Shown: one piece after another, positions 1 through 49,455 of the stretch
Position numbering within the stretch: position 1 is the first letter of the stretch
Layout: every line of letters starts with the position of its first letter
Assembly: GCA_031281555.1 (NCBI GenBank)
Contig: JAITFK010000212.1
Location: 1 to 49,455 of the forward strand
Direction of reading: 5' to 3'
DNA length: 49,455 nucleotides
Origin: Treponema sp.
GTDB lineage: Bacteria; Spirochaetota; Spirochaetia; Treponematales; Breznakiellaceae
Made by a program: the position numbers and the translations under genes
Notes under the pieces: generated by a model
Told to the model about the DNA's origin: nothing
Databases searched by the model: none
The model's input: the letters and a program-made list of their open reading frames with translations, nothing else

Positions 1-167
1 GGAGGCGGAGGAGGAAGTTCAGCTAAATCGGTTAATTTCATTACCCGCGGCTCAAGAGTTTCTTCCTGAATGTTATTTTTTACATCGAATACAAGGAAAA
101 ATATTACAATAATATGCAAAGCAGCGGTAATAATAAAAACAAAGAACTTTAACTTTTTTTCATTCAT
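1..167 (-). CDS. tonB: TonB-like energy transducer, N-terminal part (truncated by window edge)
   Basis: This gene is not in the ORF track because it runs off the left edge. Reading from ATG at 167, 55 codons are open: a short charged N-terminus (MNEKKLK), one hydrophobic helix at about residues 8-27, then a periplasmic stretch that enters a proline run (AELPPPPP). That layout is typical of TonB, which carries proton-motive energy from ExbB/ExbD in the inner membrane to outer-membrane receptors. The start overlaps the exbD stop by 8 bp, and exbB, two exbD genes and a TonB-dependent receptor lie upstream in the same operon, so the identification is well supported by context. The C-terminal TonB domain lies outside the window and cannot be checked. 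Confidence 0.85.
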   Translation of the reverse strand, partial: MNEKKLKFFVFIITAALHIIVIFFLVFDVKNNIQEETLEPRVMKLTDLAELPPPP

Positions 168-561
168 TGTTTTTTACCACAAAACTTACAACACGGTATT
201 GGAGAAGCTGTAAAATCTCAAGCACGCTGTTGACTTTTTCATAAGGGGTATTGCGATCGGCGATAATGTGTACCCTGGTGTCAGGAGCGTTAAGATACAA
301 CTCCGTTATTTTATTTTCCAATGACAAATAATCAGAAGCTTCTCCGTCAAGAAATATACTGCCTTCAATATTTATCCATACTTCAAGATTCTTTTCCGCG
401 CTTGTTCTCAACGCGGTTTTTGCTTCCGGGTATTCAATTTTTACTTCTTTTCTGTAATTAATCAGCGCTACCAACATTATAAAAATCAGGAGAAGGAAGG
501 CTACATCGGACATTGAATTAAGCGGAATGAAGAACTCTTTCTTCCTGCGTCTTAAATTCAT
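160..561 (-). CDS. exbD: ExbD/TolR-family biopolymer transporter (second copy)
   Basis: This encodes a 133-residue ExbD, part of the inner-membrane proton channel that powers TonB. One transmembrane helix follows a basic N-terminus, and the helix begins with SMSDVAFLLL, which contains the conserved membrane aspartate (D19) thought to carry protons. A periplasmic domain follows. The ORF track starts 28 codons earlier at 645, but I chose the ATG at 561: the extra residues (MAECCFIC...) do not resemble the family, and ATG at 561 gives the usual 4-bp ATGA overlap with the upstream exbD stop. The gene lies between another exbD and tonB. Two ExbD proteins per system also occur elsewhere, where they may form heteromers (inference). 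Confidence 0.9.
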   Translation of the reverse strand: MNLRRRKKEFFIPLNSMSDVAFLLLIFIMLVALINYRKEVKIEYPEAKTALRTSAEKNLEVWINIEGSIFLDGEASDYLSLENKITELYLNAPDTRVHIIADRNTPYEKVNSVLEILQLLQYRVVSFVVKNNE

Positions 562-962
562 GGACTGTCCTTTTTCATTGTAAATGAAAACGAATCTACT
601 TTCATATCCTGTACAAGTTCCACAAATGAAACAACATTCTGCCATCGAGCCTGTCTGTCAATTGCAATTAACACGGCTATATTCGGATTGTTTTTTTGAG
701 CGCCTGAAATAAGGCTTTGGGCTGATGAAATATTTATTGCGTCATCTTTGTAAATAATCCTTCCACTGCTGTCCATTTCAAAACGAAGGAGGTCTTCTTT
801 TAATATTAACCTTGTTGAATTTTTTGCGGGAAGATTTATCAAAAAGCCTTTATTTATATTAAAACCCGCGATTACTATAAAATAAATAATCAAAAGAAAC
901 GCTACATCGCTTGCGGAGCTTGATTCAAGTATAGAATGTTTTTTAAGACGTTTTATTTTCAT
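558..962 (-). CDS. exbD: ExbD/TolR-family biopolymer transporter (first copy)
   Basis: This encodes a 134-residue ExbD paralogue. It has a basic start (MKIKRLKK), then a single membrane helix that opens with SASDVAFLLI and holds the conserved aspartate (D19), and a periplasmic domain. The ORF track begins at 1016, but the ATG at 962 is preferred because it places the aspartate at the normal distance from the start and is preceded by AAAGAGACAAA, which can serve as a ribosome-binding site. It overlaps the exbB stop by 20 bp and the next exbD by 4 bp, so translation of the three is probably coupled. The periplasmic half is clearly diverged from the second copy. Confidence 0.9.
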   Translation of the reverse strand: MKIKRLKKHSILESSSASDVAFLLIIYFIVIAGFNINKGFLINLPAKNSTRLILKEDLLRFEMDSSGRIIYKDDAINISSAQSLISGAQKNNPNIAVLIAIDRQARWQNVVSFVELVQDMKVDSFSFTMKKDSP

Positions 963-1644
963 TTTGTCTCTTTGTTCTTGCCTTTTCAAACTGGACAATT
1001 GCGGCTTGTTCCGCAAGCTGGGTAATTAATACAGAACAGGCTCTTTCAACTCTTGAAGCAAACCTGTCAACAATATGGCTGAAAATAGAGTGAGAGATCA
1101 TTGCGATAATCGCGATAACAAGACCGAATACTGTGGTAATAAGAGCTTCGTAAATGCCGTTTGCGACTATTTGCGCGTTAACTTCGGTCGCTTCGGCAAT
1201 TGATCTAAACGCGCCGATCATTCCGGAAACTGTACCGAGAAAACCTGTAAGCGGCGATAAAGAACCAAGAGCTGTAAGAAAATTAAATCCGTTTTCAAGT
1301 GAATTTACGCAATTTATAGCTTCTGTTTCCGCAGCTTTTTCGGCGCGGTGTTCGGAAAAGACAAAACCCTTTGTAGTATGCTGCATAAGCGCAAGTAAAA
1401 TTCTAGCTCCCATGCGCCTGCCTTTAAACGCGGAAAGATAACTTGCGGCTCCTTTATAATCACGTTTTTTAACAAAAACAGATACTTTGGCTGAAAGGTC
1501 GTCAACACGGAGATTATGAAATAAAAGATAAATCGCACGTTCCAATGAAATTGCGACAGTGGCGATTGAGAAAAATAAAAGGGGCCACATAAAGACGCCC
1601 CCAAGTTTAAAAAGTTCAAGTACTGAAAAAGACGCTGTTTCCAT
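943..1644 (-). CDS. exbB: ExbB/TolQ/MotA-family proton channel protein
   Basis: This 233-residue protein has the ExbB layout: a first membrane helix near residues 15-35, a large cytoplasmic loop, then two more helices. The hallmark segment LSPLTGFLGTVSGMIGAF precedes the second helix, and ALITTVFGLVIAI lies in the third. ExbB forms the pentameric stator that, with ExbD, converts proton flow into work on TonB. The start at 1644 follows a good ribosome-binding site (GAGGTAA). Two exbD genes and tonB follow directly, while the receptor and lipoprotein genes lie upstream. MotA or TolQ roles are less likely because there is no MotB or Tol/Pal gene here and a TonB receptor is present. Confidence 0.92.
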   Translation of the reverse strand: METASFSVLELFKLGGVFMWPLLFFSIATVAISLERAIYLLFHNLRVDDLSAKVSVFVKKRDYKGAASYLSAFKGRRMGARILLALMQHTTKGFVFSEHRAEKAAETEAINCVNSLENGFNFLTALGSLSPLTGFLGTVSGMIGAFRSIAEATEVNAQIVANGIYEALITTVFGLVIAIIAMISHSIFSHIVDRFASRVERACSVLITQLAEQAAIVQFEKARTKRQNENKTS

Positions 1645-1660
1645 TGTGTATTACCTCATT

Positions 1661-1681
1661 TTTACGATAATTATCCGTAAA
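1661..1681. promoter_or_regulatory. Inverted repeat upstream of exbB (operator-like)
   Basis: The 52-bp gap before exbB, the largest in the operon, holds TTTACGATAATTATCCGTAAA: two 10-base arms (TTTACGATAA and TTATCGTAAA, read across one extra base). Its core GATAATTATC is a perfect palindrome and resembles half of a Fur-type box. It lies about 17-37 bp upstream of the exbB start codon. It could be an operator for a metal-responsive regulator with an internal promoter, or an mRNA hairpin that adjusts exbB expression relative to the receptor. No regulator gene is nearby and the assignment is inference. Confidence 0.35.
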
Positions 1682-1696
1682 CAAAAATTCCGTATA

Positions 1697-2545
1697 TTAT
1701 TTTTTTTCAAGAATTATCTTGTTGCTAAGCAATTCTATTATATTATCCCATTTATATTCCATATATATCCACGCAAGCGCTTCTTCCCAATCCCTTAACA
1801 GTGTCCCTGAATTTCGTACATAGACAAGTTCGTCAGGAAAGACGCGCTCAGTATAGCTTGTATTCCAGCGTATGTCTTCCGCTTTTTTAAACTGATCATT
1901 ATCTTGCAGCCAATTTGCGGGTCTTTTCTTTTTTGAAACTGTTTCAGGAAAAAGGATTGGTTTCCAGTATTTTTCAAAATTTTCCATATTATCAGTTTCT
2001 GCGGCCTTTGAATTTTCAATTAAGCGCATCCATTCAACAAGCGTTGAAACGCGTTCTCTTCTGTTTCGCAAGGCTGTTACCGCTTCCGAACTTGTAATAC
2101 GTGTATCGTAACGTTGAATACGCCCAAATGTAATTTGTGCAGGCTCGATTTTTCCTTTTAACATAAAAACAGCTGTTTTTACAAAGGATAGAGAGCCTTC
2201 TCCAAGAAGTTCTAACGTGAATTCATTCCAGCCGTGTGTATTGCCGCCAAGATACTCAAGCGAATTAATATGAATAATTTCATTGCGGTCAGGTACAGTA
2301 CCGTAAAGCTTCATCATTGGGAATTTATCCATTGTTATCCTGATTGACTGCTCTCCGTTCTTTCTTTCAACTACAAGGATTTCAATTTTAAAATCTTCTT
2401 CTGACGAATGGTATGCCGATATAGTTTTTTCCGCAAATACGCTTCTGTCAACTACACGGCCTGTTTTCTCCATTAACGAAACGCATCCTGTAAATAAAAA
2501 AAACGTGGTAAAAATTAACAAATTAATTTTACTGACCTTCTTCAA
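1697..2545 (-). CDS. Predicted lipoprotein of unknown function, TonB-operon member
   Basis: This encodes 282 residues. The N-terminus is a lipoprotein signal: lysines, a hydrophobic core, then FTGC with the lipidated cysteine at residue 21. The mature part is mixed alpha/beta with many charged and aromatic residues and no motif I can name; it begins with what may be a beta-rich domain (about residues 45-155), followed by a more helical C-terminal part. It starts 17 bp after the TonB-dependent receptor gene and precedes exbB, so it may be a surface or periplasmic partner of that receptor, for example a substrate-binding or assembly factor. That role is inferred from position only. Confidence 0.75.
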   Translation of the reverse strand: MKKVSKINLLIFTTFFLFTGCVSLMEKTGRVVDRSVFAEKTISAYHSSEEDFKIEILVVERKNGEQSIRITMDKFPMMKLYGTVPDRNEIIHINSLEYLGGNTHGWNEFTLELLGEGSLSFVKTAVFMLKGKIEPAQITFGRIQRYDTRITSSEAVTALRNRRERVSTLVEWMRLIENSKAAETDNMENFEKYWKPILFPETVSKKKRPANWLQDNDQFKKAEDIRWNTSYTERVFPDELVYVRNSGTLLRDWEEALAWIYMEYKWDNIIELLSNKIILEKK

Positions 2546-2562
2546 TATTATCTCCCAAATAA

Positions 2563-5154
2563 TTAATAGCTATATTTAAACCCGAATGACGGTATGGGAA
2601 TAGGTATGTCATACCTTGCCGTATTGCTTCCTGTGTCTATTTGCCCTGTATACTGGTTAAAGCTTGTATTTCTCTGAGGAGTATAAATTAATGAAAGGAC
2701 ATTTTCTACCGCAATATATATTTCGTATCTTGTTTTTCCGTTCTTATTGCCTCCGAAAATGGAAAATTTTATATCCATAGGAAGCGACGGAGTAGTGCGG
2801 TTTGTTTGATCAACAACGGAAGGCCAGCGGTATTTTTCTATAAAATAACTCTCTGCAGGATTATCTTTATTATAAATTAAAACAGGATAACTTTCAGGAC
2901 CGTCTCCGATACGCCGTGACAGCAGTATACCGGAAGCGATTCCAAGACGCACGTAAATATTGATCTTTTGAACAGGCTTAATGTTCATGACGAGATTGAG
3001 ATAATGGTATCTGTGAAACGACGGAAAATACCAGTCATTTCCGTTGTTTCCGCCTGACATACCCATTGAACCGGATTGTCCTTGAGGGTCGCGGTATTTT
3101 GTCCAATTCCAAGAGTACGCAAGCCAGCCGTCCCAGAAACGGCTTTGAATCTTCTGAAGCATAATGTCAACGCCGAAGATTCTCCCTACTCCGTCAAAAT
3201 TCGGTTTTACTTCCATTTCTTCAAGCCCAAATCCAACAGGAATATACATTCTGTCGAAAACATATTTATAATAGCCTTCTATGTTCAAGCTTAAAGATTC
3301 AGGAAATTCAAGCCTGACGCCGATTATTGATGTCCAGCTTCGATTTGGTTTTATGTAATCAATATTGTATTTTTCTTCCGCGGAAAAAACAGCGTCGTTT
3401 ATTGATGAAAAAAGTCCTGTACCCGCGGATATGTCAAAAGATTTTATTAAATCATGATTTTTAAAGATATTGTAATCAAGATTAAGCCGCGGATTTAACG
3501 CGAGGCTGCTGTACGCGGTAAAACCTTTTCCCTGCAGAATAAAATGATCAATACGAAGGCCAAGTTCGGTATTCAACCGGTTGTCAAATGTGTTGAATTC
3601 TGTAAGAACGTACCCTGAGCTTGTAAAAATGCTGTTTTGCAAATCAGGTGAATATGGTATGTTGGAAGCAATTCTGATATCGTCCCATACAACAGCCGGT
3701 ATTAGCGGAAAGAAAGACTTTAACGCAGACTGTTCTTTGTTTCCGAGGTATGCAAACCGGATATTATCATTTGAAATTTGAGAATCACCTGATGATCTAT
3801 ATTCGTTAAACATTTCCTGTAATCCGGTTGAAATTAAGAGATTTTGTGTTATTTCCCAGTCGTAATCTATCCTTCCCTGTACGTTAAAAATAAAATCTGA
3901 CTGATGTACCGTATTTTCTATATTGTATTGGTAGGAATCGCTAACTCTTGAAAAAGGATATTTATCCATGAATTCTTTGGAAAATTTTTTGTTATGAATA
4001 TTATATGTCATTTTTCCGTTAATAATCGCGTCTTCATATCCGGTTCCTGCTGTGAACTTCAGAAGCATATCAGCTCTCGGATTCCATGCCAATGAAGATG
4101 TTAAAAACCCCTGGTAATTTGTATAATCAAAATCTAAAGCTGTGTCGGTGTTAAGGGCGTCCGTACGGTTTGAGTTGAGGTAACTTACACCGGTGCCGTC
4201 CATGCCCCAAAAGCCTGTTGCTGTAAGTTCAAGCTTATCAGTAAAGCGGTAATTTCCGTTTACTATTCCCGCTCTAATATACGGAGCCTGCCTGATATAG
4301 TTTACAGAATCCAAAGACGGAAATGCTTTAGCAAGCTGTTTTGCGGTCCAAATTACGGGATCGTAGTATGTGATACGCCCCATAAGCAAAACGCCTCCCT
4401 TTCCAAACAAAGGAATAGACAGATTAATATTTGCCGCGCTTGTATTCATACCAAGCTCAAACTGGGTTTCCGTCGGAGAAGGTTTTTTTGATGTTATTTC
4501 AAGCAAGCCGGATATTGTATGCCCGTAACGTGTTGAAAAAACACCGTGTGAAAGCTGCGCACTTTGTACCATCCGCGGATCAAATATGGAAAAACCTCCG
4601 CCCCAGTGGTAAGGGTTATTGATATAATAGCCGTCAAGAGACGCGCTCATATCGCCGGGATGACCGCCGCGAATACTCGGCTGGGCGCCGAAAACTCCGG
4701 TATAGCTTACGCCCGGAAGCAGTTTAATAGTGCTCATAACATCTTCTACGATGCCGATTTCAGCTGTCTGGGCAATATCTTTTGCGCTTACCGCAATGCT
4801 TCTGCCTGTTCTGGTTTCACTTGAACCGGGTTTAGATGTTTCAATTACAAGTTCACGGCCTTGCAAAACGCCTGATAGGTTTAATCCAATAAAGAATTCA
4901 TCGCCTGTAACCGGGATTACAATTCTTCCTGTTTCATATCCTGGATAGGCTGCCTGAATTAAAACCTGCCTGCCGTCAGGGGCCTTTATTACTGCTTTTC
5001 CGTTAATATCGCATATATATTCATTCCCTTCCATACGGATAACAGCGCCTTCCAGCGGAAGATCAAGATCAACGTCTTTTACGGTTACCGTAATATCGCG
5101 GGAATAAACAGAGAAAGTTAAAAGTAAAAATATAATTACAAAACTTTTTTTCAT
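2563..5154 (-). CDS. TonB-dependent outer-membrane receptor
   Basis: This 863-residue protein begins with a signal peptide (cleavage probably after FSVYS, near residue 18), then a carboxypeptidase-like regulatory domain (about 20-95) with the PLEGAVIRMEG pattern. A plug domain follows (about 115-220) with LPGVSYTGVFGAQPSIRGG and the DGYYINNPYHWGG region, and then a long beta-barrel with alternating hydrophobic residues ending in an aromatic strand (FGFKYSY). These features fit receptors that import large or scarce nutrients across the outer membrane using TonB energy. The substrate cannot be told; there is no SusD partner nearby. It starts 5 bp after the receiver-cyclase gene, placing it in the same transcript as the chemosensory genes, which is unusual. 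Confidence 0.93.
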   Translation of the reverse strand: MKKSFVIIFLLLTFSVYSRDITVTVKDVDLDLPLEGAVIRMEGNEYICDINGKAVIKAPDGRQVLIQAAYPGYETGRIVIPVTGDEFFIGLNLSGVLQGRELVIETSKPGSSETRTGRSIAVSAKDIAQTAEIGIVEDVMSTIKLLPGVSYTGVFGAQPSIRGGHPGDMSASLDGYYINNPYHWGGGFSIFDPRMVQSAQLSHGVFSTRYGHTISGLLEITSKKPSPTETQFELGMNTSAANINLSIPLFGKGGVLLMGRITYYDPVIWTAKQLAKAFPSLDSVNYIRQAPYIRAGIVNGNYRFTDKLELTATGFWGMDGTGVSYLNSNRTDALNTDTALDFDYTNYQGFLTSSLAWNPRADMLLKFTAGTGYEDAIINGKMTYNIHNKKFSKEFMDKYPFSRVSDSYQYNIENTVHQSDFIFNVQGRIDYDWEITQNLLISTGLQEMFNEYRSSGDSQISNDNIRFAYLGNKEQSALKSFFPLIPAVVWDDIRIASNIPYSPDLQNSIFTSSGYVLTEFNTFDNRLNTELGLRIDHFILQGKGFTAYSSLALNPRLNLDYNIFKNHDLIKSFDISAGTGLFSSINDAVFSAEEKYNIDYIKPNRSWTSIIGVRLEFPESLSLNIEGYYKYVFDRMYIPVGFGLEEMEVKPNFDGVGRIFGVDIMLQKIQSRFWDGWLAYSWNWTKYRDPQGQSGSMGMSGGNNGNDWYFPSFHRYHYLNLVMNIKPVQKINIYVRLGIASGILLSRRIGDGPESYPVLIYNKDNPAESYFIEKYRWPSVVDQTNRTTPSLPMDIKFSIFGGNKNGKTRYEIYIAVENVLSLIYTPQRNTSFNQYTGQIDTGSNTARYDIPIPIPSFGFKYSY

Positions 5155-5159
5155 GCAGC

Positions 5160-7055
5160 TTATTTTTCTTCAAGTGTAACAACGCCATCCCAATTTTCAG
5201 GCGGAGGATTGCGTTCAAATCCAATTGAACGTTCAAGATAGAGCCTTGAAAGAAAATCATTATTGTTTGTTTCAATAGCTTTTTCAAAATATTCCTGCGC
5301 CAATTTCCATTCGCGCAGATAAAAAGTACGAAGCCCTTTATTATAATTATCAAGCGTTTCCCTGTTAATAAGCAGGGAGGGCACAGACGGCAGATTTGCG
5401 TTTTTTCTTGGCACATGGCTTTCTTCTGCGCCTGAAAAGCCGGTATAAACAGTATATATACCGACAGGTTTTACTTTTCCTTTAACACGGACATTGTCTA
5501 TTTGGCGGTGGATAAATTTATCTTTTGTTGTTTCATATACATACTCTGTTATTATCAAAGGGCGGCGGTATTGTTTGGTAAGACTTTCTATTCGCGATGC
5601 AAGATTGACAGTATCGCCTATTACAGTGTAATCCATTTTATTTTGAAAGCCTATGTTGCCTAAAATGCATTCGCCGTAGTTAATCCCGATCCCAATGTCA
5701 ATATTATTATGTGAAATTTTTGAACCGGATGAATTCATTTTATCAAGAGCAGCAAGCATTTTTATAGCGGCGTATATTGCATTTTCCGGGGAATTCTCCA
5801 TGCTTGCGAATGCACCGAATACAGCCATAATCTCATCGCCTATAAATTTGTCAATGTGTCCGCCTTCGCTCATTATTTCATTTCCCATTTTTGAAAAAAA
5901 GGCGTTCAGAAAATCAACGACTTCCTGCGCTATTGAATGTTCAGAGATTGCCGTAAAGTTCCTGATGTCGCTGAAAAGAACGGAAACATTCCTGCTTTCA
6001 CTGTTACGTCCTTTATTTACGGTTTCATTGATTATTTCATCCATTACGTCGACAGGAACATAACGCGCAAATGCAATACGGGTATTTTTCTGAAGTTCCG
6101 CAATTTCGTGCATGGAAAGCGCGTTTGCTATAACAGGAGACGCAGCTCCTGTAAATACATTGATATTTTCCATAATTGACGGAATAAAATATTCGTTAAT
6201 GGTATTAGCTATATGTATTGAAGCAAAATTTTTACCTGCAATTGTAAGAGGGAGGGTAATATATGACATTAGTTTTTTGCTGTTTGTTCCTGTAGGATGG
6301 AAATTTTTTGTCTTTTTTTCAGATAATTTATAATCAGGAAAATGCTTTAAAAAGTCTGATATGCATATTTCAAAAAAATTAGTTGATATTTCCTTTGTAA
6401 ACTCTCCGTAATTTGCAGTGTATATATAAAGCGTCCTGTTTGTACCTCTGATCATCATTGTAATAATTTCAGCTTTACAGACTTTATTAAGCAAATCAAA
6501 AATACCGTTTGCTGTTATTTCCATGGAATGTACCTTGCTTGACAAATCTGTAAGCATTCCGATTATTGTCGTCTGAAAAAGCTTGTTATCCAAAAGATTA
6601 TTGACAATTTCCATGATGGAATCATCGTTGATTTTTCTGCCTTCCCTTTCTATCGCGGTAAAATCAATATTTTCCGATAAAGGAAGGATGCCGGCGATGG
6701 TTTCACGCAGTAATTCTAAATTATCAGGCGATTTTTCTATATAAGCATCGGCTCCTGCCTGACTGCCCCAGAACTTATCCTTTGTTTCGTCAAGGCTTGT
6801 GAACATGATAACGGGAATAACTTTTGTATTTTTCCGTGATTTTAAAAGACGCGTTGCCTGATAACCTTTTAATATCGGCATCTCAATATCGGTAATGACA
6901 AGATGAGGCATAAAACTGTATACTTTTTTTATTCCTTCAAATCCGTTAACTGCTCTCTGTACTTCATAATTTTGCGAAGTTAAAAATGAAGTAAGCATAT
7001 CGGCAAAAATGTCTGAATCTTCCAAAATTAAAATGCGTTTTTGGTCATCTGACAC
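5160..7055 (-). CDS. Response regulator with class III nucleotidyl cyclase and C-terminal TPR-like region
   Basis: This 631-residue protein has a receiver domain (1-125; phospho-acceptor D56 in VITDIEMP), a middle region resembling a GAF-like sensor (about 150-310), a class III cyclase domain (about 350-540), and a short TPR-like tail (about 565-610). In the cyclase, both metal-binding aspartates are present (D363 in FSDIRNFT, D407 in IGDEIMAVFG). The transition-state pair N484 and R488 lies in GDTVNLASR. The base-selecting positions are K403 and T477, the pair usual in adenylate cyclases of the IIIb type, so cAMP is the predicted product. It overlaps the cheA-type gene by 11 bp and is the best candidate for the output of this chemosensory pathway. 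Confidence 0.92.
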   Translation of the reverse strand: MSDDQKRILILEDSDIFADMLTSFLTSQNYEVQRAVNGFEGIKKVYSFMPHLVITDIEMPILKGYQATRLLKSRKNTKVIPVIMFTSLDETKDKFWGSQAGADAYIEKSPDNLELLRETIAGILPLSENIDFTAIEREGRKINDDSIMEIVNNLLDNKLFQTTIIGMLTDLSSKVHSMEITANGIFDLLNKVCKAEIITMMIRGTNRTLYIYTANYGEFTKEISTNFFEICISDFLKHFPDYKLSEKKTKNFHPTGTNSKKLMSYITLPLTIAGKNFASIHIANTINEYFIPSIMENINVFTGAASPVIANALSMHEIAELQKNTRIAFARYVPVDVMDEIINETVNKGRNSESRNVSVLFSDIRNFTAISEHSIAQEVVDFLNAFFSKMGNEIMSEGGHIDKFIGDEIMAVFGAFASMENSPENAIYAAIKMLAALDKMNSSGSKISHNNIDIGIGINYGECILGNIGFQNKMDYTVIGDTVNLASRIESLTKQYRRPLIITEYVYETTKDKFIHRQIDNVRVKGKVKPVGIYTVYTGFSGAEESHVPRKNANLPSVPSLLINRETLDNYNKGLRTFYLREWKLAQEYFEKAIETNNNDFLSRLYLERSIGFERNPPPENWDGVVTLEEK

Positions 7056-9270
7056 TGTTTCCTCCGATTAATTCATTTACAGCTTCAAGCAGGTTATGAT
7101 TATTAAATGAATTTTTGATAATATAACGCGACGCGCCGAGCGTAAAAGCCTTTTTTTGGTCTTCATCATCCGCTTTGGATGAAATAACAATAACAGGAAT
7201 ACCTGAAAGCTCATTGTTCTTTTTTATATTTTCCACAAGCATAAAACCGTCCATGACAGGCATATTTATATCGGTGCATACAAGATCATACTGTTTTGCC
7301 TTAAGAGCTTTAAGAGCCTGAGCGCCGTCAGCGGCAGTATCAACAAGGTAACCTTCCGATGTTAGAATATCGCTTTCAATTTCACGTGTCGGCGTTGAAT
7401 CATCTACAACAAGAATTGACTTTCGTAAATTCTCAAACTCTACAGTTCGTTTTTTCATGTCAATTGTTTTTATGCGTTTTGCCATTTTTATTACAGTAGG
7501 AATATGCATGACGCTTACCATTTCATAATCTTCATTAAGGATAATACCGGAAAATAAAGACATATTTTCCATAAAAGCAGGCATTGTTTTCAGCATCACG
7601 GCTCTCATACTGTCAATATTGTCAACCGCAATCGCCGCAATATCTTCATATGAGCGGACAATAACAATAAAAATAGTGTCGCGCAGCCTGTCAGTTTCCG
7701 CGTTAATACGTAAAATATTGCTTAAATAAAAAAGTTTTATTATATGTCCGTTATATTTAATTTCAGGACGGTCAACAACTGTAATAATATCTTCCCTGTT
7801 TAATAGCATTATTGTTTCAACAAAATTCGCGGGTATAATAAAACGTAAACCTCCGCATTCAACAGGGAATCCCATGAGGACAGCTATGGAAAGGGGAACC
7901 ATGATTGTAAAAGTTGTACCTTTTCCAAATACGCTTTCTACTACTATACTGCCTTTTAAAGCTTCAATACTGTCGCGTACAACGTCCAGTCCTACGCCTC
8001 TTCCGGAAATGCTGCTAACTTTTCCTGATGTTGAAAAACCGCTTTTAAAAATAAAACTTATCAACTCCTCATTGGAAATAGAAACGGCGGCTGCTTCTGA
8101 AACAAGGCCTTCTTTTATTACCTTTTGTCTTATTTTTTCATGATCAATTCCGTGTCCGTCATCTGAAATTACAATCTTCATGCTGCCGCTTTCGCGTGAA
8201 CATGTTATGGAAAGGTTTCCTGTTTCGTCTTTTCCCGCCGCAATTCTTTCACTTGGCGTTTCAATTCCATGATCGATTGAGTTACGAACCATGTGCATAA
8301 AAACATCGGAAAGGCCTTCAATAATGTTTTTATCAATTTCGTTTTCTTTTCCTGTAATGGTAAAATGCACTTTCTTTCCCAATTCCTGTGAAAGTTCATA
8401 AACATAACGCGGATAACTGTCGAAAATTGTAGAAAGCGGAAGAGTTCTGAGTGAGATTACGCTGTTATAAGCGCCGGTTATGCTGTTTCCCGCGTCAATT
8501 GAATAATTTTTTATAGAAGAATTTAATCGGTCTCCAAGCCGTTCCAACTTTCTTAAGTTTGACGCAAGCGGAAGATCCTGTTTAATGTGATCTTTTATTA
8601 GTTTGGAATATTCCTTTAACGATTTATTGAATAATTCGCTTTCTTTTAAAATGCTTTTTGCGGCTATCTCCAGCGATTGTAATGAAGCGATACTTTTTAT
8701 AATTAAATTTATTTTATCAAGAGACAAACGTATACTATTGCTTTTCGCGTCTTTTTTTGTTTCTTTTTTGTTTTTTTCCGTGTTGTCTTCAGTTTCATGT
8801 TGATTATTTTGAGCAGAAATTTCTCCGTTATGAAGACCGGTATATTCTTTTTGTTCGTTAACGGTTTCCGGCAGTGAAAAATCTTCATTTGCCGCCAAAA
8901 GCGAAAGATTTTTTACATACTCGTTGATTTCAATATTGTCGTTTTTAGTCTGTTGAATTTCTCCAAATCCTGATTTTATTAAATCAAGAGAAAAAAGGAC
9001 AAGTTTTACGGCGTTTTCAGAAAGTCCGATACGCTGTTCCCTGAAAGCGACAAAGATACTTTCAAGAGAATGGCTTAACTCTTCTATACGCTTAAATTCA
9101 AGCATACGCGAAGAGCCTTTCAGCGTATGCAGCGCACGAAGAAGGGTTGCAAGATCATCTTCAACCGAAAGACCGTCTTTAATATCAAAGATCAAAGTCT
9201 CAACAAGGTTAACATTTTCAAGCCCTTCTTCGGTATATTTTTTAATATATTTGTCTTTGTCAATAGCCAT
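7045..9270 (-). CDS. cheA: Hybrid CheA histidine kinase with C-terminal receiver domain
   Basis: This 741-residue protein has an N-terminal HPt domain with the phosphorylatable histidine H48 (ALHTLKGSSRML), an acidic, lysine-rich linker (130-180), a dimerisation region, and a CheA-type ATPase domain (about 300-460; N box HMVRNSIDHGIE, G1 ISDDGHGID, G2 SGRGVGLDVV). A CheW-like domain (about 465-600) and a receiver domain with aspartate D667 (CTDINMP) follow. The linker shows no clear P2 domain. CheA kinases with their own receiver are known from non-flagellar systems such as Myxococcus FrzE. It lies 1 bp after an MCP gene and overlaps the receiver-cyclase gene, so it probably phosphorylates that protein; its own receiver may be a phosphate sink or a competing output (inference). 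Confidence 0.94.
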   Translation of the reverse strand: MAIDKDKYIKKYTEEGLENVNLVETLIFDIKDGLSVEDDLATLLRALHTLKGSSRMLEFKRIEELSHSLESIFVAFREQRIGLSENAVKLVLFSLDLIKSGFGEIQQTKNDNIEINEYVKNLSLLAANEDFSLPETVNEQKEYTGLHNGEISAQNNQHETEDNTEKNKKETKKDAKSNSIRLSLDKINLIIKSIASLQSLEIAAKSILKESELFNKSLKEYSKLIKDHIKQDLPLASNLRKLERLGDRLNSSIKNYSIDAGNSITGAYNSVISLRTLPLSTIFDSYPRYVYELSQELGKKVHFTITGKENEIDKNIIEGLSDVFMHMVRNSIDHGIETPSERIAAGKDETGNLSITCSRESGSMKIVISDDGHGIDHEKIRQKVIKEGLVSEAAAVSISNEELISFIFKSGFSTSGKVSSISGRGVGLDVVRDSIEALKGSIVVESVFGKGTTFTIMVPLSIAVLMGFPVECGGLRFIIPANFVETIMLLNREDIITVVDRPEIKYNGHIIKLFYLSNILRINAETDRLRDTIFIVIVRSYEDIAAIAVDNIDSMRAVMLKTMPAFMENMSLFSGIILNEDYEMVSVMHIPTVIKMAKRIKTIDMKKRTVEFENLRKSILVVDDSTPTREIESDILTSEGYLVDTAADGAQALKALKAKQYDLVCTDINMPVMDGFMLVENIKKNNELSGIPVIVISSKADDEDQKKAFTLGASRYIIKNSFNNHNLLEAVNELIGGNSVR

Positions 9271-9271
9271 T

Positions 9272-10801
9272 TTATTCTGTTTGTACCTTTGCTTCTCCCT
9301 GTGAATTGGTAAGCAAAGCGCCGAGTTTTTCTATCAGCTGTGAAAGATCTTCGGCCGATGAAGTTGCGACTCTTGTTGACTGTAAAAAATTAGAAAGACC
9401 CTTGGAAATATCCGTTATAGCAATATTTATCTGCTCTGTTGATTTTTGTTGTTTCTGGGTTGATACCGTTATTGTCTGCGCCTGGTTAGCTGTTATTTCA
9501 GCGCCGGAACGGACTTCACGGAATATATCTTCAAGTTCTTTTATAAGGTTGTTGCCTTCGTTGATCTTGTCGGCGCTTTCTTCGCTGGAAATGATCAATG
9601 AAGACGAAGAGCTTTGAATTTCCTCCGCTTGATCGCGTATTTGTTTTGTAAGCGAGGCAATATCGTCAGCAAGCCGGTTTACCTCGCTTGCGACTACAGC
9701 GAAACGTTTTCCTTTTTCCCCGGCGCTCGCCGCTTCAAGAGCGGCGTTAAAGGCGATAACCTTTGTTTGATCTGTAATTGTATTTATGGATTTAATAATG
9801 TCGCGTATTTTCGCGATTTTGTTCCCAAGAGCGATGATTCCTGAAATAATACCGTCGTTTTTTTTCTTGATATCTTCAAGTTGATTTACATTGCGTTCAA
9901 GGACAGAAAAACCCTGAATAACATCGTTTTCCATTTTGGAGGCGATGGTAGCGACGCTGTTTGTTTTAGCGGCTATTTCAACAGCGATCTGCGTATTTTC
10001 ATTGATTGTTCTTTCAATTTCCTCAATGCTTGCGGCTTGATTATTCGCGGTAGAAAAAATATCTTTGGACGAAAGGAAAATTTCATCTGTAGATTTTCTG
10101 ATTGTATCCGCCATGTCTCTTGTTTGTTCAACCGTTCTGGAAGCAGCTTCAGACGCGGAGCTTTCGACTTTTATAATATTGCTCATTAGCGCAAGGTGGC
10201 GTTTACTGGCCATACTGGCAATTATGCCCCCTACTATCATTCCCATGACACGGAAAGTTTCATTGTAAAGCGGAAAACGTACATCTATGGTTTTTGAATC
10301 AACCATAAAATAGTAAGGTAAATCAATAACATTTCTGTTTACGATAATGACTATTGAATAGCAGATACCGGCGTATATACCGGAATAAATCGCGCATGAA
10401 GAGCTGTATCTGAAACAGCCTGTCAGAATTAACATAAGGTAGAACATAGCTAAAATGGAAAGAAAAGAAACAGGCGGATAGTTTTCATAATATGTACAAA
10501 TGACCCAAATACTCACGCTGATGATTGTCATATCAAGAGTAACGCAGAAATATTTATACGCTCTGTGAAGTACTTCTTTTTTACGTAAATAAAATAATAA
10601 AAATAACGAATACAGAAAAAAGATAACAGTACAAACATGGGTACGCCATGGAAGATACCCGTAGCCTTCTATGTTTCTGGCTATGGAAATGACCGGTATA
10701 CCGGCTGCATAAATGAAAGCGAGCGTAAGACGGAAATAGTTAATTATTTTTTCGCTGTCGCATTCATCGTTTTTAATTCTTTCCCTGATTTCACTCTGCA
10801 T
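9272..10801 (-). CDS. Methyl-accepting chemotaxis protein with polytopic membrane sensor region
   Basis: This encodes 509 residues. The first 205 form about six hydrophobic helices with very short loops and no large periplasmic ligand domain, followed directly by a methyl-accepting signalling domain. The hairpin tip reads TKVIAFNAALEAASAGEKG, a variant of the standard tip in which the usual NLLALNAAIEAA pattern is altered. Such membrane-embedded sensors may respond to membrane state, a small hydrophobic molecule or a partner protein. The stop lies 1 bp before cheA and the start overlaps the neighbouring MCP gene by 11 bp. Both MCPs share the tip variant, which suggests that they work with the local CheA and CheW proteins. 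Confidence 0.92.
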   Translation of the reverse strand: MQSEIRERIKNDECDSEKIINYFRLTLAFIYAAGIPVISIARNIEGYGYLPWRTHVCTVIFFLYSLFLLFYLRKKEVLHRAYKYFCVTLDMTIISVSIWVICTYYENYPPVSFLSILAMFYLMLILTGCFRYSSSCAIYSGIYAGICYSIVIIVNRNVIDLPYYFMVDSKTIDVRFPLYNETFRVMGMIVGGIIASMASKRHLALMSNIIKVESSASEAASRTVEQTRDMADTIRKSTDEIFLSSKDIFSTANNQAASIEEIERTINENTQIAVEIAAKTNSVATIASKMENDVIQGFSVLERNVNQLEDIKKKNDGIISGIIALGNKIAKIRDIIKSINTITDQTKVIAFNAALEAASAGEKGKRFAVVASEVNRLADDIASLTKQIRDQAEEIQSSSSSLIISSEESADKINEGNNLIKELEDIFREVRSGAEITANQAQTITVSTQKQQKSTEQINIAITDISKGLSNFLQSTRVATSSAEDLSQLIEKLGALLTNSQGEAKVQTE

Positions 10802-12797
10802 TTAATATCTCCTTATCTGTGGTTTTGTATTTTGAAAGAGTTTCTTTTAATACAACTGACATATTATTCAGTTTATCAATTGCGGAAGACGCCATTGAGG
10901 TGGCGGAAACAAATTGATTTACGCTTCCAGATATTTCTTTTAACGCAGTAAAAATCTGGGCGGAAGCCAGTTCCTGCTGTTTGCTGATGCTGGAAATATG
11001 CATGGAATGGACAGCTACATTTTCCGAAGCCTCTACAATATTTTCAAATACTTTTTTCTGCTCAACTATCCTGTTAAAACCTTCATCAATTGTACGGGAG
11101 CCGTTATCTGCTTCTGTAACAAGAATTTGAGAAGCATCCTGAAGTTCAGTAATTTTTTCTTTTATCTCTGAAACTGAATCTACTACATTATCCGCAAACC
11201 GCCGTATTTCACCTGCTACAACCGAAAAACGCGTACCTGCTTCTCCTGATGATGCAGCTTCAAGCGCCGCGTTAAAGGCAATCAATTTTGTTTTGTCCGC
11301 TATTACGTTGATAAGGTGGACAGTTTCATTAATACTGGAAAGTATGTCCGCAAGGTTTTTTATATTTTCGATTATTTTGGCGTTTTGCAGCTTTATTTCT
11401 TTCATCATATTTTCGTTTGCGTCGCGCAGACTTGCGCCTTTTCTGCTGAGTTCCTGCGTATGAGCCGCTATAACCGCTACCTCTTCGGTTTTTTTTGCGG
11501 CTTGTACGGAAATGTTTCTGTTGTTTTCCATTGTGCTGACAATTTCCCCAACGCTGGTCGATTGTTTGTTGGCGGTAGTTGTTATTTCTTTCGCCGATGT
11601 TGAAAGATCAATTACGGCAGTAGAAACCATATTGGCGTTTTCTGTGAACGATGAGAAAGCAGTATTCAGTTTATTCAGGAAAGCTCCGAGAGCTTTCATC
11701 AATTCGCCCATTTCGTCGCTTGTCACGACTTCAATCCTGGAAGTTAAATCATTATTATCCAGTTTCTGAAAAACTATTCCGATAGTTTGAGTTGATATAT
11801 GAAGATAATGTACAGTAATAATAATAAATAAAAATGCCAGAATAATCGCCAATAGCGCTGTAGTAAGCGATATGGAAAAATGCCGTATATAACTGTTTAT
11901 TCTGTTTGAAATTAAGCTCTCAAGTCTTTCAAAAGACGCTACCTGAAGGCGGTATGCCGCATTATTAGCATGACTTGATGTTTCGTATAACGCGGGAATT
12001 ATTTGCATGTTATTTTCAGTGTTATCAATAATATATTCAGCAGATTTTGCGAAATATTCCATTCTGTCATAACAGGTTTTTAAAAGAAGCTCAAATGTAT
12101 CAAGGTTTTCGATATTGCGGGAATTCAGCGTTTTTATCTTGTCAAATCTGCTCCGTATTCTTACATTATCCGAATGCATTAATAGTTCAACATTTAATTT
12201 AAATTCTTCTTTTCGCTTTTGTGTAAACGCGCCTGTTTCTATGGTTCTAAGTAAATTCCCGATTGTAACAAGCCTGTTTTGCGCCTGGGGCAATTCATGG
12301 ATAGCCGCAGCGATAAGGTATGCGCTTTCAAGTTCGCTGTCTGTAACCAATCCTGATATATCTCCGACATAAATAATTAAATTATAAATATCTTCCATAA
12401 TTACTTTATATGCCCAAAGAATTGTTTCTTTTATTTTTGTATTTTCCAAATGCTCCCAATTTTCAGAAAGCGATTTCATGGAAACAATGAGAGTTTCATC
12501 TCCGAAATATTTTGTATATTTTTCATTTAACTCATCAAGCAAATCAGAAGTGTATTGTTTGGAAAATTCCAAATCACCCGGATCGAGATCGACTGTAAAC
12601 CTGACATATTGCGGAATAATCTGCATAAGTGAAATCGCGGGACGTAAAACTTCAATGCCGCTTAATTCTATTCTGTCTTTTTTTATTGAAGCGTAAGATG
12701 ATGATATAATTGAATAAAATAATATTCCAAGCGGTAATAAAAATGCTGCCACGCTTATTGTCAATTTAGTTGTTATTCTTAAATTTTTAAGACTCAT
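10791..12797 (-). CDS. Methyl-accepting chemotaxis protein with large periplasmic sensor
   Basis: This 668-residue transducer has one membrane helix (about 12-34), a mainly helical periplasmic domain of about 270 residues, a second helix (about 306-332), a HAMP domain (about 333-385) and a cytoplasmic signalling coiled coil. The tip reads TKLIAFNAALEAASSGEAG, nearly the same as in the adjacent MCP. The periplasmic part resembles a long four-helix bundle, but I cannot assign a ligand. It overlaps cheR upstream and the second MCP downstream by 11 bp each. A working guess is that it senses a periplasmic signal linked to the co-transcribed TonB-dependent uptake system. Confidence 0.93.
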   Translation of the reverse strand: MSLKNLRITTKLTISVAAFLLPLGILFYSIISSSYASIKKDRIELSGIEVLRPAISLMQIIPQYVRFTVDLDPGDLEFSKQYTSDLLDELNEKYTKYFGDETLIVSMKSLSENWEHLENTKIKETILWAYKVIMEDIYNLIIYVGDISGLVTDSELESAYLIAAAIHELPQAQNRLVTIGNLLRTIETGAFTQKRKEEFKLNVELLMHSDNVRIRSRFDKIKTLNSRNIENLDTFELLLKTCYDRMEYFAKSAEYIIDNTENNMQIIPALYETSSHANNAAYRLQVASFERLESLISNRINSYIRHFSISLTTALLAIILAFLFIIITVHYLHISTQTIGIVFQKLDNNDLTSRIEVVTSDEMGELMKALGAFLNKLNTAFSSFTENANMVSTAVIDLSTSAKEITTTANKQSTSVGEIVSTMENNRNISVQAAKKTEEVAVIAAHTQELSRKGASLRDANENMMKEIKLQNAKIIENIKNLADILSSINETVHLINVIADKTKLIAFNAALEAASSGEAGTRFSVVAGEIRRFADNVVDSVSEIKEKITELQDASQILVTEADNGSRTIDEGFNRIVEQKKVFENIVEASENVAVHSMHISSISKQQELASAQIFTALKEISGSVNQFVSATSMASSAIDKLNNMSVVLKETLSKYKTTDKEILNAE

Positions 12798-14352
12798 TTT
12801 TTACCTCTTGTTTTAATGTCAATTTCTTTTTAAGAATTCTTAAAAAATAATCCGGTGAAAACCCGCCCATAAAGCATTCATAATTGTCCTTGTTGATCTG
12901 TTTATCTGTCTGCGAAAGCTCAATACTTTCAATTGCCTTTTTTATTTTATATTCATAACTTGTCCTGTTACTTTCGGCGGAGAGGGATACAATTCTGTAA
13001 TAAGCGGGCCAGAAAAATTTATTCTTGACAGCGGCTTCATGGAAACAGTTAAGAGCTTCTTCTCCCTGTTTAAGCATAAAATAATATTCACCGCGTAAAA
13101 ACTTAGTGTATGCTCCAGAATTTGATTTTTCAAGGAGAGTTAAAATCATGTTTGCAATGTCAAAATACTGATTATGTAAATAATAAAGAGCAGCCGCCGC
13201 AAAACAGCTTCCCGAAATTGAATTTGTATCTCCGTTATTAAGCGTATCCAGTACATTTTCCGCGTTTTGTTTTCCTTCTTCATGTTTTATTATAACGTTA
13301 ATTTCGTTTAAGTTTATGAGAAGCCGCGTATGCTTTAGCGTTTGCGCAGGTGAAGATTTTGTATGTATGGGATCTGTTTGTGAATATTCTCTTTTTTCTT
13401 CATAAGTTTTATTTGCGTTGAAAATACTTTTATTATACGATTTTTGGGCGGGAATATTTATTGGATTCCATTCAGGCACTGGCAAACTTAATGCGCTGTT
13501 TATTTTCTTAAAATAAAAAGTTTTGGATGAACAGCAGTTTAAAAGCAGAGGATGCTTTACAGAAGAAGTTTCCGAGATTCCCAAAAAAAGAAGTCCGTTA
13601 TTATAAAGTGAATCCGCCAGATTATTAATTACATTAAACCTGTTTTTTGTTGAAAAATAAATTAATGAATTCCTGAAAAAAATTATATCATACTGCTTTT
13701 CTAGACCGCGCATTATATTATGAGGAAAAAAACGTATCTTGCTTTGTATACTAGGGGAAATAACATACTCATCTTTGTCTTGAATAAGATATGAATAAAG
13801 AATATGTCTCCAGTTCGCGGAATTGTCTCTAATGGTGTTTAACGTATAACGGGCTTTTCTTGCTGTTTCTATGGCTTCAAGATTGACATCAAAAGCATCT
13901 ATAGAAAAATCAATATTAAGCCCGTTTCTGGAATAATAATCAAATAACATCGCGATGCTGTAAGCTTCACAGCCGGAAGAAACTGCCGCCGAGCATATCT
14001 GAACAGGACGGTTTAATTCGGCAAACCGGGGCATAAGCTCTGTTAAAAGTTCGAAATGCTCGCCTTCTCTGAAAAAATAAGTTTCACTGACAGTCAGGAA
14101 TTTTGAAATTTTAAAAATTTGTTCGCGTGATGTCAGTAGTTTTTCATAGGAAGCCGGATCTTCAATAAAAGAAGAACCGCATGTTTTTTCGAGATATTTA
14201 TTCAAATTTTGAAGAGCTTCGCTTCTTGCCCTTATTCCAAGTATATGTTCAATCCGGTAATATAAAAACAACAGGGAAGGACTTGAAAGTACCTCCGCAG
14301 AAATTTCAACGGGAACTTCATCCGGTAAAACTACAGCCGTGTTTAATACCAT
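12787..14352 (-). CDS. cheR: CheR-type MCP methyltransferase with C-terminal TPR-like extension
   Basis: This 521-residue protein uses S-adenosylmethionine to methylate glutamates on MCPs. The N-terminal half (about 1-285) is CheR: the N-terminal helical part contains SETYFFREGEHF, and the SAM site is VSSGCEAYSIAM in place of the more usual CSTGEEPYS. The acidic FDVNLEAIETARKARY and FFRNSLIYF segments follow. The C-terminal half (about 385-490) contains helical repeats of TPR type (FLRGEYYFMLKQGEEALNCF). CheR-TPR fusions occur mostly in alternative, non-flagellar chemosensory systems. It overlaps the MCP gene by 11 bp and sits 6 bp after cheB. Confidence 0.92.
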   Translation of the reverse strand: MVLNTAVVLPDEVPVEISAEVLSSPSLLFLYYRIEHILGIRARSEALQNLNKYLEKTCGSSFIEDPASYEKLLTSREQIFKISKFLTVSETYFFREGEHFELLTELMPRFAELNRPVQICSAAVSSGCEAYSIAMLFDYYSRNGLNIDFSIDAFDVNLEAIETARKARYTLNTIRDNSANWRHILYSYLIQDKDEYVISPSIQSKIRFFPHNIMRGLEKQYDIIFFRNSLIYFSTKNRFNVINNLADSLYNNGLLFLGISETSSVKHPLLLNCCSSKTFYFKKINSALSLPVPEWNPINIPAQKSYNKSIFNANKTYEEKREYSQTDPIHTKSSPAQTLKHTRLLINLNEINVIIKHEEGKQNAENVLDTLNNGDTNSISGSCFAAAALYYLHNQYFDIANMILTLLEKSNSGAYTKFLRGEYYFMLKQGEEALNCFHEAAVKNKFFWPAYYRIVSLSAESNRTSYEYKIKKAIESIELSQTDKQINKDNYECFMGGFSPDYFLRILKKKLTLKQEVKNES

Positions 14353-14358
14353 AACATA

Positions 14359-15360
14359 TTAATCCGAATTTGCAAGCGATACTAATTTATCCGCAATTTC
14401 ATTCAGCGGTAATATAAACTCTACACAGCCTGTTTCAATAGCGGCCTGAGGCATTCCGAAAATCATTGATGAAGTTTCATCCTGCGCGATAGTTATACCG
14501 CCCGCCTTCTTTACAAACCGTGTTCCCTCGGCGCCGTCGTTACCCATGCCTGTAAGCACTATACTGACAAGAGAATTCCTGTAAATATCTGAAGCGCTTT
14601 TAAACAATATATCCGCGGAAGGTTTCTGATTATTTACAGGTTCGCCGTTATCAAAAGCAATACCTGAATTATTTATAATAATGTGCTTGTCTGTCGGTGC
14701 TACATATACATTGCCGCCGCAGGGTATTGTCCCTTCTTCGGCAAGCTGTATTTTAAGACGTGAATATCCGTTAAGCCATTGCACGAAGCTTTTGTCAAAT
14801 CCTGACGTATTATGCTGTACAAGTAAAATCGGTACCGGAAAGTTTTCAGGAAGAGCGGAACAAAGATGACATAACGCCATTGGGCCGCCTGTAGAGGAAG
14901 CGATTGTAACGCAGTTAATTGTTTTTGCGGCTGCGATGTTACTGTCTGCTTCATTGCGTATTGAAGATTCCTTATTCAGTTTTGATATCTGTTTAAACAG
15001 TCTGAATATCTCATCACGTTTAACATCGCTTAATTGGGAAGTAAACAGATCTTTCGCGAGAAAATCATGCGCTCCGTTAGCTATGGCGTCATACGCCATT
15101 TTCGCGGTATCGTGAGTGCTTATTACTACAATACCGCAGGAACTTGTTTTCCTTATTTCCGTGATAGCGTCAAGCCCGTTCATTACGGGCATTTCTATAT
15201 CCATTGTGATAAGATCAGGGGAAAGCTCTCTCGCCTTGTTTACGCTGTCCTGTCCGTTTTCCGCTTCACCGATAATTTCAAAAGACCCTTCGCTTTCAAG
15301 AAAATCCCTTAAAATTCCCCGTGCAAGAGAACTGTCGTCTGTAATTAATATCTTTATCAT
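14359..15360 (-). CDS. cheB: CheB-type MCP methylesterase/response regulator
   Basis: This 333-residue protein has a receiver domain (1-120; phospho-acceptor D54 in ITMDIEMPVMNG) and a C-terminal methylesterase domain. The catalytic triad is visible: serine in ASSTGGP, histidine in VQHNTSGF and aspartate in TGMGNDGAEG. It removes methyl groups from MCP glutamates when CheA phosphorylates it, opposing CheR to give adaptation. Its start overlaps the cheW stop by 4 bp, and cheR follows after 6 bp. Together with CheR it shows the array keeps full methylation-based adaptation, even though no CheC, CheD or CheX gene is present. Confidence 0.95.
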   Translation of the reverse strand: MIKILITDDSSLARGILRDFLESEGSFEIIGEAENGQDSVNKARELSPDLITMDIEMPVMNGLDAITEIRKTSSCGIVVISTHDTAKMAYDAIANGAHDFLAKDLFTSQLSDVKRDEIFRLFKQISKLNKESSIRNEADSNIAAAKTINCVTIASSTGGPMALCHLCSALPENFPVPILLVQHNTSGFDKSFVQWLNGYSRLKIQLAEEGTIPCGGNVYVAPTDKHIIINNSGIAFDNGEPVNNQKPSADILFKSASDIYRNSLVSIVLTGMGNDGAEGTRFVKKAGGITIAQDETSSMIFGMPQAAIETGCVEFILPLNEIADKLVSLANSD

Positions 15361-15797
15361 TCTAGTTCCTTTTGCAGGTTTTGTATTAAAACTTCAGGAT
15401 TAAGGAATAAAAACATATTTTTGTCCTGCCTATCCGGTTCAAACAAAATTCCGCTGAAAACACGTGAAATTTTAATCTTGTCCAGTATTTTAGGCATTGA
15501 ATATATTCTTTCTTCCGGAATATTTATTTCATGTTCTATTTCCGTGGTAAGTAAAATGGTTTTATTTTTAATGATGCCGTTGTTTTCGTCATTCATATTA
15601 TTTCTAAGAATTATTCCATGACGTGGAGTTTCACCTGTGTAATCAAAAAGGATGGGAAGGGAAATATATGTATTATGGTTTTCGCTGTTATGTTCGATCT
15701 TTTTATCGCTATTACCGGAGTAAAGCATAATGGAAGAAATATAGGTTATCGGAATCGCAAGATAAAAATTTCCATAGGCACTCAAAAATACTCTCAT
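15357..15797 (-). CDS. Short, divergent CheW-like coupling protein
   Basis: This 146-residue protein has a weakly CheW-like pattern: a start with YGNFYLAIPITYISSIMLY, which matches the opening strand of CheW domains, and LPILFDYTG where CheW proteins have the conserved LGxLL region. It is diverged and I would not be surprised if sensitive searches scored it weakly. It overlaps the neighbouring cheW by 4 bp and cheB by 4 bp. CheW proteins link MCPs to CheA, and two different ones here might form mixed rings in the array or serve separate receptors. Confidence 0.7.
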   Translation of the reverse strand: MRVFLSAYGNFYLAIPITYISSIMLYSGNSDKKIEHNSENHNTYISLPILFDYTGETPRHGIILRNNMNDENNGIIKNKTILLTTEIEHEINIPEERIYSMPKILDKIKISRVFSGILFEPDRQDKNMFLFLNPEVLIQNLQKELE

Positions 15798-16285
15798 TGC
15801 GGGCCTATATCCTCTTTTACATGTGATAAAATTTTTTTAATATCCAGAATAAAAACATCACTGCCGTTCCAGCTAAATGAAGACTGAACAGCTTCCGTTA
15901 AATCATTTGAGCCGGCGTTTCTTTCAACATTAAGCAATTTTTCCTGCTGTATGCCGGTAATTCCCATTACATCATCAATAAGAAAAGCGATACGATCAAT
16001 ATCGTCTTTTATAATCAATACCTTACCTCGGGGACTTGGAGTATTGTGAAACAGAAGTCCGATATCGAATAACGCGTATGGTATTGAATAACGGTTTATA
16101 ACGCCTAATATATAAGGCGGCATAAGCGGCAGGGGATATACCGTATCAAAAAGCGCAATTTCTCCTATGTAATGTGACGGAAAACTGTAAAATCTGTTCA
16201 TTAACGAGAAAATCAATTGTTTTTCATCTTCTGAATTTTCATGCGATATTGCAGTACCGTTTGAAGATTCCGTCATATCCGGCAT
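15794..16285 (-). CDS. cheW: CheW-like coupling protein, first gene of the operon
   Basis: This 163-residue protein fits CheW: after a polar leader of about 25 residues come SLMNRFYSFPSHYIGEIALF and VYPLPLMPPYILGVINRYSIP, the latter close to the CheW signature in which a conserved glycine-valine-isoleucine-asparagine segment leads to the LFDIGLLF strand. It physically couples receptors to CheA. ATG at 16285 has an excellent ribosome-binding site (GGGGAGG) and sits about 48 bp from a good promoter, so it is the likely first gene of the long operon. It overlaps the second cheW by 4 bp. Confidence 0.88.
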   Translation of the reverse strand: MPDMTESSNGTAISHENSEDEKQLIFSLMNRFYSFPSHYIGEIALFDTVYPLPLMPPYILGVINRYSIPYALFDIGLLFHNTPSPRGKVLIIKDDIDRIAFLIDDVMGITGIQQEKLLNVERNAGSNDLTEAVQSSFSWNGSDVFILDIKKILSHVKEDIGPQ

Positions 16286-16332
16286 ATTTCCTCCCCTTAA
16301 AAAACCCTATTGGATCTTAAAGGATTCATATA

Positions 16333-16361
16333 ATTATATTGTTAAAACAAAAATTGCTCAA
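16333..16361 (-). promoter_or_regulatory. Sigma70-type promoter for the chemosensory/TonB operon
   Basis: On the minus strand, a -35 box TTGAGC (16356-16361) and a consensus -10 box TATAAT (16333-16338) are separated by exactly 17 bp. The predicted transcript would start near 16326 and run through a leader of about 40 bases with a GGGGAGG ribosome site to cheW. The -35 box lies inside the last codons of dinG. No clearer promoter is visible in the next 16 kb of tightly packed genes. Confidence 0.6.
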
Positions 16362-18432
16362 TATCTTTCAAAATACTGTCTATATCGGTGAAGCTGGTTC
16401 TGGTTTCAGGCAGGGATTGAAGAAAAAGCTGACCGTATTTTTTTTTGAGAAGCCTGCTGTCAAGAACCGCCACAACGCCGCGGTCGCTTGAACGGCGTAT
16501 AAGCCTTCCGAAGCCCTGTTTAAATTTCATTACAGCGTGGGGCAGTGAAAGCTCCATAAAAGAATTTCCGCCGCGTTTTTCCACCGTTTCACAGCGGGCT
16601 TCAAAAACAGGATCGCCGGGAGTGCGGAACGGAAGTCTGCAAATTACAACAAGTCTCAGCGTATCGCCCGGAGCGTCTACTCCTTCCCAAAATGAATCTG
16701 TTGCAAAAAGGCACGAGCGTTCGTCTGAAATAAAATCCTGTAAAAGGCGGCTGCGATCATCATCTCCCTGTTTAAGGCAGCGAATACCAAGCGGAGTAAG
16801 CTCATCTTTCGCGGTTTTATACGCGCTGCTTAAGGATTGATATGAAGTAAACAGGACCAGAGCCGATCCTCCCGCTGTTGCGGCGAGGCTTGCGGTAGTT
16901 TTGTTGATAAAATCCTGGTATTCCGGTTCGTCGGGAAGAGGCGCGTCCTCCGGAGAAGCAAGAAGAACCGCGTTTGTGTATGGGAAGGGTGAGGGAAAAC
17001 AGCCTGAAAGCACAGTGTTGTTTTCAGAAAATGTAATTCCGCTTCTGCCTGCCCAATAGGAGAAATTACCGTTTATGGCAAGAGTCGCCGACACGCAGAC
17101 AACAGTTTTGTTCGGGGAAAAGACGCTGTCTTTAAGTTTAGCTGCCAAATCAAGCGGAGTTCTTGTAAAAACCGCCCAGGGTTCTTTTGATATTTGTAGT
17201 CTTTCTATCCAAAGCACTTCGTCTTCATATTTGTGGTAATTACAAAAAGCCTCGCAAATTTCCGCGATACTTTCCAGCCGCCTCACTATTGTTTTTATTT
17301 CCCAAACTACGGGATCCGCTGATCTTTCATCATCAAGATTTTCTGTTATTTGACGGATCAAGGAAGTGAGAGCAAGAATACATTTACGCAGCGAAATGAA
17401 ATAAGGAAAAAGTGATTTTTTCAGGAACGATTCGTCTGACTTGGATGATGAAAGCCTGAAAATCCCCTCTATGCCGCAAAGCTGAACAGCACATTCATCA
17501 AGTTCTTCCGATGAAGCGCGCACTTTCTTTACAGCTGCCGTGAGACCGTCAAGAACGTCTTCCTTTGAAGGAAGCATCGCGTTAAGTTTTACGAGCAGTC
17601 CTCGCTGATTTGCGCGGCGTTTGTAATAAAGTTTTGACAGTTGTCGGAATATTCCTGTACGCCCGAATTCCGCTGAAAAAAATGAAGTAGCGGAATTCTC
17701 CATTGTATGCGCTTCATCAATGACAAGCCTGTTAAAGGGCGGAAGAACAACAGCGTTTTCATAACCCGCGCCCTGAAAACGCGCAGCCAAATCCGCAAAG
17801 AGCAGATGATGGTTTACTACAATAATATGAGCGTTATTTGCTTCTCTGCGCAGTTTAAAAACAAAACAGCTTTCACGCCAGGGGCAATGATTGCCGAGAC
17901 AAAGATCGGACTCGGAACAGACGCTTGACCATGTTATGTCTGACGGCATAAATGACAGTTCCGATCTTGTGCCTGTTTTTGTGTTTTTAGACCATTCTGT
18001 TATGTGTTTTAATTCGTCAAAATCAAAATCGTCAAGCGGCGGTTCCCGTATTGCCTCATCAAGCCTGCGCACGCAAAGGTAATTTCCCCTTCCTTTCATA
18101 AGAACAGACTTAACATCTGCGCCAATTGCCGAAGCTACAAGCGGAATATCTTTTTCATAAAGCTGCTGTTGAAGGGTAATGGTAGCCGTGGATATTACAA
18201 CCTTTTCCTTGTTTTCAAGGGCAAAGTGCATTGCGGGAAGAAGGTAGGCAAATGACTTTCCTACGCCTGTGCCCGCTTCCGCCATAACGTGAACGTCCTT
18301 ATTAAAGGCTCGGATTATAAGTTCCAGAAGATCAAGCTGCGCCTGACGCGGTTCATAGGAATTAAGACGGGAAGCGACAGCGCCTCCTTCCTGTAAGGAA
18401 GCAATAATTTTTTCATGGTCTAAAAGCGGCAT
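16342..18432 (-). CDS. dinG: DinG/XPD-like ATP-dependent DNA helicase with Fe-S cluster
   Basis: This 696-residue superfamily 2 helicase has Walker A AEAGTGVGKS (51-60), the DEAH box at 239-242, and helicase C-terminal motifs (LFATDSFWEGVD, QGFGRLIRRSSDRG). Four cysteines, C120, C178, C183 and C189, are spaced as in the 4Fe-4S cluster of DinG/XPD proteins; C172 is an extra. Such enzymes unwind DNA, R-loops or G-quadruplexes 5' to 3' during repair or replication. There is no fused exonuclease domain. The stop lies within the promoter of the following che operon. It starts 3 bp after the M20 peptidase gene, probably in one transcript. Confidence 0.92.
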   Translation of the reverse strand: MPLLDHEKIIASLQEGGAVASRLNSYEPRQAQLDLLELIIRAFNKDVHVMAEAGTGVGKSFAYLLPAMHFALENKEKVVISTATITLQQQLYEKDIPLVASAIGADVKSVLMKGRGNYLCVRRLDEAIREPPLDDFDFDELKHITEWSKNTKTGTRSELSFMPSDITWSSVCSESDLCLGNHCPWRESCFVFKLRREANNAHIIVVNHHLLFADLAARFQGAGYENAVVLPPFNRLVIDEAHTMENSATSFFSAEFGRTGIFRQLSKLYYKRRANQRGLLVKLNAMLPSKEDVLDGLTAAVKKVRASSEELDECAVQLCGIEGIFRLSSSKSDESFLKKSLFPYFISLRKCILALTSLIRQITENLDDERSADPVVWEIKTIVRRLESIAEICEAFCNYHKYEDEVLWIERLQISKEPWAVFTRTPLDLAAKLKDSVFSPNKTVVCVSATLAINGNFSYWAGRSGITFSENNTVLSGCFPSPFPYTNAVLLASPEDAPLPDEPEYQDFINKTTASLAATAGGSALVLFTSYQSLSSAYKTAKDELTPLGIRCLKQGDDDRSRLLQDFISDERSCLFATDSFWEGVDAPGDTLRLVVICRLPFRTPGDPVFEARCETVEKRGGNSFMELSLPHAVMKFKQGFGRLIRRSSDRGVVAVLDSRLLKKKYGQLFLQSLPETRTSFTDIDSILKDIEQFLF

Positions 18433-18435
18433 ATT

Positions 18436-19665
18436 TTAATGAATCGCAAGCAACGTTATAACTTTCGCGTCTCCGAGGATATTGTCAATCAGCGCGTATT
18501 CGTCAGGCTGGTGAAGCGTTTCAGCTGTCTTTGTCCAGACAGCGCAGTCAATTCCGATGTTACGCAAAAATGCCGCCATTGTGCCGCCGCCTATGCCTAT
18601 CAGTTTTGGTTTGACAGCATAAACTTCACAAGCGGCTTCGTTTAATTTCATGACAATGGGCGCGTCAGGCGCGGTAGGTTTGGATTCAGTTTTTTGAAAT
18701 ATCCCGTATTCAACTGTTACGCGGTATTTTTTTTCAACTTCAGCCTTGATTTTGTCAATTTCTTCCAGTATTGAAGCTGTCGGGTAACAGGGAAGAACGC
18801 GCATATCCATGTAAAAAATATCTTCACCCGGGATTGTGTTTACATTCGGGACATTGGCTTCTTTTTTTGTCGGCTGAAAAGTAGAGTAGTTAGGATCAAA
18901 CATACTGTCGCGCTTATTGAATGCGGAAGAAAGCCCGTTATAAAGGCGTACGGCAAGATCGCTTCCTGCCAGAAACGCGTTTATGCCCGTATCAGGCATT
19001 GATCCATGTGCCTGTTTTCCTTTTGTAACAAATCGCATCCATAAAATATTTTTTTCCGCTATTTCTATTAACTCGCCTTTTAAGTCACCGCCGTCAGGAA
19101 TAAGAACCATGTCGTCTTTATTAAATAATCCGCTCTTGTTTTTAACCAGCCAGTCCATACCGTAAATAGAACCGGTTTCTTCATCTGAGGCAAAAAGCAG
19201 TTTTATGGTACGCTGAGGTTTTAGTCCCTGTTCTGTAAAGCTGAGAGCCGCAATAATTGAAGAAACAATTCCCTGCTGGTTGTCTTCTGTTCCGCGTCCG
19301 TAAAGCCGCTTTTCGGCAGTGTCGTATTTAACCGTCCACGGATCGCTGTTCCACAGTTTTGCTTCTCCCGGAGGAACAACGTCAATATGGCTCATGATCC
19401 ACAAGCGTTCATTGTCTTGAGTTCCCGGAATTGTCGCAATTAAATTAGGACGCACTCCGCCTTTTGCCCTTGCATCGGGAGAGTCGTACCGTTCAATCTG
19501 CGCAATGCCGTGCGCCTTAAGCCAGTTTTCAAGAAAAAGGCACTTGTCAAGTTCTCCTTCTCCGCATGAATCAGGTGAAATCGCAGGCCGCTTTGTAAGT
19601 TCTGTTTCAAGTTCTACTGCAAGGGAGACCGAATTGTCTATCCATGAAAACAATTTCTCTTTCAT
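18436..19665 (-). CDS. M20-family metallopeptidase (PepV/Sapep-like dipeptidase)
   Basis: This 409-residue enzyme should hydrolyse dipeptides or N-acyl amino acids in the cytoplasm using two zinc ions. The metal ligands are visible in order: histidine in SHIDVVPPGE, aspartate in GRGTEDNQQG, the catalytic/ligand glutamates in ASDEETGS, aspartate in LIPDGGD, and the last histidine in ETLHQPDEYA. The insertion between residues about 190 and 310 is the usual dimerisation (lid) domain. It begins 1 bp before the galE stop region and is followed by dinG after 3 bp. The exact substrate cannot be read from the sequence. Confidence 0.9.
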   Translation of the reverse strand: MKEKLFSWIDNSVSLAVELETELTKRPAISPDSCGEGELDKCLFLENWLKAHGIAQIERYDSPDARAKGGVRPNLIATIPGTQDNERLWIMSHIDVVPPGEAKLWNSDPWTVKYDTAEKRLYGRGTEDNQQGIVSSIIAALSFTEQGLKPQRTIKLLFASDEETGSIYGMDWLVKNKSGLFNKDDMVLIPDGGDLKGELIEIAEKNILWMRFVTKGKQAHGSMPDTGINAFLAGSDLAVRLYNGLSSAFNKRDSMFDPNYSTFQPTKKEANVPNVNTIPGEDIFYMDMRVLPCYPTASILEEIDKIKAEVEKKYRVTVEYGIFQKTESKPTAPDAPIVMKLNEAACEVYAVKPKLIGIGGGTMAAFLRNIGIDCAVWTKTAETLHQPDEYALIDNILGDAKVITLLAIH

Positions 19666-20637
19666 TTATTCTCCGTTATACGCAATCCAGCTTGTTTTTA
19701 TCAATGTTTCCATATCGGAATAACGCGCCTGCCAGCCTATCAATTCACGGGCAAGAGCGGCGGAAGCTGTAAGTTTCGCCGGGTCTCCGGCCCTGCGCCC
19801 CGCGATTTTTGAAAGGATTGGCTTTTCCGTAATCTTACGCGCCGTATCAAGAACTTCTTTTACAGAACTACCTGTTTCGCTTCCAAGATTGATAATAAGG
19901 CTTTTGTCATTTTTGCAGATATAATCAAATGTCATTGTATGCCCAATTGCAAGATCGCTTACATGAATATAATCCCTGATGCAAGTTCCGTCAGGAGTGT
20001 CGTAATCATCTCCGAAGATTTGCAATTCATTCCTTTTACCGCAGGCGGTTTCCATGATTATCGGAATAAGGTTTGCGGGATTTTGCTCAAGCCCTTTAAT
20101 GCGTCCCTTTACATCGTAACCTGCGGCATTAAAATAGCGAAGGCATCCAAACCTTATGCCTTTAAGTTTTTCATACCATGATAAAATACGTTCAATTTCA
20201 AGTTTGGTAAAACCGTAATAGTTTTCTGGAACGGCGGGGTGTTTTTCATCAATAGGGAGATACTGAGGTTCTCCGTAAACAGCGGCGCTGGAAGAAAAAA
20301 CAATTCTTTTTATTTCCGCTTCGCTTGCGGCATTAATAATATTAATAGTTCCGGCAATATTGTTACGCGAATACTTTTCAGGATAAATCATAGATTCCCC
20401 AGCCGCCTTTGATGCCGCAAGATGAATTAAAGCGTCAAAAGAGCCGGTTTTCATGGTTTGTAAAAGATGAGGATAATCATGAATGTCGCCGTGGATAAAT
20501 GAAGCTTCGGGAAAAAGATTTTCTCTCAGTCCGCTTGAAAGATTGTCATAAACGGTACAATTATGCTCCAGATCAAGAAATTCCCTTGTTACATGACTTC
20601 CTATGTAACCCGCTCCGCCGATTATTAATATGTTCAT
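19666..20637 (-). CDS. galE: UDP-glucose 4-epimerase
   Basis: This 323-residue member of the extended short-chain dehydrogenase family interconverts UDP-glucose and UDP-galactose with a bound NAD. The NAD-binding motif is IIGGAGYIGSHV at the N-terminus, the catalytic serine region is SSSAAVYGEP, and the YxxxK pair is in YYGFTKLE. The C-terminal part matches GalE (NLGSETGSSVKEV, AGRRAGDPAKL). The length is normal. It abuts the M20 peptidase gene directly. UDP-galactose would supply surface glycans, fitting the glycosyltransferase genes at the other end of the window, though they are far apart. Confidence 0.93.
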   Translation of the reverse strand: MNILIIGGAGYIGSHVTREFLDLEHNCTVYDNLSSGLRENLFPEASFIHGDIHDYPHLLQTMKTGSFDALIHLAASKAAGESMIYPEKYSRNNIAGTINIINAASEAEIKRIVFSSSAAVYGEPQYLPIDEKHPAVPENYYGFTKLEIERILSWYEKLKGIRFGCLRYFNAAGYDVKGRIKGLEQNPANLIPIIMETACGKRNELQIFGDDYDTPDGTCIRDYIHVSDLAIGHTMTFDYICKNDKSLIINLGSETGSSVKEVLDTARKITEKPILSKIAGRRAGDPAKLTASAALARELIGWQARYSDMETLIKTSWIAYNGE

Positions 20638-20681
20638 AAGGAAATTATAACGGAAATGAAGATAAAATAGCTATTATAATA

Positions 20682-21041
20682 TTAGAAATTTCTGGCTGTT
20701 TCGTATATGCCGCGTGCGCCCCAATGCGGCATTTCCAAAATATTAGTATAAATATTGCCGATGGGAATATCTAACAGCTTACTCAATGCTGCTTGAGCTG
20801 CGACAACAAACTTTTCCTGGCCTTCTTCGCTTTCATGCCCTAAAAGCCTTAAATCCATAAAGGCGGAGCGTTCCAGTTCTGCTCCGGCCAGATAATGTGT
20901 ATAACCGTCATTTATACTGACCATGAGATATTTTTCGCTTCGTCCCGGCATAAGGTTGATAAGCCGCCCCAGCTCTTTAGCTGCGTTATTTTTATCCTCA
21001 GAACTAAGAGTTGCGGAAACCTGTAAGTTGATCATTGGCAT
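20682..21041 (-). CDS. MIF/4-oxalocrotonate tautomerase-superfamily protein
   Basis: This 119-residue protein resembles macrophage migration inhibitory factor and phenylpyruvate tautomerase. The initiator methionine is followed by proline (MPMINLQ), the catalytic base in this superfamily once the methionine is removed. SEKYLMVSIND corresponds to the conserved central lysine-containing strand, and the size is that of one MIF subunit. MIF-like proteins keto-enol tautomerise phenylpyruvate and similar compounds, but the physiological substrate in bacteria is usually unknown. It lies 2 bp after the oxidoreductase gene and is likely co-transcribed with it. Confidence 0.85.
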   Translation of the reverse strand: MPMINLQVSATLSSEDKNNAAKELGRLINLMPGRSEKYLMVSINDGYTHYLAGAELERSAFMDLRLLGHESEEGQEKFVVAAQAALSKLLDIPIGNIYTNILEMPHWGARGIYETARNF

Positions 21042-21043
21042 AA

Positions 21044-22057
21044 TTACACCCTCTCTTCAAACGGATACCATACCCCCGCTTCGTGCCTCAGAAATTCCGA
21101 GATTCTTACCATATCAAGAGTTTCCTGCCAGGGGGTAGTTTCACATTCCTTTTTACCTTGGCGGAAGCAATCTATTGCGGCTTGAGCTTCATACTGAAAA
21201 CCAAAAGGGCGGAAAGGTATTTCGATAATTTCATCCTGTCTGTGATAAGTAACATTATATTCATGACGTTTCACAATAAGCCGATATGGGTGATCATTCT
21301 GTTCAACAATAATCGTACCTTTACTGCCGATAATACGGGTGTCAAAACCCGTGCTGCGTAAACCGCATCGCAACAGAGCTAATACGTCAGGATTTTCATA
21401 GCGGAACAGGAAGGCAGCATCGTCATCAACGCCGGTTTCACAAAGATGATAGACGCCTTTTATTTCCGAGGGAAGCTTCCCTTTCATTATTGAAAAAGCA
21501 GCGGAGAGAGGATATGCGCCGGCATCCAGTATACTTCCGCCGGCCAGTTCAGGTTCGTAGAGCCGGTTTTTGGGTATAACTTTTTGGTGAGTCCAGCTCA
21601 TAGCGGACTCTATAACACGTATTTCGCCGATCGTACCGTTATTGATTAACTCAAAAGCCTTTTGCCATATCGGAAAGAAACGAGCCCACAGACCTTCCAT
21701 AAGAAATACGTTATTCTTTTTAGCCGCTTCGATCATCCGCTGGGCGGATTTATATGTGACAGTGAAAGGTTTTTCGCATAAAACGCCTTTTCCGGCATTG
21801 GCCGACATGATCACATTCTCTTCATGCATAGGATGCGGTGTAGCGACATATACCATATCCACATCAGGGTCGCTAAGAATTTCCTGATAGCTCCCATAGG
21901 GATTCCCGCCGTAAGTCTCTGTAAATTTTTTTGCTTTCTCTATTGAACGTGAACCGGCGGCGGCAACCTTTGTCCCGGGCACTAATCGTAAGGATTCCGC
22001 AAACTCACCGGCAATCCGTCCAAGCCCAATAATACCCCAACCAATAGTTTTTTCCAT
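21044..22057 (-). CDS. Gfo/Idh/MocA-family NAD(P)-dependent oxidoreductase
   Basis: This 337-residue enzyme has an N-terminal Rossmann fold with GIIGLGRIAGEF and the ATPHPMHEENV segment, and the family hallmark CEKPFTV, whose lysine is catalytic. The C-terminal half is the alpha/beta substrate domain; GGSILDAGAYPLSAAFSI resembles the GGG(A/S)LxDxG(C/I)Y pattern of the dihydrodiol dehydrogenase/sugar dehydrogenase branch. It likely oxidises or reduces a sugar or cyclitol. No ribosome-binding site is visible before ATG 22057 and the predicted promoter lies immediately upstream, so the transcript may be leaderless. A MIF-family gene follows after 2 bp. Confidence 0.9.
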   Translation of the reverse strand: MEKTIGWGIIGLGRIAGEFAESLRLVPGTKVAAAGSRSIEKAKKFTETYGGNPYGSYQEILSDPDVDMVYVATPHPMHEENVIMSANAGKGVLCEKPFTVTYKSAQRMIEAAKKNNVFLMEGLWARFFPIWQKAFELINNGTIGEIRVIESAMSWTHQKVIPKNRLYEPELAGGSILDAGAYPLSAAFSIMKGKLPSEIKGVYHLCETGVDDDAAFLFRYENPDVLALLRCGLRSTGFDTRIIGSKGTIIVEQNDHPYRLIVKRHEYNVTYHRQDEIIEIPFRPFGFQYEAQAAIDCFRQGKKECETTPWQETLDMVRISEFLRHEAGVWYPFEERV

Positions 22058-22063
22058 ATTTAT

Positions 22064-22092
22064 ATATCATGCTTTTTTAGGTCTGTTGTCAA
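22064..22092 (-). promoter_or_regulatory. Promoter of the oxidoreductase gene
   Basis: A perfect -35 box TTGACA (22087-22092, minus strand) is followed at 17 bp by TGATAT (22064-22069), a partial -10 match in an AT-rich run. The start codon at 22055-22057 is only 6 bp further on, so transcription would begin at or next to the ATG. Confidence 0.4.
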
Positions 22093-22171
22093 TAACGGAT
22101 TATTTGACCGTAAATGCTTTATATCGTTGATTATCCTAAATAACGTTTTATAACTTCCGTCATAGCTAAAT

Positions 22172-22516
22172 TTATGTTTTCACCCGTTCATTGTCCGCAA
22201 ATGCCTTTATCACGGCTTTAATCGGTTCAAGGGTTTCGGCGGGCAGAATAGCCAGATCATCTATAACATCCTTGAACCGTAAATAAGCGGAAATGTCTAC
22301 AGATTGGCGGTATTCCTTGCCTGTTATCAAATATTCTACCGAAATACCGAGGACGGACGCTATTTTTACCGCTATGTCGGCGGGCGGCATGGACTGTTGG
22401 GTTCGTAAATAAGCGTCTAAAGCCCGTTTTTTAATACCTGCTTTTGCTGCAAATTCTTTTTGAGTAAGACCCAAATAGTCTATTTCAGAACGCAGCCTTT
22501 GCGAAAAATCGGACAT
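22172..22516 (-). CDS. XRE-family transcriptional regulator
   Basis: This 114-residue protein has an N-terminal lambda Cro/CI-type helix-turn-helix (about 6-65; GLTQKEFAAKAGIKKRALDAYL is the core, with the recognition helix near residues 28-38). The C-terminal 45 residues are helical and may drive dimerisation. It is likely a repressor of its own gene: three ACATAATTATGT-type palindromes surround a TATAAT box just upstream (see the operator entry). A methyltransferase gene is divergently transcribed on the other side of these sites and may be co-regulated. Small lone XRE genes like this are common in prophage, toxin-antitoxin and accessory loci, but no toxin or phage gene is seen here. Confidence 0.9.
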   Translation of the reverse strand: MSDFSQRLRSEIDYLGLTQKEFAAKAGIKKRALDAYLRTQQSMPPADIAVKIASVLGISVEYLITGKEYRQSVDISAYLRFKDVIDDLAILPAETLEPIKAVIKAFADNERVKT

Positions 22517-22530
22517 TTATATCGAAAGTA

Positions 22531-22601
22531 ACATAATTATGTCATTATAGGCTTGCTAAAGACATATTTATGTATATAACAAAAATCGTACATAATTATG
22601 T
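22531..22601. promoter_or_regulatory. Three palindromic operators over the XRE promoter
   Basis: Two perfect copies of the 12-bp palindrome ACATAATTATGT (22531-22542 and 22590-22601) and one copy with a single change, ACATATTTATGT (22562-22573), lie in the gap between the XRE gene and the divergent methyltransferase gene. Their starts are 31 and 28 bp apart, about three helical turns. A TATAAT box for the XRE gene lies at 22544-22549 on the minus strand: site 1 covers the expected transcription start and site 2 the -35 position. This is a typical design for autorepression, and site 3 could also affect the methyltransferase promoter. Confidence 0.65.
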
Positions 22602-22724
22602 CTTTTGTGAATTTTTTATATGTATTTCTTTAAGTTCGGAAAGGATATGGTCTGAATTTAGTTTTACAATAAATATTCCAGATAGTGTTATGGAAACAGA
22701 ATATTTTAGGTTGGAGTATGTCGT

Positions 22725-23444
22725 ATGGAAACAAAGAATATTTTCGGACTTAATTTAGAAAAACCAATGGAAAAAGAAATATTCGGTTTTAATTTTGGGA
22801 AACCGTTTGATTATGAAAACGGTTTTTATTTGACAAGCGCTTCTTCAAGAATTGCTAAAAGTATATCCCATTATGAATTGTATAAAAAAATTATTGAATT
22901 ACCTGGAGAAGTAGTGGAATGCGGTGTTTTTAAGGGTGTTTCATTAATTCGGTGGGCAACATATCGTGAAATTCTTGAAAGTCAATTTTCCAGAAGAATA
23001 ATAGGTTTCGATGCATTCGGAAAATTCCCCGAAAATATATCAATGGAAACAGATATAAAATTTGTCAAAAGTTTTGAAACCGTTGCCGGAGACGGAATAT
23101 CAAAAGAGGACTTGGATAATATTTTGGAATATAAGAAGTTTCAAAATATATATTTAATAAAAGGTTTTATACCAGATACATTCTTTGGATATTTTGAAGA
23201 AAAACCAGCAACACAAATTGCTTTATTACATATTGACGTTGATGTATATGAAGCAACAAAAACTTGTTTGGATAATCTGTATGAACGGGTTGTAAAAGGA
23301 GGAATAATAATTTTTGACGATTATGGGCAAGTTGAAGGAGCGACAAAAGCCATTAACGAATTCATAAAAACACTAGAAAAGAGAAATTATATTATTCAAA
23401 AATTACCATATAATTATGTTCCTGCATATATGATAAAGGAATAA
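22725..23444 (+). CDS. TylF-like class I SAM-dependent methyltransferase
   Basis: This 239-residue protein resembles the TylF/macrocin O-methyltransferase family. The SAM site is at VVECGVFKGVSLIRWA, and the acidic metal-binding region LLHIDVDVYEATK followed by GGIIIFDDYG is the family signature. The acceptor is unknown; relatives modify sugars of antibiotics or surface glycans. ATG 22725 is preceded by GGAG at 8 bp, and a weak promoter (TTTACA-17-TGTTAT, 22663-22691) lies upstream. The gene is more AT-rich than the flanking minus-strand genes, and is the only plus-strand gene for kilobases, which suggests acquisition. Its N-terminus contains a 13-residue tandem repeat. Confidence 0.85.
   Translation: METKNIFGLNLEKPMEKEIFGFNFGKPFDYENGFYLTSASSRIAKSISHYELYKKIIELPGEVVECGVFKGVSLIRWATYREILESQFSRRIIGFDAFGKFPENISMETDIKFVKSFETVAGDGISKEDLDNILEYKKFQNIYLIKGFIPDTFFGYFEEKPATQIALLHIDVDVYEATKTCLDNLYERVVKGGIIIFDDYGQVEGATKAINEFIKTLEKRNYIIQKLPYNYVPAYMIKE
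22734..22811 (+). repeat. Imperfect 39-bp tandem repeat in the methyltransferase N-terminus
   Basis: Codons 4-16 and 17-29 encode matching 13-residue units (KNIFGLNLEKPME and KEIFGFNFGKPFD). A third, shorter resemblance lies upstream at 22690 (ATGGAAACAGAATATTTTAGG against ATGGAAACAAAGAATATTTTCGG at 22725). The start region seems to have grown by small duplications. Confidence 0.5.
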
Positions 23445-23483
23445 ATCGTGTAATGTTGTGATCGTCAAAATTTGATATGACAT

Positions 23484-25415
23484 TCAAGGGTTAAGTTTTA
23501 CCGCTAGTGTTTCCCATTCATGAGTTTTTGAATCAATGTTCGCAACGCATTTATCCAATTTTTGTTTTATTTCTTTTGCTTTCTCCGCGCTGGAATATAC
23601 TTCAGGCCGTGAAAGTTCCGTTTCAAGCGCTGCCTTTACGTTCTCAAGTTCATCAAGCGTTTTTAAAATTTCAGCTTCCTGCCTTTCCATTCTGCGCAGA
23701 TTAGCCTGTTTTTGTTTGTCTTCAATGCGTTTTTCAGCGGAACTTTTTTGTTTTACAGAGGCTTCAATTTGTACTGAGCTTTCAGTTTCATTTGATATTC
23801 TGTCAAGGTAATAGGCGTAGTTGCCGTAAAAAAGTTTGGCTTGTGCGGGCTCGCAGTCTGTTCCCGGAATAAGCTCCAGTGTTTTTGTAGAGAGTGCTTC
23901 CATAAAATAACGATCATGTGAAACAAAAATGACAGTGCCGCCGAATTCGGAAAGAGCCTCAAGCAGTATGTCCTTTGAGTTGAGATCAAGGTGGTTTGTA
24001 GGCTCGTCAAGGATTAAAAGGTTAAGCGGCTTAAGGAGCATTTTTAAGAGCGCGAGACGGCTTTTTTCTCCGCCGCTTAAAACAGAGACACTCTTGTATA
24101 CATCATCATCGCTGAAAAGAAAAGAACCCAGCATATCGCGTAACTTCGGGATTAGATGGGTTGGCGCGTCCTGGTCCATAAAATCAATTACCTGCGTATC
24201 GCTGTCAAGAGCTTCCGCCGCGTCCTGAGAAAAATAACCTGCGCTTATTCCTGTACCGTATTTTACATTTCCCTCGTAATGAGTATCGGCTCCGGCAATT
24301 ATGCGAAGCAGAGTAGTTTTACCTGCTCCGTTTGGACCTGCGACAACAAGCCTCTCTCCGGCTTCCAGGCAGATATCCAGGTTTGAAAGCACTCTGCGTT
24401 CTCCGTAGCTTTTTCCTATACCTTCAAGCGTTAGGGCAATTTTTCCCGAATGGGGCGCGGGAGGAAAATTGATTTTTATTTTCTTTAATGATTCAGGTAT
24501 TTCTATTCGTTCCATTTTTTCAAGACGCTTTATGAGTTCCTGCGCAAAAGCGGCCTTGCTTGCCTTGTAACGGAAACGGCGGATAAGGGCTTCTGTTTTT
24601 GTTATTTCTTCCTGTTGTTCCGCATATCGCTTTATAAGGCTTTCCATTTCTATTTTGCGTGTTTTTTCGTAAGAAGTGTAATTACCCGCGTAACGTTTCA
24701 CTTTACCCTGAAAGATTTCATAGACTTCATTTACGCATACGTCAAGAAAATACCTGTCGTGGGAAACCAGTAAATAACCGCCAGTAAATGTTTCAAGCCA
24801 TTTTTCAAGCCAGGCTCTCGCTTCTATGTCAAGGTAATTTGTCGGCTCGTCAAGAAGCAGAATGTCTGGTTTTTCAAGGAGAATTTTTGCGAGAGCAATT
24901 CTCATCTGCCAGCCGCCTGAAAATTCTCCTGTATCTCGGTTTATTTCTTTTAAGGAAAAACCCAGTCCTGAAAGAACCATGCTGATGTCGGCTTCCCTTC
25001 TGTAAAAGCCGGAATCTTCGATCATCTCCTGAAGCCTGTGATGTTCTTCAATCATTGCCTGTGTTGACGCGTCGTCATTTTTTGACTTTTCAAGAATTGC
25101 TCCGGTTTCTTCAAGGCGGCTTATTAATTTGTGAATATAACCGAATGCGTTTTCTGTTTCTTCACGGAGGGACTTACCGCTGTGAACAATACCGGACTGC
25201 GGAAGGTATGAAATACGTGTTCCTTTTTGAATAGCCCTTTCTCCTGAGTCGGGTTTTATTTCACCTGCCATTATTTTCATCAGTGTAGTTTTTCCGCTGC
25301 CGTTTGCGCCTGAAAGACACGAACGGGAACCAAGAGCAAGACGAAGATTTACATCCTTTAAGATGTCTCTGTCGCCGAAGGCATGTGAAATATTTGTAAA
25401 TTGAACAAAAGCCAT
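23484..25415 (-). CDS. ABC-F family ATP-binding protein
   Basis: This 643-residue soluble protein has two ABC ATPase domains and no membrane helices. Domain 1 has Walker A GANGSGKTTLM, signature FSGGWQMRIALAK and Walker B ILLLDEPTNYLD. Domain 2 has GPNGAGKTTLL, LSGGEKSRLAL and LLILDEPTNHLD. A basic linker (about 235-315) joins them, and the C-terminus (about 540-640) is a charged coiled coil, as in Uup/EttA/YfmR-type proteins. ABC-F proteins bind the ribosomal E site and assist translation; some protect against antibiotics, but nothing here points to resistance. It starts 2 bp after the SH3 lipoprotein stop. Confidence 0.93.
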   Translation of the reverse strand: MAFVQFTNISHAFGDRDILKDVNLRLALGSRSCLSGANGSGKTTLMKIMAGEIKPDSGERAIQKGTRISYLPQSGIVHSGKSLREETENAFGYIHKLISRLEETGAILEKSKNDDASTQAMIEEHHRLQEMIEDSGFYRREADISMVLSGLGFSLKEINRDTGEFSGGWQMRIALAKILLEKPDILLLDEPTNYLDIEARAWLEKWLETFTGGYLLVSHDRYFLDVCVNEVYEIFQGKVKRYAGNYTSYEKTRKIEMESLIKRYAEQQEEITKTEALIRRFRYKASKAAFAQELIKRLEKMERIEIPESLKKIKINFPPAPHSGKIALTLEGIGKSYGERRVLSNLDICLEAGERLVVAGPNGAGKTTLLRIIAGADTHYEGNVKYGTGISAGYFSQDAAEALDSDTQVIDFMDQDAPTHLIPKLRDMLGSFLFSDDDVYKSVSVLSGGEKSRLALLKMLLKPLNLLILDEPTNHLDLNSKDILLEALSEFGGTVIFVSHDRYFMEALSTKTLELIPGTDCEPAQAKLFYGNYAYYLDRISNETESSVQIEASVKQKSSAEKRIEDKQKQANLRRMERQEAEILKTLDELENVKAALETELSRPEVYSSAEKAKEIKQKLDKCVANIDSKTHEWETLAVKLNP

Positions 25416-25417
25416 TT

Positions 25418-26746
25418 TTAGTACGAGAATGAATCTCTAAAGAAGTATAATACCATTGGTGAGGCTGTCCTTCTTGTAACAGTTATGTCTTCAATACCAA
25501 AGTCCTGTACGACTTCAAGACGCAGTCCCTGATTGTCAAGTCCGTACATGAAACGTAAATCCCTGTTTGGTATAACATCTGTCAATCTTAAGGTAAACGC
25601 GCCTGAGTAAAGTTCCGAAAGAGTAGGGGAAAGAAAAATATCCATATAAACCTTTCCTCTTCCGTTTGATTCTGCCGGGATTAGCTGCGGGACAAGAAGT
25701 TCGAATCCTGTCCATGTAAAGCTTTCAGATTCGTTAAATGTAATGGTTCCGAAATTGCTGCTTGTAAATACGGGTCCCTGATTATATATTGCCATATACT
25801 GCGTTTCCCGCCTTGTTTTTTCCTGCATAATAATGTCATCGACATCGGCGGAAAGAGCTACAAAAAGTAATGTGCGCTTTGAGTTTGAACTGTCAAGATA
25901 TTGCACAGCAAGCGTCGTATTTGAGCGCAGGCTTATCTGAAGGTCGGCTCCTTCAAAATGCCACGCGCGCTCACCGTCGGGATATATGCCCTCGTATGTA
26001 AATTCCTTTTCAATATCAGGCAGGAAAATTCTTGCGATTCCTGTATCCTGCCCGGGATCAAAACGGTAGTTTTTTTCAAGTTCGCTGATATTTATCCTTC
26101 TTGCGTTTATCATTTGCTGATAAAAATCAGGCGACCATGTTTTTGACAAAACCATTTCAAGATCGGGATCCGGCGGTAATTCTTCCCGTGAAGAAGCAGA
26201 GGCAACAATTGAAGAATCGTAATGGTTGAATAACTTAAGCCTGTATGAAAAGCAATAACCGGTTACGCCTTCATTTGTAAGCACATAATACCAGTCGCCG
26301 GGCAGGGGGTCTCCTGTTGTGCTGATAGGCGGGTTTCCTTCCGCTTTATCAAGGATTTTTATAATTTCTCCCACCCGCAGCCTGTATACACGCCGTGAAC
26401 CGTTATCGGGATAATCACGAATGGGAAGCCCGTCCTGCATATTTTCCGCGTAAGTTAACGCGTAAGCGGCAAATTCATCAGCTCTTTTATTTGCTTTTCG
26501 TTTACTGCCTGAAAATTCAAATTGTGAAAGAGGGATTTCGATTTTTTTTGATGAATCCGGAACGCCGACTACCCAAACATGATCGATATTTGATCTGATG
26601 TATACGGGAAGCACAGTACCTGACAATATGGGAGGATCATCTGTGGACCAAAGTAAGATACCCCACCCGAGTTTTGAGCATGACGGGAAAAATAAAATGA
26701 CTGTAAGAGGTAATAAGAATAACAAATATTTTGCTTTAAAAAGCAT
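25418..26746 (-). CDS. Predicted lipoprotein with SH3-like domain
   Basis: This 442-residue protein has a lipoprotein signal ending in FFPSC (lipid cysteine C23). Residues about 95-175 look like a bacterial SH3 domain: LPIRDYPDNGSRRVYRLRVGE followed by GDWYYVLTNEGVTGYCF, the pattern of domains that bind peptidoglycan or proteins. The rest is beta-rich with no motif I recognise. Similar SH3 lipoproteins are widespread in treponemes, as far as I know without a defined role. The gene lies between groES and the ABC-F gene on the same strand, with a 29-bp gap after groES and a GAGGTAA ribosome site. Confidence 0.8.
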   Translation of the reverse strand: MLFKAKYLLFLLPLTVILFFPSCSKLGWGILLWSTDDPPILSGTVLPVYIRSNIDHVWVVGVPDSSKKIEIPLSQFEFSGSKRKANKRADEFAAYALTYAENMQDGLPIRDYPDNGSRRVYRLRVGEIIKILDKAEGNPPISTTGDPLPGDWYYVLTNEGVTGYCFSYRLKLFNHYDSSIVASASSREELPPDPDLEMVLSKTWSPDFYQQMINARRINISELEKNYRFDPGQDTGIARIFLPDIEKEFTYEGIYPDGERAWHFEGADLQISLRSNTTLAVQYLDSSNSKRTLLFVALSADVDDIIMQEKTRRETQYMAIYNQGPVFTSSNFGTITFNESESFTWTGFELLVPQLIPAESNGRGKVYMDIFLSPTLSELYSGAFTLRLTDVIPNRDLRFMYGLDNQGLRLEVVQDFGIEDITVTRRTASPMVLYFFRDSFSY

Positions 26747-26775
26747 TTTTCCTATTACCTCTTGCAGGTTATGAA

Positions 26776-27042
26776 TTATTCAACAACAGCCAGAATATCG
26801 GACATTTTAAGGATCAAATGCTCTTCACCGTCAATTTTAATCTGGGTTCCGGCATACTTATCATACATGACTTTTTGTCCGGGCTTAACCTTTATAACTT
26901 CCTTGTCATCCCCGATTTCTACGACTACTCCCTGTTGGGTTTTTTCCTGGGCAGTATCGGGAATAATAATTCCCCCGGCGGTTTTCGCCTCGTTTTTCTC
27001 CAGTTTTACCATGACTCTGTCCAGTAAGGGCTTAACTTTCAT
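26776..27042 (-). CDS. groES: Co-chaperonin GroES
   Basis: This 88-residue protein matches GroES along its length: VKPLLDRVMVKL at the start, the mobile loop AKTAGGIIIPDTAQEKTQQG that binds GroEL, and the end DILAVVE. It caps the GroEL chamber during protein folding. The ribosome-binding site is GGAGG. No groEL gene follows; an unrelated lipoprotein gene does, so groEL must lie elsewhere. The promoter lacks the CIRCE element seen in many bacteria and instead carries a different palindrome at the expected transcription start. Confidence 0.96.
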   Translation of the reverse strand: MKVKPLLDRVMVKLEKNEAKTAGGIIIPDTAQEKTQQGVVVEIGDDKEVIKVKPGQKVMYDKYAGTQIKIDGEEHLILKMSDILAVVE

Positions 27043-27065
27043 ATTTTTACCTCCGTATTTATATA

Positions 27066-27106
27066 ATTGTTGTCAACAATATACAAAAACAGGGTAAAAA
27101 CGTCAA
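27066..27106 (-). promoter_or_regulatory. groES promoter with overlapping 15-bp palindrome
   Basis: On the minus strand, TTGACG (27101-27106) and TATATT (27079-27084) are separated by 16 bp and make a plausible promoter, giving a start near 27072. The palindrome ATTGTTG-T-CAACAAT (27066-27080) covers the end of the -10 box and the start point, a position where a repressor would block transcription. It does not match CIRCE (TTAGCACTC-N9-GAGTGCTAA). Confidence 0.45.
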
Positions 27107-27139
27107 TACGGGTGTCATGTAATGTTTTGAAATTAAGAG

Positions 27140-27160
27140 TATAATAAAAGATAAGAGAGG
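27140..27160 (+). promoter_or_regulatory. -10 box and ribosome-binding site of the GH5 gene
   Basis: A consensus TATAAT (27140-27145) lies 20 bp before the TTG start codon of the GH5 gene, and AGAGAGG (27154-27160) is 5 bp before it. The ribosome site fixes the TTG at 27166 as the likely start. I see no good -35 box; an activator may be needed. Confidence 0.4.
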
Positions 27161-27165
27161 TTGTT

Positions 27166-28626
27166 TTGGGAAATCAAAGTCTGCCGAAAATTAACACCAT
27201 GATACTTTGTACCGCCATATGCGGCGCTTCCGTGTTTTTAACAGCATGTAATTCTGATAATTCCGGTAAATTGGGAAACAGCGGAATAGGTTCAAATGAT
27301 GCTCTTAAGGTCGATGCTCTTAAGGTCGATGAAAATGGTTATCTGCGCAACCGTCTGGGTAAGGAAGTAGTACTGCGCGGCGTTAACTTTGGCGGTTGGA
27401 TGATTCAAGAATCGTGGATGTGTCCTGTTTCAGGTACGGACAGACAGTGGGCCAACCTAGACACCATTAATGCCATGAAAAATCAAGGGTTTACCGACGC
27501 GCAAATTCAGGAATTGTTTGATACCTATCAGGATAACTGGATAACAGCCGATGATTTTGATTTTCTTAAATCCAGGGGAGTAAACAGTATCCGCATTCCG
27601 TTTTGGTACCGTAACTTTATGTCGGACGAGTCAGGTACATGGATCAACGGCGATAACGGAAGCGCCGTTGAAACGGCTAACCCGGGTTTCAAGCGGCTGG
27701 ATTGGGCTGTAACAGAAGCAAAAAAGCGCGGTATATATGTCATTCTGGATATGCACGGCGTGCCGGGAGGCCAGTCAATGGATCACTCTTGCGGCACGCT
27801 CGGTAAAAATGAAGTATATACCGATTATACTTATGAGCAGATAACAGTCGATCTGTGGAAAGCTATCGCGTTTCGGTATAAAGATGAAGCCGCAGTTGCC
27901 GCGTACGATTTATTAAACGAACCTCAGAACAACGGCGGGTACTCGGGACCTAACGCTTGGGCGCCCGGAGGTACCAGGGCTGTTTATGAAACTATTCGGA
28001 TGTACGATATTCTTTACCGGGCGGTAAGGTCTGTAGATCCTTTTAAAATCTGCATCATGGAAGGTATATGGAGTATGAATCTGCCTGATCCAAAGTACGT
28101 GCATAAAGGCAGTCCGGATCAAAACAGGCGTTACAGCGGAAAAACAACGGTGTGGGATAACGTCATGTATTCTATGCATCTTTATGACAGCAAATTGAAT
28201 GATATTAACAAAAGGGTAAATGAATTGAAAAAAGCGCGGAATGACTGGAAAGTTGCTATTCATGTGGGAGAATTTAATAACGGCGATAACCAGCAAACTA
28301 ATGCGTATGATCTTTATAACAACAATAAATTTAGCTGGAATATGTGGACATATAAGATCGCGGGCGCAAATATGGGCAACTGGTCTCTGTATCAGGCGGC
28401 AAATAAGGCAAAAGCTGATCCCCGAACCGATAGTTTTGAGACTATCAAACAAAAATGGGGTGAAACGCTTTTAACTTTTTCTTCGGAAACGAATGATATT
28501 AATAACGGTTTTTCCGTGATGAGGGGAATGGAACAGTATTTCAGCCCGGCTATGAATCATACCATTAGTGACGTTATTACCAATTCAAATCAAACAGGTT
28601 TTCCGGTTGACCCGGTTTCAGAATAG
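27166..28626 (+). CDS. Glycoside hydrolase family 5 lipoprotein (beta-glucanase-like)
   Basis: This 486-residue protein is predicted to be surface or periplasmic: its signal ends in the lipobox LTAC (C28), followed by a short serine/glycine/asparagine linker. The catalytic domain begins at RGVNFGGWMIQESWM, close to the start of exo-beta-glucanase-like GH5 enzymes. The acid/base glutamate is E252 in LLNEPQ and the nucleophile E369 in HVGEFN. The substrate is a beta-linked glucan or similar plant or fungal polysaccharide; linkage specificity cannot be told. The start is TTG at 27166, supported by AGAGAGG; an internal ATG at codon 12 would still leave a complete lipoprotein signal. It is alone on the plus strand among minus-strand genes. 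Confidence 0.9.
   Translation: MGNQSLPKINTMILCTAICGASVFLTACNSDNSGKLGNSGIGSNDALKVDALKVDENGYLRNRLGKEVVLRGVNFGGWMIQESWMCPVSGTDRQWANLDTINAMKNQGFTDAQIQELFDTYQDNWITADDFDFLKSRGVNSIRIPFWYRNFMSDESGTWINGDNGSAVETANPGFKRLDWAVTEAKKRGIYVILDMHGVPGGQSMDHSCGTLGKNEVYTDYTYEQITVDLWKAIAFRYKDEAAVAAYDLLNEPQNNGGYSGPNAWAPGGTRAVYETIRMYDILYRAVRSVDPFKICIMEGIWSMNLPDPKYVHKGSPDQNRRYSGKTTVWDNVMYSMHLYDSKLNDINKRVNELKKARNDWKVAIHVGEFNNGDNQQTNAYDLYNNNKFSWNMWTYKIAGANMGNWSLYQAANKAKADPRTDSFETIKQKWGETLLTFSSETNDINNGFSVMRGMEQYFSPAMNHTISDVITNSNQTGFPVDPVSE
27298..27327 (+). repeat. Perfect 15-bp tandem duplication in the GH5 linker
   Basis: GATGCTCTTAAGGTC occurs twice in a row, giving the duplicated residues DALKV-DALKV in the linker between the lipidated cysteine and the catalytic domain. 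The exact identity suggests a recent slippage event that lengthened the tether. Confidence 0.8.
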
Positions 28627-28690
28627 AGAGATTAAAATCATCAAATCAGATTATTTTGTTTGCAGCTATATACGCTTAACGCTTAATTAA

Positions 28691-30370
28691 TCAAAACATC
28701 TTGTCAAGCTCAAATCTGACGGCAAGATTTTCAGGATCCAACTCTGCCGCGTATTGAAGAGCTCGCAAGGCTTCGTCAGGGCGGCCAAGAGCGGAAAAAC
28801 ACTTTGCGATACGAAGTTGAATTTTGACGGATGTTTTATAATTTTCTGTTTTAAACGCGGCAAGGTTGTACTGTTCAATGGCGCGGGAAGGGGAGTGTTG
28901 GGCTTCAATGTTCCGGCCAAGATTGGCATGGACTGTCCAATCCGCTTCCTCTGCAGGAATCGAGCGCAGTATGTTTTCCGCAGATTCAAGATCGCCTTCA
29001 AACATCAAATCTATGGATCTGCAAACTTCCGCCCAATGGGTAGAAGACCAATAAGCGGGCGTCCATTGCCCGTTTGACTTTAGGTTTTCAACGCGATTAA
29101 GAAGAATTCTTAATTCGTCGTAGTTGCGCTGAAAAAGGAACAGCCATGAAACCCACTTGTACAATTCTTCGTTGTCATAATGCCGATCGAGAAGAAGCCA
29201 TGCCTCCGCAAATTGTTTTCTGAGTTCCCGTACAGGAGCCTGCCGCTTGCATAGTTCAAGATCAACATACGGGTAATCTGCAGGTTTTATTTTTTCCAGT
29301 ACGTTTATTGCCTGCGGAATATCAAGGAGGCGGCTGTAATATATAAGGCCGAATTGTCTTTCCGCGGAAACCGTAACGTTATTCGCAATTTCAATATTAA
29401 TCAGTTTTCCGAAGTATAAAGCCGCTTCATATTTATCATTTGCGGTTACCCCAAGGTTATAAAGACTGCGTTCTTTTAACGGTTCATTTACAGAATCAGA
29501 AAGCATGGACCAAATTAATCTTGCGCTTCCTTCAAAACCGGCAAGGTAAAGAGCGTCGGCTTCGCGGCCTATTGCCTTTTCATCGTTAATTAACGAAAAA
29601 ATTTCAGCGCTGCGTTCAAGATCGCCGAAATCATAAAAAAACTCGGCTGAAAGGCGCAGTAAATCAAAGGACGGGGAGGGTGAATGAAGTATTGCCTGTA
29701 CATCAGCAGCCGCGCCGTGAATATCATTGTTAAGAATTTTTAATATTACCATATCGAGTAAGACAGCTTCTGTTAAGTCTGATGAAACTGATGAGAGAAA
29801 AACAGGAACCTGCATTGCTCTTGCGGGATTCTTAAAATCTCCCAGTAAAACATGCAGCACAAGACGCAATGTATTAAAAGAAGGATCATTTAACAGAACA
29901 ATCCAATCCCGTAATTTAGTTTCGGCTTCTCTGTTAATTGCCGTATTCTTAATAAGAGCTTCGGCGGCAATAGCGGCGACAGGCTGTGACATTGGGTATA
30001 ATTCCATCGCGTTATTGACTGATTTTTTGTAATTTTCCAAAGAAGGCTGGTGTATACGGGCAAGAGTTCTCCTGCGTTTTAAGACGGAAAGCCACGATTC
30101 TACGCCTATTGTCATTTTTTCAAGCCTGTCAAGTTCGCGGTTTAAACGTTCAAAGTCCCTGTTAGCGCTTGTATCCCTGAACTGCGCATCGTATTCGTTC
30201 AGGCGTCTGCTGAAATTGTCCTGCTGTCTCGTTGTTTTAGTCGCGTTTCTTTCTATAAGATAAAAAAACGCCAGCGCGCCTGAACCTAAAACAAAAAATA
30301 TTAATCCCAAAATAAACGTTATGCGTAATACTCTGCGGTTTTTGGTTCCGGTTATGTTTGGCAGACGCAT
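28691..30370 (-). CDS. Membrane-anchored TPR-repeat protein
   Basis: This 559-residue protein has one N-terminal membrane helix (about 17-40, ITFILGLIFFVLGSGALAFFYL), then an almost wholly helical part with several TPR-like units; the clearest are near the C-terminus (NLGRNIEAQHSPSRAIEQYNLA, RIAKCFSALGRPDEALRALQYA). It is likely a scaffold for protein assembly at the inner membrane, facing the periplasm if the helix is a signal anchor. I cannot assign a partner. Its start overlaps the nusB stop by 19 bp, so it is probably translated in coupling with nusB. Confidence 0.8.
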   Translation of the reverse strand: MRLPNITGTKNRRVLRITFILGLIFFVLGSGALAFFYLIERNATKTTRQQDNFSRRLNEYDAQFRDTSANRDFERLNRELDRLEKMTIGVESWLSVLKRRRTLARIHQPSLENYKKSVNNAMELYPMSQPVAAIAAEALIKNTAINREAETKLRDWIVLLNDPSFNTLRLVLHVLLGDFKNPARAMQVPVFLSSVSSDLTEAVLLDMVILKILNNDIHGAAADVQAILHSPSPSFDLLRLSAEFFYDFGDLERSAEIFSLINDEKAIGREADALYLAGFEGSARLIWSMLSDSVNEPLKERSLYNLGVTANDKYEAALYFGKLINIEIANNVTVSAERQFGLIYYSRLLDIPQAINVLEKIKPADYPYVDLELCKRQAPVRELRKQFAEAWLLLDRHYDNEELYKWVSWLFLFQRNYDELRILLNRVENLKSNGQWTPAYWSSTHWAEVCRSIDLMFEGDLESAENILRSIPAEEADWTVHANLGRNIEAQHSPSRAIEQYNLAAFKTENYKTSVKIQLRIAKCFSALGRPDEALRALQYAAELDPENLAVRFELDKMF

Positions 30371-30798
30371 GTTTTTTCCGGCTCAAGAAGAGTTTTGCGG
30401 ATACTGTCAAGAACTCCGTTAATAAATCTGTACGATTCGTCAGCGCCGAATTCCCTGCAGATTCCGATAGCTTCATCAATTACTATGGACGCGGGAATAT
30501 CTTTTTGAAACATAAGTGAATAAACAGACATTCTGAGAATGGCAAGATCAACGCGGTTTAACCGCGATATGTCCCAGTTCTCAAGATGATCTTTTATCAT
30601 CCTGTCAATATTATTGATATTCTCAATTGTTCCGGCGATTATTGCTCTTGAGAAAACAGAGGTTTCTTCATCAAGTGAAATACGTTTTTGCTCTTCAAGC
30701 CAGGCGAAATTAACGAGTTCCTCTACCGGAACACGGTTGGATTCCCAGAAGTAAAGTGCTTGAAATGCGAGAATGCGCCCCTTTCGCCTGGAAGCCAT
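30352..30798 (-). CDS. nusB: Transcription antitermination factor NusB
   Basis: This 148-residue protein fits NusB: SRRKGRILAFQALYFWE at the N-terminus, SRLNRVDLAILRMSVYSLMF in the middle and PASIVIDEAIGICREFGADESYRFINGVLDSI near the end are the standard conserved blocks. It binds boxA RNA with NusE (S10) to promote rRNA transcription. It starts 4 bp after the SurA-like gene and overlaps the TPR gene, so the three form an operon. Confidence 0.95.
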   Translation of the reverse strand: MASRRKGRILAFQALYFWESNRVPVEELVNFAWLEEQKRISLDEETSVFSRAIIAGTIENINNIDRMIKDHLENWDISRLNRVDLAILRMSVYSLMFQKDIPASIVIDEAIGICREFGADESYRFINGVLDSIRKTLLEPEKTCVCQT

Positions 30799-30802
30799 TT
30801 AT

Positions 30803-31846
30803 TTACCAGTTAAGAAGGTTATTCTGGATCTTAAAATCCCTGCCTGCTCTTAATTCATTAACGATTTCCTGACTGGCCTGCGTAAAAACGGCCTGCTGCC
30901 GCTGAGAAAGCAATCCTTGAATGATAGCATCCCTTACAGTAACTTTGGATCCGGGTTCAACAAAGTCATACAGATCAAGAATTTTTTCCGGATGATTTTC
31001 CGTTACTTTAATTATCTGAAACCCGTCAATACCTTCAATTAACGGTGAAACTTGTCCCTGCCGTAATGAAAACGCTGTATCCATAAATTTATCGCCTAAA
31101 CGCGCTCTTGCTTGCTGATTCCTTGGAAGATATCCCGCATCTCCTGCCTGAAAGCCTGAATTAGGAGATGCGTGGCGCATTGAAACTTCATCAAATTTTG
31201 AAGGGTTTGAAGCAATTTCTTTTACCAGATTATTGGCAAGATCTCTTGCTTTTGAACGGGCTGCTGCGTCTGATCCGTACGGAACCTGTATCAGTGAAAT
31301 ACGCACAATCTCGGGGCGCAAAAGCTCGCTTCTGCGTACAATGTATTCGGCTTGAATTTCTTGTTCTGTAGGCGCTTTGACGGAATTTATCAAATCACCT
31401 TTTTTTGCCATTAAATATTTCTGAACAATTAACTGTCTTCGAGTTTGATCCCTGTAAACCTGCGGTTCCATGCCAAATTCGTTTCTTATAGCTTGGGCAA
31501 ATTCAGCGTCTGTCGGTTGGCGTCCGATATTCTGGGCCAGTACGGCTCTTAACTGTTGAAGTTGTTGATTTACTTCATTGTCGTTTACAACAATTTTATC
31601 ACGCTCCGCAGCCTGAACAACCAAGCGTTCATTGATCATTCCGTCAAGCACCAGTTTACGTTGTTCAGAGTTTAATTGTACTTTTGCAGTTTTTTCCATC
31701 ATTTCCACTTCGGAACGAAGTTGCTTGACAGTTATTGGCTCAGTTCTGATCAGATTAACAATGGCGATAGTCTGTAAATCCGACTGAGAAAAACCGGAAA
31801 CCGCTGTTAATACGGTTAAAAATATAAAAATTACTGCTCTTTTCAT
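30803..31846 (-). CDS. SurA-like periplasmic peptidyl-prolyl isomerase/chaperone
   Basis: This 347-residue protein has a signal peptide (cleavage near VSGFSQS, about residue 20), a SurA-type N-terminal helical domain (QRKLVLDGMINERLVVQAAERD), and a parvulin-type isomerase domain (about 175-280; EIVRISLIQVPYG, ASPNSGFQAGDAGYL, EGIDGFQIIKVTE). It should help outer-membrane proteins fold in the periplasm, which fits a cell with TonB receptors and lipoproteins. A TATAAT box lies in the 55-bp gap upstream, and AAAAGGA serves as ribosome site. nusB follows after 4 bp. Confidence 0.88.
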   Translation of the reverse strand: MKRAVIFIFLTVLTAVSGFSQSDLQTIAIVNLIRTEPITVKQLRSEVEMMEKTAKVQLNSEQRKLVLDGMINERLVVQAAERDKIVVNDNEVNQQLQQLRAVLAQNIGRQPTDAEFAQAIRNEFGMEPQVYRDQTRRQLIVQKYLMAKKGDLINSVKAPTEQEIQAEYIVRRSELLRPEIVRISLIQVPYGSDAAARSKARDLANNLVKEIASNPSKFDEVSMRHASPNSGFQAGDAGYLPRNQQARARLGDKFMDTAFSLRQGQVSPLIEGIDGFQIIKVTENHPEKILDLYDFVEPGSKVTVRDAIIQGLLSQRQQAVFTQASQEIVNELRAGRDFKIQNNLLNW

Positions 31847-31901
31847 AAAATTCCTTTTACTTGTAATATATCATATTATAAACAAAAAGTAATGAGAAAG
31901 G

Positions 31902-33704
31902 TTAACTTAAAATAGCGCGAATCCGTCTTACGCCTGCCGATGAAGATTGTTCTTTTTTTATTTGAAATTTACCCAGAGTTCCGGTTTTTTCAACATGCGG
32001 ACCGCCGCATACTTCTTTTGAAAAAAAGTCCGATGAGGAATTACCTATAGTATAAACTTTTACCTGTGATTCATATTTTTCACCGAAAAGTGCGATTGCT
32101 CCGGAAGATACAGCTTCTTCCAACCCCATTGTTTCTATAAAAACAGTAAGGTTTTTTTGTATCTGTTGATTAACAATATCCTCTACCATTTTGATTTGTT
32201 CCGTTGTCATAGGTGTGTCATGGGAAAAATCGAATCTTAGCCTCTCCGCTGTGATATTGCTGCCTTTTTGTCCGACATGCTGTCCTAAAGTCATCCTGAG
32301 AGCCTGATGCAAAAGGTGTGTAGCTGTGTGGTATTTAACAGCCATATCTCCCTGATCGCCAAGACCGCCCTTGAATGTCTGACCGCTTTGGGAACGGGAT
32401 AATTCCTGATGTTTTTTAAAAGCCTCGTCAAATTCTTCTCTGTTTATTGTCATCCCATGTTCGGCGGCAAGTTCTTCCGAGAGCTCGATTGGGAAACCGT
32501 AAGTATCGTAAAGGTTAAAAGCAAGCCGCCCGGACATGATTTTTCTGGGGTCTTTCAGCAGATTCGGCAGGAGTTTTTCAAATTCATGTTCGCCTTTTTG
32601 CAGAGTTTCCATGAATTTGGACTGTTCTTTTTCCAGTTCGCCTAATAAAAAAGCCCTGTTTTTCTCAAGTTCCGGGTAAGCAATCCCAAAAAGCTCAATA
32701 ATAACTGTTGCTATTTTAGAAAATTCTATTCCTTCGCCGGAAATTTTCCGTCCGTGCCGGACAGCGCGGCGGATAAGTCGGCGTAAAACATAACCTGCTC
32801 CTACATTTGAGGGAGTTACAGCCTTGGGATCGCCTAAAATAAAGACTGAGGAACGAATATGATCGGCAATAATCCTGATTGATCTGTCCTTTTCGCTGTC
32901 TTTTCCGTATTTACAGCCGCAAGCTGTCTCAATTGCTGCAATTATCGGTGTAAAAATCTCTGTATCGTATACACTTACCTTACCGCTAAGGATGGTTACG
33001 GTTCTTTCAATACCCATGCCGGTATCAACGCATTTTCGCTCAAGCGGTTCGTACTCGCCTGATGTGTTCTTGTTGTACTGCATAAACACATCGTTCCAGA
33101 TTTCAAGCCATTTTCCGCAGGAACAGCCCGGTTTGCACTCAGAACCGCAAGGTGCCTCTCCTGTATAGTAAAACATCTCGGTATCAGGGCCGCATGGGCC
33201 TGTGGTTCCCGCAGGTCCCCACCAGTTATCTTTCCTAGGTAAATAGGCAATGCGGTTTTCAGGGATACCCAATTTTTTCCATAATGCTGCCGATTCTTCA
33301 TCACGCGGTACGCTTGTATCACCCTGAAAAACCGTAACTCCCAATTTTTCAAGCGGAATATTGAGCCATTGAGGCGATGTGAGGAATTCAAAGCTCATTC
33401 CGATAGCCCCTTCTTTGAAATAGTCCCCAAGCGACCAGTTACCCAGCATCTCAAAAAAAGTCAAATGGCTGGAGTCGCCGACACTGTCAATATCTCCTGT
33501 GCGTATACATTTTTGGTAATTTACAAGTTTTTTCCCCGCCGGATGTTCTTCTCCCAGAAGATAGGGAACCAGCGGATGCATTCCCGCAGTGGTGAAAAGT
33601 ACTGTAGGGTCATTTTCGGGCAGGAGCGATTTGCCCTGTATCTGAGCATGACCTTTGGAAACAAAGAAATCTATGTATTTTTTACGAAGTTCACCTGCGT
33701 TCAT
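31902..33704 (-). CDS. alaS: Alanyl-tRNA synthetase, short form without C-Ala domain
   Basis: This 600-residue enzyme charges tRNA-Ala. The class II catalytic core is clear (DPTVLFTTAGMHPLVPYL, CIRTGDIDSVG, LEIWNDVFMQY, DTGMGIERTV), and the editing domain has the HTATHLLH zinc motif and CGGPH, a variant of the usual CGGTH. The protein ends a few residues after the editing domain (AGVRRIRAILS) and lacks the C-terminal dimerisation (C-Ala) domain that takes typical bacterial forms to about 870 residues. Short AlaRS is, to my knowledge, normal in spirochaetes such as Borrelia and Treponema, so this is not a truncation. No ribosome-binding site is visible before ATG 33704. Confidence 0.95.
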   Translation of the reverse strand: MNAGELRKKYIDFFVSKGHAQIQGKSLLPENDPTVLFTTAGMHPLVPYLLGEEHPAGKKLVNYQKCIRTGDIDSVGDSSHLTFFEMLGNWSLGDYFKEGAIGMSFEFLTSPQWLNIPLEKLGVTVFQGDTSVPRDEESAALWKKLGIPENRIAYLPRKDNWWGPAGTTGPCGPDTEMFYYTGEAPCGSECKPGCSCGKWLEIWNDVFMQYNKNTSGEYEPLERKCVDTGMGIERTVTILSGKVSVYDTEIFTPIIAAIETACGCKYGKDSEKDRSIRIIADHIRSSVFILGDPKAVTPSNVGAGYVLRRLIRRAVRHGRKISGEGIEFSKIATVIIELFGIAYPELEKNRAFLLGELEKEQSKFMETLQKGEHEFEKLLPNLLKDPRKIMSGRLAFNLYDTYGFPIELSEELAAEHGMTINREEFDEAFKKHQELSRSQSGQTFKGGLGDQGDMAVKYHTATHLLHQALRMTLGQHVGQKGSNITAERLRFDFSHDTPMTTEQIKMVEDIVNQQIQKNLTVFIETMGLEEAVSSGAIALFGEKYESQVKVYTIGNSSSDFFSKEVCGGPHVEKTGTLGKFQIKKEQSSSAGVRRIRAILS

Positions 33705-33796
33705 AGGGCAATACTAACAAAATTAAAGCGTGTTTACAATGGTTATATGGAAACTAAGTCATTACTCATAATTAATTGAGGATTAATAAATTCCAG

Positions 33797-33825
33797 TTGA
33801 TTAAAAAAAGAAAATATCATAAAAT
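33797..33825 (+). promoter_or_regulatory. Promoter of the DUF5312-like gene
   Basis: TTGATT (33797-33802) and TAAAAT (33820-33825) are 17 bp apart, followed by an AT-rich leader with the ribosome site GAGGGA (33835-33840) and ATG at 33844. The adenine-rich spacer suits a constitutive promoter. The 139-bp gap is divergent and must also hold the alaS promoter, for which I see no convincing match. Confidence 0.5.
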
Positions 33826-33843
33826 TACAAAAAAGAGGGAGTT

Positions 33844-35364
33844 ATGGCAGCTGAAGATTTAATGGATAAAGTCTTTTCTTTCTTTTCTAATGACGGTTTG
33901 TCTGATGAAAAGCAAAATATGCTTAGAGGCATAGCAAAGGAGCTTAATCAGAACAAATATGTCAAGTTTTGCAGGATTAGGAGTGAGGAAGTCGATCCGT
34001 CATTTTCATCTTTGTTGTTTTCTATTTATAAGACAATATACCCGATAAAAGAATTCTATAAAGATGAGAAAAGACTAGCCAAACTTAAATCCCTGGTTGT
34101 TGAATCTTGTATTGACAATAACATTAAGGAAACTATTCATCAGCTTAATCCGGCTGTTCTTGACGCGAAAGCTAAAACAACAACTCCTGAAGCTCTTATT
34201 AATGACATACAGGCGAAAGTCGAAATGCTTGTTTCCCAATTTAATATGGATCGTATAAATACTGTCAACCATCGTTATGAATTGGCGGGTCTTCTTGGAA
34301 TGTTTGTTAATTTTAATTTCGCGGGTTTTTTTAAAAAATTTGATCAGCATTTTGCTGACGGCAGTTTTTTAATAGAGCCGAAATTTCCCGCGATAAAAAC
34401 AATTTTAGTTATTGATCAAATAGGAGATTTTCTTTCTGTTACTCAATCTTTAAAACCGGAAGATGACTGGGTCAGCCTTCTTAGCCTTTTAAAAGCATGC
34501 GAAGGACATGATCTTGTTATTCCTGAGCAATTTACCGCGATGATCAAGACAATAAGGGAAATACACGCTTCAAATATCCTGGAATTAATGGTGCAATACA
34601 CTTTAAGAAATCCTGTTTGGCAGTATAAAGATACGATTATCCATGAAACAATCGGCGAAGAATGGCTTGCACTCAATAAAGCGGAAGCTCAGGCATATAT
34701 CGCGAAAATCAACAATGCCAAGAAGAACAGCCAGATAAAGGCGTTAACCAATGAAATTTTTGAATCTTCTGATCTTATAAGGCTTGAAAACTATATTGTA
34801 CAAATCAGTGAAACATATCGGAGAAAAAGAGTTGATTACTTTCTGTATGCTGAAGGATTGGGGTATTTAAAAGCGTTTCTGGACGATTATGTTGATAAAG
34901 AAATAAAAGAAGTTTGCGATATCCTGCTTATACGCGGTCAGTGGACAAATAACCTGATGTCAAGAGAAATGAGCGAAGCTTTGCACAGTCTTATTGATCT
35001 AATTGAACTTATTACAAGGCTTGACGTTGAATTATCCGAAGACGGTCCTGATGGTTCCCGTTTGCGCGCAGCATTACTCAGACTTGATCGTGATCCGACA
35101 CAGGCTCGTTACATTAACAGTATTGTAGGAAAGGTAAATGATCAGGCTCAGGAAATAATTAATGATGCGGCGCAGGCGTTGATAATTATTGGGAAACACA
35201 TGAAAAACCTTATTGAAGACATCAAGAAAAAACATCCTGAATTACTCATTAACTGGAGAGAATTAAATTTTGCTTCCAAAGAGCCCCTTGCTCAAAGGAT
35301 GGTGACGGATTATAAAAGGATAAATTATTTTATCCAGCTTTTGCATCTTTGTACTCAGGTTTAA
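33844..35364 (+). CDS. Spirochaete-type protein of unknown function (DUF5312-like)
   Basis: This 506-residue protein is mostly helical and soluble, with no signal peptide or membrane segment. Opening features such as MDKVFSFFSNDGLSDEKQNMLRGIAKEL and the overall length resemble a conserved treponemal family that I recall as DUF5312; I could not check this. No catalytic motif is visible. It precedes the V-ATPase genes on the same strand with a 137-bp gap holding hairpins, so it is probably a separate transcript although the neighbourhood may be conserved. The abundance of long helices suggests a scaffold or regulatory role, but this is speculation. Confidence 0.7.
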   Translation: MAAEDLMDKVFSFFSNDGLSDEKQNMLRGIAKELNQNKYVKFCRIRSEEVDPSFSSLLFSIYKTIYPIKEFYKDEKRLAKLKSLVVESCIDNNIKETIHQLNPAVLDAKAKTTTPEALINDIQAKVEMLVSQFNMDRINTVNHRYELAGLLGMFVNFNFAGFFKKFDQHFADGSFLIEPKFPAIKTILVIDQIGDFLSVTQSLKPEDDWVSLLSLLKACEGHDLVIPEQFTAMIKTIREIHASNILELMVQYTLRNPVWQYKDTIIHETIGEEWLALNKAEAQAYIAKINNAKKNSQIKALTNEIFESSDLIRLENYIVQISETYRRKRVDYFLYAEGLGYLKAFLDDYVDKEIKEVCDILLIRGQWTNNLMSREMSEALHSLIDLIELITRLDVELSEDGPDGSRLRAALLRLDRDPTQARYINSIVGKVNDQAQEIINDAAQALIIIGKHMKNLIEDIKKKHPELLINWRELNFASKEPLAQRMVTDYKRINYFIQLLHLCTQV

Positions 35365-35423
35365 CCGGTTAAGAGGCGTACCGGTAATTTACGGTAAATT
35401 GTTATTTTTGCCACTAGCAAAAA
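35364..35423 (+). other. Hairpin cluster between the DUF5312-like gene and the V-ATPase operon
   Basis: Beginning at the stop codon, ACCGGT occurs twice 10 bases apart (35364-35385) and can pair; an alternative stem TACCG/CGGTA (35379-35396) would compete with it. Further on, TTTTTGC-CACTA-GCAAAAA (35405-35423) forms a 7-bp stem. None has a strong U-run, so the termination role is uncertain. The remaining gap to 35501 should hold the V-ATPase promoter, but no clear box pair is visible; the ribosome site is AGAGGATG. Confidence 0.35.
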
Positions 35424-35501
35424 ACAAGGAAGTATTGTAATATATTTAAGTGTTTCAGGTCTAAAATCTGAACGCTTTATTTTCTGCAAAAAGAGGATGA
35501 T

Positions 35502-36116
35502 ATGGAAATTCAGGTTCAGGAACTTATTGATAAAATAAAAAAGGACGGGATCAATACAGCATCGGAAGAAGCATCGCGTATAAGAACGGAAGCTGAAGCT
35601 GAAGCGCGGCGGATTGTTGATGTTGCCAAAAAAGAAGCGGAGAATATAATAAGCCGTGGAAAACAGGATGCCGAACGTTTTGAAAAAGCGGGAATAGCCG
35701 CTTTGGAACAGGCTTCCCGTAACCTTGTACTCGCATTTAAGGATGAAATCCAGGCTTTATTAAAGAAAATCATCAGTACACACGTTGCCGCGCAATACGG
35801 CGATGATGTTTTAAAGAATACACTCCCCGGCCTGCTTAAATCATGGGCGGAAAAAAACTCAGGCGATCTTGCCGTAATTCTGCCGGAGGACGCATTATCA
35901 AGGCTTCAATCTTTCTTTACGGAAAAGTTTACCGGCGAACTTAATAAAGGGGTGGAATTAAGATCCAGCCGGAAATTAACTTCCGGTTTTCATATTTCCA
36001 ATAAAGACGGTTCCGCATATTACGATTTTTCGGCGGAGGCTGTTGTTGAAATGCTTTCAGCTTATTTAAATCCGAAATTAGCTGAAATAATGAAAAGTTC
36101 AACTAAAGGAATTTAA
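35502..36116 (+). CDS. atpE: V-type ATP synthase subunit E
   Basis: This 204-residue protein has the peripheral-stalk E subunit layout: a long charged helix at the N-terminus (about 1-80, rich in alanine, glutamate and arginine, such as EASRIRTEAEAEARRIV), then a globular C-terminal domain. It forms the stator stalk, normally with subunit G or H, that stops the A3B3 head from turning. It is the first gene of the ATPase operon, and its stop is 2 bp from the next start. No G/H partner gene is seen in the window. Confidence 0.88.
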   Translation: MEIQVQELIDKIKKDGINTASEEASRIRTEAEAEARRIVDVAKKEAENIISRGKQDAERFEKAGIAALEQASRNLVLAFKDEIQALLKKIISTHVAAQYGDDVLKNTLPGLLKSWAEKNSGDLAVILPEDALSRLQSFFTEKFTGELNKGVELRSSRKLTSGFHISNKDGSAYYDFSAEAVVEMLSAYLNPKLAEIMKSSTKGI

Positions 36117-36118
36117 CG

Positions 36119-36706
36119 GTGAGTTTTTATTACCTCATGTCGCAGCTTCCTGTACTCATCTACGATCAAAAGCTGCCGATGTCTTCTGAGGAATTTAAAG
36201 CTCTTGCCTTATCCGTTTTGGATGAAAATGATTCATTTTTTTTAAATCTTATTTCACTTGATCCTGATCCTGAAAAAACGGAACCGGCCTATAAGGAGGT
36301 AACTCCTGCTACAGGCTGCGAATTTATTGACAACTGGCGTGAATGGGAACGTACGTTCAGGCTTAACCTTGCCAAACAGCGCGCTCATCATTTAAAAAGA
36401 GAAATTTCATCAATAGAACCGCCTGTCATGCCGGCGGATGCCGCGTTAGCTGCTTCAAAAGCCGTTTCCGGAGATTACTCTCCGTTAGAAGCGGAGTTTT
36501 TAATTGATAAGGCCCGCTGGAATGCCATTGTTGAAATCGCGGGCTTTGAATATTTTAGTTTGAGTCATGTCCTCGCATATTATCTGAAATTATTATTGAT
36601 GGAGCGAAGAGCGTCATTCAATAATGAAAAAGGAATTTCTGAATATAAATCGTTGTACGCTTCCATTCTAGGAAAAGCGCAGCAATCTCCGGGAGAACTT
36701 AAATGA
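36119..36706 (+). CDS. DUF2764-family V-ATPase operon protein
   Basis: This 195-residue protein starts at GTG (36119), giving MSFYYLMSQLPVLIYDQKLPMSSEEF, which is the usual opening of the DUF2764 family, and includes the block FIDNWREWERTFRLNLAKQRA. It has no membrane segment. The family is found in V-ATPase operons of spirochaetes and Bacteroidetes in the position normally held by subunit C, between E and A. It probably stands in for subunit C in linking rotor and stalk, but I infer this from position. It overlaps the atpA start by 4 bp. Confidence 0.8.
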   Translation: MSFYYLMSQLPVLIYDQKLPMSSEEFKALALSVLDENDSFFLNLISLDPDPEKTEPAYKEVTPATGCEFIDNWREWERTFRLNLAKQRAHHLKREISSIEPPVMPADAALAASKAVSGDYSPLEAEFLIDKARWNAIVEIAGFEYFSLSHVLAYYLKLLLMERRASFNNEKGISEYKSLYASILGKAQQSPGELK

Positions 36707-38463
36707 TCGGAACAAAAGGAACAATAGTCGCTGTTAACGGCAATATGGTAAGCGTTCGTTTTAATGGAATCGTTTCCATGAACGAAGTAGGCTATGTAAA
36801 AGTCGCAGGCAAACGGCTGAAAAGTGAAGTTATCAGGATTCGCGGCGAAGTAAGTCAGCTGCAGGTCTTTGAAATCACCAAAGGTATAACCATTGGCGAT
36901 GAAGTGGAATTCACGGGCGGAATGTTGTCTGTAGAATTAGGGCCCGGTCTTTTGGGGCAGGTTTATGACGGTCTTCAAAACCCGCTTCCTCAGCTTGCTC
37001 AGGCGGCAGGCTACTTCCTTGAACGGGGTGTTTATCTTGACGCACTGTCGACAGAAAAAAGCTGGCAGTTTACACCTAAAGCCAAAGCGGGTGATAAAGT
37101 AGAACGCGCCGATACTTTGGGCAATGTTCCCGAAGGTTCTTTTACTCACAGAATAATGGTTCCGTTTAATATGTACGGAACTTATACCGTTTCATGGATA
37201 AAACCCGAAGGATCATATAAAATCCGCGATACTATCGCGGAACTTACGGACGAAAAAGGCAACAAAGTTCCTGTTACGCTCAGTTTCCATTGGCCTGTAA
37301 AAAGAGCGGTTGACTGCTATGAAGAGCGGCTAAAACCCGCTGAGCCGATGGTTACGCGCGTACGCTTAATTGACACTTTTTTCCCTGTAGCGCGCGGCGG
37401 CACCTACTGTATTCCCGGTCCGTTCGGCGCGGGTAAGACGGTTCTTCAGCAGATAACAAGCCGTTTTGCCGATGTTGACATTGTAATTGTAGCAGCGTGC
37501 GGCGAGCGCGCCGGAGAAGTAGTTGAAACACTAAAAGAATTCCCAGAATTAAAAGATGAAAGAACAGGCCGCTCCCTTATGGAAAGGACTATTATTATTT
37601 GTAACACATCGTCCATGCCGGTCGCAGCCCGTGAAGCGTCGGTTTACACCGCCGTTACACTTGCGGAGTATTACAGGCAAATGGGGCTTAACGTTCTCCT
37701 TCTTGCCGATTCAACAAGCCGCTGGGCGCAGGCAATGCGTGAAATGTCTGGGCGTCTTGAGGAAATCCCCGGAGAAGAAGCGTTCCCCGCGTATATGGAA
37801 TCTACAATCGCGAGTTTCTACGAAAGAGCCGGTATTGTAAGACTTAAAGACGGAAGTCTTGGTTCCGTAACAATCGGAGGAACGGTAAGCCCCGCAGGCG
37901 GTAACTTTGAAGAACCTGTAACACAGGCGACATTGAAAGTTGTCGGCGCATTTCACGGACTTTCGCGCGAAAGATCCGATGCACGCAAATTCCCCGCGAT
38001 TCATCCGTTGGATTCATGGTCAAAGTATAAGGGAATAATTGACAGCGAAAAAGTTGGTTACGCGCACAGTTTTTTACGCCGCGGTTCCGAAGTTGAACAA
38101 ATGATGAAAGTAGTCGGCGAAGAAGGTACAAGTATTGATGACTTTGTTATTTACCTGAAAGGCGAACTCATAGACTCTGTATACTTCCAGCAAAACTCGT
38201 TTGACGCAGTAGACGCCGCTGTAAAACCCGAACGGCAAATTTATATGTTTTCCAAATTGATTGGAGTATTAGCTTCCATTTTTGAATTTCATGACAAGAA
38301 CGAAGCGAGGTCATGGTTTAACAGGCTGAGGCAGAAATTCCTGGATTACAACGGTTCGGAATGGAAGAGCGAGCGTTTTGAAAAACTTGAAACGGAAATA
38401 GCGAAAGCCCTGAGTGAACAATCAAAAGGCATTGATAAAGCTGCCGAAAAATACCTTGCGTAG
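36703..38463 (+). CDS. atpA: V-type ATP synthase catalytic subunit A
   Basis: This 586-residue subunit hydrolyses or synthesises ATP. The P-loop is [11 protein letters not shown]; the long A-type bulge (non-homologous region) lies before it (about 95-200), and Walker B is [19 protein letters not shown], followed by [15 protein letters not shown]. The length is that of a full-size A subunit. Translation is coupled to the DUF2764 gene by an ATGA overlap, and subunit B follows 17 bp later. Organised with B, D, I and K, it belongs to a bacterial A/V-type rotary ATPase. Confidence 0.97.
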
Positions 38464-38480
38464 AGGGTAAAGAGGTTAAT

Positions 38481-39779
38481 ATGAATAAAGTATACAGCAA
38501 AATTGAATCGATAACAGGAAGCGTTATTACCGTTAAAGCTGACGGAATCCGCTATGGGGACCTTGCCGAAGTAGATACAGTATTCGGCACTTCGCTTGCC
38601 GAAGTAAACCGTCTGCAGGGTGACACTGTCGCGCTCCAGGTATTTGCGGGCGGACGCGGTATCTCAACAGGCGATACAGTCCGTTTTCTCGGACGCCCGA
38701 TGCAGGTTCCGTTTTCCGAGAACCTTATGGGCAGGGTATTTTCCGGTTCAGGTAAACCGCGCGACAAAGGCCCCGAGTTAAGTGAAAACATGATACCAAT
38801 CGGCGGTCCGTCTGTAAATCCTTCTCAGCGCATCATACCGCGGAAAATGATCCGTACAGGTATTCCCATGATTGATCTTTTTAACACTCTTGTCGTATCT
38901 CAGAAATTGCCGATTTTCTCCGTCTCGGGAGAACCTTATAACGAACTGCTTGCGCGTATAGCTATGCAGGCGGAAGTAGATGTAATTGTCCTTGGCGGTA
39001 TGGGGCTTAAATATGACAACTATCTTTATTTCAAAGATACGCTTGAAAACGGCGGAGCTTTGGCTCGTACCGTAATGTTTATTCATACGGCGAGCGATCC
39101 GACTGTCGAGTGCCTCATGATACCTGATATGTCACTTGCAGTTGCCGAGCAGTTTGCCCTGCAAGGTAAAGACGTGCTTGTGCTTCTTACAGACATGACA
39201 AACTTCGCTGACGCTATGAAGGAAATTTCGATTATACAGGAACAGGTTCCGTCAAATCGCGGCTATCCGGGCGACCTATACAGCCAGCTCGCCAGCCGTT
39301 ATGAAAAAGCCGTAGACTTTGAAACCGCCGGATCAATTACAGTTCTCGGCGTTACTACAATGCCCGGTGACGATGTTACCCACCCTGTGCCTGATAATAC
39401 CGGATATATTACGGAAGGCCAGTATTATCTTAAAAACGGCCGCATAGAACCGTTTGGTTCCCTTTCCCGTCTTAAACAGCAGGTTAACGGAAAAACCCGT
39501 GAAGACCACCGCGCTATTATGGACGGTATGATAAAACTTTATTCAGCTTTCCGTGACACTATGGAAAAAATGGCAATGGGTTTTATCATGACAAACTGGG
39601 ATGAAAAACTGCTTAAATACGGATACCAGTTTGAAACCAAAATGATGGATCTCTCCGTTAATATACCGCTTGAAAAAGCGCTTGATCTTGGTTGGGAGAT
39701 TTTATCTGATTGTTTTAGTCCCGAAGAAACGGGATTAAGAACAGAACTAATATCAAAATTCTGGCCGAAAAAAGACTAG
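38481..39779 (+). CDS. atpB: V-type ATP synthase regulatory subunit B
   Basis: This 432-residue subunit alternates with A in the head and lacks a P-loop: [14 protein letters not shown] replaces the Walker A motif, as usual for B subunits. Conserved blocks include [31 protein letters not shown] and [19 protein letters not shown]. It helps form the nucleotide sites and binds the stator. It is 17 bp after atpA and 9 bp before atpD, with a GAGG ribosome site. Confidence 0.97.
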
Positions 39780-39788
39780 GGTAGGGTA

Positions 39789-40391
39789 ATGGCGAAGATT
39801 AAGCTCACCAAGAATGAGTTAAAGAAACAAAAAGATTCCCTTAAAATGTACAGGCGTTATCTGCCGACACTAATGTTGAAAAAACAGCAGTTGCAGAGAG
39901 AAATAAGACTTACTGATTTACGGTTAAGCGAACTTTACTCAGCCAAAGAGAAACTTGATGAATCTTTTAAACCATGGATTGCGGTTTTCGGTGAGACAGG
40001 ATTTTTTACGGATAATACTCTAAAAATAGTTAATCATAAAACAGGAAAAGGAAACATTGCCGGTGTATCGATTCCGGTATTTGAAGGCGCGGATTTTGAA
40101 ACCTCGAAATACGATCTTGCTCGTACTCCTGCATGGATGGATAAAGCAATAGATGTAATAAAACAGGCTCTTCTGCTTGATCTTGAAGCGCAGATTGTTG
40201 AAGAGCAGCGCAGAAGGCTTGATCGTGAACTGCGTATAACTACTCAACGCGTAAATCTTTTTGAGAAAGTAAAAATACCTGAAGCAAGAGGAAATATAAA
40301 AAAAATTCAGGTTTACCTTGGTGATCAGCAAACCGCTTCTGTTGTCCGCGGGAAGATCGCCAAAGGCGGAACAGGGAAGGCGGCTATATGA
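39789..40391 (+). CDS. atpD: V-type ATP synthase subunit D (central rotor axle)
   Basis: This 200-residue protein has the D-subunit pattern: KIKLTKNELKKQKDSLKMYRRYLPTLMLKKQQLQRE forms the first long helix of the axle, and LRITTQRVNLFEKVKIPEARGNIKKIQVYLGDQQTASVVRGKIAK is the conserved return helix. It turns inside A3B3 and passes torque to the K ring. It overlaps subunit I by 4 bp. No subunit F gene, its usual partner, lies in this operon. Confidence 0.95.
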   Translation: MAKIKLTKNELKKQKDSLKMYRRYLPTLMLKKQQLQREIRLTDLRLSELYSAKEKLDESFKPWIAVFGETGFFTDNTLKIVNHKTGKGNIAGVSIPVFEGADFETSKYDLARTPAWMDKAIDVIKQALLLDLEAQIVEEQRRRLDRELRITTQRVNLFEKVKIPEARGNIKKIQVYLGDQQTASVVRGKIAKGGTGKAAI

Positions 40392-42313
40392 TTGTACCCA
40401 TGAAAAAAGTATGCCTTATGTTACAGGGAAAATCCCAAAATGAAGCTTTGCTGAAGTTACGTGAAGTTGGGGTAGTGCATCTGGAAAAAAAAGTTCTTCC
40501 CGAAAATGTCTCAAAAGCAGTCGCGCGAAAAATAAGAATTGAAAACGCGATAACGTTAATAAATGAAATAAAAAAATCAAAGAAAAAAATTAAGAATTCA
40601 GGAAACGGAACGCATACAGAATTGCATGAGCACCACGCTCACCACATTGCAGACGCGGTAAATGAAGAGAAGCATCCGTATTCACTGGATGCCGTAAGAG
40701 CTCACGTAAAACCTTATCTTCCTGATTTGCTGACGAGTCTAGCGAAAGAGCGAAAAAGTTTACAGGACAGGACCGCCTATCTTGTACGTGAAATTACTCG
40801 TATCAGTTCGTGGGGAGATTTTTCTCCTGCGTCAATAAAGGAAATAGAATCTTTGGGACTGCCTGTGTTTCTTTATGAACTGACACAGGATGCATTTTCC
40901 GCTATTGATAAAGATGTCAGGTATATAAAGTTAAGCGGCAGTAAATCGGCAGTTCGTATTTTAGTACTGGACAAGGAATTACCTGATGTTATTCCGCTTG
41001 TTTTACCTGAAAAATCGCTTTCCGCTCTTTTAAACGAAGTTGATGAAATTGAACTTGGTATTGAAGAAATTGACGAAAAGCTGGCTGGTTTTGCCGGCAG
41101 CTTGCCGGTATTGAAAAAAGAGATGTTAGTCGCGGAACAGGAAATAGAATTTGATAATGCGGCGGCATCTATGAAAAAAGTTGACGGTATACCTCCTGAT
41201 ACGGAACTTTTATACTTGACAGGTTATGTTCCGAAAGACGAGATTGACAGCCTTAAAAAAGCCGCGAGTGATAACAAATGGGCTTTTTCAACGGATGACC
41301 CTGCGGCAACTGATGATGATGTTCCGACAAAATTAAAAAACAACAAATTGGTTAATCTGCTAAATCCAATTACCGGTTTTCTGGGGATTGTACCCGGTTA
41401 CCGTGAAACGGATATTTCGCCTTGGTTTCTTTTATTTTTCTGTATTTTCTTCGGTATGCTCTTCGGGGATGCGGCGTACGGTCTTATTATTTCTTTTATA
41501 GCTTTGTTTGGTATTATAAAAACAGCGAGAAAAGGTGTACCGCAGGCTTTGCAAATGATGTTGTTATTGGGTATTTTCAATACAACATGGGGTGTGCTTA
41601 CCTGTACATGGTTTGGCGTTGACGTAGAAAAAGTTCCGGAAGTTTTACGGGACATTTCCTTTTCATTATTTTCAACCGCAAAAACTGATGAAAAGATTGT
41701 AAGTCAGAACCTTCAAATTTTCTGTTTTTCTCTGGGGCTTTTACAATTAACAATTGCCCATATAAAAGGGATTTTCAGGAATATCAGATCCCTAAAACTT
41801 TTTTCCGAACTTGGATCTATCGCGATGCTTTGGGGAATGTACAATGTAGTGCTTTTCCTTGTTGTAAGCAATGACGCTCGTTCTATACCGTTACTGCCGA
41901 TTTCAATCTATCTTCTTGGCGGCGGATTTGTATTAACATTTATTTTTGCCTCTTATACCGGGAGCGTAGGGAAGTCCGTATTGGAAAGCTGTAAAAATAT
42001 TATTTCTGTTGTATTGGGAATAACCAACGTGTTTTCTGATATAATGTCATATATCAGGCTTTGGGCTGTAGGTCTTGCCGGAGCGTCAATTGCTTCTACC
42101 GTGAATACTATGGCAGGTCCGCTTTTAGGAAATTTCCTTATATTCGCGGGAATAATCCTGCTTGTATTCGGGCATGGGCTTAACATTGTACTTAATGTTC
42201 TGTCGGTCCTTGTTCACGGAGTAAGGCTTAATACACTGGAGTTTTCATCACATATTGGTTTAACGTGGTCTGGTACGGCATACAGACCGTTCGCTAAAAG
42301 AGAGGTCAATTAA
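40388..42313 (+). CDS. atpI: V-type ATP synthase membrane subunit I
   Basis: This 641-residue protein is the stator membrane subunit (a-subunit type). The N-terminal half (1-330) is cytoplasmic and coiled; the C-terminal half has seven or eight membrane helices (for example FFCIFFGMLFGDAAYGL, the NVFSDIMSYIRLWAVGLAGASIA helix with the arginine that faces the rotor carboxylate, and FGHGLNIVLNVLSVLVHGVRLNTLEF). A histidine-rich stretch, with seven histidines between residues 76 and 96 (HTELHEHHAHH), interrupts the N-terminal coil and may bind metal. It overlaps atpD by 4 bp. Confidence 0.94.
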   Translation: MIVPMKKVCLMLQGKSQNEALLKLREVGVVHLEKKVLPENVSKAVARKIRIENAITLINEIKKSKKKIKNSGNGTHTELHEHHAHHIADAVNEEKHPYSLDAVRAHVKPYLPDLLTSLAKERKSLQDRTAYLVREITRISSWGDFSPASIKEIESLGLPVFLYELTQDAFSAIDKDVRYIKLSGSKSAVRILVLDKELPDVIPLVLPEKSLSALLNEVDEIELGIEEIDEKLAGFAGSLPVLKKEMLVAEQEIEFDNAAASMKKVDGIPPDTELLYLTGYVPKDEIDSLKKAASDNKWAFSTDDPAATDDDVPTKLKNNKLVNLLNPITGFLGIVPGYRETDISPWFLLFFCIFFGMLFGDAAYGLIISFIALFGIIKTARKGVPQALQMMLLLGIFNTTWGVLTCTWFGVDVEKVPEVLRDISFSLFSTAKTDEKIVSQNLQIFCFSLGLLQLTIAHIKGIFRNIRSLKLFSELGSIAMLWGMYNVVLFLVVSNDARSIPLLPISIYLLGGGFVLTFIFASYTGSVGKSVLESCKNIISVVLGITNVFSDIMSYIRLWAVGLAGASIASTVNTMAGPLLGNFLIFAGIILLVFGHGLNIVLNVLSVLVHGVRLNTLEFSSHIGLTWSGTAYRPFAKREVN

Positions 42314-42378
42314 TTTTTATATATTGACTGATGTTTAACAGACATTGGCAAAAATGAATTTAAACAAAGGAGTTAAGT

Positions 42379-42816
42379 ATGGTGAATTTAGGTTTATTGG
42401 GCGCCGGGTTGGTAATGGGTATTGCTGCAGTCGGTTCCGGAATTGGAGTTGGTTTTGCAGGCCAGGCTACTATTGGCGCCTGGAAAAAATGCTATGTTGG
42501 TAATAAAGCTGCTCCAATGATGCTGTTGGCTTTTGCGGGAGCGCCTTTAACACAGACTTTTTATGGCTTTATTCTGATGGGACAGATGAAGAGCGCGGCA
42601 TTGGATAGGATAGAAGACGCATGGCTTTACCTTGGTTTTGGTATTGCCTCAGGTTTTGCGATTGCGTTTTCAGCCATCGTACAGGGAAAAGCAGGCGCCG
42701 CCGCAGCCGATGCGCAAGCGGAAACAGGTAAGGGTTTTGCTCAGTACATTGCTGTTGTAGGTATTGCGGAAACTGTCGCTCTTTTCGCGATGGTTTTAAC
42801 AATGATTAGTTTGTAA
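42379..42816 (+). CDS. atpK: V-type ATP synthase subunit K (rotor ring)
   Basis: This 145-residue subunit has two helical hairpins (four membrane helices) with one ion carboxylate, E131 in GIAETVALF. The Na+-binding residues known from the Enterococcus hirae rotor are matched: T58 and Q59 in APLTQTFYGF, Q102 in IVQGKAG and E131. This predicts a sodium-coupled enzyme. The gene has a very strong ribosome site (AAAGGAG, 42366-42372) at 6 bp, fitting its need for many copies per complex, and a 65-bp gap after subunit I. A hairpin terminator follows. Confidence 0.95.
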   Translation: MVNLGLLGAGLVMGIAAVGSGIGVGFAGQATIGAWKKCYVGNKAAPMMLLAFAGAPLTQTFYGFILMGQMKSAALDRIEDAWLYLGFGIASGFAIAFSAIVQGKAGAAAADAQAETGKGFAQYIAVVGIAETVALFAMVLTMISL

Positions 42817-42830
42817 ACACTTCATAATCG

Positions 42831-42862
42831 GTTTATGGGGCAGTACAACCGGCCCCATAAAC
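42831..42862 (+). terminator. Hairpin terminator of the V-ATPase operon
   Basis: A perfect 11-bp stem GTTTATGGGGC / GCCCCATAAAC with a 10-base loop begins 15 bp after the atpK stop. It is followed by ATTATTTAAG, a weak U-tract, so it may terminate or stabilise the 3' end. Confidence 0.7.
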
Positions 42863-42870
42863 ATTATTTA

Positions 42871-42914
42871 AGAATAACGGTTATTCTCTTGGTTAATTCA
42901 ATAAATAGTATAAT
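42871..42914 (+). promoter_or_regulatory. Palindrome and -10 box upstream of the GT2-GtrA gene
   Basis: AGAATAAC-G-GTTATTCT (42871-42887) is a perfect 8+1+8 palindrome. A consensus -10 box TATAAT lies at 42909-42914, while the -35 position (42886-42891, CTCTTG) is poor. The palindrome is centred about 42 bp before the expected transcription start, the usual site for a class II activator. The gene's ribosome site is GAGGAA at 42953-42958. Confidence 0.45.
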
Positions 42915-42962
42915 TTGTTCCATTTGTGATTTTTCTTTTATTAAGCTCATAGAGGAAATTTT

Positions 42963-44102
42963 ATGAATTATACCCTGTCCCTTATTGTCCCCTGTTATAA
43001 TGAAGCGCGGACTATAGAATCCTGTATTGAAAGAGTTTTGGATATTTCAATAGGGAAGGATTTTTCTCTGGAAATTGTCATTGTAGATGATGCTTCAACA
43101 GACGGTAGTTGGCAAATTCTTGAGAAGATAACCGCACAAAATAATAAAATTAGAATTATTAAACATGAAAAAAACCGGGGTAAGGGAGCGGCATTAAGGA
43201 CAGGATTTATCCATGCTACAGGAGACTTCGTGGGGATTCAAGATGCTGATGCCGAATATGCTCCCCGTGACTATCTTACAATGCTGGAACCTTTGCTTGA
43301 CGGCAGGGCGGATGTGGTTTACGGTTCACGGTATCTGCGTCCGGATACCCGCCGGGTACTTTACTTTTGGCATACATGGATGAATAAAGCCCTGACCGGC
43401 ATATCAAATATGTTTACTAACCTTGATATAACGGATATGGAAACTTGTTATAAATTGTTCCGCCGGGAAATAATACAAAAAATTGCTCCTGAGTTAAAAG
43501 AAGAGCGTTTTGGATTTGAACCGGAAGTAACAGCAAAAGTCGCGGAAACGCAATGCCGTGTGTACGAGTGCGCCATATCCTATAATCCAAGAACTTATGA
43601 AGAAGGCAAAAAAATCGGCTGGAAAGACGGAGTTCATGCTCTGTACTGCATTTTCCATTACAGCGCACATATAGCGCCGCTTCCTATGCAGATATTGATT
43701 TATCTGTTTATTGGAGGAGTTTCACTTTTAGTCAATATGGCCTTTTTTGTCGGTTTCACACGTACGGGAGTAGCGCTGGATTATGCAATTATTATTTCGT
43801 TTATTATTTCCGCCTTATGCAACTATCTTCTGTGTATAGCGATCCTTTTCCGCCATAAAGCGCGATGGAACACAGGCGCGGAGCTGTTTTGGTATATTTT
43901 TTCCGTTTTAATAATGGGTGCTGTTGACTTTGCATTAACGCAGCTGCTTATTACTGTAGTACCGTTTTTTACATTGCATTGGAGCGGAGCGAAATTTATC
44001 GCATCGATTATTGGATTTATCGGTAATTTTACGCTGCGAAAGATACTTGTTTTTCCGAAGAGAAGAAACAAGATAGATAATAATATTGATAAAGCGTTGT
44101 AA
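42963..44102 (+). CDS. Family 2 glycosyltransferase fused to GtrA-like membrane domain
   Basis: This 379-residue protein has a GT-A glycosyltransferase domain (1-225) like dolichol/polyprenyl-phosphate sugar synthases: LIVPCYNEARTIESCI at the start, EIVIVDDASTDGS, and GIQDADAEY with the metal-binding DAD. The C-terminal 140 residues hold four membrane helices of GtrA type (LIYLFIGGVSLLVNMAFFVGF, IGFIGNFTLRKILVF). Such fusions make and flip a lipid-linked sugar for use by GT-C transferases outside the membrane. The next three genes encode large membrane proteins of that kind, making a coherent surface glycosylation group. Confidence 0.88.
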   Translation: MNYTLSLIVPCYNEARTIESCIERVLDISIGKDFSLEIVIVDDASTDGSWQILEKITAQNNKIRIIKHEKNRGKGAALRTGFIHATGDFVGIQDADAEYAPRDYLTMLEPLLDGRADVVYGSRYLRPDTRRVLYFWHTWMNKALTGISNMFTNLDITDMETCYKLFRREIIQKIAPELKEERFGFEPEVTAKVAETQCRVYECAISYNPRTYEEGKKIGWKDGVHALYCIFHYSAHIAPLPMQILIYLFIGGVSLLVNMAFFVGFTRTGVALDYAIIISFIISALCNYLLCIAILFRHKARWNTGAELFWYIFSVLIMGAVDFALTQLLITVVPFFTLHWSGAKFIASIIGFIGNFTLRKILVFPKRRNKIDNNIDKAL

Positions 44103-44121
44103 AACTGTGTAAAGGTATAAT

Positions 44122-45957
44122 ATGTTTTCAGAAAGTTTAACACGAAAAACAATAATTATATATGCTGTTTTGTTATTTGCGGTTTTCTTTTTGGAAGTAG
44201 TGTTTTTTCGAAGCATGATTTTCCATAAAGATAGAATATTTGGAGACCTTGGAGACAGCAGGCTTGTTTCACTTATTTTAGAACATTGGTATAAAGTATT
44301 CAGCGGTAAGGAAGTTATAAGAGATCTGTCGATGTTTTATCCGGTAAAAAACACGCTGGGTTATTCCGATGCTCTTTTTCTTTTATCATTACCGTATTCT
44401 GTTTTAAGAGCATCCGGAATAAGCTGGTTAACAGCTTATCAGTTGACATTGATTATTACCCATCTTTTCGGCGGTATTTGCCTGGTATGGTTTTTAAGAA
44501 AAAGTTTAAAGCTTCCTTTGTGGGCATGTATCATAGGATTGATTATCGGGAATTACAGCAATTCTTTTTTTGTTAAGATAGGACATACTCAATTTGTTAC
44601 GCATAGTATAGTACCATTGCTTTTTATTTTTTTAAAGAATTTTTATGACAGTTTTACTCCATACCTGAAAAAAAAACGTATGATTTACGGAATTCTGTCT
44701 ATAATCATTTTAGCGGGTATTCTTTTAACCAGTTTTTATGTAGGTTTCTTTTGCGCTTTCTTTTTATTGACAGTAAATGTTGTTATTGCAATATTTCTTC
44801 TTAAGAGTAATTCGGAAAATTTAAGGAAAACAACAAAAATTATTAAAGTTTATAAATTTGAAATTCTAACATATGTAGTGACAGGAATAGTTGTTTTACT
44901 GCCTTTTTTATGGATATATATGCCTGTTTTTAAGGAAATGGGAGCAAGAGGCTGGAGTACTGTTGCCTATTTTTTACCTTATTGGTATGATTTTTTTAAT
45001 GTTTCACCGGCAAATTTGATATGGTCTTTTCCCAATACTTCAGAAAAACATGAAATGATGGTAGGATACCCATTAATAACAGGTATAATTCTTATTATCG
45101 GATGTATTTTTTATATCAAATTATCAAAGAAAAATACATTATCTTTAGAAAAGAAAGAAATGCGCTTTTATATGCTTTTTGGGTTTTCTTTTGCGATAGC
45201 GATTATTTCTTTGTTAATACTGAAAATAGATATAAGTAATATATTTAATACAATAAATAGAACAGGTCTATTTGATATAGCAGGCAATAATGTTGGAAAT
45301 AAAATCAGGCGCATGGGTGAAACAGGTTTTGGTCTTTGGTTTTTTATTTGGTTATTAATACCAGGTACTTCTGCTATGAGGGCTATAGCAAGATTTAACC
45401 ATTTTTTATCACTTCCGGCTGGTATAATAATTGCCTGCTTTTTGGCTGAGCGGATTCGTATTGTAAATAAAAATTATATCAAATATTGGATATGTACCGT
45501 TTTAATCACTGTATTTTTTTTGGAACATCAAAATACCCGGGAAATATCTTTTTGGACCAAATCACAAATAAATAATTATCTTGAAAAAGTATCCGCTCCG
45601 CCTGAAGACTGCGAGTCTTTTCTTCTTGTAAATAACACTATTTCTGTAAATTTTGTTTATCAATTGGATGCATGGACTATCGCTAATAAGTATAATATAA
45701 AAACCATCAACGGTTATTCAGGACAATTTCCGAAAAATTTTGATTATATATGGGAAATGGAGTCAAACAAGAATTACTACGATATTTTGCGTTGGATCAA
45801 TGAACATAATATGAAGAATGTATATTTATATGACTATAAAAATGACAATTGGATAAGGTGTACAGAATCAGTGTTAAAAAAAGAATTAACAATGAAAATT
45901 AATTTTACAAATAAAATTTCCAATTTTTCCGGCTTTTTAATAGCGGAAGTTGTTTAG
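44122..45957 (+). CDS. Polytopic membrane protein, GT-C-like, tandem paralogue 1
   Basis: This 611-residue protein has about 10-12 membrane helices. A first loop between helix 1 and 2 carries GDLGDSRLVSLILEHWYKVFSG and FYPVKNTLGYSDALFLL, with acidic residues of the sort found in GT-C glycosyltransferase active sites. The C-terminal 130 residues form a soluble domain. I do not recognise a named family; a role in transferring a lipid-linked sugar, or a YfhO-like function, is inferred from the layout and the GT2-GtrA gene 19 bp upstream. It is closely similar to the next gene. Its last 17-20 residues (after ESVLKKELT) look like read-through into a remnant of a further gene start. Confidence 0.75.
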   Translation: MFSESLTRKTIIIYAVLLFAVFFLEVVFFRSMIFHKDRIFGDLGDSRLVSLILEHWYKVFSGKEVIRDLSMFYPVKNTLGYSDALFLLSLPYSVLRASGISWLTAYQLTLIITHLFGGICLVWFLRKSLKLPLWACIIGLIIGNYSNSFFVKIGHTQFVTHSIVPLLFIFLKNFYDSFTPYLKKKRMIYGILSIIILAGILLTSFYVGFFCAFFLLTVNVVIAIFLLKSNSENLRKTTKIIKVYKFEILTYVVTGIVVLLPFLWIYMPVFKEMGARGWSTVAYFLPYWYDFFNVSPANLIWSFPNTSEKHEMMVGYPLITGIILIIGCIFYIKLSKKNTLSLEKKEMRFYMLFGFSFAIAIISLLILKIDISNIFNTINRTGLFDIAGNNVGNKIRRMGETGFGLWFFIWLLIPGTSAMRAIARFNHFLSLPAGIIIACFLAERIRIVNKNYIKYWICTVLITVFFLEHQNTREISFWTKSQINNYLEKVSAPPEDCESFLLVNNTISVNFVYQLDAWTIANKYNIKTINGYSGQFPKNFDYIWEMESNKNYYDILRWINEHNMKNVYLYDYKNDNWIRCTESVLKKELTMKINFTNKISNFSGFLIAEVV

Positions 45958-46010
45958 TAATTGAAATTACTGAACAACTTAAATGTTTTTTTATATTTTA
46001 CAATATTTAT

Positions 46011-46038
46011 AAAGCGGCTGGTTATAGTCATCCGCTTT
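46011..46038 (+). terminator. Weak hairpin between the tandem paralogues
   Basis: AAAGCGG and CCGCTTT form a 7-bp stem around a 14-base loop, followed by TAAAAA rather than a U-run. A second small inverted repeat, AGTAATT-GA-AATTACT (45956-45971), straddles the stop codon of the first paralogue. The 111-bp gap also holds the AGATGAGGAAATAAA ribosome region of the second paralogue. Attenuation is possible but not certain. Confidence 0.35.
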
Positions 46039-46068
46039 TAAAAAATATATGTTAGATGAGGAAATAAA

Positions 46069-47856
46069 ATGTTTACGGAGAATTCAACGCAAAAAAAGAT
46101 GATTGCGTGGGCTGTTCTGTTACTAACAGTTGTTTTTTTGGAGACAGTATTTTTTCGAAGCATGATTTTTAATAATGATAATATAGTTGGAGACCTTGGA
46201 GACAGCAGGCTTGTTTCGCTTATTCTGGAACATTGGTATAAAGTATTCTGCGGTAAGGAAGGAATAAGAGATCTATCAATGTTTTACCCGGTAAAAAACA
46301 CGCTGGGTTATTCCGATGCTCTTTTCCTTTTATCATTACCGTATTCTGTTTTAAGAGTATCAGGAATAAGCTGGTTAACAGCCTATCAGTTGACATTGAT
46401 TATTATCCATTTTTTCGGAGGTATTTGTCTAGCATGGTTTTTAAGAAAAAGTTTAAAACTGCCTTTATGGACATGTATCATTGGATTGATTATAGGCAAT
46501 TTCAGCAATTCTTATTTTGTAAAAATCAGTATTTCCCATTCGCAATTTATTACACACAGTTTAGTACCATTGCTTTTTATATTTTTAAAGATTTTTTATG
46601 ACAGTTTTACTCCATGCTTGCAAAAAAAACGTATGATTTATGGAATTTTGTCTATATTCCTTTTTGCGGGTATACTTTTAACCAGTTTTTATGTGGGTTT
46701 CTTTTGCGCTTTCTTTTTATTAACAGTAAATATTGTTATTGCAATTTATCTTCTAAAGATTAATTCGGAGAATTTAAGGAAAGCAATAAAAATTATTAAA
46801 GCCTATAAATTTGAAATTTTAATTTATATAGTAACCGGAATAGTTGTTTTACTGCCTTTTTTATGGATATATTTACCTATTTATAAAGAGATGGGAGGAA
46901 GAAACATCGGCGGAGTATTATTTTATTTACCTTATTGGTATGATTTTTTTAATGTCTCCCCAACAAATTTGATATGGTCCTTCCCCAATACTTCAGAAAA
47001 ATATGAATTAATGGTAGGATATCCCTTAATAACAGGTATAATACTTATTATTGGCTGTGTTTATTATATTAGGCAATCAATAAAAAAAACACTATCTTTT
47101 GAAAAAAAAGAAAAGAGCTTTTATATGCTTATTGGATTTTCTTTTGCTATTGCAATTATCTCATTATTACTATTAAAAATAGATATGAGGCAAATAGTTA
47201 GTATATTAGAAGAAAAGGGCATAATAAATATGAAGCAAATAGGCAGTATACTTGATGAAAATGGTATATCTGACGCAGAAAGTAAAATAAAAAACAAAGC
47301 TGGTTTTAGTCTTTGGTTTTTTGCTTATTTTTTAGTACCAGGCGCGTCCGCTATGTGGACAGTAGTCAGATTTAACCAATTTCTATCATTTCCTGCGGGT
47401 ATAATAATTGCTTGTTTTTTGTCTGAAAAACTTCGTATTGTAAATAAGAATTATATAAAATATTGGGTATGTATTGTATTGATTGCGTTAATATTTTTTG
47501 AACATCAAAATACTAGGGAAATGTCTTATTGGACTAAATCATATATAAACAGTTATCTTGAAAAAGTATCCGCTCCGCCCGAAAGCTGCGAATCCTTTCT
47601 TCTAGTAAACAACGACACATCTGAAAATTATGTTTATCAATTGGATGCATGGACCATCGCCAATAAATATAATATAAAAACAATCAACGGATATTCTGGG
47701 CAATCTCCTAAAAATTGGTATTATATATATGATATGGAGTCTAATAGAAATTACAGCGACATCTTACGCTGGATTGATGAACATAATCTGGAGAATGTAT
47801 ATTTATATGATTATAAAAATGATAAGTGGATTAGGTGTACAGAATCCGTACTTTAA
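46069..47856 (+). CDS. Polytopic membrane protein, GT-C-like, tandem paralogue 2
   Basis: This 595-residue protein has the same plan as its upstream neighbour: helix 1, a conserved first loop (GDLGDSRLVSLILEHWYKVFCG), about ten more helices and a soluble C-terminal domain ending in CTESVL. Compared with copy 1 it carries a few extra residues in a mid-protein loop that contains a 15-residue tandem repeat, and ends shortly after ESVL at a TAA that copy 1 lacks. Both copies are intact, so they may have distinct acceptors or be under selection for variation. Function unknown; a sugar transferase or flippase-like role is inferred. Confidence 0.75.
   Translation: MFTENSTQKKMIAWAVLLLTVVFLETVFFRSMIFNNDNIVGDLGDSRLVSLILEHWYKVFCGKEGIRDLSMFYPVKNTLGYSDALFLLSLPYSVLRVSGISWLTAYQLTLIIIHFFGGICLAWFLRKSLKLPLWTCIIGLIIGNFSNSYFVKISISHSQFITHSLVPLLFIFLKIFYDSFTPCLQKKRMIYGILSIFLFAGILLTSFYVGFFCAFFLLTVNIVIAIYLLKINSENLRKAIKIIKAYKFEILIYIVTGIVVLLPFLWIYLPIYKEMGGRNIGGVLFYLPYWYDFFNVSPTNLIWSFPNTSEKYELMVGYPLITGIILIIGCVYYIRQSIKKTLSFEKKEKSFYMLIGFSFAIAIISLLLLKIDMRQIVSILEEKGIINMKQIGSILDENGISDAESKIKNKAGFSLWFFAYFLVPGASAMWTVVRFNQFLSFPAGIIIACFLSEKLRIVNKNYIKYWVCIVLIALIFFEHQNTREMSYWTKSYINSYLEKVSAPPESCESFLLVNNDTSENYVYQLDAWTIANKYNIKTINGYSGQSPKNWYYIYDMESNRNYSDILRWIDEHNLENVYLYDYKNDKWIRCTESVL
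47185..47274 (+). repeat. 45-bp tandem repeat inside paralogue 2
   Basis: Two adjacent 15-codon units encode MRQIVSILEEKGIIN and MKQIGSILDENGISD. Copy 1 has unrelated sequence at this loop (ISNIFNTINRTGLFD). The repeat lies between two membrane helices, so it extends an exposed loop. Confidence 0.65.
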
Positions 47857-47870
47857 AAGGAATAAAAAAA

Positions 47871-49455
47871 ATGAAAACTAGTTTTGTAAATAAATTTAAC
47901 GAACTAATAAGCAAAATAGAAGCTTCTCGAAATGGGTATGATAAGTATATTGCTATATTAATTTTAATTTCTTTTTCTATATTATGTTTTTTATACATGA
48001 AACTTACAGGAATTCATAATGTTAGATCCGATGGTTTGGGTTATTGGAGATATTTACCAGATTTGTTTATAAGAAAAGACCTCTCTTTTAAGAACAAATA
48101 TACAATCGGCGTTGCCTTAATGGAGCTTCCTTTTTTCCTTGTTGCTCATTTTTTTTCAATTATTAGCAATCTTTATAAAGTTGATGGTTATAGCTTTCCG
48201 TATATATTAAGCTCTTTATTAGCTCAAATGTTTTATTCAAATTTAGGACTAATGTTTGTTTATAAGTCTTTAAGAAAATTTTATAATGTCAAAATTACTG
48301 CGATTACTCTTGCTACAATCGCTTTTTCAACCGGTTTGTTTTTTTATGTTGGTGAAAATTATTCGCATGTATTTTCTTTTTGTGTTATAGCCATGTTTTT
48401 ATACTATATGTTTAAAGCTTATGAAACTGACCGTATTAAAGATCATATAATTGTAGGATTGTTACTTGGTGTTGTTGCTTGCTGTAGAGTAACGAATATC
48501 ATTGTTGTGTTAATATATATTTTTTGTGGAGTCAAATCTCCATCTGACTTTATAGCAAAAGTGAAGTTAAAAAATACATATCTACAATTTACCGCCAGCT
48601 TTATTTCATTCCTGTTTGTGTTTTCATTACAAATGATTTATTGGCAACATGCTTTTAGATCATTTATTGTTAATTCATACGAGAATGAAGGTTTTACATT
48701 TTTACTTAATCCTCAATTATATAATATTTTATTCTCTTTATTGAGAGGATTATTCGTATGGCATCCAATATATTTATTTGTATTTATAGGTTTTTATTTT
48801 TTAATTAAAAATAAGAATTACAGAAGTTATTTAATCGGGACGACAGTATTTTTTATAATATATCTTTGGATTACCAGTTCATGGTGGTGCTGGTGGTATG
48901 ATTGGTCTTTCGGGCAGCGTCCATTCAATGATATTTTAGCTGTTTTTGCCATGCCGCTTGCCGCTCTGATTAAAAAGAGTGACAGCATTCGTTTTCATTA
49001 TTTAAAGAAGACTATTATAAATCACTCGGTTCATAAAAAATATTTTGTAGTAGCTCGTTTACAATTCGCAGTTTTAATAGTTTTTATTTTTTTATTTTCT
49101 ATAAGAAACATAACTTTTTCATTAATGCTGCGGGATGGGTTATTTACAATGAAAAACATAAACGATTTACCTTATAAATTCAGCGATTTTGTATTTATAT
49201 CAAGACCTAAAAATCTTTTTAAAGATAAAATAATTTGGTCTGATGTTAATCAATTTATAACGGCCAGCTTACATAGACCAACAACATTTGCAGCATTTCA
49301 CGGCGTTGAGTTTGCAACCGGCCCTCAAGGTGATAAAGTACACGACTTTAGAATAGCTGGAGACGGTAAAGCATATTACAAAAATAAAGAAATATTGAAC
49401 ACAGATGATTTAAATTACGCAGATTATGAAATTAAAACAAACAAAAAGTGGATAA
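47871..49455 (+). CDS. GT-C-like polytopic membrane protein (partial, runs off the right edge)
   Basis: This gene is absent from the ORF track because it has no stop in the window. From ATG 47871 (ribosome site AAAAGGAAT) 528 codons are open. After about 25 polar residues there are roughly nine to ten hydrophobic helices. The first loop reads VRSDGLGYWRYLPDLF, with an aspartate where GT-C enzymes often have their catalytic acid, and a later aromatic motif WWCWWYDWSFGQRPFND is typical of PMT/GT39-like bacterial membrane proteins. It follows the tandem pair by 14 bp and is probably co-transcribed. It is not clearly homologous to them except near its start codon, where the DNA resembles the 3' end of paralogue 1. 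Confidence 0.75.
   Translation, partial: MKTSFVNKFNELISKIEASRNGYDKYIAILILISFSILCFLYMKLTGIHNVRSDGLGYWRYLPDLFIRKDLSFKNKYTIGVALMELPFFLVAHFFSIISNLYKVDGYSFPYILSSLLAQMFYSNLGLMFVYKSLRKFYNVKITAITLATIAFSTGLFFYVGENYSHVFSFCVIAMFLYYMFKAYETDRIKDHIIVGLLLGVVACCRVTNIIVVLIYIFCGVKSPSDFIAKVKLKNTYLQFTASFISFLFVFSLQMIYWQHAFRSFIVNSYENEGFTFLLNPQLYNILFSLLRGLFVWHPIYLFVFIGFYFLIKNKNYRSYLIGTTVFFIIYLWITSSWWCWWYDWSFGQRPFNDILAVFAMPLAALIKKSDSIRFHYLKKTIINHSVHKKYFVVARLQFAVLIVFIFLFSIRNITFSLMLRDGLFTMKNINDLPYKFSDFVFISRPKNLFKDKIIWSDVNQFITASLHRPTTFAAFHGVEFATGPQGDKVHDFRIAGDGKAYYKNKEILNTDDLNYADYEIKTNKKWI

Follow-up and report, generated by a model that had tools for sequence, protein, structure and literature searches.

How did a membrane protein gene acquire a C-terminal tail that its tandem duplicate lacks? 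The two genes concerned lie near the end of the window, by which we mean the whole 49,455-nucleotide stretch analysed, taken from a draft genome assembly of 2.49 Mb (completeness 82.7%, contamination 4.5%) whose kin point to what is probably a Treponema-like spirochaete. What reads as a V-type ATPase operon is followed by a family 2 glycosyltransferase gene with a GtrA/DPMS membrane domain (GT2-GtrA; 42963..44102, + strand; Pfam PF00535, E 2.4e-39, and PF04138, E 4.6e-13), by copy 1 of the duplicated gene (A1; 44122..45957, + strand; 611 aa), by copy 2 (A2; 46069..47856, + strand; 595 aa, ending ESVL-TAA) and by gene B (47871..49455, + strand), inside which the contig ends. Gene B encodes a PMT_2-type membrane glycosyltransferase (PF13231, E 1.5e-6), and it also matches the LA_3751/LA_3752 family weakly (E 4.8e-4, 19.1 bits vs. 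a cut-off of 200). The G+C content falls from ~41% upstream to 28-31% from A1 on (44103-49455; ~29% at A1), and this drop, together with the absence of close homologues of A1 and gene B from the sampled genus genomes, suggests that 44103-49455 was acquired from elsewhere.

A1 and A2 are adjacent on the same strand, with a 111-base spacer between them, and share 82% nucleotide identity up to the residues ESVL and 77% amino acid identity. The preliminary description of this DNA had ended the shared reading at ESVL, and both this limit and the coordinates and sequences that it quoted proved exact: similarity per 60-column block falls from ~0.88 to 0.52 at this point. The last shared codon is TTA in A1 (ending at 45876) and CTT in A2 (ending at 47853), and the copies then part company; in A2, TAA (47854-47856) is followed by a ribosome site and then the gene B start codon ATG, whereas A1 has AAA at the position of the TAA and runs on for 26 more codons. 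By protein and DNA alignment this A1-specific tail, KKELTMKINFTNKISNFSGFLIAEVV plus the stop (45877..45957, + strand), is absent from A2. The two copies differ by a dS of 0.57 and a dN of 0.13, with a dN/dS of 0.23 overall and 0.11 over the last 100 codons, values that point to an old rather than a recent duplication and to two cores that both look maintained under purifying selection. Upstream of the two start codons identity is 47%, and the upper edge of the duplicated unit is thus invisible. Within A2, positions 47178-47268 hold a 45-base tandem repeat (two copies, 80% matches), which is an in-frame duplication of 15 residues (MRQIVSILEEKGIIN / MKQIGSILDENGISD) located where the alignment of A1 with A2 is worst. 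Searches of 39 other genomes of the genus, of other relatives and of a phylum sample returned only distant relatives of A1 and A2 and no close homologue; gene B likewise had no close homologue in the sets searched. Single-copy versions of the A locus, for which the preliminary description had looked to related strains, were found in none of the relatives searched.

The first part of the tail resembles the start of gene B. The preliminary description had aligned it with the stop, ribosome site and first codons of that gene, and pairwise alignment bears this out: the best alignment after ESVL pairs 45878-45919 with 47855-47898, contains a single 2-base gap and sets the ATG at 45892 on the ATG at 47871. 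This relic (45878..45919, + strand) comprises the ribosome-site region, the ATG and the first ~9 codons of gene B, all translated in the A1 frame, and the similarity ends at ~45919. In dinucleotide shuffles the score was reached at the expected place in 0-5 of 2000 trials, and in 8-30 of 1000 when the match was allowed anywhere in gene B; placed that freely, the tail DNA score would by itself be moderately significant only. Because any gene start has a purine-rich site and an ATG, we also compared the tail with 37 other Shine-Dalgarno-preceded gene starts of the same genome as a control for these shared features. Counted without gaps from the ATG, gene B agreed with the tail at 23/30 bases (vs. 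a mean of 12.4, sd 3.0, for the 37 gene starts, none of which did as well), and its gapped score was 21 (vs. a mean of 5.3, sd 3.9; next best 13). Neither the 703 gene-start pairs nor the 183 ATGs of the AT-rich stretch included an equal of the gene B match; similarity after ESVL is better than expected for AT-rich DNA. We take the match of the tail to the start of gene B, as judged from these alignments, to be real, though not overwhelming alone.

The spacer between A1 and A2 carries a second relic of gene B (45986..46041, + strand), which lies outside any ORF and starts from the equivalent of codon ~94. A repeat search matched 45986-46034 to 48152-48200 (73% over 49 nt), and the match extends to 45986-46041 against 48150-48207, with weaker similarity on to 46060. 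Translated, the spacer relic (FFIFYNIYKAAGYSHPLL) aligns with gene B (FSIISNLYKVDGYSFPYI) at a score reached by 1/2000 shuffles, and it is readable in the phase of gene B (YKAAGYSHPLL vs. YKVDGYSFPYI); its score was not matched by any of 2390 real AT-rich segments drawn from this genome (44 vs. a maximum of 38). Both relics are on the gene B strand and collinear with gene B. The whole spacer gave no significant alignment with gene B when treated as one gapped piece (92/1000), because a repeat fragment, described below, sits between the two relics.

Might the likeness between the tail and the start of gene B be no more than chance, a product of AT-rich DNA and of the common look of a ribosome site followed by ATG? 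The 10-residue tail match is not significant at the protein level when taken alone (551/2000 shuffles), and the up to 30/1000 shuffles that reach the DNA score anywhere in gene B would also sit comfortably with such an explanation. We nevertheless hold it to be very unlikely, given that nothing among the 37 gene starts and the 703 gene-start pairs comes close, that the match is located where a duplicated A-B unit predicts it and that a second, independent relic lies downstream; chance would have to produce both relics, in order, at the one site that duplication predicts. The preliminary description had also proposed a duplicated unit extending into the third gene, and the tail match and the spacer relic both argue for this; its extent, on the other hand, was put too short at the first codons, and the second collinear relic indicates a unit that would have extended at least ~330 bases into gene B.

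The end of A1 has a different source. Exactly between the two gene B relics sits a fragment of a dispersed palindromic repeat (45932..45985, + strand), recognised by BLAST across the genome, by an alignment of 15 copies and by a covariance model, with a hairpin at 45947-45980 and a run of T behind it. This fragment supplies the A1 end GFLIAEVV-TAG (~45932-45957): the last codons, GGC TTT TTA ATA GCG GAA GTT GTT TAG, belong to the repeat, whose hairpin carries the stop TAG (45955-45957) in its 5' arm. The tail therefore opens with the gene B start (~14 residues) and closes with the repeat (~8 codons plus the stop), with a few residues of uncertain derivation in between, and the earlier proposal that a remnant of the next gene was fused to the C-terminus of A1 holds for the opening part but not for the closing one. 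Homologues in other spirochaetes and in a myxobacterium have C-termini unrelated to this tail, and a conserved domain is ruled out by the way distant homologues differ there. The tail is also the lowest-confidence part of the A1 structure model (mean pLDDT 26-33, residues 591-611), and because of this and of the unrelated ends of the homologues we think that it is probably neutral baggage; the annotated A1 end (a KKELTMKINFTNKI-like tail) should not be taken for a functional domain.

We put at roughly 85% the probability that the locus arose by tandem duplication of A together with part of B, decay of the resulting B1 and readthrough of A1 into an end provided by the repeat. The homology of A1 and A2, the two collinear relics of B and the repeat with its copies elsewhere are all observed directly. 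The ancestral state would have been a pair A-B, in which a PMT-type gene followed a gene for a GT-C-like membrane protein. Tandem duplication of a unit that began close to the A start and extended to codon ~112 of B or beyond would have given A1 - truncated B1 - A2 - B. Functionless, B1 would then have decayed, with ~250 bp lost between codons ~9 and ~94 and the repeat fragment coming to lie at that place. A substitution of TAA to AAA would have removed the A1 stop and a 2-base indel would have put the B1 start into the A1 frame; A1 would thereafter read through the B1 start and end at the TAG within the repeat. The order in which we give these events is conjectural, as is any linkage of the deletion with the insertion of the repeat.

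A variant of this history, in which the duplication took in all of A-B and two later deletions shortened B1, seems to us somewhat unlikely, although nothing in the window tells the two apart and the 3' end of gene B, lying beyond the contig, escapes comparison with what precedes A2. If the unit ended inside B, the lack of any recognisable gene B sequence past codon ~112-119 ahead of A2 would be explained, and no second deletion would be needed to remove the 3' part of B1.

The direction of the stop codon change bears on a further alternative. Loss of the stop in copy 1, asserted in the preliminary description, is the most economical reading, in that A2 keeps the stop, the ribosome site and the start of an intact gene; with no single-copy relative to serve as an outgroup, we infer stop loss in A1 over stop gain in A2. 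Conversely, the long C-terminus of A1 could be ancestral; A2 would then have acquired its stop behind ESVL, and the gene B start would have arisen over the tail so lost. The direction is not fixed by any outgroup, a profile of A1 plus A2 runs beyond the A2 stop to 47907 and the in-frame stretch found there (INLTN vs. INFTN, as read from the sequence) would fit this course of events, which we consider very unlikely all the same: distant homologues are without such a tail, the end of the tail is a dispersed repeat and the spacer relic requires a copy of B downstream of A1 in any case. We thus retain duplication followed by stop loss in A1.

The repeat has a wider distribution. A genome search with 45940-46068 gave many partial matches to its first ~54 bases, and the copies yield the consensus GCTTTTTATTAGCGGAAGTTGTTTAGAAACTGAAGTTTCTAAACAACTCTATT. 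The covariance model scores 45924-45990 at 70 bits and finds 64 matches in this genome, counted on both strands, which correspond to ~39 distinct places (E<=0.01), ~26 of them strong. When the search was widened to 60 genomes, 38 of them, counting the present one, gave matches at E <= 0.001; the majority belong to the same genus, and one genus member had up to 86 (a figure equal to the number of candidates scored). Besides 45924-45990, copies of the family were seen at loci L022, L024, L025, L028, L029, L030 and L035; the repeat occurs across the genus, and in one member at many contig ends. The hairpin in the window has 15 pairs (-16.9 kcal/mol, z -5.0) and is terminator-like, with a T-rich run behind it, and over the aligned copies 97.9% of cells are paired and 3 pairs have changed on both sides. 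Of the copies examined, nearly all fall outside ORFs of at least 100 aa. The long form of the repeat (~115-130 bp, three hairpins; L025:1520-1660 folds at -49.7 kcal/mol, z -8.5) starts roughly with TAGACTTGTTCAACAAC and ends roughly with GTTTCTAAACAACTCTA, which are complementary by eye at 13/17 positions, and the fragment in the window represents its 3' hairpin only. The TA found at both edges of the repeat is no more than suggestive of a target-site duplication.

At loci L020, L024, L028, L030 and L031 several copies have the stop of a neighbouring ORF no more than ~5-6 bases from the palindrome, an arrangement that looks as though the edge of the repeat supplied the stop or acted as a terminator. 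Conceivably the palindrome serves in this genus as a portable cap, a hairpin with a stop and a terminator-like structure whose copies persist where they terminate frames that a duplication, a deletion or the loss of a stop has left open, with the A1 end and sites just behind the stops of several other genes as examples; we regard this idea as unlikely. Rfam contained no match for the repeat, and the family PF01797 (Y1_Tnp, RAYT) had none in this genome; the presence of a Y1 transposase in ten genus genomes does not track repeat number either, and such a transposase as the motor of the repeat is unsupported. A description of the repeat for Treponema or this group was not found in the literature searched, which is a weak negative. 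The repeat family may be the more useful by-product of this analysis.

As for what the duplicated genes encode, A1 is a multi-helix membrane protein that may resemble the GT-C membrane glycosyltransferases. These enzymes rank first for its low-confidence model (mean pLDDT 52.9), with the best PDB match at E 1.5e-3 to OST/STT3, followed by PglB, ArnT and AftA, and the neighbours of A1 and A2 are a GT2-GtrA gene and a PMT_2 gene. Against Pfam and NCBIfam, neither A1 nor A2 scored above threshold for any family; no PDB entry matched either by sequence, and no Foldseek match to the A1 model reaches E 0.001. In another genome of the phylum (L072:8604-12007), a distant A1 homologue is directly followed by GT2 (PF00535) and GtrA (PF04138) genes, inside a run of apparent nucleotide-sugar genes. 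Judging from the model and the neighbourhood, A1 and A2 probably have a part in transferring sugars from lipid carriers to glycans or proteins of the envelope.

Tandem duplication that leaves the downstream gene truncated and creates a readthrough fusion is a general mechanism, and for a copy to lose its stop and run on into a duplicated stretch of its neighbour is nothing unusual in this setting. The present locus conforms in its direct copies, in the relic of the neighbour at the junction and in a C-terminal extension by stop loss, and departs from the general case in that a repeat fragment in the scar supplies the end of the reading frame. For this last feature there is a parallel in Coxiella burnetii Dugway, where an insertion of QMITE2 is credited with the C-terminal 33 residues of EnhC (PMC5896051): there too a small palindromic mobile repeat at the 3' end of a gene provides C-terminal residues, and an indel decides whether the frame enters the element. 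The two repeat families are alike by description only, and the stop lies just downstream of the element in Coxiella but inside the hairpin arm here; the published passage on enhC describes no duplication relic, unlike what we find (PMC5896051). With bacterial MITEs (PMC10969869) the repeat shares its short, non-coding, dispersed and mostly intergenic character, its stable hairpins and, in the long form, what may be imperfect terminal inverted repeats, a likeness that rests on sequence features, with a transposase search that covered Y1_Tnp only; the review of these elements makes no mention of Treponema (PMC10969869). Set beside these systems, the duplication scar is well preserved but ordinary, and stop loss and a repeat-supplied end are each of known kinds; their combination is neat rather than new in kind, and it offers a worked example of a C-terminus assembled after tandem duplication from non-homologous pieces, the start of a neighbouring gene and a dispersed palindrome.
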